From Eubacterium ventriosum (GTDB taxonomy: Bacteria; Bacillota; Clostridia; Lachnospirales; Lachnospiraceae): 64,000 nt of DNA. Both the position numbers and the translations under genes were made by a program. The stretch is from positions 1,375,501 to 1,439,500 of the forward strand of contig NZ_CP102282.1 of NCBI RefSeq assembly GCF_025150745.1, given 5' to 3'. Below the pieces are notes generated by a model. It worked only from the letters and a program-made list of their open reading frames with translations, was not told the DNA's origin and did not search any database. Of the stretch, positions 1 through 64,000 are shown piece after piece. Numbering within the stretch: position 1 is the stretch's first letter; each line of letters opens with the position of its first letter.

Positions 1-69
1 ATATTGTGTATGAACTTGAATAATAATCATATTTTTTAGAAAATATTTTACCAGTTAGCATAAAATAAT

Positions 70-97
70 TTGACAAATAAAAAAATAAAAGTTAAAT
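70..97 (+). promoter_or_regulatory. Candidate sigma-70-type promoter of glyQS
   Basis: A perfect TTGACA at 70-75 is followed after 16 bp by TTAAAT at 92-97. This places a transcription start roughly 45 bp before the glyQS start codon. The upstream sequence in the window is too short to exclude a T-box leader; no T-box is visible between this promoter and the gene. Confidence 0.5.
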
Positions 98-147
98 TAA
101 GAAAAATCATAATAGAAAATAGAAAAAGTAGAAAAGGAAGAAATGAC

Positions 148-1545
148 ATGGAAAAGACAATGGAAAAAATTGTAGCACTTGCAAAAAGCAGAGGATTTGT
201 ATATCCGGGCTCAGAAATTTACGGTGGACTTGCAAATACTTGGGATTATGGTAACTTAGGTGTTGAATTAAAGAACAATGTAAAAAAGGCATGGTGGAAG
301 AAATTTATTCAGGAAAACCCTTATAACGTAGGTGTTGACTGTGCAATTTTAATGAATCCACAGACTTGGGTAGCATCAGGACATCTTGGCGGATTCTCAG
401 ATCCATTAATGGACTGTAAAGAGTGTCATGAAAGATTTAGAGCTGACAAGATTATTGAAGACTATATGGCTGATAATGGTATTGAAGCTGAAGGCTCAGT
501 TGATGGTTGGACACATGAACAGATGGCTGATTACATAGAAGAGCACAAGATTGCATGTCCTACATGTGGAAAGCACAACTTTACAGAAATCCGTGAATTT
601 AACCTTATGTTTAAAACATTCCAGGGTGTAACTGAGGATGCTAAGAATACAGTATACTTAAGACCTGAAACAGCTCAGGGAATTTTCGTTAACTTTAAGA
701 ATGTTCAGAGAACATCAAGAAAGAAGATTCCTTTCGGAATTGGTCAGGTTGGTAAATCATTTAGAAATGAAATTACACCTGGTAACTTTACATTCAGAAC
801 AAGAGAATTTGAACAGATGGAATTAGAGTTCTTCTGTGAACCAGGAACAGACCTTGAATGGTTCCAGTATTGGAGAGCTTTTTGCCGAGACTGGTTATTA
901 AGCCTTGGAATTAAAGAAGATGAAATGAGACTTCGTGATCATTCACCTGAAGAATTGTGCTTCTACTCAAAGGGAACAACTGATATTGAATTTTTATTCC
1001 CATTTGGATGGGGCGAACTTTGGGGTATTGCTGACAGAACAGATTATGACCTTACACAGCATCAGGAACTTTCAAAACAGGATTTAACATATTTTGATGA
1101 TGACAAGCATGAAAGATATGTTCCATATGTTATTGAACCATCACTTGGTGCGGACCGTGTAACATTAGCTTTCTTATGTGCAGCTTATGATGAAGAAAAT
1201 ATCGGAACAGAAGAAAAACCTGATATGCGTACAGTTTTACATTTTCATCCTGCACTTGCACCTGTTAAGATTGGTGTATTGCCTTTGTCAAAGAAATTAA
1301 ATGAAGGTGCTGAAAAGGTATTTGCAGAACTTAGCAAGTATTATAACTGTGAATTTGATGACAGAGGAGCAATTGGAAAGAGATATCGTCGTCAGGATGA
1401 AATCGGAACTCCATTCTGTGTAACATATGACTTTGATTCAGAAGAAGATGGAGCAGTTACAGTACGTGACCGTGACACAATGGAACAGGAAAGAATTAAG
1501 ATTGAAGATTTGAAAGAATACTTTGAACAGAAATTTGAATTCTAA
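148..1545 (+). CDS. glyQS: Glycyl-tRNA synthetase, dimeric alpha2 (eukaryote/archaea-like) type
   Basis: Charges tRNA-Gly with glycine in the cytoplasm; class II aminoacyl-tRNA synthetase. The start chosen is ATG 148, which has AAGGAAG seven bases upstream; the frame is open further upstream but those codons lack a ribosome binding site. The 465-residue product is the usual size for this form. Motif 2 (FRNEI, about residues 205-209) and motif 3 (GADR ending at Arg337) are clear. An insertion holds two Cys-x2-Cys pairs (DCKEC and CPTC) that may bind zinc. The C-terminal third is the anticodon-binding domain. It stands alone between its own promoter and terminator. The same window carries two tRNA-Gly(GCC) genes, its substrates. 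Identity is near certain. Confidence 0.97.
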
Positions 1546-1568
1546 TAAAAATAATACAATTTTTAGAG

Positions 1569-1596
1569 AAAGGCTACCTAAGAGGGTGGCCTTTTG
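1569..1596 (+). terminator. Rho-independent terminator of glyQS
   Basis: The stem AAAGGCTACC (1569-1578) pairs with GGTGGCCTTT (1585-1594), with one T-G wobble, and runs into a short T tract. It lies 24 bases after the glyQS stop codon. Confidence 0.8.
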
Positions 1597-1712
1597 TTAT
1601 GAAAAAGACTAATTATGTTAGACAAAAATAAGTCTAAATAATGATTTTTATGCTGAATTTTAAAAATAAATGAAAAAAATCCTAAATAGAGAGTAAAAAG
1701 CACAAAAACTCT

Positions 1713-1740
1713 TTGGATAAAAACGTTTCTATTATATAAT
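1713..1740 (+). promoter_or_regulatory. Candidate promoter of the GH30 gene with a cre-like core
   Basis: TTGGAT (1713-1718), a 16-bp spacer and a perfect TATAAT (1735-1740) form a plausible promoter. The spacer contains AAAACGTTTC, similar to the core of CcpA catabolite-response elements but with two departures from the consensus. Carbon-catabolite control of the glycosidase is therefore only a suggestion. Confidence 0.45.
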
Positions 1741-1832
1741 ATTCATAGAGGAATTGAGAAGGGGTTGGAGTAACTTGAATCAGTTGCCGTAAATGAAACT
1801 ATGTTTCAAATAATTAAAAGGCGAGGTGTAAT

Positions 1833-3218
1833 ATGAAACCAGTAGTTAAAGTTATCCAGACAGCGAAAAACGAAAAACAGGCATGGCGCAAGTTAGATGA
1901 TTTGGAATTGTTTAAATATTATAATTTCCGAATGAATACAGTGTCTGTTGACAGTAGCATAAGCTATCAGAAACTTTTGGGATTTGGAGGGGCTTTTACG
2001 GAAGCAGCAGCTTATACTTGGGCTAATGCAGATGAAAAATCAAAGGATGAAATCGTGAAAGCTTACTTTGATAAGGAACACGGATTAGCATATAATCTGG
2101 GAAGAACAACAATTCATGGATGTGACTTTTCGTTAGAACCATATACATACATTGAAGAAGGAGATCTTCAGTTATCGACGTTTGATATGTCAAGGGAAGA
2201 CAAGTGGCTGATACCTTTTTTGACAAGGGCAAAAGAAACAGCAGGACACAGTCTGGGAATATTGGCATCACCATGGAGTCCACCGGCTTTTATGAAAGAC
2301 AACAAAGATATTAATAACGGTGGCAGACTTTTAAAGAAAAACTATGCAACATGGGCTGAATATATGGTTAAGTATGTTGAGGGAATGAAAGAACGTGGCA
2401 TAGAAATAGATATGATTAGTATCCAGAATGAGCCGGCTGCAAAACAGGAATGGGCATCATGTAAGTATGAGGCTGATGAAGAAGCGGAGTTTGCAGTTGA
2501 CTATCTTTATCCTGCATTAGAAAAAAGAGGATTGCAGGACAAAGTTAAAATTGTTATTTGGGACCACAATAGAGACTTAATGTTTAGAAGATTAAATGAG
2601 TCAATGGCATATCCGGGAGCTAGAGAAAAGGTTTGGGGAGCAGCGTTCCATTGGTATGTTTCAGATAAATCAGAAATTCTTACAATGGTTCATGAAAAAT
2701 TTCCTGAGAAACATTTATTATTTACAGAGGGCTGTGTTGAATTAGTGAATAATTCAGGCGGAACAAGTTCAAAGGCAGGAATCGGTGCATGGAAACATGG
2801 AGAAATCTATGGAAGAAATATTATAAAAGATTTCAATAACTATAATGAAGCATGGATTGATTGGAATCTGCTTTTAAATGAAATCGGCGGTCCTAACTAT
2901 GTAGGAAACTATTGTGAAGCACCGGTAATGTATGATAGGAATACAAAAGAAATAATGTACAACAGTTCATATTACTATATTGGTCATTTTTCAAGATATA
3001 TTGAACCGGGAGCAGTGAGAATCTGCTGTAGAAATGATGTGGATAAGGGATTATATTCAGTATCATTTAAAAACCCTAATGGAGATATTGTTACAGTGGT
3101 TCAAAATGAGTTGAACAGAAAGCAGAGATTAGCTTTGGTTGTTGATGGACAGGGAACAAACACGGAAATACCTGCTCATTCAATTACAACATTTATAACA
3201 AAAAATAGTCAGGAATAA
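1833..3218 (+). CDS. Glycoside hydrolase family 30 (glucosylceramidase/beta-glycosidase-like), cytoplasmic
   Basis: A 461-residue retaining glycosidase of the GH30 clan-A TIM-barrel type. The N-terminal motif GFGGAFTEA (about 50-58) is typical of the family. The acid/base Glu is expected at residue 200 in SIQNEP and the nucleophile at Glu299 in LLFTEGC. There is no signal peptide, so it should act on imported beta-glycosides rather than on polymers outside the cell. The C-terminal 80 residues form the usual beta-sandwich. The start ATG follows GGCGAGGTG. It is monocistronic, between its own promoter and a strong terminator. GH30 covers beta-glucosidase, beta-xylosidase and related activities; the substrate cannot be read from the sequence. 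Confidence 0.9.
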   Translation: MKPVVKVIQTAKNEKQAWRKLDDLELFKYYNFRMNTVSVDSSISYQKLLGFGGAFTEAAAYTWANADEKSKDEIVKAYFDKEHGLAYNLGRTTIHGCDFSLEPYTYIEEGDLQLSTFDMSREDKWLIPFLTRAKETAGHSLGILASPWSPPAFMKDNKDINNGGRLLKKNYATWAEYMVKYVEGMKERGIEIDMISIQNEPAAKQEWASCKYEADEEAEFAVDYLYPALEKRGLQDKVKIVIWDHNRDLMFRRLNESMAYPGAREKVWGAAFHWYVSDKSEILTMVHEKFPEKHLLFTEGCVELVNNSGGTSSKAGIGAWKHGEIYGRNIIKDFNNYNEAWIDWNLLLNEIGGPNYVGNYCEAPVMYDRNTKEIMYNSSYYYIGHFSRYIEPGAVRICCRNDVDKGLYSVSFKNPNGDIVTVVQNELNRKQRLALVVDGQGTNTEIPAHSITTFITKNSQE

Positions 3219-3227
3219 TTTTCTTAA

Positions 3228-3273
3228 ATGCCCTAAACCCCTTTAAATATAAAGAGTTTAGGGCATATTTCTT
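3228..3273 (+). terminator. Rho-independent terminator after the GH30 gene
   Basis: ATGCCCTAAAC (3228-3238) pairs perfectly with GTTTAGGGCAT (3256-3266), followed by a T-rich tail. Eleven perfect base pairs make this a confident terminator. Confidence 0.9.
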
Positions 3274-3274
3274 C

Positions 3275-3302
3275 TTGACTATGAGATTGTCTATGTTATA
3301 AT
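3275..3302 (+). promoter_or_regulatory. Strong extended -10 promoter of ppdK
   Basis: TTGACT (3275-3280), 16 bp spacer, TATAAT (3297-3302) preceded by TGT, so an extended -10 element. The resulting leader before ppdK is about 160 nt. Confidence 0.75.
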
Positions 3303-3469
3303 TATTTCATAGGTGAGATTGCGTCTTTTTTTATGGAGTTGATTATCAACTATGATATAAGCAGTTTTTGCTTAGCTGGTCTCATCATTAATCGATTATA
3401 TGAGTTGTGTATAGGAAAGCCATTCCTTCAACTCATAACATAAAATACAGTTTTAGGAGGAAAAAACAG

Positions 3470-6097
3470 ATGGCAAACAAATGGGTATACCTTTTCAGCG
3501 AAGGTAATGCTAACATGCGTGAACTTCTTGGTGGTAAAGGTGCTAACCTTGCAGAAATGACAGGCTTAGGACTTCCAGTACCTCAGGGATTCACAATTAC
3601 AACAGAAGCTTGTACTCAGTACTATGAGGATGGCAGAGAGATCAATGAAGAAATTCAGGGTCAGATCAATGAATACATCGTAAAGATGGAAGAAATCACA
3701 GGAAAGAAATTCGGTGATAAAGAGAATCCTTTACTTGTTTCTGTTCGTTCAGGAGCTAGAGCTTCTATGCCAGGTATGATGGATACAATTCTTAACCTTG
3801 GTCTTAACGAAACAGTAGTTGAAGCAATTGCTGCTAAGTCAGGAAATGCTCGTTGGGCTTGGGACTGCTATAGAAGATTCATCCAGATGTACTCTGATGT
3901 AGTTATGGAAGTTGGTAAGAAGTACTTTGAAGAACTTATCGACAAGATGAAAGCTGATAGAGGTGTTCAGCAGGACGTAGAACTTACAGCTGATGACTTA
4001 AAGGAATTAGCATCACAGTTCAAGGCTGAATACAAAGAAAAAATCGGAGAAGATTTCCCAGATGATCCTAAGGAACAGTTAATGGGAGCTATCAAGGCCG
4101 TATTTAGATCATGGGACAACCCACGTGCTAACGTATACCGTCGTGACAATGATATCCCTTATTCATGGGGTACAGCTGTTAACGTACAGTCAATGGCATT
4201 CGGTAATATGGGTGATGATTGTGGTACAGGTGTTGCATTTACAAGAGATCCTGCTACAGGTGAAAAGCACTTAATGGGTGAATTCTTAAAGAATGCTCAG
4301 GGTGAAGACGTAGTTGCAGGTGTTAGAACACCAATGCCTATCGCTCAGATGGAACAGGAATTCCCAGAAGCATTTGAAGAATTTGTAAAGGTTTGCAAGA
4401 CTCTTGAAGATCATTACAGAGATATGCAGGATATGGAATTTACTGTTGAAAACAGAAAGCTTTACATGTTACAGACAAGAAATGGTAAGAGAACAGCTCA
4501 GGCTGCTTTAAAGATCGCTTGTGACCTTGTTGATGAAGGCATGAGAACAGAAGAAGAAGCTGTAGCTATGATCGATCCAAGAAACTTAGATACATTATTA
4601 CATCCACAGTTTGATGCAGCAGCTCTTAAGGCAGCTACACCAGTTGCTAAGGCACTTGGAGCATCTCCAGGAGCAGCTTGTGGTAAGATCGTATTCACAG
4701 CTGAAGACGCTGAAACTTGGAATGCAAGAGGAGAAAAGGTTGTACTTGTACGTCTTGAAACATCTCCAGAAGATATCACAGGTATGAAGGCATCACAGGG
4801 TATCTTAACAGTTCGTGGTGGTATGACATCACATGCTGCAGTAGTAGCCCGTGGTATGGGTACATGTTGTGTATCTGGTTGTGGCGACATCGTTATGGAT
4901 GAAGCAAACAAGAAATTTACATTAGCTGGAAAAGAATACCATGAAGGAGACTTTATCTCAATCGATGGTTCTACAGGTAATATTTATGATGGTATCATAC
5001 CTACAGTTGATGCAACAATCGCTGGTGAATTCGGAAGAATCATGGGATGGGCTGATAAGTTCAGAACACTTAAAGTTAGAACTAATGCAGATACTCCAGC
5101 TGATGCTAAGAAAGCTAGAGAACTTGGTGCAGAAGGTATTGGTCTTTGCCGTACAGAGCATATGTTCTTCGAAGAAGACAGAATCGCTGCATTTAGAGAA
5201 ATGATTTGTTCAGATACTGTTGAAGAAAGAGAAGAAGCACTTGAAAAGATTCTTCCATATCAGCAGGGAGACTTCGAAGCTCTTTATGAAGCTCTTGAAG
5301 GATGTCCAGTAACAATCAGATTCTTAGATCCACCTCTTCATGAATTCGTTCCAACTGAAGAAGACGATATTAAGAAACTTGCTGAAGCTCAGGGCAAATC
5401 AGTAGAAGAAATTAAGGGTATTATCCAGGGATTACATGAATTTAACCCTATGATGGGACACAGAGGACTTCGTCTTGCTGTAACATATCCAGAAATCGCT
5501 AAGATGCAGACTAAGGCTGTTATTCGTGCTGCTATCAACGTACAGAAGAAGCACAGCGATTGGACAGTTAAGCCTGAAATCATGATTCCATTATCATGTG
5601 ATGCTAAGGAATTAAAATATGTTAAGGATATCGTAGTAGCTACAGCTGATGCTGAAATCGCAGCAGCAGGTGTTGAACTTGAATACCAGGTAGGTACAAT
5701 GATCGAAATCCCTAGAGCAGCTCTTACAGCTGACGAAATCGCTAAGCAGGCTGACTTCTTCTGCTTCGGTACAAACGATTTAACACAGATGACATACGGA
5801 TTCTCAAGAGATGATGCTGGTAAGTTCTTAGATGCTTACTATGATGCTAAGATCTTCGAAAACGATCCATTTGCTAAGTTAGATCAGGTTGGTGTTGGTA
5901 AGTTAATGGAAATGGCTATCAAACTTGGTAAGCCAGTTAACCCTAACCTTCACGTAGGTATCTGTGGAGAACACGGTGGAGATCCATCTTCAGTAGAATT
6001 CTGCCATAAGATTGGTCTTGATTATGTATCATGTTCACCATTCCGTGTACCTATTGCTAGATTAGCAGCAGCTCAGGCAGCTATCGCTAACAAGTAA
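3470..6097 (+). CDS. ppdK: Pyruvate, phosphate dikinase
   Basis: Interconverts pyruvate + ATP + Pi and phosphoenolpyruvate + AMP + PPi; in many anaerobes it serves a PPi-linked glycolysis. The start is ATG 3470, nine bases after AGGAGG, giving 875 residues, the normal length. Domains in order: ATP-grasp nucleotide-binding domain, the swivelling phosphohistidine domain with catalytic His455 in GGMTSHAA, and the PEP/pyruvate TIM barrel with the catalytic Cys at 832 in HVGICGEHGGD. The gene uses many ATC, GCT and AAG codons, unlike its AT-rich right neighbour, which suggests high expression. The last 27 bases of the gene and its terminator are duplicated 6.5 kb downstream (see the repeats at 6071 and 12570). 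Confidence 0.98.
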   Translation: MANKWVYLFSEGNANMRELLGGKGANLAEMTGLGLPVPQGFTITTEACTQYYEDGREINEEIQGQINEYIVKMEEITGKKFGDKENPLLVSVRSGARASMPGMMDTILNLGLNETVVEAIAAKSGNARWAWDCYRRFIQMYSDVVMEVGKKYFEELIDKMKADRGVQQDVELTADDLKELASQFKAEYKEKIGEDFPDDPKEQLMGAIKAVFRSWDNPRANVYRRDNDIPYSWGTAVNVQSMAFGNMGDDCGTGVAFTRDPATGEKHLMGEFLKNAQGEDVVAGVRTPMPIAQMEQEFPEAFEEFVKVCKTLEDHYRDMQDMEFTVENRKLYMLQTRNGKRTAQAALKIACDLVDEGMRTEEEAVAMIDPRNLDTLLHPQFDAAALKAATPVAKALGASPGAACGKIVFTAEDAETWNARGEKVVLVRLETSPEDITGMKASQGILTVRGGMTSHAAVVARGMGTCCVSGCGDIVMDEANKKFTLAGKEYHEGDFISIDGSTGNIYDGIIPTVDATIAGEFGRIMGWADKFRTLKVRTNADTPADAKKARELGAEGIGLCRTEHMFFEEDRIAAFREMICSDTVEEREEALEKILPYQQGDFEALYEALEGCPVTIRFLDPPLHEFVPTEEDDIKKLAEAQGKSVEEIKGIIQGLHEFNPMMGHRGLRLAVTYPEIAKMQTKAVIRAAINVQKKHSDWTVKPEIMIPLSCDAKELKYVKDIVVATADAEIAAAGVELEYQVGTMIEIPRAALTADEIAKQADFFCFGTNDLTQMTYGFSRDDAGKFLDAYYDAKIFENDPFAKLDQVGVGKLMEMAIKLGKPVNPNLHVGICGEHGGDPSSVEFCHKIGLDYVSCSPFRVPIARLAAAQAAIANK

Positions 6098-6176
6098 TAC
6101 ACTGATTAGTGAAAAGAATATAATTACTTAAAATAATGAACTCCTGTATACTAGAAATGGTGTGCAGGAGTTTTTT
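6071..6176 (+). repeat. Left copy of the 106-bp island-flanking direct repeat (ppdK 3' end + terminator)
   Basis: This copy comprises the last codons of ppdK, its stop codon, the 3' untranslated segment and the terminator hairpin. The second copy at 12570-12675 differs at only four positions over 106 bp. Similarity stops abruptly upstream of GCTCAGGCAG and within the T tract. This is what is expected when an element inserts at the 3' end of a gene and regenerates that end. Confidence 0.9.
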
Positions 6177-6179
6177 TTT
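6139..6179 (+). terminator. Rho-independent terminator of ppdK
   Basis: AACTCCTGTATAC pairs with GGTGTGCAGGAGTT around a short loop and is followed by a run of nine T. A second copy with compensating changes lies at about 12638-12675. Confidence 0.9.
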
Positions 6180-6232
6180 CACATAAAATAGTGTAAAATC
6201 AAAATTATAATATCTTATGGAAGAAAAAAATA

Positions 6233-8308
6233 ATGGAATTAATTTATGTATATATAGAAAAATTTGATAATTTTATATTTAAGCAAGGAATTCAATTATC
6301 AAATGATTTTAATATTGAAAATAATAATGGAGAATTACTAATAAAAAGAAATAAGGATTATTAAAAAAATTTTTATGGAGAAAATATAAGTAATATTTCT
6401 GTATTAGTAGGTAAAAATGGTTCAGGTAAAACCACTATATTGGACATATTAGGAATGGATAGAGAAGATAGATTGAAAAATTCGATAGAAAAGAAATGTG
6501 TAAAAGATGAGTATTTTTTGTTGTATTATATAGGAAAAAATGATGCTGGGGATGATATGTATGGTATAGAAGTAATGAGGGAAAATGTGCTAAGTAATAT
6601 GATTAAAAATATTGATAATGGTACAGATGATGAAATATATGATAAATCTAAAACGTCTATAGGTAAAGTTTATAAATATGAAAATGAAATATTGAAAAGT
6701 ATTAATAAACATTATTTTGATTATCGTGTAGAAAATAGAAAACTCAGTGAGTTGATAAGATATTCATATATAGGTGAGAGTTATAGATATAGTAGTAGAA
6801 ATAGAAGTTACAGAAGGTCTGAAGATGGATATATAGCAAATAGAAGGCTAGTCTCTAATCCGTCTATGTATAAAAAATATTTAACCATTAACAAATGTAA
6901 GAATGGAGAGATAAGAGGGTTCGAATGTAATAGTGTTAAAATGAAGTTTTATGATGACATAGATTATTCAGGCTATTATATAAATGATGATAAGCGTGAA
7001 AATTATAAAAAATATATAGAAAGAATAGAAAATAAATTATATCTTAGAAAAAGAATACATTTAAATAGAAATAACGAGAAAGAAAACTTAGATAATAAAA
7101 CAGAAAAAGAAAAGTATATTTGTGATTTATATACGAGATATATAATGGATATGATAGTAAATGGATTATATTCACGATGTAAAGATGATAATGTAATAAA
7201 TGAACAGCATATAGAAGAAAAAGTAACTAATGAAGATATATTATATATTTATGGTTTAAATAGTATAGACAGTTCAATTAATAAATTTGGGTTACCAGAA
7301 AATTATAAATTGGAGTTGAACAAGATAGAAGAAATAATTGATAAAGTAAAATACAGAGAAACGAAAGATATAGAAGTTTTAAAAATTATTTCTAGATACA
7401 TAGCAAGCAGAATAAATACAATTCCAAGTATAGGTGGTTTTGCATACGTAGAGGCATTAGAGAAAATTGTAGAAAGTTTGCAACAAATTCCAGAAGAGTA
7501 TTTTAATAAAGATGGAGTAGAGGTTATTATTGATGAAAAACAAAATTCGAGTATAATAAACCTATTGAATAATTATAGTTATTTTATTGACGCAAGGCAG
7601 AATGAAGTTGACTCAGATATTGGATATAAGTTTATAATTAGATTTGAAATGCTTTCTGAAGGGGAAGAAAAGTTTCTTGACATAATAGCTAAAATAGATG
7701 ATTGTATTGAAAATAACAATGATGCTGAATTAATAGTGTTATTGTTAGACGAGCCTGACCAGGCGTTACACCCTGAATGGTCTAGAAGATTCATTGATAT
7801 TATAGTACAGGTTATACAATCAATAAAATTTCAGGGAAACATACAGTTGATTATGTCGACACATTCACCATATTTGTTATCAGATATATTGCCAACAAAT
7901 GTTTTTCTGTTAGATAGAAGAACAAAAGATAAAAAATTGAGTGTAAAAAGACTAGATGTAAAATCAAGTTCTTTAGGAGCAAATATATATGATTTAATGA
8001 AAAATAACTTTTTCATGGATAACACTGTTGGAGAATTTATTACAAAAAAAATTAATAAAGTGATAATGCAAATAAACGAAGCAAATTTAAAAGAAAAAGA
8101 GCTTAATAGTATCGAATATTTTATTGAACAAATAGGAGAACCTATTATACGAAAAGGAATGAAAAAGCAATTAGCTGAAAAGAAAAAGCAATTGAAAATA
8201 TTTAATAATACAGAACAAATATTACAAGCAATTACAAACGAACAGGATAGAAAAAAAGTGGAGGAAGTGCTTAAGAATCTGGCAAAAAAAGAAAATGATA
8301 CATATTAA
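6233..8308 (+). pseudogene. AAA/ABC-type ATPase of a Septu-like (PtuA-like) pair, interrupted by an in-frame TAA
   Basis: The frame opens at ATG 6233, nine bases after GGAAG, runs 43 codons to TAA at 6362-6364, and then continues open to 8308. After the stop come the Walker A box GKNGSGKT (6410-6433), a long lysine/tyrosine-rich insertion, the ABC-like signature LSEGEE, Walker B VLLLDEPD and the switch histidine in STHSPYLL. The order matches the SMC/RecF-like ATPases of anti-phage pairs such as PtuA and OLD-like proteins. No TOPRIM domain follows. Any start downstream of the stop that avoids the nonsense codon (first candidates TTG 6440 or ATG 6455) lies after Walker A, so the protein would be inactive. 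Only this one lesion is visible, so it is either a recent null mutation or a sequence error. It overlaps the nuclease gene by 14 bp. Confidence 0.75.
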
Positions 8309-9356
8309 GATAGAAAAAGAAGAAATAAAAAAGATACAGAAAAGGTGGAGTAAATGGTTTTTTAGAGAAAAACAAATTGAAGAATTTATAGAAATTATGG
8401 ATTCAGATGATAGTTTTAGAAAAATGATATTCAAAAATGGTAAAGAGTATTTGTTGTGGAAAAACGAATTCATTCAAAATAGAGAGGTAATAAAAAATAC
8501 ATCATGGAAACGGTATATAATTGATTATTTCTTTAGAAATTTATCAAAAGAAGATGAAGTGATAAGAATATATAAAAAAGATATAAAGAAGACAACTAGA
8601 GAATATTTAATAAGGAAATATGAAAATTATAGGAAGAGTGTAGCATTCATTGATATCGTTAAAATACTTAATGTGCAGGTATGTCCATATTGTAATCGAA
8701 ATTTTTTAGAAAGTTACACTATAGTGGATGAGTATGGGAAAAAGAAAAGAATGTTTAAGGGAGATATAGACCATTATTATTCGAAAAATGAAATACCAGC
8801 TTTAGCACTTTCTTTTTATAATTTAGTTCCGTGTTGCAAAATTTGTAATCACGAAAAATTGAATTTTACAAAAAGAACTTTTAATCCTTATTATGATTAT
8901 GAGAATAAAGAATATAAATTTTGTATAGAGTTATATACAAATTCTGACGAGAGAGATATTAATAATGAAAAAAATATTGATGATGTTGAAAACAGAAGAT
9001 ATGATTCAACAGTTTGGCAAGGAATTTCAGACAACTTTAAAATAAAAATTAGAGATGTTAACGGCGAAAATATAAGTGAACATATGGAAAATTCAAATTT
9101 AATTTTTAGATTAGAGAAAAAATACAATCAATCAAAAGAATACGCAAAAGAAATTATACGAAAAAAATATATTTATCCAGAAACATATAAAGATGATATA
9201 TTAAAAAATTTTGGGTATATATTCAAGGATGAATCGGATTTATTGGAAACCTTTTATTCTATTTCTAACAGTGAAGAATTCTCAAAAAATATTCCGTTAT
9301 CTAAGTTTACTAAAGACATATTAAAACAGTTGGGGATATTAGATGAAACAGAATAA
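8295..9356 (+). CDS. HNH endonuclease, PtuB-like partner of the upstream ATPase
   Basis: A 353-residue protein with an HNH (beta-beta-alpha-metal) core: CPYCNRN at about 130-136, GDIDHYYSK at 156-164 with the likely catalytic His160, and LVPCCKICNHEK at 178-188. The two Cys-x2-Cys pairs (130/133 and 181/184) should hold a structural zinc. The start codon lies inside the ATPase gene in another frame (14-bp overlap), so translation is probably coupled. ATPase plus HNH nuclease is the architecture of Septu-type anti-phage systems and of the accessory pair of some retrons; no reverse transcriptase is present here. The gene itself is intact. Assignment to Septu rests on architecture, not on a family search. 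Confidence 0.75.
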   Translation: MIHIKIEKEEIKKIQKRWSKWFFREKQIEEFIEIMDSDDSFRKMIFKNGKEYLLWKNEFIQNREVIKNTSWKRYIIDYFFRNLSKEDEVIRIYKKDIKKTTREYLIRKYENYRKSVAFIDIVKILNVQVCPYCNRNFLESYTIVDEYGKKKRMFKGDIDHYYSKNEIPALALSFYNLVPCCKICNHEKLNFTKRTFNPYYDYENKEYKFCIELYTNSDERDINNEKNIDDVENRRYDSTVWQGISDNFKIKIRDVNGENISEHMENSNLIFRLEKKYNQSKEYAKEIIRKKYIYPETYKDDILKNFGYIFKDESDLLETFYSISNSEEFSKNIPLSKFTKDILKQLGILDETE

Positions 9357-9419
9357 GTAATTAAATTTGATTTTATAATATGTAATGTAAATAAACATAA
9401 TATGACAGGAGAGATACAT

Positions 9420-9650
9420 ATGAGTAGAACAAAGCAGTCGACTAGAGCATTGGTAAAAAAAATGTATGAAAAAACAGGGTACGGACAAGATATAAATGAA
9501 GGTACTGTAACTGCATCAAAAACATTTGAAAGGAAATTGAGTAAGTTTTTGAAGTTTATGTTTAAATTCTATTTAGATGAAACATATAAAGCTGAAAAAT
9601 TGCAAAAAGAATCGTATGAAATATTAACTGATACAATGACAAAGAGATGA
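9420..9650 (+). CDS. Small basic protein of unknown function
   Basis: Start ATG 9420 has AGGAGAG six bases upstream; an in-frame ATG six codons earlier lacks such a site. The 76-residue product is rich in lysine and predicted helical, with a hydrophobic/aromatic stretch (KFLKFMFKFYL) in the middle that is too short and charged for a membrane helix. I recognise no family. It begins a run of three closely packed small genes (the next overlaps it by ATGA) about 60 bp after the HNH gene, so it could be cotranscribed with the defence pair. Codon use (ATA, AGA, AAA) matches the island rather than ppdK. Confidence 0.6.
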   Translation: MSRTKQSTRALVKKMYEKTGYGQDINEGTVTASKTFERKLSKFLKFMFKFYLDETYKAEKLQKESYEILTDTMTKR

Positions 9651-9853
9651 TTCAGGTTTTGAAATCTAGAAGTTTAAAAAGAGGAGAACTTAAGACTGAT
9701 TTAGCAGTAGTGGAGGAAGTAGATAATGCTTGGATTAGTGCTTGCGTGGACCCAGTATATGATGAAGAATATGAGAAAAGATATTCTGCAAGAGCAATAA
9801 ATAAAAGTGTTGATGAGCTTAGATTAGAATTAAAAAGGAGGATTAAATATTAA
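9647..9853 (+). CDS. Small charged protein of unknown function
   Basis: A 68-residue product starting in an ATGA overlap with the stop of the preceding gene, a classical arrangement for translational coupling. The sequence is rich in Asp/Glu and Arg/Lys, with no membrane segment or cysteine motif apart from a single Cys. No family is recognised. The overlap and the same codon style as its neighbours are the main reasons for treating it as real. Confidence 0.5.
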   Translation: MIQVLKSRSLKRGELKTDLAVVEEVDNAWISACVDPVYDEEYEKRYSARAINKSVDELRLELKRRIKY

Positions 9854-9867
9854 ATAGAAAGAGATTT

Positions 9868-10188
9868 ATGGCAGTAATAGTAAAGCAATATGATGAATTA
9901 GTTAAGGCTGTAAAAAATAAGGAAAGAACCATTTATGCAGTGGAAAGTGCTTATAGAAAAATAAGACATAGTTATAAATACTATGGGGAGATAACAGGAA
10001 AGCCAGTAATAAGAAATCGTATATGTTGGATGGCAACTGGTCAAGAAGGAGCTATGATTATGAACGATTATATGGATTTTCGGGTAAGAAGAATAAAAAA
10101 GAAATTAGGGGACGAGTTAGAAAGCTATACAATACAATTGAATAAGGAAGAAAAAAGAATAGAGTTGACTAGAAAAAAGTCAAAATAA
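9868..10188 (+). CDS. Hypothetical protein, probable member of the same small-gene operon
   Basis: A 106-residue, strongly basic protein, preceded by AGAAAGAG and 14 bases after the previous stop. The middle contains a tryptophan-methionine segment around RNRICWMATGQEG, and the C-terminus is a charged helix. No family is recognised and no signal peptide is present. Together with the two preceding small genes it forms a compact block in the island between the defence pair and the secreted proteins. It might be a small regulator or an accessory of the pair, but nothing in the sequence proves either. Confidence 0.5.
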   Translation: MAVIVKQYDELVKAVKNKERTIYAVESAYRKIRHSYKYYGEITGKPVIRNRICWMATGQEGAMIMNDYMDFRVRRIKKKLGDELESYTIQLNKEEKRIELTRKKSK

Positions 10189-10347
10189 AAGTGGAAATGG
10201 TAATACATTTTTATCAATACAATTATTGAGTAATCAATATGAAATGTAATGGTATTGCCGAAAGGTTGATGTCATTATTTTTATAGAAGGACATACGTTT
10301 GTAAAGCCAAAAAGATAGAATATTTATTGAAAAAGAAAGGAGCTAAT

Positions 10348-10806
10348 ATGCAAAAAATTAAGAAATTAATAGCTGTATTATTATCAGTAGCAATGTTGTT
10401 AGGAACTTTTACAATGTTAAATGCAGATAGTGTTTATGCAAAAGGCAAAAAAACATATTATAGTGGAAATTTTCTTGGGAAAGTAAAAGATGTTGATAGG
10501 ACAGGAATTATTTCAAAAGTAAAATTCACAAAGACAAAAATGACGATAACTGGTTCTTTAAAAAAAGGGAATAGTAGAGAATCAGCTTGGGATGGGAAAG
10601 CAAAATATTGTAAAAAGAAAAAAAGAACTTTTAAATTAGCAAAAAATGTTAAATTTTATGAAGCAGGAGGTATGGCAGGTGAAGTAAAAGATACAAAAAG
10701 TAGTTTTGTAAATTTTTGCAAGCAGTTAAATAAAAATCCAAATGGGTTAGAGTTTTGGTTTATTGTAAAAAATGGAAAAGTTACAAAAGTAGTCATCAGT
10801 AGTTAA
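10348..10806 (+). CDS. Small secreted lysine-rich protein
   Basis: Start ATG 10348 has AAAGGAG five bases upstream; a TTG further upstream in the same frame is not needed. The 152-residue product begins with a signal peptide (KK, hydrophobic core, then SVYA-K around residue 32). The mature part is small, with repeated KKK tracts and alternating hydrophobic residues suggesting a beta-rich fold, and two cysteines. No family is recognised. A similar secreted, lysine-rich but distinct protein follows 27 bp downstream, so the two may act together at the cell surface. They lie inside the repeat-bounded island. Confidence 0.65.
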   Translation: MQKIKKLIAVLLSVAMLLGTFTMLNADSVYAKGKKTYYSGNFLGKVKDVDRTGIISKVKFTKTKMTITGSLKKGNSRESAWDGKAKYCKKKKRTFKLAKNVKFYEAGGMAGEVKDTKSSFVNFCKQLNKNPNGLEFWFIVKNGKVTKVVISS

Positions 10807-10833
10807 TTAGATTTTAGAGATTGGAGAAAAGAT

Positions 10834-11268
10834 ATGAAGAAAAGAAAATTTTTAGTATTGGTAATGTGTATAGTAATGATTTTTTCAACAGTTACGATAT
10901 CAGGCACAACGAACGTTGAAGCGAAGGCAACAAAAAAAGCTTTAAAGTATTTAAAAGGAACCTGGCATACATGGGGCATGCCAGGTTATAAGGTCAAGTT
11001 CACAAAAAAGTATGTGAAATACTATGCTGATTATGACAGCAATTTCAACCAGTTATCTAGTAAAAAACTTGGTAAGTTAGAGTTTAAGCATAAGATTGTT
11101 TCCACAAAAAAGAAAAAAGGAAAATGGACAATTAAAGTCAAGAGAGGGAAAGGGTCATACTACTATTTTAAGACATCGGCTAATGATAAGAAGGTTTTAG
11201 AATATTGGGGAAAACTTAAAGATGGCAATACATATTCTGGTTCAGATAGTCTAGAGAAATGGAAATAG
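10834..11268 (+). CDS. Small secreted lysine-rich protein
   Basis: A 144-residue product with a clear signal peptide (MKKRK start, hydrophobic core, NVEA-K near residue 31). The mature region has a WHTWG motif followed by alternating Lys/Tyr beta-like strands, reminiscent of lipocalin-like or beta-barrel small domains, but no named family can be claimed. GGAG lies upstream of the ATG. It is 27 bp after another small secreted protein and is followed by a strong terminator, so the two genes probably form one transcription unit at the middle of the island. Confidence 0.65.
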   Translation: MKKRKFLVLVMCIVMIFSTVTISGTTNVEAKATKKALKYLKGTWHTWGMPGYKVKFTKKYVKYYADYDSNFNQLSSKKLGKLEFKHKIVSTKKKKGKWTIKVKRGKGSYYYFKTSANDKKVLEYWGKLKDGNTYSGSDSLEKWK

Positions 11269-11281
11269 AAAAGTATGCAGA

Positions 11282-11323
11282 AATAAGGCTAACGTTCAAT
11301 TAACGAGCGTTAGTCTTATTTTT
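11282..11323 (+). terminator. Rho-independent terminator after the secreted pair
   Basis: AATAAGGCTAACG (11282-11294) pairs with CGTTAGTCTTATT (11308-11320), with one wobble, followed by TTT. It separates the secreted pair from the tiny membrane-peptide genes. Confidence 0.85.
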
Positions 11324-11343
11324 ATGCAGAAAGGATGCGAATA

Positions 11344-11433
11344 GTGAAAGAATATTTAATAGGATTGGGGATAGGAGTATTGTTAATCAATCTTATTTAC
11401 ACAAATGTAGTTTTGTGGGAAAGGAATACATAA
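11344..11433 (+). CDS. Very small putative membrane peptide (29 aa)
   Basis: A GTG codon at 11344 follows AGAAAGGA at eight bases; the open frame encodes 29 residues, mostly one hydrophobic helix (LIGLGIGVLLINLIY) with charged ends. An ATG three codons upstream sits directly on the ribosome binding site and is less likely. Size and composition resemble single-pass membrane microproteins such as small toxins or regulators. It is followed one base after its stop by another small frame. Expression is inferred only from the ribosome binding site and hydrophobicity. Confidence 0.4.
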   Translation: MKEYLIGLGIGVLLINLIYTNVVLWERNT

Positions 11434-11434
11434 T

Positions 11435-11545
11435 ATGAATGATAAAAAGGTAAAGATGATTTTATCGGCGATAACTATGACAATAACAATTTTAAAGACT
11501 GTTGTGCAACATAGAAATCAAGTTAATAAGGAGAAAAGCAGATAA
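11435..11545 (+). CDS. Very small amphipathic peptide (36 aa)
   Basis: The ATG at 11435 follows AAAGGA at about nine bases and the frame encodes 36 residues: a charged start, a hydrophobic stretch (ILSAITMTITIL) and a basic C-terminus. The gene lies one base after the preceding 29-codon gene and ends directly before the ATG of the 115-residue gene, so three genes are joined without gaps. No family is recognised. Confidence 0.4.
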   Translation: MNDKKVKMILSAITMTITILKTVVQHRNQVNKEKSR

Positions 11546-11893
11546 ATGATAAACGAGTATTGGACAAAAAAACAAAATATACAACTCCAAAATGATTGTA
11601 AAAAATACAATATTCCTTTGATGGTGAAGAAAGAAATCGAAAGAGTAATAGAAATTTTAGATTCAAATTATGGCATGGAAAGAAGCAAAAAAGATTATGG
11701 TGGATGTGTGTACTTGTTGGTGTCTAATGAAGAAAAGGAACATAGCAAAATTCTAGAAAAATATTTTCTGGATGAAGAAGATTACGAATTTAAAGATATA
11801 TTAATTGAAAATGAGGAAGAAATATGGATTTCAGAGACATATATTACATCAACAGAGTATAGCATCATTATTATATACAAAATTAATAAATGA
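11546..11893 (+). CDS. Hypothetical acidic protein
   Basis: A 115-residue cytoplasmic protein, rich in Glu and Asp. The start ATG follows immediately on the stop of the previous small frame; AAGGAG lies about 13 bases upstream, slightly far. The sequence shows an N-terminal helical region and a C-terminal alternating pattern ending in SIIIIYKINK. No signal peptide, membrane segment or catalytic motif is seen. The abutting upstream peptides and this acidic protein could form a peptide/partner module, but that is a guess. No family is recognised. Confidence 0.5.
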   Translation: MINEYWTKKQNIQLQNDCKKYNIPLMVKKEIERVIEILDSNYGMERSKKDYGGCVYLLVSNEEKEHSKILEKYFLDEEDYEFKDILIENEEEIWISETYITSTEYSIIIIYKINK

Positions 11894-11979
11894 AAATGTT
11901 TAATTGATATTTAATAGACAGATAAGTATAATATAAGTGAAAACAAAAAGCGTAGACGGATATGGAAAGAGGTGTTAAA

Positions 11980-12288
11980 GTGCAAATAGAAGATTTGAAA
12001 AAATACATTTTAGAAAACGCTATTCGATGGTCTGCACATTGTTTGGAGAGAATGCAAGAAAGGGATATTTCCAGAGCAGATGTAAAAAAATGTGTTTTGG
12101 AAGGAGAAATTATTGAAGATTATCCAGATGATTTTCCGCATCCTAGTTGTTTGATTTTTGGATTTACTATAAATGATAAAATAATACATGTTGTTGCTGG
12201 AAGTGATGTAAAATATATTTATATTATTACAGCATACTTCCCTAATACAATTAAATTTGAAAATGATTTGAAAACAAGGAGGAAATAG
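11980..12288 (+). CDS. DUF4258 / MqsR-like toxin of a type II toxin-antitoxin pair
   Basis: About 102 residues from GTG 11980, which has AAAGAGGTG five bases upstream; an in-frame ATG at 11962 has no usable ribosome site. The HCLERMQERDIS start, the central EDYPDDFPHPSCLIFG and the conserved C-terminal ITAY are typical of DUF4258, a compact RelE/MqsR-like fold expected to cleave mRNA. The partner with a YgiT-type zinc finger begins two bases after the stop, with its ribosome binding site inside the toxin gene. Toxin-first order is typical of MqsRA-like and HicAB-like modules. The pair lies at the right end of the repeat-bounded island, where it could stabilise it. Confidence 0.8.
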   Translation: MQIEDLKKYILENAIRWSAHCLERMQERDISRADVKKCVLEGEIIEDYPDDFPHPSCLIFGFTINDKIIHVVAGSDVKYIYIITAYFPNTIKFENDLKTRRK

Positions 12289-12290
12289 TT

Positions 12291-12518
12291 ATGTGTATGT
12301 TTTGTAAATGTGATACAGTAAAAGAAAGTACTACAACTCATGTTGTTAATTACAAAAATAGTATAATTGTAATTAAAAATGTTCCTTGTGAAGAATGTGA
12401 GCAGTGTGGAGAAAAGTATTACACAGATGAAGTTGCTGAGCAGTTAGAAAAAATGGTTAACCTAGCAAAGCAAATGATGCAGGAAATTGCCGTTTTAGAT
12501 TATTCAAAGGTAGCATAA
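12291..12518 (+). CDS. MqsA-like antitoxin N-terminal domain (YgiT-type zinc finger protein)
   Basis: A 75-residue protein with Cys pairs near residues 2-7 (CMFCKC) and at 33-39 (CEECEQCGE), the zinc site of YgiT/MqsA antitoxins, followed by a helix. The usual C-terminal helix-turn-helix DNA-binding domain of full MqsA is absent, as in many short partners of DUF4258 toxins. It therefore neutralises the toxin but may not repress the operon itself. AGGAGG lies upstream in the toxin 3' end. It ends about 50 bp before the right flanking repeat of the island. Confidence 0.8.
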   Translation: MCMFCKCDTVKESTTTHVVNYKNSIIVIKNVPCEECEQCGEKYYTDEVAEQLEKMVNLAKQMMQEIAVLDYSKVA

Positions 12519-12569
12519 AAAGATAAAGCAGAAAGAGGAGTGGCTGTAGTAAGCCTATGATATGTAACG

Positions 12570-12675
12570 GCTCAGGCAGCTATTGCTAACAAGTAATACA
12601 CTGATTAGTGAAAAGAATATAATTACTTAAAATAATGAACTCCTGTATACCGGAAATGGTGTACAGGAGTTTTTT
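12570..12675 (+). repeat. Right copy of the 106-bp island-flanking direct repeat
   Basis: Matches 6071-6176 at 102 of 106 positions, including the final codons and stop of ppdK, the untranslated stretch and the terminator hairpin. The differences are one silent C-T change in the coding part and three in the terminator, including the loop. The rest of ppdK is absent, so the copy cannot be a tandem gene duplication. It forms the right boundary of the island; after it comes the Fic remnant. Confidence 0.9.
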
Positions 12676-12689
12676 GCATAAAAATAAAT

Positions 12690-12965
12690 TGTGTTACATT
12701 TATATGGGGAGCAAGAGGACACTTCTTCTGGAATGGTAATAAACGAACCGGTTTATTGATTGAAAATAAGATTTTGATTTTTTCAGGTGCAGGTATTATG
12801 ACTATTATGGATAAATATATTGAACAGTTTAATTCGCTATTGCTGTAGTATTATAATATTGGAAGAAGCGAAGAACTACAGATGTTGTTAGATTATTTTG
12901 ATGGCAGAGAACCTGAAAGTCAGCTACCACATTCTCTTTTGACGGAAAAGATGCAGGAAAGATAG
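12690..12965 (+). pseudogene. Remnant of a Fic-family gene
   Basis: No intact gene lies between 12519 and 13096. One frame (through 12717-12965) shows the Fic core HFFWNGNKRTG followed by a helix-like stretch (NKILI...GAGI...DKYIEQFN) typical of Fic proteins. A TAG at 12846-12848 interrupts it, and it continues to TAG 12963. No start codon or N-terminal half is left. The short region 12966-13026 also looks like degraded coding sequence in another frame (GHYAETDVKNAIDGKEVN), unidentified. This debris directly abuts the right island repeat and may be the ancestral neighbour of ppdK. Confidence 0.6.
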
Positions 12966-13026
12966 TTTTATAAGGACATTACGCTGAAACGGATGTAAAG
13001 AATGCAATAGATGGAAAAGAAGTTAA

Positions 13027-13054
13027 TTGAAAACAACAGTGTATATGTTATACT
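13027..13054 (+). promoter_or_regulatory. Extended -10 promoter of the amidase gene
   Basis: TTGAAA (13027-13032), 16 bp, TATACT (13049-13054) preceded by TGT. It lies about 43 bp before the start codon of the wall amidase. Confidence 0.65.
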
Positions 13055-13096
13055 GAAAAAGTGGAAAAATAAGAGATAATACAAAGGGGTATGAAC

Positions 13097-14449
13097 ATGA
13101 ACAAAATCAAAATATTTAAAACAATAAAATACACACTTGGAACTTTATCGATATGTACATTGATGAGCATAGCTACATTTTCTACTCAGACAAAGGCTGA
13201 GGTTTCAGGAGAGAAGGTTACAACATCCGTAGAAGCAGTAACAACTAAGCCATCTGAAAGTACAAAAACTACAGAGACAACTAAGCCCGCAGAAACTACA
13301 AAGCCACAGGAAACTACCAAAGCATCAAATATTAAAAAGTCAATTTTGAATCCAGTCAAGTCTAAGGTTATTTTGCTTGATCCGGGACATTGCAAGAAGC
13401 ATATAGGTGCAAGGGGCAATGGATTAAAAGAAGAGGATGTTAATTTGGACATTGGCAAGGCTTGTAGAAATTACTTAAATAAATATTCAGATGTAACTGT
13501 TTATATGACAAGAACTAATAGCAAGTGCGTTAAGAAACTTAAGCTAGGCGATTGCCTTACAGCAAGAAATCATTTGGCAAAAAGGTTAAGTGCAGATTCA
13601 CTTGTAAGTTTTCATATTAATTGGGATCCTGAAAAAAAGAGAAGTGGAGCTATGATATTGGCGGCTTACAATTCAGGGTATAATAAATATGTTAGCACGA
13701 CAACTCAGGCATTGGGTAGTAGCATAATGGCTAATTTGCAGGAACTTGGAATAAAAAGCGAGGGTTTTTGGTTTAGAACTTTGCATGATGAAAAGTACAA
13801 AAACGGCGCAAAGGCAGATTATTACTCAATTGTAAGAGAGGGCGTTCTTAACAAGATTCCAAGCCTTATCATTGAACATGGATATGTTTCAAACAAAAGT
13901 GATTGTAACAATTATTTTAAAACTGCTGAACAAAGAAAGAGTTTGGGAGTGGCAGATGCAAAGGGTATTATTAATTATTACAAGCTTAGTGCAAAAAACA
14001 TCGAAGGTGGTTTTCAGACAATTTCAGGCAAGACATATTTTGTTGACAAGGAAGGAAATAAAATAGCAGGCTGGGTAAAAAAAGACGGAAAGTGGTATCA
14101 CTTTAACAACAAAACAGCCGTTATGAATAAAGGTTTCTTTAAAGAAGCAGGAAACAAATTTTATTTGAATCCCAAGACTGGAGAAATGACAAGCGGTTGG
14201 TTTACTATTCGTGGTAAAAGTTATTTGGCAAAAGGTAACGGAGTTGTAGTAACTAATCAGATTTACACAGACGGAGTGAAAAGTTATTTCTTCAAGAAAA
14301 GTGGAAAAAGAAAAAACGGCTGGGTAACATACAAAAATGCTAAATACTATTTTTCAAAGACAAAAGGCATGTTTAAAGGCAAACAGAAAATCAAAGGAAA
14401 AAGATATACTTTTAGCAAGAAAACAGGAAAGCTTAGAAAGAAGAAATAA
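13097..14449 (+). CDS. Secreted N-acetylmuramoyl-L-alanine amidase with C-terminal wall-binding repeats
   Basis: Cleaves the amide between muramic acid and the stem peptide of peptidoglycan outside the cell. Start ATG 13097 has AAAGGGG about seven bases upstream; an ATG two codons earlier is too close to it. The 450-residue product has a signal peptide (cleavage near TKA), a threonine/lysine linker with TTKP repeats, an Amidase_3 domain and then about 150 residues of GW/aromatic repeats like choline-binding or cell-wall-binding repeats. Zinc ligands fit His98 (DPGH), Glu112 and His173 (SFH), with catalytic Glu260 (IIEHG). The C-terminus is very basic (KKTGKLRKKK). All key residues are present. 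Confidence 0.93.
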   Translation: MNKIKIFKTIKYTLGTLSICTLMSIATFSTQTKAEVSGEKVTTSVEAVTTKPSESTKTTETTKPAETTKPQETTKASNIKKSILNPVKSKVILLDPGHCKKHIGARGNGLKEEDVNLDIGKACRNYLNKYSDVTVYMTRTNSKCVKKLKLGDCLTARNHLAKRLSADSLVSFHINWDPEKKRSGAMILAAYNSGYNKYVSTTTQALGSSIMANLQELGIKSEGFWFRTLHDEKYKNGAKADYYSIVREGVLNKIPSLIIEHGYVSNKSDCNNYFKTAEQRKSLGVADAKGIINYYKLSAKNIEGGFQTISGKTYFVDKEGNKIAGWVKKDGKWYHFNNKTAVMNKGFFKEAGNKFYLNPKTGEMTSGWFTIRGKSYLAKGNGVVVTNQIYTDGVKSYFFKKSGKRKNGWVTYKNAKYYFSKTKGMFKGKQKIKGKRYTFSKKTGKLRKKK

Positions 14450-14478
14450 GTATATAATTGTTGCAAAGGAGAAGAATT

Positions 14479-14949
14479 TTGAACAAAAATATATTTTTAG
14501 CACCGGGAACACACGTTGTAGGAAATGTTGAAATAGGCAACAATGTTGGGATTTGGTACAATGCGGTAGTTCGTGGTGATATGGAAGGAATAACAATAGG
14601 CGATAATTCTAATGTGCAGGACAATTGCACATTGCACACAGGTAATGGTTTTGCGTTAACCATTGGCAATGGGGTAACAATAGGTCATAACGCCATAGTT
14701 CATGGTTGTACAGTTGGCGACAATACAGTTATTGGAATGGGAAGCATTCTTCTGAATGGAGCAAAAGTAGGCAAGAATTGCATTATTGGTGCCGGTGCTT
14801 TAGTAACGGGAAAAATGGAAATCCCTGACAATTCAATGGCATTTGGTAATCCTGCTAAAGTTATCCGAAATCTTACCGAAGCAGAAATAGAAGACAATAG
14901 AGAGAATGCAGAAGAATATGTGAAATTAATGATGCAGGAGGTAAAGTAG
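14479..14949 (+). CDS. Gamma-class carbonic anhydrase-like hexapeptide protein
   Basis: A left-handed beta-helix protein of about 156 residues with hexapeptide repeats (IGxNxxI...). The start is most likely TTG 14479, which has a perfect AAAGGAG seven bases upstream; no ATG is available at this end. The conserved RGD in AVVRGD, and His residues in CTLHT and IGHNAIVHG (the spacing of two zinc ligands, H-x4-H), fit gamma-carbonic anhydrases that interconvert CO2 and bicarbonate. Many relatives (YrdA, PaaY) have weak or unproven activity. The small membrane protein and the Nudix hydrolase follow in tight order, so the three are probably one operon. Confidence 0.85.
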   Translation: MNKNIFLAPGTHVVGNVEIGNNVGIWYNAVVRGDMEGITIGDNSNVQDNCTLHTGNGFALTIGNGVTIGHNAIVHGCTVGDNTVIGMGSILLNGAKVGKNCIIGAGALVTGKMEIPDNSMAFGNPAKVIRNLTEAEIEDNRENAEEYVKLMMQEVK

Positions 14950-14950
14950 A

Positions 14951-15178
14951 ATGCCAGTAACAATAAGAACAATCTTAGGCATTGTATGCTTGGTCCTTTG
15001 CGTGCTGGATATTTGTTTTTTAATAAAAATTAGAAGAACAATGAAAATGGAATCATTAACCAAAGAAAATATTTTATTAAAAGATAGTTTAACATATAAA
15101 GAGTTGATGAAATCACTTAAGCTGTTTGGTGCAATAGCAATATTGGCATTTGTGGTAATAATTCTTAGCTGGTTTTAG
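14951..15178 (+). CDS. Small two-helix membrane protein
   Basis: A 75-residue protein with a hydrophobic helix at about 7-26, a charged middle segment and a second helix at about 55-75. AGGAGGT lies seven bases before the start codon, partly inside the end of the carbonic-anhydrase-like gene. The next gene begins just after its stop. Composition suggests a hairpin in the membrane with the charged loop in the cytoplasm. No family is recognised; the strong ribosome site and operon position support it as real. Confidence 0.7.
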   Translation: MPVTIRTILGIVCLVLCVLDICFLIKIRRTMKMESLTKENILLKDSLTYKELMKSLKLFGAIAILAFVVIILSWF

Positions 15179-15192
15179 AGGTGGATTTTTGG

Positions 15193-15654
15193 ATGAAAGT
15201 TACGACTTTGTGTTACATAGAAAAAGATGAAAAATATTTAATGTTACATAGAACTAAAAAAGAAAATGACATTAATAAGGATAAGTGGATTGGCGTAGGC
15301 GGTCACGCAGAAGGAAATGAAAGCCCTGAGGAATGTCTTTTAAGAGAAGTAAAAGAGGAGACAGGCTTGGAATTGTTGTCGTATAAGTTTAGAGGTTTGA
15401 TAACTTTTGTAAGTGATGACTGTGAGCCTGAAATGATGTGCCTTTTTACATCGGACGATTTTCGTGGAGAGATCATTACCTGCGACGAGGGAGAATTGGA
15501 ATGGGTAAGCAAGACGGAAGTGCCTAAACTTCCAACATGGGAAGGGGATGCTATTTTTCTAAAATTGTTGCTTGATAATGAAGAAAGATTTTTTTCATTA
15601 AAGCTTGTTTATGAAAATGAAAAATTGGTTGAAAAGGCAGTGCAAATCTATTAA
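15193..15654 (+). CDS. Nudix hydrolase, probable 8-oxo-dGTP diphosphatase-like
   Basis: Hydrolyses nucleoside diphosphate-linked substrates. Start ATG 15193 has AGAGGTGG eight bases upstream; the GTG inside that site is less likely. The 153-residue product has a perfect Nudix box: Gly37, Glu43, Arg51-Glu52, Glu55-Glu56 and Gly58, which bind the metal. Length and the N-terminal VTTLCYIEKDEKYLMLHR segment match the MutT/8-oxo-dGTPase branch common in Clostridia. The actual substrate cannot be read from sequence. It is the last gene of the three-gene cluster with the carbonic-anhydrase-like and small membrane proteins. Confidence 0.88.
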   Translation: MKVTTLCYIEKDEKYLMLHRTKKENDINKDKWIGVGGHAEGNESPEECLLREVKEETGLELLSYKFRGLITFVSDDCEPEMMCLFTSDDFRGEIITCDEGELEWVSKTEVPKLPTWEGDAIFLKLLLDNEERFFSLKLVYENEKLVEKAVQIY

Positions 15655-15709
15655 AAAATCATAAAATATTCGAGAAATACTTCTAAAAAATATTTATGAT
15701 AAAATAAAG

Positions 15710-15724
15710 ATGAAAACGTTTCAA
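15710..15724 (+). promoter_or_regulatory. cre-like (CcpA) palindrome
   Basis: TGAAAACGTTTCA is a near-palindrome around CG and close to the catabolite-response-element consensus, with one deviation. It lies about 30 bp upstream of the promoter of the secreted SH3-like protein, so CcpA-type control is possible but unproven. Confidence 0.3.
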
Positions 15725-15755
15725 TTGTCACAACCACGAAAAAAGAAAATCCATA

Positions 15756-15783
15756 TTGATTTCTCCCGAAACAATAGTACAAT
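15756..15783 (+). promoter_or_regulatory. Promoter of the secreted SH3-like protein gene
   Basis: TTGATT (15756-15761), a 16-bp spacer and TACAAT (15778-15783), 34 bp before the start codon. Confidence 0.55.
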
Positions 15784-15817
15784 CAAGTTATAAGGGTATG
15801 AACAGGAGGACAAGATC

Positions 15818-16714
15818 ATGAAAGGAAATTTAAAAAAATCTTTATCAATTTTTGGAGCATTGTCTTTTGCTTTTACAGCAGGATTTTTGCTTAGCAATGT
15901 TAATGTTTACGCAGCAACTAACCAGACACTTGAACTGAACAAGGATTATTATTTTGACTTGAATGGAGATGGGCAGGCGGAGAAGATTAAGTACACAACT
16001 CAGGTTAATAAAGATGATAATGACTTCTTTAATAGTGTAAGTTTGTTTATAAATGATAAGAATGTTTACACTAAGAAGTTAACAGATACTTGGGCTAAGT
16101 ATACGGTTCTTGATATTGACAGTAGTGATAATACTTTGGAATTGAATTTGCAGATTGGAGGCTATTCGGATGTTATGGATTACAGTTCATTTCAGAGATG
16201 GAATGGTGCGTCAATTGTAGAATTTGATAATGATAAAAACAAGGCTTTGAATTATACAAGAGAGTATTCTTTTAGCAATGTAAAAGGCAACGGCAGATTT
16301 AATATTGTGGTAGATACACCATATTCATTGCCAATTGGCTGTTTTTATGCTAACATTCCATTGAAATTACAGAATAACAAGATTATAACAACTACAGGAA
16401 CATATAATCTTGTAGGAAGTTCAAAGAAGTATAAGTATAAGGCTAAGAGTAATATTAAGGTTTACAAAAAAGCATCAAAGAAGTCAAAGGTGAAATTTAC
16501 AGTCAAAAAAGGTGACAAGATTAAAATGATAAAAATTAAACCAATGAAGAATGTGGCAAAACGTCCACAGGGCAAGTACGGAGAGGAAAAGCCAATTAAT
16601 GCTTATGCTTATGTAAAAACAAAATCAGGAAAGAAAGGTTGGATTTACCTAAGTAAAAAGAAATCAAGCTGGGGCAGGAAGATGTTGTTTAAAAAAGTTC
16701 CGGGCTGGGGTTGA
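15818..16714 (+). CDS. Secreted protein with FG-GAP/EF-hand-like N-terminus and C-terminal SH3-like domain
   Basis: A 298-residue exported protein. The signal peptide ends near VYAA (residue 33). The mature N-terminus has DLNGDGQAEKIKY, a calcium-binding-like loop common to VCBS/FG-GAP proteins, and the segment around 70-170 is beta-rich. From about residue 205 the sequence reads as a bacterial SH3-type module (KSNIKVYKKASKKSKVKFTVKKGDKI ... GWIYL, cited only in parts), a likely wall-binding domain, ending in basic and glycine residues. AGGAGG precedes the ATG. The following hypothetical gene begins 12 bp after its stop. Function at the wall is inferred; no catalytic residues are visible. Confidence 0.75.
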   Translation: MKGNLKKSLSIFGALSFAFTAGFLLSNVNVYAATNQTLELNKDYYFDLNGDGQAEKIKYTTQVNKDDNDFFNSVSLFINDKNVYTKKLTDTWAKYTVLDIDSSDNTLELNLQIGGYSDVMDYSSFQRWNGASIVEFDNDKNKALNYTREYSFSNVKGNGRFNIVVDTPYSLPIGCFYANIPLKLQNNKIITTTGTYNLVGSSKKYKYKAKSNIKVYKKASKKSKVKFTVKKGDKIKMIKIKPMKNVAKRPQGKYGEEKPINAYAYVKTKSGKKGWIYLSKKKSSWGRKMLFKKVPGWG

Positions 16715-16726
16715 TAAAGATTGATT

Positions 16727-17695
16727 ATGAGCAAAAGAGAAGATATTTTTGAAAAGTTAAATAATTTAATAGAACAGAATCAGTTTGAACTTGTGTCTGA
16801 TAAGGTAGATGATAACAGGCTTAAAGTTATTTATCTTATGAATGATGCGGTTGAAAGTTTTATTGTATTTGAAAATGCAAGAATTACAGGAGAATATATA
16901 AAGGACTATCAGGGAGAGATTAATACATCCCTGACAGTTCAAAAAAATGACAGTACAGGCAATGATGAATATGTTTTGGTTGTACATCAGAAAGATTCGG
17001 TGTGTACTGTATTTTTTGAGGATGTTAGTTTTGAAGTTAATTTGTATAATTACGGAAGAACTGCACATTTTTGGATTGAAGGTTATGAATATTTAAGACA
17101 GCTTGAATACAAAATTTCAATTCTCAGGGATAAACTTGATTATTTGGGAGAAAAGTATTGTAATGATTTGGAGAAAGAGCTGGCTAATCTTACAGATTTT
17201 CCACCGCTTAATTATTGCTTTTATCCTTCGGTGCCTGAGAAGTATCTTGTGCCAAGGGACAATCCGTGGGAGCCAACAGACAAGGCAATCACTGTTATGC
17301 TTAAGGTGGCAAGAGAGCAGCAGGACAAAATGCTTTATCAGGTTCTTGTTTTATATAAGCAGTTTAAGAACAGAAAGCTTGCAAAAGTTATAGCAACTAT
17401 GTTACATAGAAAGTCTCACAGAAAAGTTGTGGAAAGTCTTATGGAAAAAATGACAGAAGCAACAAAGAATTATCCAACAAGAAAGTTTGGAAAAGCTGCA
17501 GACAATGAGCATAAGAAGATTTTGACAAGGGCAAAGCAACTTCAGAACAAGTTAAAACACAAAAAGAGAAAGTCAGAGATATTCGTGGAAGAGCCTTTTG
17601 TTGTGGCAACTGATTCCATAGAATACAAAGTGTATCTTATGATATGGAAGAAAAGCCTGATAAATACAAAAGTAGAAATACAGGAAATAAAATAA
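16727..17695 (+). CDS. Conserved-looking hypothetical cytoplasmic protein
   Basis: A 322-residue soluble protein starting at ATG 16727, 12 bp after the preceding stop, with a weak ribosome site. The N-terminal half is acidic and beta-rich; the middle contains a proline/tryptophan-rich stretch (FPPLNYCFYP... DNPWEPTD) that looks conserved, and the C-terminal half is a basic helix-rich segment. No signal peptide or membrane helix is seen. I do not recognise the family with confidence. The close spacing suggests cotranscription with the secreted SH3-like protein. Its last 40 codons and the next 130 bp are AT-rich, with short direct repeats of ATTATAGAAAAA around 17770-17800. Confidence 0.75.
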   Translation: MSKREDIFEKLNNLIEQNQFELVSDKVDDNRLKVIYLMNDAVESFIVFENARITGEYIKDYQGEINTSLTVQKNDSTGNDEYVLVVHQKDSVCTVFFEDVSFEVNLYNYGRTAHFWIEGYEYLRQLEYKISILRDKLDYLGEKYCNDLEKELANLTDFPPLNYCFYPSVPEKYLVPRDNPWEPTDKAITVMLKVAREQQDKMLYQVLVLYKQFKNRKLAKVIATMLHRKSHRKVVESLMEKMTEATKNYPTRKFGKAADNEHKKILTRAKQLQNKLKHKKRKSEIFVEEPFVVATDSIEYKVYLMIWKKSLINTKVEIQEIK

Positions 17696-17833
17696 AGTAA
17701 AACAAGAAACAGAAGTATTAAACAATTATTGTATTGCAAATACATAACATAATAAAAAGACAGAAAATTTACAGAATAATTATAGAAAAAATTATAGAAA
17801 AAATTACAGGAAAGATTTACGAGAAATAATTAC

Positions 17834-18754
17834 ATGAAAAATTCAATTTTTAGTAACAGGAAAACGGCCCCTTTTTGGGCGTTTTTTTGTGCGGCAGGTT
17901 GGTCGTTGGCGTATCCGCTGATTAAATTAGGATATGCCCAGTTGCATATAGCCTCGGATGATTTAGGAAGCAAAATAGGTTTTGCAGGAATACGATTTCT
18001 TGTTGCGGGAATATTAGTAACAATCCTTGCAATAATACAAAAAAGGAAATTTAAAGTTGAACAAAAAAGCGTTGTGGCGTGGCTATTATTATTTGCACTG
18101 GTTAACACAGCATTACATTATTTGTTTTCATATGTGGGACTTGGTTATCTTCCAAGTTCAAGGTCAACAATACTCGATTCAATGAATGGATTTTTTGCCA
18201 TAATATTGTCCTGCATTATTTTTGAAGATGACAAGTTTTCAAAATTCAAAGCATTAGGATGTATATTGGGATTTAGCGGAATACTGTTAATAAACATTGA
18301 ACCGGGACAGAATTTCTTTCAGGGAATTTCATTTAGAGGCGACGGAATGATTCTTCTAAATGCCATGTGCGGAGCCTTTGGCGGAATTATTACAAGAATA
18401 ATTTCAAAGAAGATGGATATGACTGTTGCAACAAGTTTAAGCATGACTATAGGTGGCACATTTTTATGTGTAGTTTCAGCAATAATAGGGCCTGCAGCAA
18501 GATGGACAATAACCACGGAATCCATCATAATAATGATTGGACTGATTCTTATATCAGCAGTATGCTTTGGAGTTTATAATCAACTTCTTGCATATCATCC
18601 AATAAGTAAAATAGCCATATTTAATGCATTTATTCCTATTCTTGGAGTTATCTTTTCAAGCATAATTCTTGGAGAGCCAATGAGAGTTAAATATATAATT
18701 GCAGGTTGTATTGTGGCACTTGGAGTATATGTAATGAATCATTTTTCTAAATAA
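17834..18754 (+). CDS. EamA-family (drug/metabolite transporter) membrane protein
   Basis: A 306-residue integral membrane protein with about ten hydrophobic segments arranged as two EamA halves, the usual size for DMT-superfamily exporters. The N-terminal half contains PLIKLGY and the second half the AFIPILGVIFSSIILGE stretch (the ILGE motif at the end of a late helix is typical). Relatives export amino acids, nucleosides or drugs; the substrate is unknown. No strong Shine-Dalgarno is seen before the ATG. The cupin gene follows 27 bp later and may be coexpressed. Confidence 0.9.
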   Translation: MKNSIFSNRKTAPFWAFFCAAGWSLAYPLIKLGYAQLHIASDDLGSKIGFAGIRFLVAGILVTILAIIQKRKFKVEQKSVVAWLLLFALVNTALHYLFSYVGLGYLPSSRSTILDSMNGFFAIILSCIIFEDDKFSKFKALGCILGFSGILLINIEPGQNFFQGISFRGDGMILLNAMCGAFGGIITRIISKKMDMTVATSLSMTIGGTFLCVVSAIIGPAARWTITTESIIIMIGLILISAVCFGVYNQLLAYHPISKIAIFNAFIPILGVIFSSIILGEPMRVKYIIAGCIVALGVYVMNHFSK

Positions 18755-18781
18755 AATATTAATAAACGAGAGGTAATTAGT

Positions 18782-19105
18782 ATGTATAAGAACATTGCAA
18801 AGAAAGAAAAATTAGAATTAAAAAGCTTAGTAGATTATCAGGATGGACAGGTTGTAAGCAAGACTTTAGTTCAGAATGATTATGTAAGTGTAACTATATT
18901 TTCATTTGACAAAGGTGAAGAAATTTCAACTCACGCATCAGGTGGAGACGCTATGGTTACAGTATTGGAAGGAACAGGAAGATTTACAATTGGCGGAGAT
19001 GTTTTCATTCTTAATGAAGGTGAGACTATTGTTATGCCTAAAGATGTTCCACATGCTGTATTTGGTGAAGAAAAGTTCAAAATGGAACTTGTTGTTTCAT
19101 TTTAA
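18782..19105 (+). CDS. Single-domain cupin protein
   Basis: A 107-residue beta-barrel protein. The two cupin motifs are recognisable: FDKGEEISTHASGGDAMVTVLEG, with a histidine and glutamates, and the second around GETIVMPKDVPHAV with the conserved proline and histidine. It may bind a metal. GAGAGGTAA precedes the ATG. Short cupins of this type are small enzymes or sensors; no substrate can be assigned. It ends the small cluster with the DMT exporter; about 200 bp later a strong terminator follows. Confidence 0.85.
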   Translation: MYKNIAKKEKLELKSLVDYQDGQVVSKTLVQNDYVSVTIFSFDKGEEISTHASGGDAMVTVLEGTGRFTIGGDVFILNEGETIVMPKDVPHAVFGEEKFKMELVVSF

Positions 19106-19296
19106 TAAGATGACATATAAAAATTAGGAATACCATTTTATAAATTAGTTCACTAAATAATAAAAGAAACGAATTAATATAATAAATTAATAAAACAGTT
19201 AATTAAATTAAAAAGTGGCAAAAAACTGTTGCTAAGATTATGATAAATAATTAACAAGTAAATTAGTACAAAAAACTTTATAAAAATCTAATAAAA

Positions 19297-19336
19297 AGCG
19301 TCTTATGTGAGAAAAAATCATATAAGGCGTTTTTTT
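19297..19336 (+). terminator. Rho-independent terminator after the DMT-cupin unit
   Basis: The intergenic stretch 19106-19411 is AT-rich and without genes; its one clear structure is this hairpin. AGCGTCTTATGTGA pairs over 14 bp (three wobbles) with TCATATAAGGCGTT, followed by T residues. Confidence 0.8.
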
Positions 19337-19348
19337 CGACAAAATAAA

Positions 19349-19377
19349 TTCAAAAGAGTTAAGTTATATGATAGAAT
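19349..19377 (+). promoter_or_regulatory. Candidate promoter of the DUF4230 gene
   Basis: TTCAAA (19349-19354), 17 bp, TAGAAT (19372-19377), about 35 bp before the start codon. Confidence 0.45.
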
Positions 19378-19411
19378 AAAGAGTATTTATTAATACAGAG
19401 GAGATTAAAGT

Positions 19412-20032
19412 ATGGGGACTAAAGAAAAAAATAAAAAAGGTTTAAGCATTGCAAAGGTTTATTTATCAAAGCAGATTTTAATAATATTATGCATTGTGGC
19501 AGTAGTTCTTGTTGCGTGGTTTGGCACAAGGAAGGTTATTTCAATTGACAATAAGACTACTAAATTAGGTTTTGAGAATATTGGAGAACTTGCAACTCAG
19601 GAAGCATATTGTACTGAAGTTAATGTTACAGATGAGTCAAAGCAGTTGTTTGGAATCGACATTCCTTTTACTCAGAGCAAGTATATTTACAGTTATGATG
19701 TAAATGTTAAGGCAGGAATTGATTTTGACCAGATTGACTGGAGCGTAAAGGATAAGACCATAACGGTTAAAGTCCCAAAGGCTAAGATTCTAAGCTGTGA
19801 ACTTAATAAGGATTCTTTTAAGGTATATCACGAACAAGAAAGCATATTCACAAAGATTACTTTAAAAGATAACAATGAGGCAATGAGCAAGCTTAAGGAG
19901 AATGCCAAGAAGGATGCAGAAAGCAATGGACTTCTTGAAAATGCCGAAAAGAATGCCAAGACTATCATAAAAGGTTTTATTGAAAAAGTTTATGATAGTA
20001 GTGAGTATGAAATTAAGTTTGTTGAAAAATAA
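19412..20032 (+). CDS. DUF4230 family membrane-anchored protein
   Basis: A 206-residue protein with a cytoplasmic basic N-terminus, one membrane helix at about 24-42 and an extracytoplasmic domain. The segment after the helix (ENIGELATQEAYCTEV) and the later DWSVKDKTITVKVPKAKILSCEL stretch are characteristic of DUF4230, whose function is unknown. GAGGAG precedes the ATG. It has its own promoter and is followed by 100 bp of AT-rich sequence before the acylphosphatase gene. Family membership is from recognition of these motifs, not a search. Confidence 0.85.
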   Translation: MGTKEKNKKGLSIAKVYLSKQILIILCIVAVVLVAWFGTRKVISIDNKTTKLGFENIGELATQEAYCTEVNVTDESKQLFGIDIPFTQSKYIYSYDVNVKAGIDFDQIDWSVKDKTITVKVPKAKILSCELNKDSFKVYHEQESIFTKITLKDNNEAMSKLKENAKKDAESNGLLENAEKNAKTIIKGFIEKVYDSSEYEIKFVEK

Positions 20033-20129
20033 TATTAAAAAGCTATAAAAAAACTATCAAAATTAGCATAAAAAATTAATAATGAAATTAGCATAAAATT
20101 AGTATTAAAGTTTGGATTAGGAGATAAAT

Positions 20130-20402
20130 ATGAGTGAAAAAGTAAGAAAACACATAATCTTCTATGGAAGAGTTCAGGGGGTAGGATTTAGATATTATTC
20201 AGTATATAAATCCAGACAGCTTGGGCTTACAGGCTGGGTTAGAAATTTGTATGATGGAACTGTTGAAATGGAAGTTCAGGGAGAACAGCAGGTTATAGAT
20301 CAGTTAATTATTTTTCTTCAAAATCAGAGATTTATAATGATAGAAGATATGGACATTAAGAAGATTCCTGTTGTGGATGACCATGATTTTTACGAGAGGT
20401 AA
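20130..20402 (+). CDS. acyP: Acylphosphatase
   Basis: Hydrolyses carboxyl-phosphate bonds such as acetyl phosphate or 1,3-bisphosphoglycerate. The 90-residue product has the family signature GRVQGVGFRYY with the phosphate-binding Arg21, and the catalytic Asn39 in GWVRNLYDGTVE. The ATG follows TTAGGAGAT. Length is normal. It is a stand-alone gene with AT-rich flanks; no partner function is suggested by its neighbours. Confidence 0.95.
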   Translation: MSEKVRKHIIFYGRVQGVGFRYYSVYKSRQLGLTGWVRNLYDGTVEMEVQGEQQVIDQLIIFLQNQRFIMIEDMDIKKIPVVDDHDFYER

Positions 20403-20556
20403 TAACATTGATTATATGGATTGTTACCTGCTTTGCACTATAACAATCTGTCCTAATATTTGCATATTGTGAAGTTTATGCTTCATTGTATGTTAGTATT
20501 GGAACACTGTAATCAATATAATTATATATAAAATGATGATAGATGAGGTTAAGGTT

Positions 20557-22047
20557 TTGAAAAAAGGATTTGATAATGAGAAGTATTTAAAGATGCAATC
20601 AGAACACATTAAGGAAAGAATTGCACAGTTTGGAAACAAGTTGTATTTGGAGTTTGGCGGTAAGCTTTTTGATGATTATCATGCATCAAGAGTATTGCCT
20701 GGATTTGAGCCTGACTCAAAGTTACAGATGTTATTACAGTTAAAAGACCAGGCAGAAGTTGTAATTGTTATTAGTGCTGAAGACATTGAAGAAAACAAGA
20801 TTCGTGGAGATTATGGAATTACATATGACATGGATGTTTTAAGACTTATTGATGAATTTCAGTCAGTAGGGCTTTTTGTTGGCAGTGTTTGTCTTACAAA
20901 GTTTGCAGGACAGCCGGCAGCAGAATTATTTATGAAGAGATTAGAAGAACTTGGAATTAAGTCATACAAGCATTATAAGATTCCTGGATATCCAAGTGAT
21001 GTTAACTTTATTGTTAGTGATGAAGGTTACGGAAAGAATGATTATATTGAAACTGAAAGACCACTTGTTGTTATAACAGCACCAGGTCCTGGAAGTGGAA
21101 AGATGGCTACATGTCTTTCACAGTTATACCATGAACATAAGAGAGGAATTAATGCAGGATATGCTAAGTTTGAAACATTTCCTATTTGGAACATTCCATT
21201 AAGACACCCTGTTAACCTTGCTTATGAGGCAGCAACAGCAGATTTAAATGATGTTAACATGATTGACTCATTCCATTTGGAAGCATATGGAGAGACAACT
21301 GTAAACTATAACAGAGACCTTGAAATTTTCCCTGTTGTTAATGCAATGTTTGAATTGATTTCAGGTAAGAGTCCATACAAATCACCTACAGATATGGGGG
21401 TTAATATGGCAGGAAATTGTATCTTTGATGATGAAGCTTGTTGCAAGGCTTCAAAACAGGAAATTATCAGAAGATATTATCAGGCTCTTTGTGAAAAGAG
21501 AAGAACAGGAAGTACAAAAAATAATATTTCTAAGTTAGAAATTCTTATGAAACAGGCTGAAATTACACCACAGGATAGAGAAGTGGCAGTTGTGGCTCTT
21601 AATAAAGAAAAAGAAACTGACAACAAGCCGGCGGTAGCAATTGAACTTCCTGACGGAAAGATTGTTACAGGTCGCACAACTGACCTTTTAGGTGCATCAG
21701 CAGCAGCTTTGCTTAATGCTCTTAAGGCACTTGGTAATATTGATGATGAAGTAGAATTAATTGAAAAAGAAGCAATTGAACCTATTCAGACATTGAAGAC
21801 TAATTATCTTGGAAGCAAGAACCCACGTCTTCACACAGATGAAATTTTAATTGCATTGTCATCAACAGCAGCTCACAATGAAAATGCAAAGAAGGCTATG
21901 GGAGAATTAACTAAGCTTAAGGGATGTGATGCACATTCAACAGTTTTATTGTCATCAGTAGATGAAACTACATTTAAAAAATTAGGAATGCAACTTACTT
22001 GTGAGCCTAAATATGAAGAAGATGGTAGAAAATATCATAAACACTAA
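20557..22047 (+). CDS. DUF1846 (UPF0371) family protein
   Basis: A 496-residue cytoplasmic protein of the conserved DUF1846 family, recognisable from [15 protein letters not shown] at the start, the [14 protein letters not shown] segment, the P-loop-like [11 protein letters not shown] and the C-terminal KGCDAHSTV. Structural relatives exist but no reaction is established. The likely start is TTG 20557, which has GATGAGGT at about seven bases; upstream in-frame ATGs (20533, 20536) have no ribosome site and lie almost on the expected transcription start set by TATAAT at 20517-20522. Monocistronic between acyP and the P-type ATPase. Confidence 0.88.
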
Positions 22048-22194
22048 CAAATAGTTCATAGAATATTCAAAATATGATATGAAATATTTGGTATAATATT
22101 TTGATGTGAAGGTATTTAAGAAAACGGATTGTAGATTTAGGTATATGGCAATCTGAAATTTAATATAGGGGTTTTTAACTGACAAGGAGAACTT

Positions 22195-24630
22195 ATGAAG
22201 AATAGAACATCAAAAGACAATACAATAGTAAGAAAAAAAGTTCAGACAAGAAGATTTAATGCAGATATCAGATATGGTTTAAACAGTGATCAGGTTAATG
22301 AATATTTTGAGAATGGTTGGTCTAACGAGCCGGTTGAACCGCCGTCAAAAACTGTTCCGGAAATTATAAAAAGTAATCTGTTTACGTATTTTAACTTAGT
22401 ATTTGCAGTTCTTGCGGCGCTGTTAATTTTGGCAGGTTCATTCCGTAATTTAACTTTTTTGCCGGTTATTCTGGCAAACTTGTTTATCGGTATTATTCAG
22501 GAAATAAGAGCAAAGAATACTTTGGATAAGTTATCAGTATTAAATGCCCCAAAGGCTTTAGTTGTTAGAGAAGGAAGACAGTTTAGTATTCCTGCGGAAG
22601 AACTGGTCCTTGACGATATAGTTATTTTTAAGGCAGGAAATCAGATTTGTGCCGATGCCATTGTTGTAGATGGCGAAGTTTCAGTTAATGAGTCATTGCT
22701 TACAGGTGAATCTGATGAAATATCAAAGAAGCCCGGCGATGAATTAATGTCAGGAAGTTTTATTGTTTCAGGTGAATGTTATGCAAGACTTGACAAGGTT
22801 GGTGAGGATTCATATATATCAAAGTTAACACTTGAAGCTAAGGCAATGAATAGTGAAGAACAGTCCGAAATGATTAGAGTTCTTGACAAATTAGTTGGAG
22901 TAGTGGGTATATTGATTATTCCAATTGGACTATTACTTTTTGGACAGCAGTTTTTCTTTTCGGGAGCATCTTTTAGCAAGAGTATAACATCTATGGTTGC
23001 TGCTGTTATTGGAATGATACCGGAAGGGTTGTATTTGCTGGCCAGTGTCGCTCTTGTTGTAAGTGTTATGCGACTTGCATCAAAGAAAGTTCTTGTGCAT
23101 GACATGAAATGTATAGAAACCCTTGCAAGAGTTAATGTTTTGTGTGTTGACAAAACAGGGACAATTACAGAGAATACAATGGAAGTTAACGGAGAGATTC
23201 CAATGGATGGATACGACAGTCAGTCCATGGCTCCATTAAAGCAGATTATTAGTGATTTTGCTTCGGCAATGTCTAGTGATAATATTACTATGAAGGCTAT
23301 GAAGGATTACTTTAATAAGCCTTCAGGTAGAAAAGCAGTGTCAGTAAGTCCTTTCTCGTCACAGTTTAAATATTCAGGAGCAGCCTTTGAAGATGGAAGC
23401 TATGTTCTTGGTGCACCTGAGTTCGTGTTAAGAGAGGATTATGACAATTATAGAGAGCAGATTGAACAGTATAGTTCAGAAGGATACCGAGTTCTTGTAT
23501 TTGGTATTTATGACGGAGTTATTGACGGTAAAGCATTAACAGGAAAGGTTACACCTCTAGGCTTGGTATTTTTGTCTAACCCTATTAGAAAAGAAGCACC
23601 TGAAACATTTAAGTATTTTGAAAATCAGGGTGTGGAAATAAAGGTTATATCAGGTGATAATCCTGTAACTGTTTCTCAGGTTGCGTTGCAGGCAGGAATA
23701 GCAAATGCAGACAATTATATAGATGCATCAACCCTTACAACAGATGAGGCAATTGAAGATGCAGTATTAAGATATACAGTATTTGGCAGAGTTACACCTG
23801 ACCAGAAACGTAAATTTGTCAGAGCCCTTAAGAAAGCAGGTAGAACTGTGGCAATGACAGGTGATGGTGTAAACGATGTTTTGGCACTAAAGGATGCAGA
23901 CTGCTCAGTGGCAATGGCATCAGGAAGTGATGCGGCAGCACAGGCGTCACAGCTTGTTTTGTTAGATTCTAACTTTGCCTGTATGCCATCAGTTGTAATG
24001 GAAGGAAGAAGAGTTGTAAATAACATTGAACGTTCAGCAAGTTTGTTTCTTGTTAAAAATATTTTCTCATTCCTTTTATCACTATTTTCTGTATGCTTTA
24101 TGATAAATTATCCATTGGAGCCATCACAGATTTCGCTGATTAGTATGTTTACAATAGGTGTTCCGGCATTTTTCCTTGCCCTACAGCCTAATAAAAACAT
24201 CATTCAGGGACATTTCCTATCCAATGTGCTTATAAAAGCATTGCCGGCAGGTATTACAGATTTCCTTGTTGTAGGAGCACTTGTAGTATTTGGTCAGGTA
24301 TTTGAAGTAGGTGAGAATGATATATCAACAGCCTGCACAATGTTACTCGCAATAGTAGGATTTGTAATTCTTTATAACATTAGTAAGCCTATGAATGCAC
24401 TTCGCTGGTGTGTTTGGGGCGGATGTATTGTAGGACTTTTAGGTTGCAGTATTTATCTTGGAGATTTATTTGCAATGCGTGGTATGTCTACGAAATGCAT
24501 TATGTTATTTGTGGTATTTGCCATAATTACAGAACCGGCATTAAGATATAGTACAATATTAATCGAAAAGATTGGTCGAAAGATAGTAGGCTGGATTGAA
24601 AAACGAAGAAAAGCAAAAATTATAAAATAA
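22195..24630 (+). CDS. Cation-transporting P-type ATPase (CtpE-like)
   Basis: An 811-residue membrane pump. Domain order: cytoplasmic N-terminus, first membrane pair, actuator domain with TGES at 170-173, third and fourth helices with the ion-binding PEGL at 276-279, phosphorylation site Asp319 in DKTGT, nucleotide domain, hinge TGDGVNDVLAL, and a C-terminal set of membrane helices. The overall pattern, especially PEGLYLLASVAL, is close to the CtpE branch, linked to calcium transport in mycobacteria; the ion here is unproven. No heavy-metal-binding domain or CPC motif is present. CAAGGAGA precedes the start; a terminator follows. Confidence 0.9.
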   Translation: MKNRTSKDNTIVRKKVQTRRFNADIRYGLNSDQVNEYFENGWSNEPVEPPSKTVPEIIKSNLFTYFNLVFAVLAALLILAGSFRNLTFLPVILANLFIGIIQEIRAKNTLDKLSVLNAPKALVVREGRQFSIPAEELVLDDIVIFKAGNQICADAIVVDGEVSVNESLLTGESDEISKKPGDELMSGSFIVSGECYARLDKVGEDSYISKLTLEAKAMNSEEQSEMIRVLDKLVGVVGILIIPIGLLLFGQQFFFSGASFSKSITSMVAAVIGMIPEGLYLLASVALVVSVMRLASKKVLVHDMKCIETLARVNVLCVDKTGTITENTMEVNGEIPMDGYDSQSMAPLKQIISDFASAMSSDNITMKAMKDYFNKPSGRKAVSVSPFSSQFKYSGAAFEDGSYVLGAPEFVLREDYDNYREQIEQYSSEGYRVLVFGIYDGVIDGKALTGKVTPLGLVFLSNPIRKEAPETFKYFENQGVEIKVISGDNPVTVSQVALQAGIANADNYIDASTLTTDEAIEDAVLRYTVFGRVTPDQKRKFVRALKKAGRTVAMTGDGVNDVLALKDADCSVAMASGSDAAAQASQLVLLDSNFACMPSVVMEGRRVVNNIERSASLFLVKNIFSFLLSLFSVCFMINYPLEPSQISLISMFTIGVPAFFLALQPNKNIIQGHFLSNVLIKALPAGITDFLVVGALVVFGQVFEVGENDISTACTMLLAIVGFVILYNISKPMNALRWCVWGGCIVGLLGCSIYLGDLFAMRGMSTKCIMLFVVFAIITEPALRYSTILIEKIGRKIVGWIEKRRKAKIIK

Positions 24631-24636
24631 ATTAGG

Positions 24637-24670
24637 ATAAGGACTTCGTGTATTCGGGGTCCTTATTATA
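24637..24670 (+). terminator. Rho-independent terminator of the P-type ATPase gene
   Basis: ATAAGGACTTCG pairs with CGGGGTCCTTAT (twelve pairs, two wobbles) around a six-base loop, followed by an AT-rich tail. Confidence 0.75.
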
Positions 24671-24745
24671 TTATGAAAGTATACGATTACATCAAATAGT
24701 TGAGTTATAACAATATGTGTAATTAATGAAGGAGAGGGATAAAAT

Positions 24746-25522
24746 ATGGATGAAATGGTTGTTTTATTAATACCGTTGCTTGGAACAACCCTAGGTGCGG
24801 CAATGGTATTTTTTATGAAAGACAATATTAATGCAAAGATTGAAAAGACTCTACTTGGTTTTGCAGCAGGAGTTATGATTGCGGCAAGCGTATGGTCACT
24901 TCTTATTCCGGCAATTGATATGTCTAAGGAACAGGGGAGAATAGCCTGGCTTCCTGCAGCTGTAGGCTTTATGCTTGGAATTTTGTTTTTACTTTTAATT
25001 GACAGCATTGTGCCACATTTACATTTGGACAGCGATAAGCCGGAGGGTGTAAAGAGTAAATTTTCAAAAACAACAATGATGATGTTTGCAGTTACAATTC
25101 ACAACATTCCTGAGGGAATGGCAGTGGGTGTAGCGTATGCAGGAGCGATTATGGGACATAGCAAGTTAAGTCTTACTGCAGCTGTTGCATTGTCAATAGG
25201 TATTGCAATACAGAATTTTCCGGAAGGTGCCATTATTTCAATGCCTCTAAAGGGACAGGGAATGAGTAAGATGAGGGCATTTAAGTGTGGGTTCCTTTCA
25301 GGTGTTGTAGAACCTATAGGTGCATTTATAACTATACTTCTTACATCAAAGATTATTGTAATATTGCCATATCTTTTGGCATTTGCAGCAGGTGCAATGA
25401 TTTATGTTGTAATAGAAGAATTAATTCCTGAGTCACAGTCAGGTGAGCATACTAATATAGGAACAATAGGTGCAGCAATTGGATTTGTTCTTATGATGGT
25501 ACTTGATGTGGCGTTAGGTTGA
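24746..25522 (+). CDS. ZIP-family divalent metal transporter
   Basis: Imports zinc or related divalent cations across the membrane. The 258-residue product has eight predicted helices. The metal-binding motifs are HNIPEG in helix IV and NFPEG in helix V, as in bacterial GufA/ZupT-type ZIP proteins, and a histidine-rich loop (VPHLHLD) lies between helices III and IV. GGAGAGGG precedes the ATG. It follows a P-type ATPase but is separated by a terminator, so common regulation is not implied. Confidence 0.93.
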   Translation: MDEMVVLLIPLLGTTLGAAMVFFMKDNINAKIEKTLLGFAAGVMIAASVWSLLIPAIDMSKEQGRIAWLPAAVGFMLGILFLLLIDSIVPHLHLDSDKPEGVKSKFSKTTMMMFAVTIHNIPEGMAVGVAYAGAIMGHSKLSLTAAVALSIGIAIQNFPEGAIISMPLKGQGMSKMRAFKCGFLSGVVEPIGAFITILLTSKIIVILPYLLAFAAGAMIYVVIEELIPESQSGEHTNIGTIGAAIGFVLMMVLDVALG

Positions 25523-25610
25523 TAAATGTGCTAAAATATACTGACGGTGTTAAAAATTGATAGGGTTCATTAGTTACATATTAATCAAAATTGAGACGAG
25601 GAGAAATATT

Positions 25611-26540
25611 ATGAGAAAATCAAAAAAAGTTTTATCAGTTATTCTTAGTTTATCAATGGCATTTAGTATGTCACTTATACAGCCAAATTATCAGGCAAAG
25701 GCTGATAGCAGTTATTCAGTTTTGGATTCTAATGACAATGGAAAAGAAGAGGGCGCGGAAGTTACACCTATTGATATTAGTTCAGGAAAAGTTCAGATAG
25801 ACTGGTCTAATGTTAAGGATAGTTATGAGTTTGTTGGAAAGAGAATAACTCCAATAGTGTTATTATCTTATAAAGGAAAGAATTTAAATCCTATGGCTGA
25901 TTATACAGTTACGTACAAGAATAATTTTTATCCGGGCAAGGTAACTATGATTATTAAGGGAATTGATGGTTATACAGGACAGATAACAAAGGAATTTCAA
26001 ATTGTAAAAAAAGAAATAGGCAATGTAACTATTAGAACAGAATTCGAAAATAAACAATTGAAAATTACTGTCAATAATGGTAGTTACGCGATGACAAAAG
26101 GAACTGATTATGATTATACTGTAGAAACAGATGTAAAGGGGAAGATTACAATTACTTTCACAGGATTAGGTGATAATTATACAGGAACTTATGTTAGAAC
26201 AATTGAGGCAGAAGACAATCCTAATGCACCTAAAGAAACAGAAACTATTAAGGTTTCAAAGGCAAAGGTTACATATGCCAAAAACAAAAAAGGCAAAAAG
26301 ATTAGTCTTAAGTGGGCTAAGATTTCTAAAGTTACAGGATATAATGTAAGATATGCCACAACAAAGAAAAAGCTTAAAAAAGCTAAGGTTAAAAACATAA
26401 AAACCAATACTCCAAAATACACTATTAAAAAACTTAAAAAGAAGAAATATTATGTTCAGGTAAGAGCATATAGAACTGTTAATGGCAAGAAGATTTATGG
26501 TGACTGGAGCAAGGTTAAAAGTGTTAAAGTAAAGAAGTAA
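25611..26540 (+). CDS. Secreted protein with lysine-rich C-terminal FN3-like domain
   Basis: Start ATG 25611 has GAGGAG seven bases upstream; the frame is open for 18 earlier codons without a ribosome site. The 309-residue product has a signal peptide ending near YQAKA (residue 33), a beta-sandwich region with an internal duplication (two YTVTYKN/YDYTVET-type segments at about 95 and 170), and a basic FN3-like tail (from about 225) ending in WSKVKSVKVKK. The same kind of tail ends two other secreted proteins in this window (49721-51418 and 52500-53660). A wall-association role for the tail is inferred. Confidence 0.8.
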   Translation: MRKSKKVLSVILSLSMAFSMSLIQPNYQAKADSSYSVLDSNDNGKEEGAEVTPIDISSGKVQIDWSNVKDSYEFVGKRITPIVLLSYKGKNLNPMADYTVTYKNNFYPGKVTMIIKGIDGYTGQITKEFQIVKKEIGNVTIRTEFENKQLKITVNNGSYAMTKGTDYDYTVETDVKGKITITFTGLGDNYTGTYVRTIEAEDNPNAPKETETIKVSKAKVTYAKNKKGKKISLKWAKISKVTGYNVRYATTKKKLKKAKVKNIKTNTPKYTIKKLKKKKYYVQVRAYRTVNGKKIYGDWSKVKSVKVKK

Positions 26541-26639
26541 TGAATTAGACATAGAGCTATAATGAAATGATATTGATAAATGTATGGAAAGTAAAATATA
26601 ATCATTGTAGCAACTAGGAAACGAGAGATTAAGCAGAAA

Positions 26640-27356
26640 ATGAAAGAGAAACATTTAGACAATTTTGTAAAAGGACTAAAAAATGGTATTCCAATAGCAT
26701 TGGGTTATTTTGCAGTAGCATTTACACTTGGAATACAGGCAAAGAATGCAGGAATAACGGCATTTCAGTCAGCAGTGGCAAGTTTTGGATTGCATGCCTC
26801 GGCGGGGGAATATATTGCATTTACTCTTTTTGGGGCCAACGCAACCATTTTTGTAATGGTAATGATGGAGGTTGTCGCCAATGCCAGATATCTTTTAATG
26901 TCCTGTGCGTTAAGCCAGAAGATTCCCGCAGACACTCCAATATGGAAAAGACTTATAATGGGATATTTTATAACAGATGAAATATTTGGAGCTTCAATAT
27001 CTGTAGCAGGAAAGCTTGATCCTTATTATACTTTTGGACTTGCGGCAGTTGCCTCACCGGCATGGTGTGTAGGTACGGCGCTAGGTGTTTTGATGGGTAA
27101 CGCATTGCCAATCAGAGTTGTAAGTGCCTTAAGTGTAGGTCTTTATGGTATGTTTATGGCATGCATAATTCCTGAGGGGAAAAAGAACAAAATAGTAGCA
27201 GGAGTAATAGTTGTAAGCTTTGTTTTAAGTTACATATTTAATACACTTTCTGTTTTTGCAGGAATTTCATCAGGTGTAAAAATTATGATTTTGACTGTTA
27301 TTATTTCATTAGCAGCAGCAATATTATTTCCGGTAAAGGAGGAAGAAAATGCATAA
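26640..27356 (+). CDS. azlC: AzlC family branched-chain amino acid exporter subunit
   Basis: Large subunit of an AzlCD-type exporter, 238 residues with about six membrane helices. The GIPIALGYFAVAFTLGIQA start and the LLMSCALSQKIP segment are typical. The start codon has only a distant GAGAG. The azlD gene overlaps its end by eight bases, so the two are coupled. In Bacillus subtilis AzlCD confers resistance to azaleucine by export; other homologues handle other amino acids, so the substrate is inferred. Confidence 0.92.
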   Translation: MKEKHLDNFVKGLKNGIPIALGYFAVAFTLGIQAKNAGITAFQSAVASFGLHASAGEYIAFTLFGANATIFVMVMMEVVANARYLLMSCALSQKIPADTPIWKRLIMGYFITDEIFGASISVAGKLDPYYTFGLAAVASPAWCVGTALGVLMGNALPIRVVSALSVGLYGMFMACIIPEGKKNKIVAGVIVVSFVLSYIFNTLSVFAGISSGVKIMILTVIISLAAAILFPVKEEENA

Positions 27357-27654
27357 CATATATATATGTCTTCTTGCAATGGCTATTGCAACCTATGCAA
27401 TCAGAGTGCTTCCTTTAACGTTAATTAGAAAAGAAATTACAAATAAATACATAAAGTCATTTTTGTATTATGTGCCTTATGTAACATTGGCGGTAATGAC
27501 ATTTCCGGCAATTCTTACAGCCACACAGAGTATGTGGTCAGGTCTGATTGCATTAATTGGTGCGATTCTTTTGGCTTGGAAAGGTGGAAATCTTTTTCAG
27601 GTTGCAATAGTAAGTTGTGCGCTGGTATTTATTGTGGAATTGATAATTGTTTAA
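27349..27654 (+). CDS. azlD: AzlD family exporter subunit
   Basis: Small partner of AzlC: 101 residues, four short hydrophobic segments, beginning MHNIYICLLAMAIATYAIRVLP, which is typical of AzlD. It overlaps azlC by eight bases, and AGGAGGAAG within the end of azlC serves as its ribosome binding site. The two proteins together form the transporter. Confidence 0.92.
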   Translation: MHNIYICLLAMAIATYAIRVLPLTLIRKEITNKYIKSFLYYVPYVTLAVMTFPAILTATQSMWSGLIALIGAILLAWKGGNLFQVAIVSCALVFIVELIIV

Positions 27655-27759
27655 GAAGCAAATAATTTATAGAAGAGTAGGTTTTATAAAAATATGACTG
27701 TGCCAAAGAAGTCATATTTTATTAAAGAAAGCATAGTTATTAAGGAAAGCGGGTTCGTG

Positions 27760-29460
27760 ATGACAAGAATAGAAAAGAAAGAAATTTTGTCAGATGAAAA
27801 AACTAAAAAAGTAGCAATGCAGGTGTCTACAGTTAGTATTGTAGTTAATCTGCTTTTGTCAGTATTTAAATTGTTGGCAGGTATTATAGGAAAATCGGGC
27901 GCTATGGTTTCTGATGCCATTCATTCTGCGTCAGATGTTTTTAGTAGTTTTATAGTAATAATAGGCGTTAGCCTTGCAGGAAAAGAATCTGATGAAGGTC
28001 ATCAGTATGGCCATGATAGATTAGAGTGTGTTGCAGCTATTATTTTGGCGGTGGTACTTCTTATAACAGGAGCAGGAATTGGCATAGATGGTGTAAATAA
28101 AATAATAAATGGAACCAATGGCAATCAAACAATTCCGGGAATAATAGCAATGGTTGCAGCGATTATATCTATTGCAACAAAGGAATGGATGTATTGGTTT
28201 ACAAGATCTGCTGCAAAAAAGATTAATTCAGGGGCAGTAATGGCTGATGCATGGCACCACAGGTCTGATGCTCTTTCTTCAATTGGTGCTTTAATAGGTA
28301 TTATAGGTGCAAGATCAGGATTCCCTATTCTTGACCCTATAGCAAGTGTTATTATCTGTTTATTCATTGCCAAGGCAGCTTATGAAATTTTTAAAGATGC
28401 AATAGATAAGATGGTTGACAAGTCATGTGATGAAGAAGTTGAGAGAAAAATGGCCGACATTATTTTGAGTCAAAAAGGTGTAGTTTCACTTGATTTACTT
28501 CATACACGTCTTTTTGGAGCAAAAATATATGTGGATGTTGAAATTGCAGCTAATGGCAACATTTCCTTATATAAATCCCATGCCATTGCACAGGAAGTGC
28601 ATGATGCAATTGAAAAAAACTTTCAGGAAGTTAAGCATTGTATGGTTCATGTAAATCCGGCTCCAAAGTTTAAGGGATATTTGCTTTGCAGTGATTGTGA
28701 CGGTACATTAACTTATGGGGAAGAGGTTTTGTCAGAAGAAAACGTTAAGGCCATTAAATATTTCCAAAAAGAAGGTGGAATATTTACTTTGGCAACGGGA
28801 AGATTTCCTGAATATGCTGATAAGTTTAAGGATAGATTCAAGGTTAACGCACCAATAGTTGCTTTAAATGGAACGGTTCTTTACGACAAGGATAATGAGA
28901 AGATTATTGAAAAGTGGCCAATGGCAAAAGAGGATTGCTACAAACTTGTAAAATATGTTAATGATAACTGGACGAAAGTTTGGGAATATTGGATTAATTA
29001 TACAGTCCACGACAGCAAGGAATTTAAACCACTTGAAAGTGCTCCTGGAGATGGAAGTCTTGAGAAGTTGTTTGATAGTATTGGAGACGAAGTTTTTAAG
29101 ATTTTATTTATTCAGGATGAAGAAGTTACGGTTGCAATGCAAAAAGACTTAAAGGAGAAGTTTGGCAATAAGTTTAGATTTGATACAAGCTGGCCTAACG
29201 GTCTTGAAATTCAAAGAGTGGATAGTGGCAAAGGCATAGCCGTAGAGTATTTAAAGAAACACTTTAACCAGCATATTCATACAACGATTGGAGTGGGAGA
29301 CCAGGAAAATGACATTTCGTTGTTGCAGAATTGTGACATTGGTTATGCAGTTGGCAATGCCAAGGAGAATGTTAAAAAGATGGCAGACAGAGTTACTGTT
29401 CCAAACACCGAAAATGCCATAAAAGCAATAATTGAAGACTTAGATAAGCAAAATTATTGA
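27760..29460 (+). CDS. Fusion of a cation diffusion facilitator and a Cof-type HAD phosphatase
   Basis: One uninterrupted reading frame encodes two enzymes. Residues about 1-305 form a CDF metal-ion/proton antiporter with six membrane helices; the metal sites HSASD and HHRSD and a cytoplasmic ferredoxin-like domain (ending in CMVHVNPAP) are present. Directly after it, from about 307, a complete HAD hydrolase of the Cof/type IIB kind begins with CSDCDGTLT (nucleophile Asp312, acid Asp314) and has GVGDQENDISLL near the end. Start ATG 27760 follows AAGGAAAG; an upstream ATG at 27694 is possible. The two halves have no stop or frameshift between them. Confidence 0.88.
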   Translation: MTRIEKKEILSDEKTKKVAMQVSTVSIVVNLLLSVFKLLAGIIGKSGAMVSDAIHSASDVFSSFIVIIGVSLAGKESDEGHQYGHDRLECVAAIILAVVLLITGAGIGIDGVNKIINGTNGNQTIPGIIAMVAAIISIATKEWMYWFTRSAAKKINSGAVMADAWHHRSDALSSIGALIGIIGARSGFPILDPIASVIICLFIAKAAYEIFKDAIDKMVDKSCDEEVERKMADIILSQKGVVSLDLLHTRLFGAKIYVDVEIAANGNISLYKSHAIAQEVHDAIEKNFQEVKHCMVHVNPAPKFKGYLLCSDCDGTLTYGEEVLSEENVKAIKYFQKEGGIFTLATGRFPEYADKFKDRFKVNAPIVALNGTVLYDKDNEKIIEKWPMAKEDCYKLVKYVNDNWTKVWEYWINYTVHDSKEFKPLESAPGDGSLEKLFDSIGDEVFKILFIQDEEVTVAMQKDLKEKFGNKFRFDTSWPNGLEIQRVDSGKGIAVEYLKKHFNQHIHTTIGVGDQENDISLLQNCDIGYAVGNAKENVKKMADRVTVPNTENAIKAIIEDLDKQNY

Positions 29461-29501
29461 TAAAATCTAATAAAAATCAACAAAAAACAAAGAATTTTTT
29501 T

Positions 29502-29529
29502 ACAGTCGGTTTACACTGGCTGTTTTTTT
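29502..29529 (+). terminator. Rho-independent terminator after the CDF-HAD gene
   Basis: ACAGTCGG (29502-29509) pairs with CTGGCTGT (29516-29523) with two wobbles and is followed by seven T. Its loop and right arm overlap the -35 region of the sigma-factor promoter. Confidence 0.75.
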
Positions 29530-29538
29530 GTGTATAAT
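29510..29538 (+). promoter_or_regulatory. Promoter of the primary sigma factor gene, overlapping a terminator
   Basis: TTTACA (29510-29515), a 17-bp spacer and a perfect TATAAT (29533-29538). The -35 element forms part of the loop of the preceding terminator. The leader also contains a hairpin (GACC/GGTC with ACAAAA/TTTTGT, about 29547-29572). Confidence 0.7.
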
Positions 29539-29635
29539 ATTAGTTCGACCGACAAAAAATAATTTTGTGGTCAGTTTAGTGTGCAAAAAACACATGTATG
29601 ATAAACTAAGTTTCTTAGTTAGAAAGGATGCTGTA

Positions 29636-30883
29636 TTGAAAAAGGAAGAATTTACTCAAAAAGTAGCAGAACTGATTGAATTGGCTCATAAGAAGGAAGA
29701 CCGACTTACAATTAATGAGGTTCAGGATTTCTTTAAAGATGATGATTTGACAGAAAAGCAAAAAACTGATGTTGTAACAGAATTAACAGGAAAGAAAATC
29801 AATATCACCATGGAAGTAGACGTAAACGAGCCAAAGGCACCTAAAGCTGATAGTGCAAAGAGTGATGATGCCGATAATGATTTCCCGGAAGATGGCGAGG
29901 CAACAGTTGATCTTGTTGCAGAACCTACAGATGAGGATATTGCAATGGTAGCAGCAGACGAAGGAGACTTACTGGAACCTACAGACGAGAATTTTGAAAA
30001 TGATGAAGAAGAGACAGTAGAATTTGATGCTGTAGATTTGCTCGAGGGTGTAGGAACAGAGGATCCGGTTCGTATGTACTTGAAAGAAATAGGAACAGTT
30101 CCACTGTTAACAGCAGACGAAGAATTAGAACTTGCCAAGCGTAAGACAGAAGGCGACATAGTTGCCAAAGAAAAGTTAATAGAGGCTAACTTAAGATTAG
30201 TAGTTAGTATTGCAAAAAGATATACCGGTCGAGGAATGAGTTTTTTAGACTTAGTACAGGAAGGTAATCTTGGCTTAATTAAGGGTGTAGAAAAATTTGA
30301 CTACACAAAAGGATACAAATTAAGTACATATGCAACATGGTGGATTAGACAGTCAGTAACAAGAGCGTTAGCTGACCACGCAAGAACAATCCGTGTACCG
30401 GTTCATATGGTTGAAACAATTAATAGAATGTCAAAGATGCAGCGTAAGCTTACATTAGAGTTAGGTTATGAACCATCTACTAAAGAACTTGCTACAGCAT
30501 TAGATATGACAGAAGAAAAAGTACTTGAAATCATGCAGATTGCAAGAGAACCTGCATCACTTGAAACACCAATCGGTGAAGAAGATGATTCAAACTTAGG
30601 TGATTTCGTAGCTGATAACAACACAGTTACACCTGAAGCCAACATTGAATCAGTAATGCTTCGTGAACACATTGATGTTTTATTACAGGACTTAAAGGAC
30701 AGAGAAAGAGAAGTCATAATCTTAAGATTTGGTTTAAGAGACGGTCACCCTCGTACACTTGAAGAAGTAGGAAAAATCTTCAATGTAACAAGAGAACGTA
30801 TCAGACAGATTGAAGCCAAGGCATTAAGAAAGCTTCGTAACCCTGTTAGAAGTAAGAAGATTAAAGATTTTTTGAATAACTAG
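29636..30883 (+). CDS. rpoD: Primary RNA polymerase sigma factor (RpoD/SigA)
   Basis: Directs RNA polymerase to housekeeping promoters. Most likely start is TTG 29636 with AGAAAGGA seven bases upstream, giving 415 residues. The order is region 1.1, an acidic spacer (rich in Asp/Glu, about 60-140), region 1.2 ([11 protein letters not shown]), region 2 ([14 protein letters not shown] and [10 protein letters not shown]), region 3 and region 4 with the helix-turn-helix ([22 protein letters not shown], quoted here only as landmarks). It has its own promoter and terminator; dnaG is not adjacent, unlike the order found in many Firmicutes. Confidence 0.97.
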
Positions 30884-30901
30884 ATATTATTTGATTATGT
30901 T

Positions 30902-30930
30902 AAAAGGACTTCCGGAAGGGAGTCCTTTTG
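30902..30930 (+). terminator. Rho-independent terminator of rpoD
   Basis: AAAAGGACTTCC pairs with GGGAGTCCTTTT around GGAA, a 12-bp stem with a T-rich end. Confidence 0.9.
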
Positions 30931-30939
30931 TTGTATCTG

Positions 30940-31239
30940 AAAGGCGAAACAACAATAGGATTGCCTTTATCAAGAGGATGTTCACTAATATAGTGAAATG
31001 TGTGGCTTTTGTATATTGTAAGCTTTATAATTTTAAGCTACAGGTTTAATTTATTAAGGCTTTCACTTATCCAATATATATTAAATAAGCCAAACCTTAA
31101 AAAAATAAGAAAAAGGCTACCCAAACTTAATTTTACTTGATTTTCATACGAAAATAGTTTATAAAATTAAGTAGCAAAACAATAAAGGGTACAAAGACGT
31201 ACAACAGTTATAGCTGATGTAGTTTTTGTGCCCTTTTTT
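30940..31239 (+). ncRNA. Hairpin-rich intergenic region between rpoD and gltB; candidate structured RNA or leader
   Basis: No gene is visible in 30884-31326. Instead several inverted repeats follow one another: AAAGGC/GCCTTT (30940-30968), TTCACT/AGTGAA (30981-30997), TTAAGG/CCTTAA enclosing GGCTT/AAGCC (about 31054-31100), ACTTAATTTTA/TAAAATTAAGT enclosing ATTTTC/GAAAAT (31125-31172), and finally a 15-bp terminator (31184-31239). A terminator not preceded by a gene implies that a transcript ends here: either an independent small RNA or an attenuated leader of gltB. I could not match it to 6S RNA, a T-box or a known glutamine riboswitch. Confidence 0.45.
31184..31239 (+). terminator. Strong terminator 90 bp upstream of gltB
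   Basis: AAAGGGTACAAAGAC pairs over 15 bp (two wobbles) with GTTTTTGTGCCCTTT, followed by T residues. It must end an RNA started in the rpoD-gltB gap, or serve as a gltB attenuator. Confidence 0.85.
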
Positions 31240-31326
31240 GTTACTTACAAAATAAATTTTTGTAAATTGATTACTTTATTTATTAAGGTTAGTTATTATC
31301 AAACATTTATATAAAGGAGGAAAATC

Positions 31327-34300
31327 ATGAGTCAAAATGAATTATTCAAGAAAGCAAAAGAAGATGGATTATACGATCCACGTTTTGAGCATGATAACTG
31401 CGGTATTGGTGCTGTAGTTAATATTAAAGGTGTGAAAAGTCATGCAACAGTGGAAAATGCTTTAAAGATTGTAGAAAATCTTGAACATAGAGCAGGTAAG
31501 GATGCCGAGGGAAAAACCGGTGACGGTGTTGGTATTTTATTACAGATTTCACATAAATTCTTTAAGAAAGTTACAAAGTCTTTAGGTTTTGAAATTGGTG
31601 GAGAAAGAGAATACGGTGTAGGTATGTTCTTTATGCCACAGGATGAACTTAAAAGAAAACGTGAAATGAAAATGTTTGAAATTATAACTGAAAAAGAAGG
31701 TTTTGAATTTTTAGGATGGAGACAGGTTCCTGTACATCCTGAAGTTTTGGGAACAAAAGCAGTAGAATGTATGCCTTGCATTATGCAGTGTTTCATTAAG
31801 AAACCTGAAGGTTTAAGCAAAGGTATTGAATTTGATAGAAAATTATATATTGTAAGAAGAGTCTTCTCACATAGTAACGGTGGTACTTACACAGTATCAT
31901 TATCAAGCAGAACTATTGTATATAAGGGAATGTTCTTAGTAGGTCAGTTAAGATTATTCTTTGATGATTTACAGGACAAGAGTTACGAATCAGCAATTGC
32001 ATTAGTGCATTCAAGATTTTCAACTAATACAAACCCAAGCTGGAGAAGAGCTCATCCTAACAGATTTATAGTTCATAATGGAGAAATAAATACAATCCGT
32101 GGTAATGCAGATAACATGCTTGCAAGAGAAGAATCAATGAACAGCGAGTATATGAACAATTCATTACAGAAGGTTATGCCTGTAGTTGACACTAACGGTT
32201 CTGACTCAGCTATGCTTGATAATACTTTGGAATTTTTAGTAATGAATGGTGTTGATCTTCCACTTGCAGTTATGATGTGTATTCCTGAACCATGGGAAAA
32301 GAACGACACAATAAGCCAGACTAAGAAAGACTTCTATCAGTATTATGCAACAATGATGGAACCTTGGGATGGACCTGCATCAATTCTTTTCTCTGATGGT
32401 GATTACATGGGAGCAATTCTTGACAGAAATGGTCTTAGACCTTCAAGATATTACATTACAGATGATGACCAGCTTATCCTTTCATCAGAAGTAGGTGTTC
32501 TTGAAATTGATCCTGCAAAGATTGTTGTAAAAGAAAGATTAAGACCGGGTCGTATGCTTTTGGTTGATACAGTTAACGGTAAGTTAATTGACGATGATGA
32601 ATTAAAAGAATCATATGCAACAAGAAAGCCATATGGTGAATGGTTAAATAATAACCTTGTTAATTTAAAGGACATTCATATTCCTAACGTAAAAGTTGAA
32701 ACATATGAAAAAGAAGAACGCCAGAGACTTCAGAAAAACTTTGGATACAGCTTTGAAGACCTTCAGAGAATTATTCCAATGGCTAACACAGGAAATGAAG
32801 CTACAAAGGCAATGGGTAAGGATACACCACTTGCAGTTTTAAGTGAGAGAACACATCCTTTATTTAACTATTTTAAACAGTTATTTGCTCAGGTTACTAA
32901 CCCTCCTATTGATGCAATCAGAGAAGAAATAGTTACTTCAACATCAGTTTATCTTGGAAAAGACGGTAATATATTAGAAGAAAAACCTGACAACTGCAAT
33001 GTATTAAAGATTAACAATCCTATTTTGACAAATACGGATATTTTAAAACTTAAAAATATTAAAGAGCCGGGATTTAAGACAGCAGTTGTACCTATTGTAT
33101 ATTACAAAGGCATTAAGCTTGAAAAGGCTATTGAACAGGTATTTGTAGAAGTTGATAAGGCACACAAAGACGGAGCAAACATTATTATTCTTTCAGACAG
33201 AGGTGTGGATGAATATCATGTACAGATTCCTTCATTGCTTGCAGTTTCAGCAGTACATCAGTACCTTGTAAAAACAAAGAAGAGAACAACATTATCATTA
33301 GTTCTTGAAAGTGGTGAACCAAGAAGCGTACATCATTTTGCAACATTGTTAGGATACGGTGCCAGCGCAGTTAACCCTTATCTTGCACACGAAACAATTA
33401 AGCAGATGGTTGAAGAGGGTATGATTAACAAAGATCCATATGCAGCAATTGATGATTACAATGAAGCAATTTTAAGCGGAATTGTAAAGATTGCATCAAA
33501 GATGGGTATTTCAACAATTCAGTCATATCAGGGCTCACAGATTTTTGAGGCAGTAGGTATAAGCAGTGACGTAATAAACAAATATTTCACAGGAACAGTA
33601 AGTCCGGTTGAAGGTATTACATTAGATGACATAGAAGAAAGCGTTGATAAGCTTCACTCAACAGCATTTGATCCATTGGAATTAGATGTAGACTTAACAC
33701 TTGAAAGTTCAGGTGACCACAAACTTAGAAGTGGAAAAGAGGAACACAAATACAATCCTGCTACAATTCACACACTTCAGATGGCTACGTGGACAAATAA
33801 CTATCAGTTATTTAAACAGTACACACATATGATAGATGAAGAAATGGCACCGGTACATTTAAGAGGTTTAATGGACTTTAATTATCCTGAAAACGGCGGC
33901 ATTCCAATTGAACAGGTTGAAAGTGTGGACTCAATTGTTAAAAGATTTAAGACAGGTGCCATGTCATATGGTTCAATTTCACAGGAAGCACATGAAACAA
34001 TGGCAATTGCCATGAATATGATTGGCGGCAAATCTAACAGCGGTGAAGGTGGAGAAAGTATTGAACGTCTTACAATTGGAAAAGACGGTTTAAATAAATG
34101 TTCAAAGATTAAACAGGTTGCATCAGGACGTTTTGGTGTTACATCAAGATACCTTGTAAGTGCCGAAGAAATTCAGATTAAAATGGCACAGGGTGCAAAA
34201 CCGGGTGAAGGTGGACATTTACCTGGAAAGAAAGTTTATCCTTGGGTTGCAAAAACAAGATATTCAACACCGGGGGTAAGTCTTATTTCACCACCACCAC

Positions 34301-35874
34301 ATCATGATATTTACTCAATTGAAGACTTGGCTCAGCTTATTTACGACTTAAAGAATGCTAACAGAGATTCAAGAATTTCAGTTAAGCTTGTATCAGAAGC
34401 AGGTGTTGGTACAGTTGCAGCAGGTGTTGCAAAAGCAGGTGCGCAGGTTATTTTAGTATCAGGTTTTGACGGAGGTACAGGTGCAGCTCCTGAAAACTCA
34501 ATTTATAACGCAGGTCTTCCTTGGGAACTTGGGCTTGCAGAGGCACACCAGACACTTATAGCTAACGAACTTAGAAATAAGGTAGTAGTTGAAACAGACG
34601 GAAAATTAATGAGTGGTCGTGACGTAGCCATTGCAGCAATGCTTGGTGCGGAAGAATATGGTTTTGCAACAGCTCCACTTGTAACTATGGGATGTGTAAT
34701 GATGAGAGTATGTAACCTTGATACTTGTCCTGTAGGTGTTGCAACACAGAACCCTGAACTTAGAAAGAGATTTAAGGGTAAACCTGAATATGTAGTAAAC
34801 TTTATGAAGTTTATCGCTCAGGAATTACGTGAATATATGGCAAAACTTGGCATTAGAACAGTTGATGAATTGGTAGGTAGAGTAGACTTACTTAAAGTTA
34901 AGGATGGCGTAAGCGAAGGAAAAGCTGACGAAGTTTGTCTTTCAAAAATCCTTAATGCTGATTTTGCTGATGTTAGAGTTAAATATGATAAGAAGAATGT
35001 ATATGACTTTAAGCTTAATGAAACAAAAGACGTTACAGTATTGATTAAGAAACTTGGTAAGGCTCTTGAACAGAAGAAACCTGCTTCAGTTGAAGTTGAT
35101 GTAACAAATATTGACAGATCATTTGGTACAATCTTTGGTTCAGAAATTACAAAGAAATACAATGACACATTAGAAGATGATATGTATACAGTAAAATGTA
35201 ACGGCGCAGGCGGACAGAGCTTTGGTGCTTTCATTCCAAACGGTCTTACAATTGAGCTTACAGGCGATAGCAATGACTACTTAGGCAAGGGACTTTCAGG
35301 TGGTAAGATTATTGTTAAGCCACCTAAGGAATCTAAGTTTAAGCAGGATGAAAATATTATAATCGGTAACGTTGCATTATATGGTGCAACAAGCGGAAAA
35401 GTTTACATTAACGGTGTGGCAGGAGAACGTTTCTGCGTAAGAAACTCTGGTGCCACAGCAGTAGTTGAAGGTGTAGGCGACCACGGTTGTGAATATATGA
35501 CAGGTGGTAAAGTTGCAGTAATCGGAAAAGTTGGAAAGAACTTTGCAGCAGGTATGAGCGGCGGTGTTGCTTATGTGTTAGATGAAAATAATGATTTGTA
35601 TAGAAAAGTAAACAAGTCACTTGTATCAACAGAAGAACTTTCAAACAAGTACGATGTATTAGAATTAAAAGCAATGATTGAGGACCACGTAAAATATACT
35701 AACTCAATTAGAGGTAAGGAAATTTTAAATGATTTTGAAGAATATCTTCCAAAATTCAAAAAGATAATACCATATGATTACAAGAAAATGCTTAATGCAA
35801 TTGCAAAGATGGAAGAAAAAGGATTGAATCCGGAACAGGCACAGATTGAAGCATTTTACGCTGCAACAAGATAG
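31327..35874 (+). CDS. gltB: Glutamate synthase, large subunit
   Basis: Makes two glutamates from glutamine and 2-oxoglutarate. The 1515-residue protein begins with a 24-residue propeptide; Cys25 (DNCGIGAVV) becomes the N-terminal glutaminase nucleophile after processing. The class II amidotransferase domain (about 25-420), central domain, FMN-binding synthase domain and C-terminal beta-helix are all present. The 3Fe-4S ligands fit Cys1123, Cys1129 and Cys1134 (around CNLDTCPVG). AAAGGAGG precedes the ATG. gltD follows 11 bp later, so the two form an operon. Control may act at the terminator just upstream. Confidence 0.98.
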   Translation: MSQNELFKKAKEDGLYDPRFEHDNCGIGAVVNIKGVKSHATVENALKIVENLEHRAGKDAEGKTGDGVGILLQISHKFFKKVTKSLGFEIGGEREYGVGMFFMPQDELKRKREMKMFEIITEKEGFEFLGWRQVPVHPEVLGTKAVECMPCIMQCFIKKPEGLSKGIEFDRKLYIVRRVFSHSNGGTYTVSLSSRTIVYKGMFLVGQLRLFFDDLQDKSYESAIALVHSRFSTNTNPSWRRAHPNRFIVHNGEINTIRGNADNMLAREESMNSEYMNNSLQKVMPVVDTNGSDSAMLDNTLEFLVMNGVDLPLAVMMCIPEPWEKNDTISQTKKDFYQYYATMMEPWDGPASILFSDGDYMGAILDRNGLRPSRYYITDDDQLILSSEVGVLEIDPAKIVVKERLRPGRMLLVDTVNGKLIDDDELKESYATRKPYGEWLNNNLVNLKDIHIPNVKVETYEKEERQRLQKNFGYSFEDLQRIIPMANTGNEATKAMGKDTPLAVLSERTHPLFNYFKQLFAQVTNPPIDAIREEIVTSTSVYLGKDGNILEEKPDNCNVLKINNPILTNTDILKLKNIKEPGFKTAVVPIVYYKGIKLEKAIEQVFVEVDKAHKDGANIIILSDRGVDEYHVQIPSLLAVSAVHQYLVKTKKRTTLSLVLESGEPRSVHHFATLLGYGASAVNPYLAHETIKQMVEEGMINKDPYAAIDDYNEAILSGIVKIASKMGISTIQSYQGSQIFEAVGISSDVINKYFTGTVSPVEGITLDDIEESVDKLHSTAFDPLELDVDLTLESSGDHKLRSGKEEHKYNPATIHTLQMATWTNNYQLFKQYTHMIDEEMAPVHLRGLMDFNYPENGGIPIEQVESVDSIVKRFKTGAMSYGSISQEAHETMAIAMNMIGGKSNSGEGGESIERLTIGKDGLNKCSKIKQVASGRFGVTSRYLVSAEEIQIKMAQGAKPGEGGHLPGKKVYPWVAKTRYSTPGVSLISPPPHHDIYSIEDLAQLIYDLKNANRDSRISVKLVSEAGVGTVAAGVAKAGAQVILVSGFDGGTGAAPENSIYNAGLPWELGLAEAHQTLIANELRNKVVVETDGKLMSGRDVAIAAMLGAEEYGFATAPLVTMGCVMMRVCNLDTCPVGVATQNPELRKRFKGKPEYVVNFMKFIAQELREYMAKLGIRTVDELVGRVDLLKVKDGVSEGKADEVCLSKILNADFADVRVKYDKKNVYDFKLNETKDVTVLIKKLGKALEQKKPASVEVDVTNIDRSFGTIFGSEITKKYNDTLEDDMYTVKCNGAGGQSFGAFIPNGLTIELTGDSNDYLGKGLSGGKIIVKPPKESKFKQDENIIIGNVALYGATSGKVYINGVAGERFCVRNSGATAVVEGVGDHGCEYMTGGKVAVIGKVGKNFAAGMSGGVAYVLDENNDLYRKVNKSLVSTEELSNKYDVLELKAMIEDHVKYTNSIRGKEILNDFEEYLPKFKKIIPYDYKKMLNAIAKMEEKGLNPEQAQIEAFYAATR

Positions 35875-35885
35875 GAGGAATAGCA

Positions 35886-37370
35886 ATGGGTAAGCCAACA
35901 GGATTTTTAGATTATGAACGTGAAGATGCAAAGGCATCTTCACCTAAAGAAAGAATAAAAAACTTTAACGAATTTCATGAACATTTATCTGAAGAAAAGC
36001 AAAAATGCCAGGCAGCAAGATGTATGGATTGTGGCGTGCCATTTTGCCAAAATGGTAAAGTAATATCAGGTATGGTATCAGGCTGTCCTCTGAACAATCT
36101 GGTTCCTGAATGGAATGATCTTTTATATCATGGAAATATGGAACAGGCATATAACCGTCTTCACAAGACTAACAACTTTCCTGAATTTACTTCAAGAGTT
36201 TGTCCTGCACTTTGTGAAAAAGCATGTACATGTAGTCTTTATGGAGATGCGGTAAGTGTTAGAGACAACGAATATAGCATAATAGAAAATGCTTACAAGG
36301 AAGGATATGCGTCAGCAAAAACTCCGTCAGTTAGAACAGGCAAAAAAGTAGCTGTAATCGGTTCAGGCCCTTCAGGACTTGCAGTTGCAGACCAGTTAAA
36401 CAAGAGAGGTCACAGTGTAACCGTATATGAACGTGATGACAGAGTAGGCGGACTTCTTATGTATGGTATTCCAAATATGAAGCTTGAAAAACACGTTATT
36501 GACAGAAAAGTTAATATTATGAAAGAAGAAGGAATAAAGTTTATTACAGGTGTAAATGTTGGAAAAGACATTAAAGCATCAGTATTATTAAAACAATATG
36601 ACAAAGTAGTATTAGCATGTGGTTCAAGAAATCCAAGAGATATAAAAGCAGAAGGAAGAGATGCCAAGGGAATTTATTTTGCAGTAGACTTTTTAACATC
36701 AACAACAAAAAGCTTATTGGATAACGATTTAAAAGAAGGCACATTTATTTCAGCCAAAGGTAAAGACGTTGTTGTAATTGGTGGTGGTGACACAGGAAAT
36801 GACTGTGTTGGTACAGCTATCAGACATGGAGCAAAAAGCGTTATTCAGTTGGAAATGATGCCAAAAGCACCGGATAAACGTGCAGAAAACAATCCATGGC
36901 CTGAATGGCCAAGAATCTGCAAAACAGATTACGGTCAGGAAGAAGCCATTGCAGTATTTGGTAATGATCCAAGAATATATCAGACAACAGTAAAAGAGTT
37001 TAAAAAGGACAAGTCAGGAAATCTTACAAAACTTGTACTTGTAAAACTTGAAGCTAAGAAAGATGAGAAAACAGGCAGATTAAATATGGTTGAAATACCT
37101 GGAAGCGAATATGAAGTAAACTGTCAGTTAGTTCTTATTGCAGCAGGATTTTTAGGCAGTGAAAATTATGTAACAAAAGAATTTAAGGTAGATATAACAG
37201 ACAGAACAAATGTGGCTACAAAGGCAGGAAAGTACGCAACAAGTGTTCCAAACGTATTTACAGCCGGAGATATGCACAGAGGCCAGTCATTGGTAGTATG
37301 GGCAATTCGTGAAGGCCGTGACTGCGCAAGAGAAGTGGATGAATCATTAATGGGGTACACAATGCTGTAG
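35886..37370 (+). CDS. gltD: Glutamate synthase, small (NADPH) subunit
   Basis: Passes electrons from NAD(P)H through FAD and 4Fe-4S clusters to the large subunit. The 494-residue protein has the N-terminal cysteine-rich region (CMDCGVPFC, CPLNNLVPEW, CPALCEKACTC), an FAD dinucleotide fold (VAVIGSGPSGLAVADQ) at about 155-175 and a second one for NAD(P)H (VVVIGGGDTGNDC) near 295. AGGAGG lies between the stop of gltB and this ATG. It ends the gltBD operon, with a terminator about 35 bp after the stop. Confidence 0.97.
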   Translation: MGKPTGFLDYEREDAKASSPKERIKNFNEFHEHLSEEKQKCQAARCMDCGVPFCQNGKVISGMVSGCPLNNLVPEWNDLLYHGNMEQAYNRLHKTNNFPEFTSRVCPALCEKACTCSLYGDAVSVRDNEYSIIENAYKEGYASAKTPSVRTGKKVAVIGSGPSGLAVADQLNKRGHSVTVYERDDRVGGLLMYGIPNMKLEKHVIDRKVNIMKEEGIKFITGVNVGKDIKASVLLKQYDKVVLACGSRNPRDIKAEGRDAKGIYFAVDFLTSTTKSLLDNDLKEGTFISAKGKDVVVIGGGDTGNDCVGTAIRHGAKSVIQLEMMPKAPDKRAENNPWPEWPRICKTDYGQEEAIAVFGNDPRIYQTTVKEFKKDKSGNLTKLVLVKLEAKKDEKTGRLNMVEIPGSEYEVNCQLVLIAAGFLGSENYVTKEFKVDITDRTNVATKAGKYATSVPNVFTAGDMHRGQSLVVWAIREGRDCAREVDESLMGYTML

Positions 37371-37406
37371 TGGGATGAAATATCAGAAAAGACATAATAT
37401 AAAAGG

Positions 37407-37447
37407 AACAGGACCGTCAGTTGAAAAGGCTGAAAGGTCCTGTTTTT
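37407..37447 (+). terminator. Rho-independent terminator of gltBD
   Basis: AACAGGACC (37407-37415) pairs with GGTCCTGTT (37436-37444), with CAG/CTG pairs inside, followed by TTTT. Confidence 0.85.
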
Positions 37448-37511
37448 AAGTTTGATTGAATTGAGTCCCGTGTCAAGGACATTTTCAAAAAGTTTGTAGT
37501 GATTTTTAAAT

Positions 37512-38063
37512 TGCTCCATATGAGTTAAAAGTTGTTCGTATGGGGCAAAAACAAGGCTTGAATACATTCAAACTTAACGTGAACTACCCCATGGAGTAAG
37601 GCTTGCGCAGAATATGGGGCAAGTACAAAGCTTGTATATATTCAAATTTAATAGAAACTACCCCATGGAGTAAGAGCTGCGTAGGATATGAGGTAATTTT
37701 AAAAGATTTGTACCATATGAGCAGAAAATATCGTATATGGTACAGATATGAAGTTTGCCCAGTTTGATTTCTAAGAAATCTGTACCATATAAGCAAGAAA
37801 TATCGTATATGGTACAGATATGAAGTTTGCTCGGCTTGATTTTTAAGAAATCTGTACCATATAAGCAGAAATTATCATATATGGTACAGATATGAAGTTT
37901 GCCCAGCTTGATTTATAAGAAATATGTACCATATAAGCAGAAATTATCGTATATGGTACAGATATGAAGTTTGTCTAGTTAGATTTCTAATAAATCTGTA
38001 CCATATGAGCAAAAATTATCATATATGGTACAGATATGAAGTTTGTCTAGTTAGATTTAGAAT
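37512..38063. repeat. Array of eight hairpin-forming repeats (about 72-bp period)
   Basis: Five close copies of 72 bp start at 37709, 37781, 37853, 37925 and 37997. Each contains a hairpin TGTACCATAT / ATATGGTACA (perfect 10 bp around a 16-nt loop) followed by a shared tail AGATATGAAGTTTG and an AT-rich joint. Three older, diverged units precede them at about 37512, 37585 and 37659 with stems such as GCTCCATAT/GTATGGGGC and TACCCCATG/ATATGGGGCA, where both arms changed together. The array begins about 65 bp after the gltBD terminator and ends at the next terminator. No coding frame is supported. There are no unique spacers, so it is not CRISPR. Confidence 0.9.
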
Positions 38064-38067
38064 AAAC

Positions 38068-38137
38068 AAAGAGCTATGCTTAGAAAAAAATCTTACCATT
38101 GAGAAGATGTAAGAAATCTAATAGGCATAGCTCTTTT
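38068..38137. terminator. Bidirectional terminator between the repeat array and the minus-strand Ig-like gene
   Basis: AAAGAGCTATGC (38068-38079) pairs perfectly with GCATAGCTCTTT (38125-38136), with a smaller stem CTTAC/GTAAG inside. A and T runs on both sides allow termination in either direction. Confidence 0.7.
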
Positions 38138-38156
38138 GAGTATTTACAATAACAAA

Positions 38157-38861
38157 TTAAATTGCTAAGAAGTACTTAATAACAGTTGTTATTGAAATAT
38201 TAGAATTTTTAATTTTGTAATATTGTCCGTTCAGGTTGAAAATAGTATCTCCCAATCCTATGCTTGCAGAATGATTGTCAGATAATCCTAAAGTTATTTT
38301 AAAACCTCCAGATAACATTGGATTGTCCATTTTTTCAACATCAAGCATAGACATGTAGGAAAGAATAGCAGAAATTCTATTTTGGTCACTTGTTTCATAA
38401 GGTACATCATTAATGTAGTAACTTATTTTTGAAACGCCTCCTGAAATATAAGCATCAAATAAGTTGTTTTTCTTGTAGCCCTCAGTTGGTGGCAGTGGGC
38501 ACTTATTGGCAACTGTTGGTGTAGTTACTGATTCATTTACTCTTACCTTGCACTTTAATACATATTTCTTGCCATTTTGTTTAACAGTGGCTTTTACAAC
38601 TGTTGAACCTACTTTCTTTGCAGAAACAATTCCTTTTTTGGAAACCTTTACAATTTTAGAATTATTAGACTTCCAAGATATTTTCGCATTTTTACTAAGC
38701 TTTTTAATCTTAAGTGTTTTCTTTGAACCTGTTTCTAATGAAATCTTAGTTGAAGATAACTTTGGAGTCTGTTGTTTAGCCGAAACACTAGTGCTATTAA
38801 ACAAACAAAAACTGCTTAGCATCATCATAGTAACAAAAATAAACATAAATCTTCTTTTCAT
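38157..38861 (-). CDS. Secreted protein with bacterial Ig-like (BIG2) domain
   Basis: A 234-residue exported protein on the minus strand. The signal peptide ends near SVSA (residue 28). Residues about 33-110 form a BIG2-type Ig-like domain: LSSTKISLETGSKKTLKI, then ISWKSNNSKIVKVS and GIVSAKKVGSTVVKATV (cited as landmarks). The rest (about 115-234) is an uncharacterised domain without catalytic motifs. AAGGAGG lies upstream of the ATG. BIG2 domains occur in surface adhesins and wall proteins. The transcription unit points toward the hairpin array and shares its terminator. Confidence 0.85.
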   Translation of the reverse strand: MKRRFMFIFVTMMMLSSFCLFNSTSVSAKQQTPKLSSTKISLETGSKKTLKIKKLSKNAKISWKSNNSKIVKVSKKGIVSAKKVGSTVVKATVKQNGKKYVLKCKVRVNESVTTPTVANKCPLPPTEGYKKNNLFDAYISGGVSKISYYINDVPYETSDQNRISAILSYMSMLDVEKMDNPMLSGGFKITLGLSDNHSASIGLGDTIFNLNGQYYKIKNSNISITTVIKYFLAI

Positions 38862-38950
38862 ATCATTTACCTCCTTAAATAACCGACCTACTTTTGGTAA
38901 ATCAATTATAATATATTTGATTAAAAAATGAAAGAATGTTAAGATAAAAA

Positions 38951-39073
38951 TTAGGAGAGAGTGGTTGTGGAAAGACCACTCTCTTATCTATATTAGAGGG
39001 AATCGAGCAGCCTGACAGCGGAGTGTTAATCCTTAAGGATTGTGATATGTATGGAATGAAGTTACAACAATGA
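38951..39073 (+). pseudogene. Fragment of an ABC transporter ATPase (Walker A region)
   Basis: The frame reads GESGCGKTTLLSILEG then EQPDSGVLILKDCDMYGMK, which is the Walker A box and following strand of a MacB/bacitracin-type ABC ATPase. It stops at TGA 39071-39073 after about 40 codons. No start or rest of the ATPase is present. The GAGAGTGGT/ACCACTCTC inverted repeat seen here is a by-product of the Walker A codons rather than a terminator. Confidence 0.65.
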
Positions 39074-39194
39074 TTAAAAGAATGGATGCAGTATTCGAAA
39101 TCAAAAACAAAAAACTTAAAAGGACAGACTATTATGCTTAAAATTACAACAAAAATTATGGAAAGACAAAAGGTGTCAAATATCATTTTGAAAA

Positions 39195-39431
39195 GATGGC
39201 GAACATAAATATTCATTTAATAAGCAGTCTATACATATAAGTAAAATAGTAAATCAAGGGTATAATAATTCTAATATATCAGGTGAAGCTTTGAAGAAAC
39301 TTGACAGGGAAGTGTTAATAATATTGTATAATTTAATTATTGTTATTATAATTTCTATAATCAGTCGTTTGGTTATAGTTCGTAGCCTTAACAAAATGAA
39401 GGTTAGAGACTGGTTGAGAGGAATTGTGTAG
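39195..39431 (+). pseudogene. Fragment of an FtsX-like ABC permease (C-terminal end)
   Basis: The frame ends with one hydrophobic helix followed by RLVIVRSLNKMKVRDWLRG, the typical C-terminus of MacB/FtsX-type permeases. It is preceded by an in-frame TGA (before 39192) and no start. With the ATPase fragment 120 bp upstream it marks a transporter operon reduced by large internal deletions. The gap 39074-39194 shows no further recognisable coding sequence. Confidence 0.55.
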
Positions 39432-39451
39432 TAAGTAAAAGGAGGCAGCTT

Positions 39452-40507
39452 ATGAATGGAAGTCACATTGCCATTCCAACCATTCTTAAGGTAGGAAAAG
39501 GCACTTTAAAAGATATAGGAAGTTACATTAAGGACAGCAGAATTGAAAATGCTGTAGTTTATTTTGGAAATGGTCTGGTTGATATGTTTGGAGATACTGT
39601 TCTTCAATCATTTCAAAAGGAAAATATTAATGTTTTGGAATATAAGGAACTGGATTCTATTAAAATAGAAGATATAATAGATTTGGCTTTTTCAATTGAC
39701 AGCAAGGCACAGATTATTGTTGGAATTGGTGGTGGAAAGGTTATTGATGCTGCAAAATATGCAGCTTATTTAAGAAAATTACCTTTCATTAGTGTGCCTA
39801 CATCTGCATCCAGTGACGGCTTTTCCAGTGCCAGTGCGTCATTACTTGTTAATGGAAGAAGAACTTCTGTGCCGGCAAAACTTGCATATGGAATTATTGC
39901 AGACACTGATGTTATAAAAAGTGCTCCGGAAAAGTTTTTGTATTCAGGTATTGGTGATTTGGTATCAAAAATTACAGCACTTTACGATTGGGTATTTGAG
40001 GACGAACACGGATATGCGGTGTTAAACGATTTTGCCATGATGATTGCAAAAAAAGCAGTAAATAGTTTTGTAAGAACTCCTTTTGAGAGTATAAAAGATG
40101 ACCTGTTCTTAAGAGAACTTCTTGATTCTCTTGCAATGAGTGGAATTGCCAATGAAATAGCAGGAAACAGTTCTCCTGCAAGTGGAAGCGAACATCTTAT
40201 TTCTCATGCTTTAGATAAAACATTGGAGCATCCGCAACTTCATGGAATTCAGGTTGGAATTGCAACTTATATAATGAGCAAGGTTCAGAACCACAGATAT
40301 ATTCGTGTAAATAAGATTTTTGAAGATACAGGTTTCTGGGATTATGTAAGCACCCTTGGACTAAAACGTGAGGATTATGCAAAGGCAATTGATATTGCAC
40401 CATCAATAAAACCACACAGACATACTTATCTCCATGAGAAAAAATATAGGGAGCTGGCAAAAAAAGTTCTCTATGAAGATGAAGTTTTAAAGAAAGTGTT
40501 TGGCTGA
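39452..40507 (+). CDS. sn-Glycerol-1-phosphate dehydrogenase (AraM/EgsA type)
   Basis: Reduces dihydroxyacetone phosphate to sn-glycerol-1-phosphate with NAD(P)H. The 351-residue protein belongs to the iron/zinc alcohol dehydrogenase-like group: GIGGGKVIDAAKYAAY is the nucleotide-binding turn, and SVPTSASSDGFSSASAS, GSEHLISHAL and the LHGIQVG histidine are metal-site landmarks. AAAGGAGG precedes the ATG. The enzyme is typical of archaea, but related bacterial proteins (AraM) make glycerol-1-phosphate for heptaprenylglyceryl phosphate-type lipids. No PcrB-like partner is seen in this window. Confidence 0.9.
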   Translation: MNGSHIAIPTILKVGKGTLKDIGSYIKDSRIENAVVYFGNGLVDMFGDTVLQSFQKENINVLEYKELDSIKIEDIIDLAFSIDSKAQIIVGIGGGKVIDAAKYAAYLRKLPFISVPTSASSDGFSSASASLLVNGRRTSVPAKLAYGIIADTDVIKSAPEKFLYSGIGDLVSKITALYDWVFEDEHGYAVLNDFAMMIAKKAVNSFVRTPFESIKDDLFLRELLDSLAMSGIANEIAGNSSPASGSEHLISHALDKTLEHPQLHGIQVGIATYIMSKVQNHRYIRVNKIFEDTGFWDYVSTLGLKREDYAKAIDIAPSIKPHRHTYLHEKKYRELAKKVLYEDEVLKKVFG

Positions 40508-40529
40508 ATATAAGCTATTGTGGTATAAT
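40500..40529 (+). promoter_or_regulatory. Extended -10 promoter of the flavoprotein gene
   Basis: TTGGCT (40500-40505) overlapping the stop of the preceding gene, 18 bp, TATAAT (40524-40529) preceded by TGG. Confidence 0.5.
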
Positions 40530-40564
40530 ACTTTAGTTCAAGTGATTTATTTTTGGAGGATAAT

Positions 40565-41185
40565 ATGAAAGTATTAATGTTTAACGGAAGCCCTAAAGCT
40601 AAGGGCTGTACATATACAGCATTGGAAGAGATGGCTAAAGTCTTAAATGAAGAAGGCATTGAAACAGAGATTATGCACGTAGGAGCACACCCACAGGGAA
40701 GTTGTATGGGCTGTGGCGGTTGCTCAAAAACAGGTGAATGTGTGTATGGTGGAGAAGTAGTTGAAGCAGCAAAGAAGCTTAAAGAAGCTGACGGAGTCGT
40801 TTTTGGAAGCCCTGTTCATTATGCATCAATTAGTGGAAATATGATGGGATTTCTTCACAGATTATCATGGAGTGCAGGAAAAGATTTAAAATATAAACCG
40901 GCAGCTATGGTTGTAAGTGCAAGAAGAGCAGGAACAACAAGTGCTCTTGATGAAATTGCAAAGATACCTGAGTTTTTCCATATGCCATTAATTAACGGAA
41001 ATTATTGGCCAATGGTTCACGGAAGCAATCCAGATGATGTAAGAAAAGATGAAGAAGGTCTTCAGATAGTAAGAAATATTGGACGAAATATGGCTTGGAT
41101 TTTGAAGTGTATTCAGGTTGGAAAAGAAAATGGAATTGAACATCCACAGCCGGAAGATCCAGTTAAGACTAATTTCATCCGTTAA
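40565..41185 (+). CDS. Iron-sulfur flavoprotein / NADPH-dependent FMN reductase family protein
   Basis: A 206-residue flavodoxin-fold protein. Start ATG 40565 is five bases after GGAGG. The N-terminus MKVLMFNGSPKAKG binds FMN phosphate; the compact cysteine motif SCMGCGGCSKTGEC (about 46-59) is that of iron-sulfur flavoproteins carrying a 4Fe-4S cluster; FGSPVHYASISG is the flavin ring loop. It probably functions as an electron-transfer or reductase protein in redox defence. It has its own extended -10 promoter; nothing in its neighbours reveals a specific partner. Confidence 0.88.
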   Translation: MKVLMFNGSPKAKGCTYTALEEMAKVLNEEGIETEIMHVGAHPQGSCMGCGGCSKTGECVYGGEVVEAAKKLKEADGVVFGSPVHYASISGNMMGFLHRLSWSAGKDLKYKPAAMVVSARRAGTTSALDEIAKIPEFFHMPLINGNYWPMVHGSNPDDVRKDEEGLQIVRNIGRNMAWILKCIQVGKENGIEHPQPEDPVKTNFIR

Positions 41186-41286
41186 TAAAACTGTTACAAA
41201 ATATTTATCTGATTTAAAAGAAAGAATGGTAGAGTACTGACTAAGGGTAAGTGCTAACTTAAAAACGGATAGCGAAAGGAGATCTT

Positions 41287-41934
41287 ATGAAAGACCAGAC
41301 TATTATTGACAATGAAGCAGAGAACAAGGATTTACATAATGCTTCAGACAAGAAAGAAAAAGAGAAAGTTGATCCCAAGAAGGAATTTTTCAGTTGGGTA
41401 AGAATTTTTGTTGTAGCCATTGCTTTGGCATTGTGCATTAATAATTTTCTTATAATTAATGCCAACGTACCATCAGGTTCAATGGAGAATACAATTATGA
41501 CAGGTTCAAGAATGATTGGACTTAGAACAGCTTATTGGTTCAAGGAACCACAGAGAGGTGAAATCATAATTTTCAAATATCCTGATGATGAATCAGAAAA
41601 CTTTGTAAAGAGAGTAATCGGTTTGCCGGGAGAAAAGGTAACAATTAAAGATTCAAAGATTTATATTAATGACTCAAAAGAGCCATTAAAAGAAACATAC
41701 TTAAAAGAGGATTGGTACTGGGAAAATGGTTCAGAGGAATCCGGTGGAGAGCTTGTATATCAAGTGCCAGAAGACAGTTATTTCGTCTTAGGTGACAACA
41801 GAAACAATTCTAAGGATTCAAGACTTTGGACAACAACAAACTATGTAAGCAAGTCAAAGATAATTGCAAAGGCAGAGTTTGTATATTGGCCATGGAAAGT
41901 CAAGGGAATGCTGGAAACAGCCAAGTATGACTAA
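41287..41934 (+). CDS. lepB: Type I signal peptidase
   Basis: Removes signal peptides from exported proteins at the outer face of the membrane. The 215-residue protein has a charged cytoplasmic N-terminus of about 38 residues, one membrane helix (about 39-58), then the catalytic Ser65 (PSGSMENTI), Lys108 (KRVIGLPGE) and the conserved GDNRNNSKDSR. AAAGGAGAT precedes the ATG. It is the expected processing enzyme for the many secreted proteins encoded in this window. A terminator follows directly. Confidence 0.95.
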   Translation: MKDQTIIDNEAENKDLHNASDKKEKEKVDPKKEFFSWVRIFVVAIALALCINNFLIINANVPSGSMENTIMTGSRMIGLRTAYWFKEPQRGEIIIFKYPDDESENFVKRVIGLPGEKVTIKDSKIYINDSKEPLKETYLKEDWYWENGSEESGGELVYQVPEDSYFVLGDNRNNSKDSRLWTTTNYVSKSKIIAKAEFVYWPWKVKGMLETAKYD

Positions 41935-41956
41935 GTCAGAACGAAATAAGAAACAA

Positions 41957-41990
41957 AGAAGGTATATCGCAAGTAAGTGATATACCTTTT
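41957..41990 (+). terminator. Rho-independent terminator of lepB
   Basis: AAGGTATATC pairs with GATATACCTT over ten bases, followed by TT and a T-rich tail. Confidence 0.85.
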
Positions 41991-42108
41991 ACTTTTGTGC
42001 AAAAACAAGACAAACTAAACAACTTGTCACAAAATTTGTACATGTTGTCTTTCTAATATGCAATTTCTACATAAAAATGTAAAAAATATATAATAAAAAT
42101 ATTTCAAA

Positions 42109-42139
42109 TTGTGTTATTTTGTAATGAAAATGTTATAAT
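42109..42139 (+). promoter_or_regulatory. Extended -10 promoter of the NlpC/P60 gene
   Basis: TATAAT at 42134-42139 is preceded by TGT; the best -35 (TTGTGT, 42109-42114) is 19 bp away, so the extended -10 probably dominates. Confidence 0.5.
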
Positions 42140-42177
42140 AACATAATAAATGAAAAAAGGACGAGCAACATAAGAGA

Positions 42178-43533
42178 ATGAAAAAGAAAATTATAGTGGC
42201 ATCAGTGTTTACAGTAGCCTTAATTGGCGGAATTATAGGAATTAAATCTGTTTCAGGAGGACATCACACAAGCGGAGCGGAGACGAAGATTGTACAGAAA
42301 ACAACAATTCAGGAAACAACTACAGCAGTGCAACATGAGACAAAGGCACCTGTAGAAACTAAGAAAAAGGTTGATTTGATTTTTCCTGAAAAGTATAAGA
42401 ATGTAAGTGCAATAAAGATTGAAAAGAAGAAAGTCAAGTCTGAAGATGATTCAGATGAGATGGTTGAAATATACGAGAAGGACGATGAAAAGTCTAAAGT
42501 TGTAGGAATTGGTGTAGATGGCAGTTACGTTAAGATTCTAAAAAAGGGAAAGAAATTTTATCAGATTAAATCTAAAAAGATTACAGGATATGTTAAGAAA
42601 GAAAATGTAGTAACAGGCAAGAATGCTAAGGAAGTTTTAATTGAAGCCAAGGACGTTATTGTAAAGGTTAAGGTGAAGAAAACAGAACTTAGAAGCGAAG
42701 ATAATAAGAAATCAAAAGTTTTGTGCAATCTACAGGAGAAGGCAGAATATCCAATAACAGATATAAGTAAGGACAAGAAGTGGATTAAAGTAGAGAGAAC
42801 ATCCACAATGTCAGGATGGGTTAAGACTAAAGATGTTACTGTAAAGATTCACAAGGAATATTTGTATACCCCGGAAGAATATGATGATATGCTTGAGCAG
42901 GAATGGGCAGCTAATGCTATTACATATACTTTGGAAGAAACTTCTCTTCCAAAAGAAGGCGAAGCAGCAGAGTTTTTGAAATATGCAACACAATTCCTTG
43001 GAAACAGATATGTTTGGGGTGGAACAAGTCTTACAAGTGGAGCAGACTGTTCAGGTTTTACAATGTCTTTGTTTAAAAAATTTGGATATAGTTTAAGCAG
43101 AACGGCAGCAGAGCAGGCTTACAATGGCAAAGCAGTAAAAAGTAACAAGCTTAAACCGGGAGATTTAGTATTTTATCATACCGACAGAAAAAACAAGAAT
43201 AGAATAAGTCATGTTGCTATTTATATTGGCGACGGGAAGATTCTTCATTCTGCAAACAAGACTCAGGGTGTAATAATTTCAAGACTTGGCAATCCTTGTG
43301 CCGCAAGACGAATTTTAAGTGGAAAGTTAGTAAAAAAAGACAAGGATAAAGATAAAGAAAAAACAGCAGTTGTATCAACAAAGAAAGATATTAAACGATT
43401 AAATCAGGAAACAACAACTGAAGAAGAAAGTTCAACTGTTGAAATAGAAAAAACGACACAAGTTCCTAATACTACAGAAGTGGAAACAACTACAAAGGTA
43501 GAGGAAACTGAAAGTTGTACAGATGAAGAATAA
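42178..43533 (+). CDS. Secreted NlpC/P60 peptidoglycan hydrolase with SH3-like domains
   Basis: A 451-residue endopeptidase cutting peptidoglycan stem peptides. N-terminal signal/anchor helix (about 4-23), a threonine-rich linker (TTIQETTTAVQ), two SH3-like regions (about 75-150 and 160-225), a helical joint, and the NlpC/P60 domain (about 262-385) with catalytic Cys291 (ADCSGF), His345 (ISHVAIYIG) and His357 (ILHSAN). The C-terminus is a KDKDKDKEK segment followed by a second threonine/glutamate-rich tail of about 60 residues that does not look like a wall anchor. A strong hairpin terminator follows. All active-site residues are present. Confidence 0.93.
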   Translation: MKKKIIVASVFTVALIGGIIGIKSVSGGHHTSGAETKIVQKTTIQETTTAVQHETKAPVETKKKVDLIFPEKYKNVSAIKIEKKKVKSEDDSDEMVEIYEKDDEKSKVVGIGVDGSYVKILKKGKKFYQIKSKKITGYVKKENVVTGKNAKEVLIEAKDVIVKVKVKKTELRSEDNKKSKVLCNLQEKAEYPITDISKDKKWIKVERTSTMSGWVKTKDVTVKIHKEYLYTPEEYDDMLEQEWAANAITYTLEETSLPKEGEAAEFLKYATQFLGNRYVWGGTSLTSGADCSGFTMSLFKKFGYSLSRTAAEQAYNGKAVKSNKLKPGDLVFYHTDRKNKNRISHVAIYIGDGKILHSANKTQGVIISRLGNPCAARRILSGKLVKKDKDKDKEKTAVVSTKKDIKRLNQETTTEEESSTVEIEKTTQVPNTTEVETTTKVEETESCTDEE

Positions 43534-43575
43534 ACATAAAAAAGAGTTGTACTAAAAAATGTATAGTAAGTGAGA

Positions 43576-43626
43576 ATGGGCTACTATCTTTGTAAAATAA
43601 AATTTGCAAAGATAGTGGCCCATTTA
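43576..43626. terminator. Strong, probably bidirectional terminator
   Basis: ATGGGCTACTATCTTTG (43576-43592) pairs with CAAAGATAGTGGCCCAT (43607-43623), 17 bp with one wobble. It lies between convergent genes and can serve both. Confidence 0.8.
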
Positions 43627-43658
43627 ATGTTTTGTGGAATAGTATAAAAGTTGAATTT

Positions 43659-44555
43659 TTATAGATTATCATAATAAATAATTTCTGATGTGGTAATAAA
43701 GTTAAGTTTCTTATAAAGATTATATGCCGGAACGTTTTCTTTTGTAACGTGAAGTATAATATTTTGGCATATATTTTTTATATCATATAAAGAATATTGT
43801 AAAAGAAGTTTGCTGTAACCATTGCCACGAAAAGCTTCATTAATTTCAACATTATGAATGCATCCACAGGTTTCAAAAATGCTTACGAAACAGGAACCAA
43901 TGTTGTTATTATCTTTAAAAATCTCAAATATAATTTCATCTTCATTTTCTGTTTTCTTAAAATCAATTGAACAGTCAAAGGATGAAGGCTTTTCAACAAT
44001 GTTGTCTGTGTTAATAACCATTGAACATTCAGTGGTACTTGGATAATAACCATTGATTCTAAGAAAATTTGGAGCTGTCTTATTATCTTTTGCAACAGGA
44101 ATGGAAATATAGAAATCTTCCATTTCATAAGAAAGCTTCTCCATAAGATAATTGCCAATGTTATTATTGCGATATTCGGGCAATACAAAGCCACAAATTT
44201 CTGCAGTTGATTCATCTATGAGATAGATGGAAATAAAACCTACAATTGTTTTATCTTTTTTTGCAATAATGACTTTTGAATAATCATCTTCTAAAGTATT
44301 ATTATCTTTTATATTTTCATTCGGTTCATTATCAATAGTTGTTTCACAATCCTCGTTATCAATAAAAAATGTATTCTTAACATTATCAAAATTATTACAT
44401 ATATTAGCAATATTAGACAGATCTTCATAAAGTTTATCATTTATTTCAGATATAAATTCAAACGTAAGATTATCTAAATCTATTTCAGAGCTATTTTTTG
44501 CATTAGAATTACAATTATTATTAGAATCACAATCTGTTTTAAAATCATAGTTCAT
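43659..44555 (-). CDS. Protein with two GNAT-like acetyltransferase domains
   Basis: About 298 residues on the minus strand. Start ATG at 44555 has GCGGAG about eight bases upstream; a TTG seven codons earlier is possible. The first half contains an acetyl-CoA-type loop in LPEYRNNNIGNYLMEKL (about 127-143), the second in NEAFRGNGYSKLLLQYSL (about 241-258), so two GNAT folds in tandem, as in mycothiol-synthase-like proteins. The N-terminal 25 residues are rich in Asn, Asp and Ser. Substrate is unknown. It is transcribed toward the NlpC/P60 gene and divergently from nfo. Confidence 0.8.
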   Translation of the reverse strand: MNYDFKTDCDSNNNCNSNAKNSSEIDLDNLTFEFISEINDKLYEDLSNIANICNNFDNVKNTFFIDNEDCETTIDNEPNENIKDNNTLEDDYSKVIIAKKDKTIVGFISIYLIDESTAEICGFVLPEYRNNNIGNYLMEKLSYEMEDFYISIPVAKDNKTAPNFLRINGYYPSTTECSMVINTDNIVEKPSSFDCSIDFKKTENEDEIIFEIFKDNNNIGSCFVSIFETCGCIHNVEINEAFRGNGYSKLLLQYSLYDIKNICQNIILHVTKENVPAYNLYKKLNFITTSEIIYYDNL

Positions 44556-44727
44556 ATTATTAGTCTCCGCTTTCAATAAAAATTACTTAATTAGAGTATC
44601 ATAAAGATAAAAATAATCCAACAAAAATAGTAAAACCTTATGGAATGTGGTATATTGTTTTAGGTAAAATCAATATGAAACAGATAATATTAAAATCAAG
44701 AATAGAAAGTTAAAAATGGTATAGCAT

Positions 44728-45636
44728 ATGAAATTAAAAATAGGTTCTCATGTTGGAATGAGTGGAAAGGATATGCTTTTAGGTTCAGCTAAGGAAGCTT
44801 ATTCATATGGAGCAAATGTCTTTATGGCGTATACAGGTGCTCCACAAAATACGCGCAGAAAAGAAATAAGTGAATTAAAAATAAAAGAAGCATGGGAGTA
44901 TATGGCACATCATAATATAGATGAAATAGTGATTCACGCACCATATATTATTAATCTTGCCAATACAATTAAGCCTGAAACTTACGAAATAGCAGAAAAG
45001 TTTTTGGCAACAGAATTGGAAAGAACAGAGGCAATGGGAAGCAGAATTATGGTTCTTCATCCGGGTTCACATGTTGGAGCAGGAGTTGATGCAGGAATTA
45101 ATCAGATAGTGAAAGGCATTAACAATGTGCTAACTAAGGATAGTAAGGCATGTATTGCCCTTGAAACAATGGCAGGAAAGGGCAGCGAAATAGGAAGAAA
45201 TTTTGAAGAACTTGCAAGAATATATGATGGAGTAGTTTACAATGACAAGCTTAGAGTTTGTTTTGATACATGTCATGTTAATGATGCCGGGTATGACCTT
45301 GTTAACGATTTAAGCGGAGTTTTTGAGAAGTTTGATAAAGTTATCGGAACAGACCAGATTGGTGTTTTTCATATTAATGATAGCAAGAACGTGCTTGGTG
45401 CAGGAAAAGACCGACACGAAAATATAGGTTTTGGAAACATTGGATATGACACTTTAAGACAAATAATTTATATGGAACAGTTTGAAAATATTCCAAAGAT
45501 TCTTGAAACACCTTATGTTAAAGATCCGGAAAACAGCAAAAAATCTTATGCACCATATAAGTTTGAAATAGAAATGATTAAGAAAGGAGAGTTTAATACT
45601 AACTTGCAGAATGAAATCCTGCAAAATGGCAGATAG
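44728..45636 (+). CDS. nfo: Endonuclease IV (apurinic/apyrimidinic endonuclease)
   Basis: Cuts DNA 5' of abasic sites in base-excision repair. The 302-residue protein has the TIM-barrel start [10 protein letters not shown], and metal-binding residues in [42 protein letters not shown] and DRHENIG, with the C-terminal LETP glutamate. All three-zinc-site landmarks are present and the length is normal. The next gene starts four bases after its stop, so the AEC transporter is probably cotranscribed. Confidence 0.96.
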
Positions 45637-45640
45637 TATT

Positions 45641-46588
45641 ATGGACAGTTTAATTTATAGCTTAAATGCTACAGTACCCGTTTTTGTGGTTATTGTAGTT
45701 GGATATTTACTTAAAAGAATAGGATGGATAAATCAGGGATTTATTGAGGCATCCAATAAAATAAATTTTAAAGTTACTTTGCCAGCACTTTTAATACAGG
45801 ATATGGTAAACAATAACTTTATGGAAAAATTTGAATTAGGTTATGTTATTTTTTGTGCCGTTGCAACAACAATAAGCATACTTACAATGTGGTTTCTTGC
45901 AAGAATTTTTATGAAAGATAAATCAATTATAGGAGAGTTTGTACAGGCTTCCTACAGAAGCAGCGCTGCAGTACTTGGAGCGGCATTTATCTTAAATATT
46001 TATTCAGATACGGGAATGGTTCCATTGATGATAATTGGTGCAGTTCCACTTTACAACATATTTGCTGTAATAATTCTTACAGTTGAATGTCCCGAAAAAG
46101 GTGCAGGTCAGTCAAAAACTTTGTCATCAACGTTAAAGGGAATAGCTACAAACCCTATTATTTTAAGTATTGTTGCAGGGGTTATTTTGTCAGTGCTTAA
46201 TGTACATTTTCCTAAAATGCTTGATAACACCATTTCTAATTTTTCAAAGATGGCAACACCACTTGCACTTATTGCAATAGGTGGAAGTTTTGAGTTTGGC
46301 AAGGCACTTCAAAAGATTAAACCGGCAGTTATAGCAACTGCAATGAAGCTTGTTGGCTGGGCTTTAGTATTTCTTCCAATTGCAATATGGATTGGATATA
46401 GGGACGCAAAATTAATGGCAATAGTAATTATGCTTGCCTCACCAGCAACACCAAGTTGTTACATAATGTCAAGAAGTATGCACAGCGAAGGAACTCTAAC
46501 AAGCAGTGTTATTGTTTTGACAACAATGTGTTCAGCATTCACAATTACGGCAATTATCTATATTTTAAGAGCAATGGGACTTGTTTAA
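45641..46588 (+). CDS. AEC (auxin efflux carrier) family transporter
   Basis: A 315-residue membrane protein with about ten helices. ATG 45641 (MDSLIYSLNATVPVF) matches the usual family N-terminus and lies four bases after the nfo stop; in-frame ATGs overlapping nfo also exist and none has a good ribosome site. The first-half NFKVTLPALLIQDM and the second-half VIMLASPATPSCYIMSRSM (landmarks) are typical. Relatives export or exchange organic acids such as malate. Translation is probably coupled with nfo. Confidence 0.88.
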   Translation: MDSLIYSLNATVPVFVVIVVGYLLKRIGWINQGFIEASNKINFKVTLPALLIQDMVNNNFMEKFELGYVIFCAVATTISILTMWFLARIFMKDKSIIGEFVQASYRSSAAVLGAAFILNIYSDTGMVPLMIIGAVPLYNIFAVIILTVECPEKGAGQSKTLSSTLKGIATNPIILSIVAGVILSVLNVHFPKMLDNTISNFSKMATPLALIAIGGSFEFGKALQKIKPAVIATAMKLVGWALVFLPIAIWIGYRDAKLMAIVIMLASPATPSCYIMSRSMHSEGTLTSSVIVLTTMCSAFTITAIIYILRAMGLV

Positions 46589-46632
46589 AAGAAAAAGAAA
46601 GGTAATTCATTTAGGAATTATGTGGTATTGAA

Positions 46633-48432
46633 ATGAAAAGAGAAGAACAAAAAATAGAAAATACATGGAAAATGGAAGATATGTATTCTTCTGATCAGGC
46701 TATGGAAAATGATTTAGACAAAGCCTTAAAAATGATATCAGAATATAACAAATATAAAGATAATGTTTCGAAGAATAAGGAGACATTATTAGAATATTTG
46801 AAATTTAATGATGAAATAAACCTTATGGCAGAAAAAGTTTATGTATATTCCAATCAGAAATATCATGAAGATATGACAAATTCTAAGTATCAGACATATT
46901 CTGGTAAAGCTCAAAAATTAGTTGTAGAGCTTGGTAGTGCAACAGCATTTTTTGAACCGGAAATTCTTGAAATGGATGAGAATGTTTTAAAGGAATGGTT
47001 GGAAAATAAGGAATTTGCCGATTATAGAAGATATATTAGTGAAATACTAAGAGCAAAGGCTCATACATTAGATAAGAAGACGGAAGAAATTCTTGCAAAA
47101 AGTAAACGTATGGCAAGTGCTGCTGACAATATTTATGCTATGTATAATGGAGCAGACATTGATTTCCCAACAGTTAAGGATAAGGATGGCAATGAAATAA
47201 AGATAACACATGGCAATTTTGTGCCGATTTTAAGTGGCGCTGACAGGCAGCTTAGAAAAGCTGCGTTTAAGGCTTTATATGGCACATATGGAAAAATGAA
47301 AAATACTATTGCGGCAACATATAATGCCAATGTGGAACAGGCTTGTTTTTATGCTGATGTAAGAAATTATCCTTCAACTAGAGCAATGTATTTGGATGAA
47401 AGCAATATTCCGGAGGAAGTCTATGACAACTTAATTGAAGTTGTTCATGAACATATGGACTTAATGCACAGATATGTGTCGCTTAGAAAGAAAGCTTTAG
47501 GTGTTGATCAACTTCATATGTATGATGTTTATGCACCTATAGTGGAAACTCCTGATAAAAAAATTCCTTTTGAAAAGGCTAAAGAAATGGTTAAGGCAGG
47601 TCTTGCACCAATGGGCAAAGACTATATTAACAAACTTCAGGAAGGTTTTGACAATCGTTGGATAGATATTTATGAAAATGAAGGAAAAAGAAGTGGGGCA
47701 TATTCATGGGGAGCCTACGGGATACATCCTTATGTTCTTTTAAACTATCAGGGAACATTAGATCATGTATTTACTTTGGCACATGAAATGGGTCACGCCC
47801 TTCACTCATATTATTCAGATTCAAACCAGAGCTATATCAATGCCGGATATAAGATATTTGTGGCAGAAGTGGCATCAACATGCAATGAGTCATTATTAAT
47901 ACACTATTTGCTAAAAAATACTGATAACAAGGCTGAAAAAGCTTACTTAATAAATCATTTTCTTGAACAGTTTAAGGGGACATTATATCGCCAGACTATG
48001 TTTGCAGAATTTGAAAAAATAACTCATAAGATGGTTGAAGAAGGTGAAACTCTTACAAGCGACATTCTTTGCAAAGTATATTATGATTTAAATAAGCAAT
48101 ATTTTGGCGAAGATATGGTATTAGACGAAGAAATTGCTTTGGAATGGGCAAGAATTCCACATTTCTACAATCCATTTTATGTATACCAGTATGCAACAGG
48201 AATTTCTGCTGCAATAGCATTATCTAAGAAAATAATGGAACAGGGCGAAGCAGGAGTTAAGGACTACATGAAATTCTTAACAGGCGGCGGCTCAAAGGAT
48301 CCAATCGATTTGCTTAAATTAGCAGGAGTGGATATGACAACAAAAGAACCAATAGAAAAAGCACTGGAATTATTTAAAGAATTATTAGACCAAATGGAAC
48401 AATCCTTTTTATCCATAGATACTAATGCATAA
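46633..48432 (+). CDS. pepF: Oligoendopeptidase F (M3 family)
   Basis: Cytoplasmic zinc peptidase degrading oligopeptides of roughly 7-17 residues. The 599-residue protein has the N-terminal PepF domain and the M3 catalytic domain with HEMGH at 384-388 (zinc ligands His384 and His388, catalytic Glu385) and the third ligand glutamate in the following VAEVASTCNE segment. The C-terminal HFYNPFYVYQYATG substrate-binding stretch is present. The ribosome site is weak (GTGGTAT). The following 280 bp before the HAD gene are AT-rich and hold no gene that I can support. Confidence 0.95.
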   Translation: MKREEQKIENTWKMEDMYSSDQAMENDLDKALKMISEYNKYKDNVSKNKETLLEYLKFNDEINLMAEKVYVYSNQKYHEDMTNSKYQTYSGKAQKLVVELGSATAFFEPEILEMDENVLKEWLENKEFADYRRYISEILRAKAHTLDKKTEEILAKSKRMASAADNIYAMYNGADIDFPTVKDKDGNEIKITHGNFVPILSGADRQLRKAAFKALYGTYGKMKNTIAATYNANVEQACFYADVRNYPSTRAMYLDESNIPEEVYDNLIEVVHEHMDLMHRYVSLRKKALGVDQLHMYDVYAPIVETPDKKIPFEKAKEMVKAGLAPMGKDYINKLQEGFDNRWIDIYENEGKRSGAYSWGAYGIHPYVLLNYQGTLDHVFTLAHEMGHALHSYYSDSNQSYINAGYKIFVAEVASTCNESLLIHYLLKNTDNKAEKAYLINHFLEQFKGTLYRQTMFAEFEKITHKMVEEGETLTSDILCKVYYDLNKQYFGEDMVLDEEIALEWARIPHFYNPFYVYQYATGISAAIALSKKIMEQGEAGVKDYMKFLTGGGSKDPIDLLKLAGVDMTTKEPIEKALELFKELLDQMEQSFLSIDTNA

Positions 48433-48712
48433 TAAGTTGCTTTATTATTACGAAAACATATATACGCCCTGTCTTGATTTTACTATATGAAAAGTTTTAA
48501 GCATTAGTTTATCATAATATATAATCCTTTCTTTGGCACAAATGTTTGGAAAGACAACATATGTTTAGTTTGATGAATTTGTACTTGTTAAAAAAACAAG
48601 ACTGTATTATTCTAATTTTATACGAAAATATAGTAAACAAAAATAAATGATTATTGAAAAAAGAAAAGAAAAAATAAATAAAAAATAAGTTTTTATAAGA
48701 ATGGGAGTGTTA

Positions 48713-49372
48713 ATGAACAGAGAAAACTGGCTAAAAAATATTGAAGGTGCTGTTTTTGATTTAGATGGTACCCTTCTCGATAGCTCATGGGTATGGGAAA
48801 AGGTAGATGAAAAATTTTTAGGTGACAGAGGCTTTCAGGTTCCGGATGATTATGTAGATGAGATTTCTCCTCTTGGTGCTGAGAGAGCAGCAGTTTATAC
48901 AATAGAACGATTTGGCTTAAACGAAGACAAAGATGATATTGTAAGGGAATGGATTGAAATGGCAAAAAAGGAATATGCAACAGAGGTTGTATGCAAGCCT
49001 TATGCGAAAGAATTTCTTGAAGAACTACATAAACTTAATATAAAGATGGCAGTGGCAACATCCTCAGACAGAGAACTTTTTATGAAAACATTGGAGCGTG
49101 AAGGAATATTAAAATATTTTCAGAAAATAGTGACAGTGGATGAAGTTGAACGTGGAAAAGGTTATCCTGACATATATGAGGAAGCTGCAAGACGAATAAA
49201 AGTTAATCCACATAAATGCCTTGTGTTTGAGGATATTTTAGCGGGTGTAACAGGAGCATCACTTGGAGAGTTTAATGTTGTGGCAGTCTTCGATGAAAAG
49301 TCGAAACATAACTGGGAAAAAATCAAGAGTATATCAAAGTATAGCATTAATGATTATAAAGAATTATTGTAG
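48713..49372 (+). CDS. HAD-superfamily phosphatase (beta-phosphoglucomutase-like)
   Basis: A 219-residue HAD subfamily IA hydrolase. Start ATG 48713 has GGGAG five bases upstream; an ATG four codons earlier lies inside that site. Motif I is FDLDGTLLDSS (nucleophile Asp16, acid Asp18), motif II TSSD, motif III/IV KGYPDIYEEAA and FEDILAGV. The four-helix cap follows motif I. Relatives dephosphorylate sugar phosphates or isomerise beta-glucose-phosphate. No sugar-metabolism neighbour helps narrow the substrate. Confidence 0.9.
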   Translation: MNRENWLKNIEGAVFDLDGTLLDSSWVWEKVDEKFLGDRGFQVPDDYVDEISPLGAERAAVYTIERFGLNEDKDDIVREWIEMAKKEYATEVVCKPYAKEFLEELHKLNIKMAVATSSDRELFMKTLEREGILKYFQKIVTVDEVERGKGYPDIYEEAARRIKVNPHKCLVFEDILAGVTGASLGEFNVVAVFDEKSKHNWEKIKSISKYSINDYKELL

Positions 49373-49413
49373 AAGTAGTGATAAAAAATTATAAAATAAT
49401 ATTAAAAAATATA

Positions 49414-49442
49414 TTGACAGATGTGTAAAGCTATGATACTAT
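49414..49442 (+). promoter_or_regulatory. Promoter of tRNA-Gly copy 1
   Basis: A perfect TTGACA (49414-49419), 17 bp, TACTAT (49437-49442). Downstream a leader hairpin CGTGTG/CACACG precedes the tRNA, and the same leader occurs before copy 2. Confidence 0.65.
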
Positions 49443-49471
49443 TTTTCTTGCGTGTGAAGCACACGTACAAT

Positions 49472-49543
49472 GCGCGAGTGGCTCAGTGGTGGAGCACCTC
49501 CTTGCCAAGGAGGGGGCCGCGGGTTCGATCCCCGTCTCGCGCT
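49472..49543 (+). tRNA. tRNA-Gly (anticodon GCC), copy 1
   Basis: 72 nt folding into a clean cloverleaf: acceptor GCGCGAG/CTCGCGC, D arm GCTC/GAGC, anticodon stem CCTCC/GGAGG with loop TTGCCAA, T arm GCGGG/CCCGT with TTCGATC loop, discriminator T. The CCA end is not encoded; a T tract follows. A copy with identical tRNA sequence lies at 51748-51819. Confidence 0.98.
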
Positions 49544-49720
49544 TTTTTTTTTACATTTTTAGGAGTTTTTTGTGTTTGTACATATATATGGAAAATCTTA
49601 AAATTAAAACACTTTCCTAAAAAATTAATCCCATATATAAAAATAGGATACTAGCAAATAGCTCTTTAAAAGTGTATAATTGCAATGAATATTTAATCAA
49701 ATGAAAGAGAGGTTTATGAA

Positions 49721-51418
49721 ATGAAAAGATTAAAGAAATTTGGTGCGATTATTTGTGCCATTGCAATGATAGTATCTTCGATTACATACTATCCAACAAG
49801 CAATGTAAGTGCAGCAAAAACAGCAACATCATTACCTGAGAAAAAAGTAATAGGACTTGTTGCTAATAGCAAAAGTGGTTCGGATACAATTGAAAATGCA
49901 ATTATGTTTGCATGGGCAGGAGCCGATGACCCAGCAAATGTAGCTGGATATGATCCAACAGTTACATCAACAGTTATTTATATTTACAAGGATGGAAAGT
50001 TAGTTACAAAGATTGGTAATGCTACAAAAGGCGGTGTAGTAGGTGGACTTTCAGCAGGTTCATATACAGCACAGGCTGCAAATGTAAACAGCATGGGTGA
50101 GGGACCATTATCAGAAACAGTTAGCTTTACAGTAACAGGAGCAACTCTTAATTACACATATCCTGTTAATTGCATAGGTCCAAAAACACCGGCGGGATTA
50201 AGTTATATTACAGGAAATCCGGAAGTTCCTGCTGACAATCCGGCGCAGAAAGACAATAAATTAGGTGTTGCATGGGCACCATCATCAGAAGCAAGTATTC
50301 CATCAGCAGATTCATCAGTTGTAGGATACAATTTATATTTATTTGATGCAAAGACAGGTACACCTTACAGACGTGTATATGTAGACGGAATTACCAAGTC
50401 AAATGTTATATTGGAAAGTGTATCGGCAGGTGAATATTTGGCATATTTATCAGCAGTGGATGCAGAAGGCAGAGAGTCAGCTTTGGCGGCAACATCATTT
50501 GGTCAGTCATCAAAGGTTACTGTTAAAGGTCAGGTTATAGATAATGCACAGTCATTTGACAAACCAAATCAGCCAACATTACCAGATGGACTTTCAATTT
50601 TAACAGAAGGTATAAAATATGGATTTACTATTGCATGGTCTGGTGAGGCAGATTTAACAGGTCAGAGATTGAATCTTTTTGTAGATGGTGTTTGTATCAA
50701 GGCAGGAATCAATGGGAGTGTGGCAAGTTACTATGAAAACAGACTTGCGACAGGTACATATGAAGTAGAAGTAAGATCACAGTATACAAGTAACAATGTA
50801 GAATCATTTGGATTAAAGAAAACTGTGTCAATTAAGGCAGACCCTGGACTCACAGGAAAAACACCTGCAGAACTTGCAGATCCTGCATATTCAGAATACA
50901 AGGAACCAACTACAAATCCAACAACTACTACAAAACCAACTTCAGAAAATGAAACAACCACACCAGTGGCAGTAGAGACAACCACATCAGCAGCAGTAGA
51001 AACAACTACAACAAAAGCAGTAGAAACAACTACAACAAAAGCAGTAGAAACTACAACAAATACAAATGCACAAACAACAACTAAAAAACAACCAAGTCAG
51101 ACTACAATAAAATCATCTGTAAATGTTGGAAAGGCAGTTGTTAAAAAAGCAATTAAAAAGAAAAGTGCTAAGAAAATAAGTCTTACATTGAAGAGAGTTA
51201 AAGGCGCAACCAAGTACAAAGTACAGATTGCAAAAGATAAGAGGTTTAAAAAGACAATAGTGACAAAAACAACTAAGAAATTGACATATAGTGTATCAAA
51301 TAGCAAGTTTAAAAAGGCTAAAAAATTGTATGCAAGAGCAAAAGCCATTGTTGTCAAAGGAGGGGAAACTTATCAGGGCAAATGGTCAAAGCCAAAGCAG
51401 GTTAAGATAAAAAAATAA
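49721..51418 (+). CDS. Large secreted protein with FN3-like domains, threonine-rich linker and lysine-rich tail
   Basis: A 565-residue exported protein. Signal peptide to about NVSA (residue 31). Three beta-sandwich regions follow at about 40-140, 150-265 and 270-375, each with FN3/Ig-like spacing (GSYTAQAANVNSMGEGPLSE, GEYLAYLSAVDAEGRES and GTYEVEVRSQYTS-type strands, cited as landmarks). A threonine linker (ETTTTKAVETTTTKAVE) with threefold repeats covers about 390-455. The C-terminal 105 residues are a very basic FN3-like domain ending WSKPKQVKIKK. GAGAGGT precedes the ATG. No catalytic motif is seen; surface or matrix role is inferred. It sits between the two tRNA-Gly genes. Confidence 0.85.
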   Translation: MKRLKKFGAIICAIAMIVSSITYYPTSNVSAAKTATSLPEKKVIGLVANSKSGSDTIENAIMFAWAGADDPANVAGYDPTVTSTVIYIYKDGKLVTKIGNATKGGVVGGLSAGSYTAQAANVNSMGEGPLSETVSFTVTGATLNYTYPVNCIGPKTPAGLSYITGNPEVPADNPAQKDNKLGVAWAPSSEASIPSADSSVVGYNLYLFDAKTGTPYRRVYVDGITKSNVILESVSAGEYLAYLSAVDAEGRESALAATSFGQSSKVTVKGQVIDNAQSFDKPNQPTLPDGLSILTEGIKYGFTIAWSGEADLTGQRLNLFVDGVCIKAGINGSVASYYENRLATGTYEVEVRSQYTSNNVESFGLKKTVSIKADPGLTGKTPAELADPAYSEYKEPTTNPTTTTKPTSENETTTPVAVETTTSAAVETTTTKAVETTTTKAVETTTNTNAQTTTKKQPSQTTIKSSVNVGKAVVKKAIKKKSAKKISLTLKRVKGATKYKVQIAKDKRFKKTIVTKTTKKLTYSVSNSKFKKAKKLYARAKAIVVKGGETYQGKWSKPKQVKIKK

Positions 51419-51436
51419 AATTATAAACAGTTAAAT

Positions 51437-51474
51437 AGAAGGGAAAGCCAAAATCCGGTTTTCTCTTCTTTTTT
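51437..51474 (+). terminator. Rho-independent terminator after the FN3-like protein gene
   Basis: AGAAGGGAAAGCC pairs with GGTTTTCTCTTCT over 13 bp (two wobbles), followed by six T. Confidence 0.8.
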
Positions 51475-51584
51475 AATGCTTGGAAATAGACAAACAGCCA
51501 TATGACAAAACGTTACCTCAAGGATTGGGCTTATTCAAAAATTGTAGACTATCAATTAACCGCTAAAGTCTTTGGCAGTATGGC

Positions 51585-51649
51585 ATTAAGCGAGCGTAGG
51601 TCTTGTGCTCGAAGGTTCAAAGTCTCACCTACCGGCTCGGTGGTTGCTT
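51585..51649 (+). repeat. Partial, diverged copy of the tRNA-Gly-associated repeat
   Basis: ATTAAGCGAGCGTAGG...GCTCGAAGGTTC...GGCTCGGTGGTTGCTT matches the first half of the 149-bp units at 51844-52232 with several differences, but stands upstream of tRNA copy 2. The remainder of 51419-52499 not covered by the listed repeats, tRNA, terminators and promoters is AT-rich and without supported genes. Confidence 0.75.
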
Positions 51650-51689
51650 TATGTATTTTAAATTTATGCGAAAAAATTGCAAAAAAATG

Positions 51690-51718
51690 TTGACAGAGTT
51701 GTCTGATTATGTTAATAT
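51690..51718 (+). promoter_or_regulatory. Promoter of tRNA-Gly copy 2
   Basis: TTGACA (51690-51695), 17 bp, TAATAT (51713-51718), followed by the same CGTGTG/CACACG leader hairpin as copy 1. Confidence 0.6.
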
Positions 51719-51747
51719 TTTTCTTGCGTGTGACGCACACGTACAAT

Positions 51748-51819
51748 GCGCGAGTGGCTCAGTGGTGGAGCACCTCCTTGCCAAGGAGGGGGCCGCGGGT
51801 TCGATCCCCGTCTCGCGCT
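51748..51819 (+). tRNA. tRNA-Gly (anticodon GCC), copy 2
   Basis: Identical in sequence to the tRNA at 49472-49543 over all 72 bases, with all cloverleaf pairs intact. About 25 bases of leader are also shared, with a single base change, so this is a recent duplication of leader plus tRNA. Confidence 0.98.
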
Positions 51820-51822
51820 TTT

Positions 51823-51870
51823 TTAATGCAAAAAAACAGCATCCTAAAAGGGTGCTGTTTTTTGCATTAA
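51823..51870. terminator. Long terminator hairpin after tRNA-Gly copy 2
   Basis: TTAATGCAAAAA...CAGCATCC pairs with GGGTGCTG...TTTTTGCATTAA, about 20 bp with a single-base inequality in the A/T tracts. The right arm is also the first part of the 149-bp repeat unit. Confidence 0.8.
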
Positions 51871-52232
51871 ACGAGCCCAATCCTGGGCTCGAAGGTTCGA
51901 AGTCTCGCCTGCCGGCTCGGTCGTTGCTCCTGCAAAGCAGGGTCATCCACAGGATGACCGCAACCCGTCTCGCGCTTTTTATAAAAAAGAATCTAAAAGG
52001 GTGCTGTTTTTACATTAAGCGAGCGTAGGTCTTGGGCTCGAAGGTTCGAAGTCTCGCCTGCCGGCTCGGTCGTTGCTCCTGCAAAGCAGGGTCATCCACA
52101 GGATGACCGCAACCCGTCTCGCGCTTTTCATAAAAAAGAATCTAAAAGGGTGCTGTTTTTACATTAAGCGAGCGTAGGTCTTGTGCTCGAAGGTTCGAAG
52201 TCTCGCCTGCCGGTTCAGTGGTTGCTCCTGCG
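51844..52232 (+). repeat. 149-bp tandem repeat with RNA-like hairpins sharing the tRNA-Gly 3' end (2.6 copies)
   Basis: Units start at 51844, 51993 and 52142 (exactly 149 bp apart); the third breaks off at about 52232. The core of each complete unit (51871-51975, 52019-52124) has a stem CCTGC/GCAGG and a perfect GGTCATCC/GGATGACC hairpin, both enclosed by GTTGC/GCAAC; in unit 2 GCGAG/CTCGC could close the whole. Unit 1 has a separate perfect CGAGCCCA/TGGGCTCG hairpin. The units end in CCCGTCTCGCGCTTTT, the same as the 3' end of the tRNA-Gly gene. No tRNA cloverleaf with a proper anticodon arm was found in them. Confidence 0.85.
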
Positions 52233-52431
52233 TTAAATGGTATTTTTAGTTTTTTCAAGTAAATACAATTGAGAGATATTAATGTTTTTATGCAGTTTTA
52301 CATGAAATAAACTATATAACAAAAAGTATAATATTTATTTCACAATAAGTAACTTTTAAAGATAAAACAGTTTTTATTCAATATTTCTATAAAAAACGAT
52401 TCATTTTTCTTTAATTTTATACAAACTGCAC

Positions 52432-52460
52432 TTGAAAAAGAATGATAAAAATGATATTTT
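52432..52460 (+). promoter_or_regulatory. Extended -10 promoter of the secreted protein gene at 52500
   Basis: TTGAAA (52432-52437), 17 bp, TATTTT (52455-52460) preceded by TGA, 40 bp before the start codon. Confidence 0.55.
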
Positions 52461-52499
52461 ATAGTTAAGTGACAAAAACATATAAAGGAGAATGAAAAA

Positions 52500-53660
52500 A
52501 TGAGAAAATTATTCAAGAACTTAACAGCAATCGGTTTATCAGTAACTATGGTTGTTGGTACAGCATCAATGGCATCTGCAGCAGTAGCTAAGGGAACAGA
52601 TGTATCTAACGGAAAGGCATGGACATCATATTCTATCCATACACGTGAAGATAACGGCTCTTGGGAAGATAAGCTTATCGGAGCAGGACAGAAATATCAG
52701 AATAAAGAGAATACATACAAGAGTTATGGTGAAGATGCAAAGATTACAACACAGACATCAAGCAGTTTTACAATGAATGTTGTAAGTACAGGATGGAGTG
52801 CTAACTGGACACCAATGGGAACTGTAGGACAGTCTAACCCATGGGGCGTAACAGCAGATAAGGTTGTTAATGTAGAAAGAGGACGTTATTACACAATTTC
52901 ATTTAAGATTAAGAGTACATTAAAGAATGAAATTATGAAGAGTCAGGACAAGAAAGATGCTAAAGGCAACGTAATTAAGGATAGCGAAGGAAAAGCTATG
53001 GGTGAAAATGTTGGTACAGATAAGTACAACTACGTAAAACACATTCACTTTAAAGCATTTGATAACACAGATAAAGATGGTGCAGCTCTTAAGCTTTCAA
53101 ATGTTAAGGCTACAATCGGTGGTAAGAGCGTTCTTTCAAGCACAAAGGATTTCAGCCCATTTGTTGCACTTGACAGCCAGAACACAGCAGATGACGGATA
53201 TGTAACAGTATCAGCAGATGTTAAGATTCCATCACTTAGATCAGAATATCAGAAGAAAAAGGCTCAGGCTACATTAGGTATTAAGTTTGCATTTGGTGCA
53301 TTCTTAAAAGAATACATCGATGAAAACGATATGAGTGGAACAATCGACGTTAAGGACTTCAAGATTACAGCAGGTATCCAGTCACCTTCACAGGTTAAGA
53401 TTTCTAAAGTGAAAGCTAAGAAGAAAGCTATGGTTGTTAAATATAAGAAAGCAAGCAAGGCTAAGAAATATGAAGTTCAGTACTCATTAAAGAAGAATTT
53501 CAAGAAATCAAAAGTTAAGACAACAAAAAAAGCTAAGATCACAATTAAGAAATTAAAATCAGGTAAGAAGTATTATGTAAGAGTTAGAGGATTCTTTATG
53601 AACGGAAAGACTAAGGTTTATGGACCATACTCAGCTAAGAAGGTAGTAAAGATTAAATAA
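52500..53660 (+). CDS. Secreted protein with carbohydrate-binding-like region and lysine-rich FN3-like tail
   Basis: A 386-residue exported protein. Signal peptide cleavage near MASAA (residue 27). Residues about 35-300 form a beta-rich domain with aromatic and Asn/Gly residues (AWTSYSIHTREDNGSW, WSANWTPMG) that resembles carbohydrate-binding modules, but no CBM family can be claimed. From about 300 a basic FN3-like tail follows, ending in YSAKKVVKIK, as in two other secreted proteins of this window. AAAGGAG before the ATG, a good promoter and codons similar to ppdK suggest high expression. A strong terminator follows. Confidence 0.85.
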   Translation: MRKLFKNLTAIGLSVTMVVGTASMASAAVAKGTDVSNGKAWTSYSIHTREDNGSWEDKLIGAGQKYQNKENTYKSYGEDAKITTQTSSSFTMNVVSTGWSANWTPMGTVGQSNPWGVTADKVVNVERGRYYTISFKIKSTLKNEIMKSQDKKDAKGNVIKDSEGKAMGENVGTDKYNYVKHIHFKAFDNTDKDGAALKLSNVKATIGGKSVLSSTKDFSPFVALDSQNTADDGYVTVSADVKIPSLRSEYQKKKAQATLGIKFAFGAFLKEYIDENDMSGTIDVKDFKITAGIQSPSQVKISKVKAKKKAMVVKYKKASKAKKYEVQYSLKKNFKKSKVKTTKKAKITIKKLKSGKKYYVRVRGFFMNGKTKVYGPYSAKKVVKIK

Positions 53661-53693
53661 TATTCTTTCATAAATTATTTACATATTAATAAA

Positions 53694-53729
53694 AGGGACA
53701 ATCGGCCGTAATGGTCGGTTGTCTTTTTT
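53694..53729 (+). terminator. Rho-independent terminator of the secreted protein gene
   Basis: GACAATCGGCC (53697-53707) pairs with GGTCGGTTGTC (53713-53723) with one wobble, followed by six T. Confidence 0.9.
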
Positions 53730-53783
53730 CTCTTAAAATGATAGAGTATAAAACATAACTAAAAAGGAAAGGATGTTAACTCA

Positions 53784-54311
53784 ATGGCAATTGATTGGTT
53801 AATTTTAGAAAAAATACAACAAATATTCGGTAGTGGATTTTGTGACTGGTTTATGCCTAGAATTACAGTTTTGGGAAATGCAGGGATTATTTGGATTATC
53901 ATAGGCGTTGCAATGCTTATATCAAAAAAATACCGTAAATATGGAGTTTTGGTTCTTGCGGGGTTGTTAATAGGACTGATTATTGGAAACGGAATAGTGA
54001 AAAACGTTGTTCAAAGAGCGAGACCATGTTGGATAGATACAAATTTTAAGATGCTTATAGCAATTCCAAAAGATTATTCATTTCCTTCAGGTCACACACA
54101 GGCATCATGTATAGCTACAACAATTATAACGTTAACCAATAAGAAATTCGGTTGGGTGGTTATTCCGCTTGCTATAATAATCGCTTTTTCAAGAATGTAT
54201 TTATATGTGCATTTTCCAACAGATATATTGGGAGGAGCAGTTCTTGGAATAACAATAGGTGCGTTAACATATGTATATGGAACAAAGATTTTAAAAATAA
54301 AAAAAGAATAA
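53784..54311 (+). CDS. PAP2-family membrane phosphatase
   Basis: A 175-residue membrane phosphatase, probably acting on undecaprenyl diphosphate or phosphatidic-type lipids. The three PAP2 motifs are present: KNVVQRARP (about 73-81), the PSGHT motif with the catalytic histidine (about 102-106), and SRMYLYVHFPTD (about 137-148) with the nucleophile histidine. Four to five membrane helices. AAAGGATG lies before the ATG at normal distance. Substrate is inferred from the family. Confidence 0.92.
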   Translation: MAIDWLILEKIQQIFGSGFCDWFMPRITVLGNAGIIWIIIGVAMLISKKYRKYGVLVLAGLLIGLIIGNGIVKNVVQRARPCWIDTNFKMLIAIPKDYSFPSGHTQASCIATTIITLTNKKFGWVVIPLAIIIAFSRMYLYVHFPTDILGGAVLGITIGALTYVYGTKILKIKKE

Positions 54312-54431
54312 TCCACAAAATTAAGATTTTAGTGATTTGAAACTATAATCATATAAAGTGATTCTAAAAAATTTTTAAAGAAACATAACAATATTTATAC
54401 GACAATTCCTATAAAAATAATCGGAATTAAG

Positions 54432-54473
54432 TTGATTTTATTGTGGCGTTAATGTATACTAGTAGGAGAGTAT
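54432..54473 (+). promoter_or_regulatory. Promoter and candidate operator of iscR
   Basis: TTGATT (54432-54437), a 17-bp spacer and TATACT (54455-54460). The inverted repeat ATACT-N8-AGTAT (54456-54473) begins inside the -10 element and is a candidate site for autoregulation by the Rrf2 protein it precedes. Confidence 0.5.
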
Positions 54474-54496
54474 TTACGACAGAGAGGTATTTAGAG

Positions 54497-54907
54497 ATGA
54501 TGATTTCTACAAAAGGCAGATACGCTTTAAGAGTTATGATAGATTTGGCTCAGAATGATGGCGAGTCTTTTGTATCACTGAAAGATGTGGCAGAAAGACA
54601 GGGAATTTCCATGAAGTATTTGGAAATGATTGTATCGTTATTACATAAAGGACATATGGTAAAGAGTCAGCGAGGCAAAGCAGGCGGATACAAGCTGGTG
54701 AAGAAACCGGCAGAATATACAATAGGCTCAATTCTCAAACTTACTGAAGGAACATTGGCACCGGTTGGCTGCCTGGAAGAAGGGGCTGAGAAGTGCGATA
54801 GAGCTACTGAATGTATTACATTACCATTGTGGAAGAAATTAGACGACCAGATAGATGAATACTTGGAAAGTGTAACACTGGAAGACTTAGTTGAAGGCAG
54901 AGTATAA
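54497..54907 (+). CDS. iscR: Rrf2/IscR-family Fe-S transcriptional regulator
   Basis: Senses Fe-S status and controls cluster-assembly genes. Start ATG 54497 has AGAGAGGT eight bases upstream, so the earlier frame is ignored; 136 residues. The winged-helix domain starts MMISTKGRYALRVMIDLA. Three cysteines at 92, 100 and 106 (GCLEEGAEKCDRATEC) match the cluster-binding spacing of IscR. It normally sits beside iscS-iscU; here it is separated from them by a minus-strand wall-hydrolase gene. A terminator follows about 50 bp after the stop. Confidence 0.92.
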   Translation: MMISTKGRYALRVMIDLAQNDGESFVSLKDVAERQGISMKYLEMIVSLLHKGHMVKSQRGKAGGYKLVKKPAEYTIGSILKLTEGTLAPVGCLEEGAEKCDRATECITLPLWKKLDDQIDEYLESVTLEDLVEGRV

Positions 54908-54957
54908 AAACAAACAGCATAAGAAATAGTATAAGAATAAATTAAGATGTTTAAGAC

Positions 54958-54998
54958 TCCGAAACAGATGTGTATTATCATATTTGTTTCGGATTTTT
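54958..54998 (+). terminator. Rho-independent terminator of iscR
   Basis: TCCGAAACAGA pairs with TTTGTTTCGGA and is followed by TTTTT. Confidence 0.75.
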
Positions 54999-55053
54999 AT
55001 TTGAGAAATTACTCTACAATTTCTACTAAAAAATTGAAGGTCAGTTTCTGAAC

Positions 55054-55092
55054 AAAAAAAGAATCTTCAGAAAAACTGAAGATTCTTTTTTT
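55054..55092. terminator. Perfect bidirectional terminator between iscR and the SleB-like gene
   Basis: AAAAAAAGAATCTTCAG pairs perfectly with CTGAAGATTCTTTTTTT around a five-base loop; the A and T runs make it active in both directions. It mainly serves the minus-strand gene at 55099. Confidence 0.9.
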
Positions 55093-55098
55093 ATCTAC

Positions 55099-55884
55099 TT
55101 ATTTAAACTGGTGTCCGCCAATTGTTAATCTTGCACCTCTTACATATCCACTAAAGAATAAATATGAGTTCATATTTATTGTTCCATAAGAAAGTTTTAC
55201 GTTCTTATCTCCATTAAGAACAGCCTTAGCAGCTTTAATTGAACCCTTGTCAAGTCGACCACTGTCATATAATGCTAATGATCTGTTTAAAGAACCGTTT
55301 CTTGCCGGTGAAAACTGTCCTGGCTGATAAATAACACCACTTAAAGTGTTAGGATAACTTCTAGAACTTACTCTGTTGGCAATTACAATACCAACTGCCT
55401 TCTTACCTGCATAACTCTGATCACCAGCTTCACTATAAATAATAGAAGACATAAGTCTTAACTGGTCTTTAGTGTATCTGTTCTTTACCTTTACATTAAT
55501 TGTTGCATATAAAGCACTGTTATTCTTAGATTTTACAGTAATGACAGCTTTTCCGGCTTTTTTCGCTTTAATCTTTCCTGAAGAAGAAATTGTTGCAACT
55601 TTTGTTTTATTAGATACTAATGTGAAATTTTTTAATTTTGTTTTATTTAATTTTATGTCTTTTTTAATACTAGCCTTTTTGTTTACCTTTATAGTCTTGT
55701 TAACTGTAATTGATTTAACATATGCCGGAGTAGTTGTTTTGGCTACCGGAGTAGTTGTTTCTACGGCAATCACTGTTGTAGGGTTCTCAACAGTGGTAGT
55801 TTCGTTTTCGGCATGAACTGCAATTGTAGTAGATGCACACATCAAAAATGCTACTGAAAGTAAACCTATAAATTTATGTTTCAA
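55099..55884 (-). CDS. Secreted SleB/CwlJ-like cell-wall hydrolase with Ig-like domain
   Basis: A 261-residue exported hydrolase on the minus strand. The start is most likely TTG at 55884, which has GGAGGT just upstream; an ATG four codons earlier contains that site. Signal peptide to about VHA (residue 24), threonine-rich linker (ETTTPVAKTTTP), a BIG2/Ig-like domain at about 56-135, then the Hydrolase_2 domain (about 140-261) starting RLMSSIIYSEAGDQSY with catalytic Glu152. Relatives are cortex-lytic transglycosylases, but this class also acts in vegetative cells. It lies between iscR and iscS in the opposite direction. Confidence 0.88.
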   Translation of the reverse strand: MKHKFIGLLSVAFLMCASTTIAVHAENETTTVENPTTVIAVETTTPVAKTTTPAYVKSITVNKTIKVNKKASIKKDIKLNKTKLKNFTLVSNKTKVATISSSGKIKAKKAGKAVITVKSKNNSALYATINVKVKNRYTKDQLRLMSSIIYSEAGDQSYAGKKAVGIVIANRVSSRSYPNTLSGVIYQPGQFSPARNGSLNRSLALYDSGRLDKGSIKAAKAVLNGDKNVKLSYGTINMNSYLFFSGYVRGARLTIGGHQFK

Positions 55885-56056
55885 AATAACCTCCATCTGT
55901 TACAAAAATGTTACATAGATATTACGGTTATTAATAATGCCAAAAAAAATGTAATTTGTCAAGGGGGTATTTGTAACAATTTGCAAATATTAAGTTATTA
56001 CATTATAATAAAGCAGGAAAAAACGGGAAAAAATAATAAAAAAAGAAAAAAAGTTA

Positions 56057-56105
56057 TTTACAAATTAAAAATTAGGTTATATAATTCCTAGTGCAGAGAT
56101 AGGAA
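56057..56105 (+). promoter_or_regulatory. Promoter of iscS with candidate IscR operator
   Basis: TTTACA (56057-56062), 17 bp, TATAAT (56080-56085), a strong promoter. The inverted repeat TTCCTA-N9-TAGGAA (56085-56105) begins at the last base of the -10 element, where a repressor would block initiation. Assignment to IscR is inferred from gene content. Confidence 0.6.
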
Positions 56106-56139
56106 AAAGAGATTTAAATATAGAATGGAGGTTACTCAA

Positions 56140-57327
56140 ATGTATATATATGCAGATAATGCGGCTACTACTAAAACTAGTCAGGCTGCAATTAAAGCGA
56201 TGAATGAGTGTATGGAAGATTTTTATGGAAATCCATCAAGTCTTCATAGTGTTGGACAGAGAGCAGCAGAAAAGCTACTTCAGGCAAGAATGGACGTGGC
56301 AGAATGCTTAGGTGCAGACTTTAAAGAAATTTATTTTACATCAGGTGGAAGCGAAGCTGACAATCAGGCAATCATTTCAGCAGCTACATTTGGTGCAAAA
56401 AAAGGAAAGAAACATATTATTTCTACTAAAATAGAGCATCACGCAGTTCTCCATACATTAGCTAAGTTAGAAAAACAGGGATTTGAAGTTACATTATTAG
56501 ATGTAAACGAAAAGGGCGTAGTTGATCCTAAGGCAGTTGAAGACGCAATTAGAGAAGATACAGCTCTTGTATCAATAATGTATGCAAATAATGAAATAGG
56601 AACAATTGAACCAATTACAGAGATTGGTGAGATTTGTGAAAGGAAGGGAGTTATCTTCCATACAGATGCAGTTCAGGCAGTTGGACATGTTGATATTGAT
56701 GTTAAGAAACAAAAAATTGATATGTTATCATTATCAGCTCATAAGTTCCACGGACCAAAGGGCGTAGGTGTTCTTTATGCTAATAAGAAGGTTCCACTTA
56801 CTAATATTATAGAAGGTGGTGCACAGGAAAGAGGTAAGAGAGCGGGTACAGAGAACCTTCCCGGAATAGTTGGTATGGCTGTAGCTTTAAAGGATGCTGT
56901 ATCTAATATAGAAAAATCAAGTGCAAAAGTTACAACTTTAAGAGACAGACTTATTGAAGGACTTTCAAAGATTGAACACTCAGTTTTAAACGGAGCAAGC
57001 GAAAACAGATTACCGGGTAATGTAAACTTCTGTTTTGAAGGAATCGAAGGAGAATCATTACTTTTATTATTAGATGCTAAAGGTATTGCAGCATCTTCAG
57101 GTTCAGCATGTACATCAGGATCACTTGATCCAAGTCATGTTTTACTTGCAATTGGCAGACCTCATGAAGTAGCTCATGGATCATTAAGACTTACAATAGC
57201 AGAAGACATTACAGAAGAACAGATTGACTATATGGTTAAGGAAATTAAAAATGTAGTTGATTATCTTAGAAGCATTTCACCGGTTTGGGATGAATTACAG
57301 AGAGGAGAGCAAAAGCATGTTATATAG
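56140..57327 (+). CDS. iscS: Cysteine desulfurase (NifS/IscS type)
   Basis: Converts cysteine to alanine and passes the sulfur to IscU and probably to MnmA. Start ATG 56140 follows GGAGGT; five earlier codons are ignored. 395 residues; pyridoxal phosphate lysine at 202 (LSAHKFHGPKG) and the active-site cysteine at 324 (SSGSACTSG) are present. NifS-like start MYIYADNAATTKTS. iscU overlaps its last 11 bp, so the two are coupled. The strong promoter with a palindrome fits iron-sulfur-dependent control. Confidence 0.96.
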   Translation: MYIYADNAATTKTSQAAIKAMNECMEDFYGNPSSLHSVGQRAAEKLLQARMDVAECLGADFKEIYFTSGGSEADNQAIISAATFGAKKGKKHIISTKIEHHAVLHTLAKLEKQGFEVTLLDVNEKGVVDPKAVEDAIREDTALVSIMYANNEIGTIEPITEIGEICERKGVIFHTDAVQAVGHVDIDVKKQKIDMLSLSAHKFHGPKGVGVLYANKKVPLTNIIEGGAQERGKRAGTENLPGIVGMAVALKDAVSNIEKSSAKVTTLRDRLIEGLSKIEHSVLNGASENRLPGNVNFCFEGIEGESLLLLLDAKGIAASSGSACTSGSLDPSHVLLAIGRPHEVAHGSLRLTIAEDITEEQIDYMVKEIKNVVDYLRSISPVWDELQRGEQKHVI

Positions 57328-57694
57328 TGAAAAAGTAATGGATCATTTTATGAATCCTAGAAACGTAGGAAAGATTGATGACGCAGACGGAGTAGGCGAA
57401 GTTGGTAATGCTAAATGTGGCGACATTATGAAAATATATATAAAGGTTGACAATAACATCATAACTGACGTAAAATTTAATACATTCGGATGTGGTTCTG
57501 CTATAGCAAGTAGTTCAATGGCAACAGAAATGATTAAAGGAAAGTCATTAGATGATGCATTGGAACTTACAAACAAGGCAGTAGCTGAAGCTTTAGACGG
57601 ACTTCCTGCACATAAGATGCATTGTTCAGTACTTGCAGAGGAAGCTATTAAGGCTGCTATAGACGATTATAAAGAAAAACATAAAGATAATTAA
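57317..57694 (+). CDS. iscU: Iron-sulfur cluster assembly scaffold protein IscU
   Basis: Scaffold on which new Fe-S clusters are built with sulfur from IscS. Start ATG 57317 lies within the end of iscS, about eight bases after GAGGAGA. 125 residues; cluster ligands Cys34 and Asp36 (NAKCGDI), Cys59 (FGCGSA) and Cys103 (HKMHCS) are all present, and the IscS/chaperone-facing LPAHKMHC segment is conserved. No HscA/HscB genes follow, as is usual for clostridia, which have the minimal IscR-S-U set. Confidence 0.96.
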   Translation: MLYSEKVMDHFMNPRNVGKIDDADGVGEVGNAKCGDIMKIYIKVDNNIITDVKFNTFGCGSAIASSSMATEMIKGKSLDDALELTNKAVAEALDGLPAHKMHCSVLAEEAIKAAIDDYKEKHKDN

Positions 57695-57770
57695 TTACTG
57701 AAATATATTTTCTTTATAAAGAGGAATCACCTGAAATTATAAAAGCGTAAGCGAGATTAAAAGGTGAGAA

Positions 57771-58682
57771 ATGATTAGAGATATTCAGGAAGAGATTCTT
57801 AAATTAAAGAAAGAAAAGGATATCTGTATTTTGGCACATTGCTACCAGAATCCGGAAATCCTTGAAGTAGCTGACTTTACAGGTGACAGTTTTGCATTGT
57901 CTGTTAAAGCAGCAGAAACAAAAAACAAGACTGTTATTATGTGTGGTGTAAAATTTATGGCTGAAACAGTTAAGATTTTATCCCCTGATAAGACAGTTTT
58001 GCTTGCAAATGGTGACGCAGGCTGTCCAATGGCAGAAATGATGGACAAGGATTTAATTGAACAGGTTAAGAAGTCTTACAGTGATTATACAGTTGTTGCT
58101 TACATTAATACAACAAGTGAATTAAAGACTATTTGTGATATTTGTGTTACTTCATCATCAGCAGTTACTATTTGTAACAAAATTGAAAATGACAAGATTT
58201 TATTTATTCCTGACTGTAACTTAGGTGACTGGGTTTCTAAACAGATTCCTGACAAGACATTTAAGTTGTTATCAGGCGGATGTCCAACTCATGCAAGAAT
58301 GAGTGCAGAGGATGTTAAGAAGGCTAAGGCTGCACACCCTAATGCATTGTTCCTTGTACATCCTGAATGTAAGCCTGAAGTTGTGGAATTAGCAGATTAT
58401 GTTGGTTCAACAACAGGAATTATGAACTATGCCAAGGAAAGCGATGCTAAAGAGTTTATTATTGGAACAGAGAATAGTATTGTAACTCATCTTCAGATGG
58501 AATGTCCGGATAAGATGTTTTATCCATTATCAAAGGACTGCGTTTGTCACAATATGAAAGCAACAACTTTAACTGATGTATTAAATTGTTGTAAGGGTAT
58601 TGGCGGCTTAGAAATTAATCTTGACGAAGATACAAGAACTAAGGCAAAACACTGTATTGATGAAATGATTAGGTTAGGGTAA
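57771..58682 (+). CDS. nadA: Quinolinate synthase
   Basis: Condenses iminoaspartate with dihydroxyacetone phosphate to quinolinate in NAD synthesis; carries an oxygen-sensitive 4Fe-4S cluster. 303 residues, normal length. Landmarks: LAHCYQNPEILEVADFTGDS at the start, ANGDAGCPMA, FIPDCNLGDW, VHPECKPEV and KDCVCHNM near the end, giving the three cluster cysteines in GDAGC, the internal region and the C-terminal part. Neither nadB nor nadC is adjacent. It follows iscU by about 75 bp and mnmA abuts it, so the iron-sulfur and sulfur-relay genes travel together. Confidence 0.95.
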   Translation: MIRDIQEEILKLKKEKDICILAHCYQNPEILEVADFTGDSFALSVKAAETKNKTVIMCGVKFMAETVKILSPDKTVLLANGDAGCPMAEMMDKDLIEQVKKSYSDYTVVAYINTTSELKTICDICVTSSSAVTICNKIENDKILFIPDCNLGDWVSKQIPDKTFKLLSGGCPTHARMSAEDVKKAKAAHPNALFLVHPECKPEVVELADYVGSTTGIMNYAKESDAKEFIIGTENSIVTHLQMECPDKMFYPLSKDCVCHNMKATTLTDVLNCCKGIGGLEINLDEDTRTKAKHCIDEMIRLG

Positions 58683-59759
58683 ATGAAAAAGGCATTAATA
58701 GCAATGAGCGGTGGCGTAGACAGTAGTGTGGCTGCCGTATTTATGAAAGAAAAAGGATACGACCCTATTGGGGTAACAATGAAGTTATATGACAATGAGG
58801 ATATTAACATGTCAAAGGAGAAGACATGTTGTTCTCTAAGTGATGTGGAAGATGCCAGAAGTGTAGCTTACAAAGTTGGTTTTCCTTATTATGTTTTTAA
58901 TTTTAAGGCAGAATTTAAGGAGAAGGTTATAGACAAGTTTGTAGGTTGCTATATGTGTGGCATGACTCCTAATCCATGCATTGACTGTAACAGATATTTA
59001 AAGTTTGAAGAGTTATATAGAAGAGCAAAAGCTTTGGGCTGTGATGTGATAGTAACAGGTCATTATGCTAGAATCAGATTTGATGAAGCTACAGGCAAGT
59101 ACCAGCTTATGAAGGGAATAGATGATTCAAAAGACCAGAGTTATGTTCTTTATCATATGACTCAGGAACAGCTTGCTCATACAATGTTTCCTTTAGGAGA
59201 ATATACTAAAGATGAAATAAGAAAGAAAGCAGCTGAGACAGGACTTATTAATGCAGACAAACATGATAGTCAGGATATTTGTTTCATACCTGATGGAAAT
59301 CATATGAAGTTCATTGAGGAGTATACTCACAAGAAAGTTGGTAAAGGTAATTTCCTTGATATTAATGGCAAGGTTATAGGTCAGCACAACGGGTATTACA
59401 GATATACAGTAGGTCAGCGAAAAGGGATTAATGTTAACCGTGATGGCAAGCATTATGTTCTTGAAATCAGACCGGAAACAAATGAAGTTGTAGTTGGACG
59501 AAACAAAGATCTTTTCACAGAAGAACTTGTTGCAACAGACTTTAACTGGATATCAGGTGAAGCTCCAACAGGAGAAATAAAGGTAAGTGGAAGAACAAGA
59601 TATCATCAGCCATTAACAGAAGGTGTGGCAAAAGTACTTGAAAACGGTGATGTTAAGGTATCTTTTGACGAACCAATAAGAGCCATTACAAAAGGACAGT
59701 CAGTTGTATTATATGATGGAGACGTTGTTCTTGGTGGCGGAACAATAAAAGAATGTTAG
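58683..59759 (+). CDS. mnmA: tRNA-specific 2-thiouridylase
   Basis: Inserts sulfur at uridine 34 of tRNA-Lys, -Glu and -Gln. The 358-residue protein has the ATP-pyrophosphatase loop SGGVDSSVAA (about 9-18), the catalytic Cys99 (TPNPCIDCN) and Cys200 (DSQDICFIPDG), and the C-terminal beta-barrel. The start codon follows directly on the stop of nadA, so translation is probably coupled. IscS encoded upstream is the likely sulfur donor. It ends the isc-nadA-mnmA cluster, with a terminator after it. Confidence 0.96.
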   Translation: MKKALIAMSGGVDSSVAAVFMKEKGYDPIGVTMKLYDNEDINMSKEKTCCSLSDVEDARSVAYKVGFPYYVFNFKAEFKEKVIDKFVGCYMCGMTPNPCIDCNRYLKFEELYRRAKALGCDVIVTGHYARIRFDEATGKYQLMKGIDDSKDQSYVLYHMTQEQLAHTMFPLGEYTKDEIRKKAAETGLINADKHDSQDICFIPDGNHMKFIEEYTHKKVGKGNFLDINGKVIGQHNGYYRYTVGQRKGINVNRDGKHYVLEIRPETNEVVVGRNKDLFTEELVATDFNWISGEAPTGEIKVSGRTRYHQPLTEGVAKVLENGDVKVSFDEPIRAITKGQSVVLYDGDVVLGGGTIKEC

Positions 59760-59784
59760 AAAGCCTGTGGAACAGGTGGAGAAT

Positions 59785-59863
59785 AAAGAGCTAGAATACC
59801 ATAAGGATTGGTAGGCTGGCATTGAAAAGAGTTAGAATGCGAGATGTGTTCTGGCTCTTTTTT
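59785..59863 (+). terminator. Terminator after mnmA
   Basis: AAAGAGCTAGAA (59785-59796) pairs with TTCTGGCTCTTT (59849-59860), twelve pairs with one wobble, enclosing a TACCA/TGGTA hairpin, followed by T residues. The rest of 59864-60380 is AT-rich and holds only the hairpins listed separately. Confidence 0.7.
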
Positions 59864-60038
59864 GCCCTTAAATATTATGAATTTTATAGCAATTTTTAAA
59901 TATTTGACTTGAATTTGATAAATCACGGGGCGTGGAGAGCATCTCGAACGACTTCATGTTGAAAATAAAGAACGAATCTTTAAAATTAGCCTGGATTAGT
60001 TTACATAATATAGGAAACAAAAAGCTTGATAGAGAAAT

Positions 60039-60077
60039 GTACCACAAAATACGGCAATTTAGCTATTTTTGTGGTAC
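60039..60077. repeat. GTACCACA hairpin, copy 1
   Basis: GTACCACAAAAT pairs with ATTTTTGTGGTAC around the loop ending TTAGCT; related to copy 2 at 60206-60244 and, in its GTACCA/TGGTAC ends, to the array after gltD. Confidence 0.7.
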
Positions 60078-60205
60078 GCACACAGAAAGCAAGTCAGTAT
60101 AAGTAACATATTGGTCGACATAACAAAATAATATAAGTCAATATGTGACAAATTTAAAAATGAAGCAAGAATAAGTGACATAATTAGTTTACATAAATTG
60201 AAAAC

Positions 60206-60244
60206 GTACCACAAAAAATGAGAAAATAGCGATATTTGTGGTAC
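60206..60244. repeat. GTACCACA hairpin, copy 2
   Basis: GTACCACAAA (60206-60215) pairs perfectly with TTTGTGGTAC (60235-60244). It stands 167 bp after copy 1, with unrelated AT-rich sequence between. Confidence 0.7.
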
Positions 60245-60299
60245 ATATAGGAAAAGACAAAAATAGAGAGAAAAAAACGACAAATTTATATTGAAATGT

Positions 60300-60326
60300 G
60301 TATCAAAAACACTATTTATTTGATAC
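60300..60326. promoter_or_regulatory. Perfect inverted repeat upstream of the LytTR regulator gene
   Basis: GTATCAAA-N11-TTTGATAC, about 55 bp before the start codon. It could be an operator or overlap the promoter; no clear -35/-10 pair was chosen. Confidence 0.45.
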
Positions 60327-60380
60327 TATAGAATTACCAAATACAGAACGGAAAATATAAGACAAAAGAGGGGGATTAAC

Positions 60381-61127
60381 ATGATTAATATAGCGATATG
60401 TGATGATGACACTTTTTTTATTGATTACATAGAAAAAGTTATTGTAGAAGTGAACGGAAGCGATAAGGATATAAATTTTTATGAATACACTAAAGGCAAG
60501 GTATTTCTGTGGGATGTGGAAGATGGAATGGATATCGACTTGCTGATTTTGGATATTAAACTTGATGATGCAATGGGAGATCAGGTTGCAGTAGAATTTA
60601 GAAAAAAACATTTAAATACAACATTGGTTTTTTGCTCAGGTTTTTGTAATCCGTCTCCTGAAATGATAAAGATTGCACCGTATAGATTTTTAATTAAACA
60701 GTATTCACGAGAAAAAATGCTGGATGAATGTGAGGAAATAATAGATTATCTTAAAAATAAGAGAACGGCACCAATGATTAAAGGGTATAAGGAAAGAGAG
60801 CATTTTCAGATTGAGTCGGATGACATTATGTATATATCAATTGCAAGAAGAGGGACGAACATACATGTGTGTCCAAGAGGACTGAAAAATAACAATAATA
60901 ATGTATTTCATTGTAAGAAGAAAATAGAGGATTTGTATGAACAGTTGAAGGAATATAATTTTGTATATGCTCATAATAGCTATATAGTAAATTTAAAATA
61001 CATAAAAAAACGTGTAAAAGAGGAAATTGAATTAATGAATGGGGAAACATTGTCAGTTTCAAGAGCAAGGACTGCAGAGCTAAAAAAACGCATGGTGGAA
61101 TATATGGAAACTAAGTACGAAAGATAA
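60381..61127 (+). CDS. LytTR-family response regulator (AgrA/VirR-like)
   Basis: A 248-residue two-domain regulator. The receiver domain (about 1-125) has the acidic pocket CDDD at 7-10 and the phosphoacceptor Asp58 in LLILDIKLDD. The LytTR DNA-binding domain (about 145-243) shows FVYAHNSYIVNLKYIKK and the final LSVSRARTAELKKRM. GAGGGGG precedes the ATG. No histidine kinase is found next to it in this window, so it is an orphan here. LytTR regulators typically bind paired direct repeats spaced two helical turns; such repeats occur just downstream of this gene, before the M16 peptidase. Confidence 0.9.
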   Translation: MINIAICDDDTFFIDYIEKVIVEVNGSDKDINFYEYTKGKVFLWDVEDGMDIDLLILDIKLDDAMGDQVAVEFRKKHLNTTLVFCSGFCNPSPEMIKIAPYRFLIKQYSREKMLDECEEIIDYLKNKRTAPMIKGYKEREHFQIESDDIMYISIARRGTNIHVCPRGLKNNNNNVFHCKKKIEDLYEQLKEYNFVYAHNSYIVNLKYIKKRVKEEIELMNGETLSVSRARTAELKKRMVEYMETKYER

Positions 61128-61140
61128 AAGTTTTCTATAG

Positions 61141-61180
61141 TACAAAAATTGACCAAAATAGATACAAAAATTGACCAAAA
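61141..61180 (+). promoter_or_regulatory. 22-bp-period direct repeat, candidate LytTR binding sites
   Basis: TACAAAAATTGACCAAAA occurs twice without a mismatch, starting at 61141 and 61163. The 22-bp period equals two helical turns, as for LytTR sites. A TATAAT lies at 61199-61204, 18 bp after the second copy, with no good -35, which fits an activator-dependent promoter. Confidence 0.6.
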
Positions 61181-61283
61181 AGATATTGTTACGAAAAATA
61201 TAATATTATGGAAGTAGCAAGAAACGGAAAATTTTAATATCTAAGGAGAAAAAATTAAAAATGAGTTAAAGAGGGGGAGTGTT

Positions 61284-62585
61284 ATGCAGAAACGTACATT
61301 AAACAATGGCTTGAAAGTTATATGTTATCCAATTGAACATGCTATGTCAGTGGAAATTGGATTATATACAAGAGCCGGAGCTAGATATGAGAATAAAGAG
61401 AATAATGGGATTACGCACTTGTTGGAACATATGCATTTTAGACAACTGGGAGACATGAACCAGAAAGATATATATGGAACTACGGAACTGATGGGAACTT
61501 CGTTACGTGGTACTACACATAAGGAAATGTTATGTTTCAATGTGAAGGTAAGACCTAAGTATTTAGAAAAAAGTCTGGATATTTTTGAAAAAATATTAAC
61601 AACCTATGATTGGACGGAAGAGCAACTGGAAAGTGAGAAAAAGATTGTTATAAATGAAATTTATGAAAAGGAGGATGAAGTAACTTTAGAGAAAATTTAT
61701 GACAAGGCTATTTGGCGTAAGAATCCTTTAAAACGCGGAATTTTAGGAAGTGAAGAGAATGTAAAAGGTTTTACGGTAGATGATTTGGTTGGTTATAAGA
61801 AAGAAATATTCTCTAAGAATAATGTAACTTTGGTTATAACAGGAGCTATAGATGAAGAAAAGTCCAGAGAAATTTTTGAAGAATTTGGGAAAATAAAAAT
61901 CAATGAAGGAGTAGAACGAAAAGAAAAAGTAGAGGTTATTAAGGGAAGACAATTCAAAAGAGAACCGGACGTTAAATTGAAAAATTTTGCGTCGTGGAAC
62001 ATAGTGGATGTTCAGTTATCTTTTGATGTGGATTTGACTAAGATTAAAGAAAATGAACTTTTATTTCTAAATAGCATAATTGGAGGCGGAGATGGCTCAT
62101 ATCTTCAAACGGAAATTCGTGAAAATCAGGGCTTGGTTTATGATATTTATTCGTGTGTAGATATTTTTAGTAAGGAATCTATATTGTCTATAATTTTTTC
62201 TATAGATAAAAGCAGGCTGCAGTTGAGCATATTGGAGATTATTAAGATTCTAAAGCAGCTTAAGAATATTATTTCTAAAAAAGACGTGGATAGAAATATG
62301 GCTTTTTTCACAGAAAATCTATGGTATTGGGCAGAAGAAACTAAAGAATTAAATTTTCAATTAGGTAGTGATTTTCTGAATGATAAAGAAGTGTTAACCA
62401 TTGAAGATAGAATTATGGCAAATGAAAGAATTGACTTTCAACGAATGAGAGAGATTTCAGAAATGATTTTTAGAAAAGAAAATATGTCTTTAATTGTAAT
62501 CGGACCAACCAAAGGGATAACTGAAAACAAATTAAGAGAACTATTATATGGTAAATACGATAATGAGTACAATGAAAAAGATTAA
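61284..62585 (+). CDS. M16-family zinc metallopeptidase
   Basis: A 433-residue protein of the insulysin/processing-peptidase family. The inverted zinc motif HLLEH lies at about 45-49, with the distal glutamate expected in EKKIVINEIYEKED (about 120-128). N-terminal active half and C-terminal inactive half are both present. No signal peptide, so it acts in the cytoplasm. GGGGGAG precedes the ATG. It is preceded by the direct repeat suited to the LytTR regulator and followed 19 bp later by a lipoprotein gene. M16 enzymes process peptides, including ribosomal peptides in some clusters, but no precursor gene was found here. Confidence 0.9.
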   Translation: MQKRTLNNGLKVICYPIEHAMSVEIGLYTRAGARYENKENNGITHLLEHMHFRQLGDMNQKDIYGTTELMGTSLRGTTHKEMLCFNVKVRPKYLEKSLDIFEKILTTYDWTEEQLESEKKIVINEIYEKEDEVTLEKIYDKAIWRKNPLKRGILGSEENVKGFTVDDLVGYKKEIFSKNNVTLVITGAIDEEKSREIFEEFGKIKINEGVERKEKVEVIKGRQFKREPDVKLKNFASWNIVDVQLSFDVDLTKIKENELLFLNSIIGGGDGSYLQTEIRENQGLVYDIYSCVDIFSKESILSIIFSIDKSRLQLSILEIIKILKQLKNIISKKDVDRNMAFFTENLWYWAEETKELNFQLGSDFLNDKEVLTIEDRIMANERIDFQRMREISEMIFRKENMSLIVIGPTKGITENKLRELLYGKYDNEYNEKD

Positions 62586-62604
62586 TAAGGAAAAGGGTGA
62601 GCAT

Positions 62605-64000
62605 ATGAGAAAAACAATATTAATAATGACGCTATTATTGGCAGTATCCTTAACAGGATGTGGAACAACACAGAATAAAAACAGTGAAACAACAGTTGCA
62701 AAGAGTATGACGGAAAATGATTACAACAAGGCAGTGGAGAAGTTGACGGACAAGTCGGCTTATCAGACTATTGTTGAAGATTTTGATAGTGACAACAATA
62801 AGGAAGCATTTGTTTTAACCAGAGAAGGAAAAGATAATGAAGCAGTAGAAGATAAATTTGAATTATGGTTTTCTAATGGTGACAAAACAGAAAAAATTGT
62901 TTCAGATTTCATAGCTGACAACAATACATCCATAACATTATTTGAAAGTGGAAAGGATAAATATGTTTTGTTTAACAAGGCGCAAACAACACAAAATGAC
63001 GAAATGGAAGCCAAAATATATGGCGTAAGCAGCGAGAAGCCTGCAGAACTTTTTTCTCAAGGCAGAATGAATATTTTGGTGGAAAAAGGTGAGTTATACA
63101 CATATGATTATACATATTTTGTTTTAGAACCTGAAAGTAAGGATTGGATGAGTCAGTCTGAGCAGAAATACCATCTTAAATGGGATAACGAAAATAAAAA
63201 GTGCAACGAATATAAGGCGAAAGTAATGTCAGAAAAGGAATTTAATAAAATTTCCAATTCAAAAGATGTTAAGAAGAACATAGAAGAGGCATTAAAAAAA
63301 GAATACTCAGATGGAATTAAAAATGTAAAATATACTTATCTGACAAGGGAAGATAACACATTAGACATAAATATGGTTGTAACAGATAGTGAAGGAACGA
63401 AGTATAAAAACTATGTTACGGTATTATATGAAGATGGCAAAATTGGAACAGATGTTGAACTGAAAGAAGGAAACAAGAAAGCTTCAGTGATAAGTGGCAG
63501 TTCTATAAATTTAAAAACTACAAAGGAAGTTAAAGAAAAATTAAGCATACCAAACCCGGAAGAAATTACAGAAGATGTGAATGTAATAATTCACAAATGC
63601 GAATATAAAGAAGGACAAAAAACTCTTTATTGTACAGAAAATGAGCCAACATATGATTTGAAGTTTTTGGGCTTCAAGAACAAGGTATACATTACGAACT
63701 TTGCTTTAGGAAATATAACAGGAGAAAATGAAAGTCTGGCATTAGTTATTAAAGAAAAAGGTGAAGAGTCGGATAATTACGCATATCTTGCCATTTTGGA
63801 TTACAACAATAAAAAGAGCTATGTTACAAAAACAGACATATTGGCAGGTCAGGGGAGAGATGAACAGCTAAATTTATGTGATGTTACAGGAGATGGAAAA
63901 GATGAACTGATTTTGTCAAGTGAACCTAACACAACTATTGATTGGAATTTATATGGGTTTGAAGATGGTGCATTGAAACAAATTTACAGCAATGTGGAAA
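62605..64000 (+). CDS. Lipoprotein with FG-GAP/VCBS-like repeats (incomplete at the window end)
   Basis: Start ATG 62605 with AAGGGTGA upstream; the frame is open to the end of the window (at least 465 codons). A lipoprotein signal with lipobox LTGC (Cys at about 19) is followed by a threonine/asparagine linker. Two segments, YQTIVEDFDSDNNKEAFVL and NLCDVTGDGKDELILSS, are calcium-binding-like FG-GAP/VCBS repeats. It lies 19 bp after the M16 peptidase gene, so the two are probably one operon. A surface sensor or adhesin role is possible; nothing proves it. Confidence 0.8.
   Translation, partial: MRKTILIMTLLLAVSLTGCGTTQNKNSETTVAKSMTENDYNKAVEKLTDKSAYQTIVEDFDSDNNKEAFVLTREGKDNEAVEDKFELWFSNGDKTEKIVSDFIADNNTSITLFESGKDKYVLFNKAQTTQNDEMEAKIYGVSSEKPAELFSQGRMNILVEKGELYTYDYTYFVLEPESKDWMSQSEQKYHLKWDNENKKCNEYKAKVMSEKEFNKISNSKDVKKNIEEALKKEYSDGIKNVKYTYLTREDNTLDINMVVTDSEGTKYKNYVTVLYEDGKIGTDVELKEGNKKASVISGSSINLKTTKEVKEKLSIPNPEEITEDVNVIIHKCEYKEGQKTLYCTENEPTYDLKFLGFKNKVYITNFALGNITGENESLALVIKEKGEESDNYAYLAILDYNNKKSYVTKTDILAGQGRDEQLNLCDVTGDGKDELILSSEPNTTIDWNLYGFEDGALKQIYSNVE

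Follow-up and report, generated by a model that had tools for sequence, protein, structure and literature searches.

The locus comprises two genes on the plus strand of the window, the whole 64,000-nucleotide stretch of the Eubacterium ventriosum genome that was analyzed: a frame for a PtuA-like ATPase and, behind it, the gene of a PtuB-like HNH nuclease. The original prediction had described an ATPase and HNH pair with a 14-bp overlap, and this description was exact, as the frame at 6233-8308 and the gene at 8295-9356 share exactly 14 nt on the same strand. The features of the locus and its borders were as follows, in window coordinates.

6060-6176, plus strand: left direct repeat, the 3' end of a dikinase-like gene and its terminator (117 nt, 92% identical to 12559-12675)
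6233-8308, plus strand: PtuA-like ATPase frame (ATG at 6233; the closing TAA ends at 8308)
6233-6361, plus strand: opening 43 codons of the ATPase frame, N-terminal beta strands (translation; aligned to the intact N termini of relatives L045 and L046)
6362-6364, plus strand: in-frame TAA at codon 44, upstream of Walker A (translation; whole-genome search)
6365-8308, plus strand: rest of the ATPase frame, 647 codons and stop (PDC-M62A, E value 2.1e-38)
6410-6433, plus strand: Walker A, GKNGSGKT (sequence)
7655-7669, plus strand: ABC signature, SEGEE (sequence)
7748-7753, plus strand: Walker B Asp-Glu of LLLDEPD (sequence)
7856-7870, plus strand: STHSP, an H-loop-like motif (sequence)
8295-9356, plus strand: PtuB-like HNH nuclease gene, 353 amino acids, intact (ATG at 8295; PDC-M62B, E value 4.2e-49)
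8682-8849, plus strand: HNH core, CPYC (residues 130-133), D159-H160, N176, and CKICN (181-185) (invariant alignment columns, 20 sequences)
12559-12675, plus strand: right direct repeat, a partial gene 3' end and the terminator copy (repeat comparison)

Translation of the ATPase from 6233 gave 43 codons, the TAA at 6362-6364, and then 647 open codons spanning Walker A. The original prediction had read the ATPase as one open frame and missed this stop at codon 44. The first in-frame ATG, GTG, or TTG past the stop is the TTG at 6440, which lies downstream of Walker A. When the PDC-M62A profile was searched against the whole genome, seven matches were found, and the sole near-full-length match was this frame with one TAA inside it. 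The codon corresponding to the stop is a sense codon in the alignment with the nearest relatives, L045 and L046. Translation of the remaining 647 codons showed no further stop or frameshift; thus, the lesion looks recent. In an AlphaFold model of the ATPase with the stop read through, residues 1 to 44 formed four strands. The early TAA probably leaves the defense pair switched off in this E. ventriosum genome.

The ATPase had been described as a P-loop protein with an ABC-like signature, and the motifs supporting this description (Walker A GKNGSGKT, the signature SEGEE, Walker B LLLDEPD, and STHSP) were all held by a single frame. The long insertion reported between Walker A and the signature is real: 409 residues separate the Walker A lysine from the signature serine. 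In 17 relatives the same distance ranged from 330 to 502 residues; the insertion is therefore ordinary for the PDC-M62 family and not the oddity it had seemed. Its supposed richness in lysine and tyrosine held for tyrosine, which made up 9.3% of the insertion versus 2.8% of the remaining protein (9.2% and 9.0% of the insertion in the two nearest relatives), and failed for lysine, at 10.1% versus 11.6%. The AlphaFold model of the ATPase had a mean pLDDT of 58.7, with most of the insertion below 50. The insertion and the nuclease N terminus showed no covariation in 21 pairs (Spearman 0.23, P = 0.32), a comparison made without the L109 pair, in which the signature pattern was unmatched.

The nuclease translation contains the motifs CPYCNRN, DIDHYYSK, and CCKICNHEK in the order originally quoted. 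An alignment of 20 nucleases, including that of the window, had 16 invariant columns. The spacing of these motifs had been regarded as unlike that of the short PtuB proteins; however, the CxxC motif, the DH/EH site, and the asparagine aligned with those of the PtuB chain 9n69_F of the retron type I-A complex with short gaps only. What differs is the N terminus, since the first cysteine of 9n69_F is residue 47, preceded by 46 residues as counted from the alignment, versus 129 residues in the window nuclease (122 to 279 in 21 pairs). In this alignment, the nuclease core has much the layout of the PtuB core, and the difference consists of about 80 extra N-terminal residues.

A profile search and a structure prediction of the pair had been proposed as checks of its identity. 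In the search, both proteins matched defense profiles. The best PADLOC match of the ATPase was PDC-M62A (2.1e-38, 130.7 bits, versus 2.3e-18 and 64.7 bits for PtuA1), aligned over profile positions 58 to 582 of 597 with the query taken from 6365 on. The best match of the nuclease was PDC-M62B (4.2e-49, 166 bits, versus 1.9e-5 and 22.4 bits for PtuB1), with residues 1 to 348 of 353 placed on profile positions 1 to 325 of 328. These E values, together with 35 other one-frame pairs, a few of which are near each other, place the similarity of the locus beyond chance. In Pfam, the ATPase was above the cutoff with AAA_15 and AAA_21, and the HNH match of the nuclease was below it. The NCBIfam cutoffs were missed by PtuA (31.2 bits against 500), PtuB (18.7 against 150), and TIGR02646 (16.7 against 52.15), models that carry names of the retron form. 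Against solved structures, a family profile of 18 ATPases gave 1.3e-22 for PtuA of retron Ec78 and 7.8e-20 for Septu PtuA 8ee4, with AriA trailing these chains at 1.1e-13. A profile of 16 nucleases gave 9.4e-7 for retron PtuB 9n69_F, and other HNH-domain proteins followed at 0.0016 and weaker; an earlier profile of 20 nucleases had placed 9n69_F marginally at 0.0037, with an unrelated Dsb protein at 0.0058. Judged from these profiles, both proteins are related to PtuA and PtuB.

The structure prediction was less informative. The nuclease model was poor (mean pLDDT, 56.9), and the ATPase model led to PtuA weakly. Foldseek ranked retron type I-A PtuA first and Septu PtuA from rank 18 for the ATPase model, in long alignments with TM-scores near 0.2 and root mean square deviations near 19. 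In VIA-align, PtuA had a Z score of 15.6 and SMC/Rad50 heads had scores of 13.1 to 14.8. Because PtuA leads the SMC heads by less than 1 Z unit, the fold alone is indecisive, and the sequence profiles decide; the fold of the model weakly suggests the same relationship of the ATPase to PtuA. A tree placed the window ATPase with the M62 rows, apart from the short PDC-M01/PtuA-like rows, with an SH-aLRT value of 100 for the M62 split in a quick method that used no bootstrap and on a tree with many long branches. Of nine rows labeled short by length, two (L110 and L111) fell on the M62 side, and L111 is M62A by PADLOC. Six ATPases from the 35 one-frame pairs (L045, L032, L100, L152, L111, and L109) were scanned with PADLOC, and each had PDC-M62A as its best match. 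Altogether, these comparisons indicate that the pair is of the PDC-M62 kind, longer than Septu PtuA/PtuB and distantly related to it. The proposed PtuA/PtuB type is thus supported by the profile relationship and has to be amended in its name, as the best PADLOC matches are PDC-M62 rather than PtuA1/PtuB1 and the NCBIfam cutoffs are missed. Likewise, the suggested variant type does differ from PtuA1/PtuB1 and is already catalogued as the candidate PDC-M62.

We compared the locus with known systems. PDC-M62, a two-gene candidate of PADLOC, has the same order of ATPase and then HNH gene on one strand, both matched near full length; the window differs in that its ATPase gene is interrupted by the TAA at codon 44. 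Septu PtuA/PtuB of E. coli (PDB 8ee4 and 8eea) likewise consists of an ABC ATPase followed by an HNH nuclease with the CxxC/DH/N/CxxC arrangement. However, the window pair is under the NCBIfam PtuA/PtuB cutoffs, and its Walker A lysine and Walker B are about 440 residues apart, compared with 273 (K43 to D316) in the portion available of the Septu EcB88 report (PMC13096335). PtuA/PtuB of the type I-A retrons (Ec78/Eco7 and Ec83) are the closest solved structures by profile for both proteins, and the HNH core is similar. These retrons carry a reverse transcriptase and msr-msd next to PtuAB, whereas none of the eight downstream open reading frames (ORFs) scanned (9402-12515) or of the three upstream ORFs (70-6094) had a reverse-transcriptase match. 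Rfam at the gathering threshold gave only two tRNAs in the window, which is weak evidence regarding msr-msd. AriA of PARIS shares an AAA_15/AAA_21-type ATPase; however, the window partner is an HNH protein and not the TOPRIM protein AriB. The strict label of canonical Septu or retron was therefore rejected from the missed NCBIfam cutoffs, the lack of a reverse transcriptase among the 11 neighboring ORFs, and the separation in the tree.

The PDC-M62 kind is already catalogued and treated as Septu-like. In the available text of a study of the Bacillus cereus group, 203 double calls of Septu and PDC-M62 by PADLOC were handled as duplicates with the Septu name retained, and PDC-M62 was termed an unpublished candidate (PMC11811056). 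The first PADLOC paper, in the part available, makes the retron form Septu type II (PMC8565338). No experimental test of PDC-M62 was found in the accessible portions of the Septu literature, subscription papers and preprints aside, and none of the papers listed in a search for broken Septu genes was relevant by its title or abstract opening.

Next, we examined the distribution of the pair. The nuclease was used for finding relatives because the ATPase profile PDLC04734 was unspecific, matching 11 of 14 control genomes, compared with 1 of 14 for the nuclease profile PDLC04743. The PDC-M62B profile matched 13 of 391 class genomes, 10 of 250 family genomes, 12 of 398 phylum genomes, and 18 of 392 order genomes, each count taking in the own genome and weak matches. 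With the window nuclease as the query, none of 59 other relatives matched, including 22 from the same genus, and a nuclease scan of genome contigs confirmed 1 of 91 stretches. Matches were present in 29 of 72,556 plasmid records and in 1 of 50,697 phage records, an unannotated fecal contig, and tblastn confirmed at least 23 loci in viral contigs. Viral contigs searched with the window ATPase alone and plasmids searched with 6000-12800 by megablast gave no match. The original prediction had named a housekeeping role, or a lack of similarity to defense proteins, as grounds for abandoning it. A housekeeping assignment was rejected on the patchy distribution and the defense profiles as best PADLOC matches. 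The nearest relatives, L045 and L046, belong to the same family and have intact ATPase-HNH pairs, with identities to the window of 49% and 48% for the ATPase and 55% and 52% for the nuclease. A DUF1016/YhcG-type nuclease and a RhuM-family protein adjoin their nuclease genes; thus, only the ATPase-HNH pair is common to the window, L045, and L046.

The integrity of the frames was then compared across 67 loci, including the window, after overlap between the lists was merged. Surroundings were taken from all 12 other class genomes, 8 of 9 family genomes, 10 of 11 phylum genomes, and 7 of 17 order genomes; the ten order genomes omitted had weak matches (E value of 1.5e-13 or worse), and two of the seven taken overlapped with other lists. 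Six of the 29 plasmid records, the sole phage record, the 23 listed viral loci, and L002 were added. At 35 loci, an M62-type ATPase in one frame accompanied a full nuclease; at 5, the nuclease was full and the ATPase frame was split (5 of 40 family pairs). These 40 pairs are not wholly independent, as L104 and L105 are close to each other. The other 27 loci were excluded: 25 lacked a nuclease or had at most a weak ATPase match, and L047 and L048 were cut at contig ends. The split ATPases were those of the window, of L023 and L155 with an in-frame TAA each, of L017 with a frameshift upstream of Walker A and a full nuclease frame, and of L016 (5712-9753, minus strand), where two tandem M62-type ATPases precede one HNH gene and the upstream copy is whole while the nuclease-adjacent copy is frameshifted. 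None of the 67 loci combined a broken nuclease with a whole M62-type ATPase; at L153 the nuclease was split, and the ATPase was not found there. If breaks follow gene length (ATPase share, 0.65), the probability that all five fall in the ATPase is 0.116. The proposition that the ATPase breaks more often than the nuclease was accordingly rejected as not shown, and some of the M62 ATPase breaks may be assembly errors.

The pair lies in a stretch of low G+C content. The ATPase has 24.9% G+C and the nuclease has 24.1%, with 26.8% for 6177-12558 as a whole, 37.4% for 1-6097, and 34.0% for 13091-64000. The upstream gene (3407-6097) encodes pyruvate phosphate dikinase (Pfam PPDK_N and PEP-utilizers_C). 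The direct repeats are identical at 108 of 117 positions, or at 102 of 106 over 6071-6176 and 12570-12675, and the repeat has two matches in the whole genome, both bounding the low-GC stretch. Among 23 genomes of the genus, many of which are incomplete, the terminator pattern was doubled in this genome and in G008, single in G002 and G005, and absent from the other 19. Because the two copies in G008 (L089) surround different genes, the dikinase terminator may be an insertion hotspot. No match to 6180-11950 was found by blastn (1e-5) at 13 same-genus loci following the dikinase gene (13 of 22 genomes; several of these loci end early), and one of them, L097 of G005, matched at 11952-12281, the region of the DUF4258 gene, which in G005 lies about 430 nt past the dikinase terminator. 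No integrase was found in the eight ORFs scanned (9402-12515).

Other genes of this stretch were also inspected. Three small ORFs (82, 68, and 106 amino acids) lie directly downstream of the nuclease at 9402-10188, with no convincing match in Pfam, PADLOC, NCBIfam, or PHROG. Two adjacent small ORFs at 10327-11268 have, by eye, signal-peptide-like N termini and lysine-rich bodies and match no Pfam family above the cutoff. At 11962-12518, a DUF4258 protein stands beside a small MqsA-like protein (below the cutoff; phrog_29304, 9.9e-36), and the two possibly form a toxin-antitoxin pair.

In the likeliest reading, the locus is a recently inactivated defense operon with an intact nuclease gene. With good confidence, we interpret it as a two-gene antiphage operon of the PDC-M62 kind that was presumably acquired recently within a small island of low G+C content and inactivated by the early nonsense codon in the ATPase. 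It is unlikely that a sequencing or assembly error, or an allele present in a minority, accounts for the stop and that the M62 pair works in the living organism. The intact pairs of the two same-family relatives, the lack of any other lesion in either gene, and the reading of the stop in one genome of the species would fit such an error. Nevertheless, the genome was assembled as a single 2.86-Mb contig, and only a substitution could be the error here, given that the reading frame is identical on either side of the TAA. In addition, four other loci pair an ATPase break with a full nuclease frame, although these are possibly errors too. Production of the ATPase despite the stop, by readthrough or by initiation at a rare ATA or ATT located after the stop and ahead of Walker A, is quite improbable. 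The 647 codons open past the stop would allow it, and GGAG (6377-6380) lies 5 nt ahead of the ATA at 6386-6388, which is in frame and precedes Walker A. However, the GGA of this stretch is the codon for a glycine common to both nearest relatives, L045 and L046, and the stretch therefore needs no regulatory reason. A product from such a start would also be missing the four strands modeled at the N terminus, and TAA terminates ordinary genes here too, for example, the dikinase-like gene.

Instead of this kind of defense pair, the two genes could also encode a PARIS-like system or an SMC/Rad50-like ATPase of the repair type together with a nuclease. For this the ATPase offers its match to the AriA profiles of PADLOC (2.9e-20) and to SMC/Rad50 heads (Z scores of about 13 to 14.8). 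The partner, in contrast, matches PDC-M62B with HNH motifs and is not of the TOPRIM or Mre11 type, and PtuA stands above AriA by profile. The distribution is patchy like that of mobile defense genes (13 of 391 class genomes, weak matches included), and the nuclease had no match in 22 further genomes from the genus. We consider this possibility highly improbable.

Several published results bear on how an intact pair of the PDC-M62 kind may act. In the available portions of these sources, immunity by Septu EcB88 requires Walker A and Walker B in PtuA as well as the HNH residues in PtuB, and this system cleaves the variable loop of tRNA-Tyr on infection (PMC13096335). PtuA or PtuB of retron-Eco7 expressed singly caused no growth arrest, and PtuAB of the E. 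coli ATCC 25922 Septu system is said to target nicked DNA (PMC11555353). For Ec83, breakdown of msDNA frees PtuAB, and a review table gives Septu a 6:2 stoichiometry, a PtuA hexamer with two PtuB (PMC12948488). By analogy, an intact pair would form an ATP-controlled complex in which the SMC/Rad50-like ATPase head, with its long insertion, keeps the HNH nuclease bound. On infection, the nuclease would be set free or activated to attack tRNA or DNA, such that phage growth stops. The window ATPase would not work without Walker A and the N-terminal strands, and the HNH nuclease without its ATPase is probably silent.

A more speculative idea is that loss of the ATPase with the HNH gene retained is a recurrent, selected off form of M62, for example, an escape from autoimmunity, in which the nuclease keeps a separate role or recombination switches the pair on again, and that islands at the dikinase terminator enter the genus by recombination; we regard this idea as improbable. 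An odd-looking locus has been assigned to a catalogued, little-studied candidate defense family that resembles PtuA/PtuB in its HNH core and ATPase head and differs in the greater length of the ATPase insertion and of the nuclease N terminus. Profile matches alone would score this genome as protected despite the nonsense codon in its ATPase gene, and the intact pairs of the relatives make the M62 mechanism directly testable.
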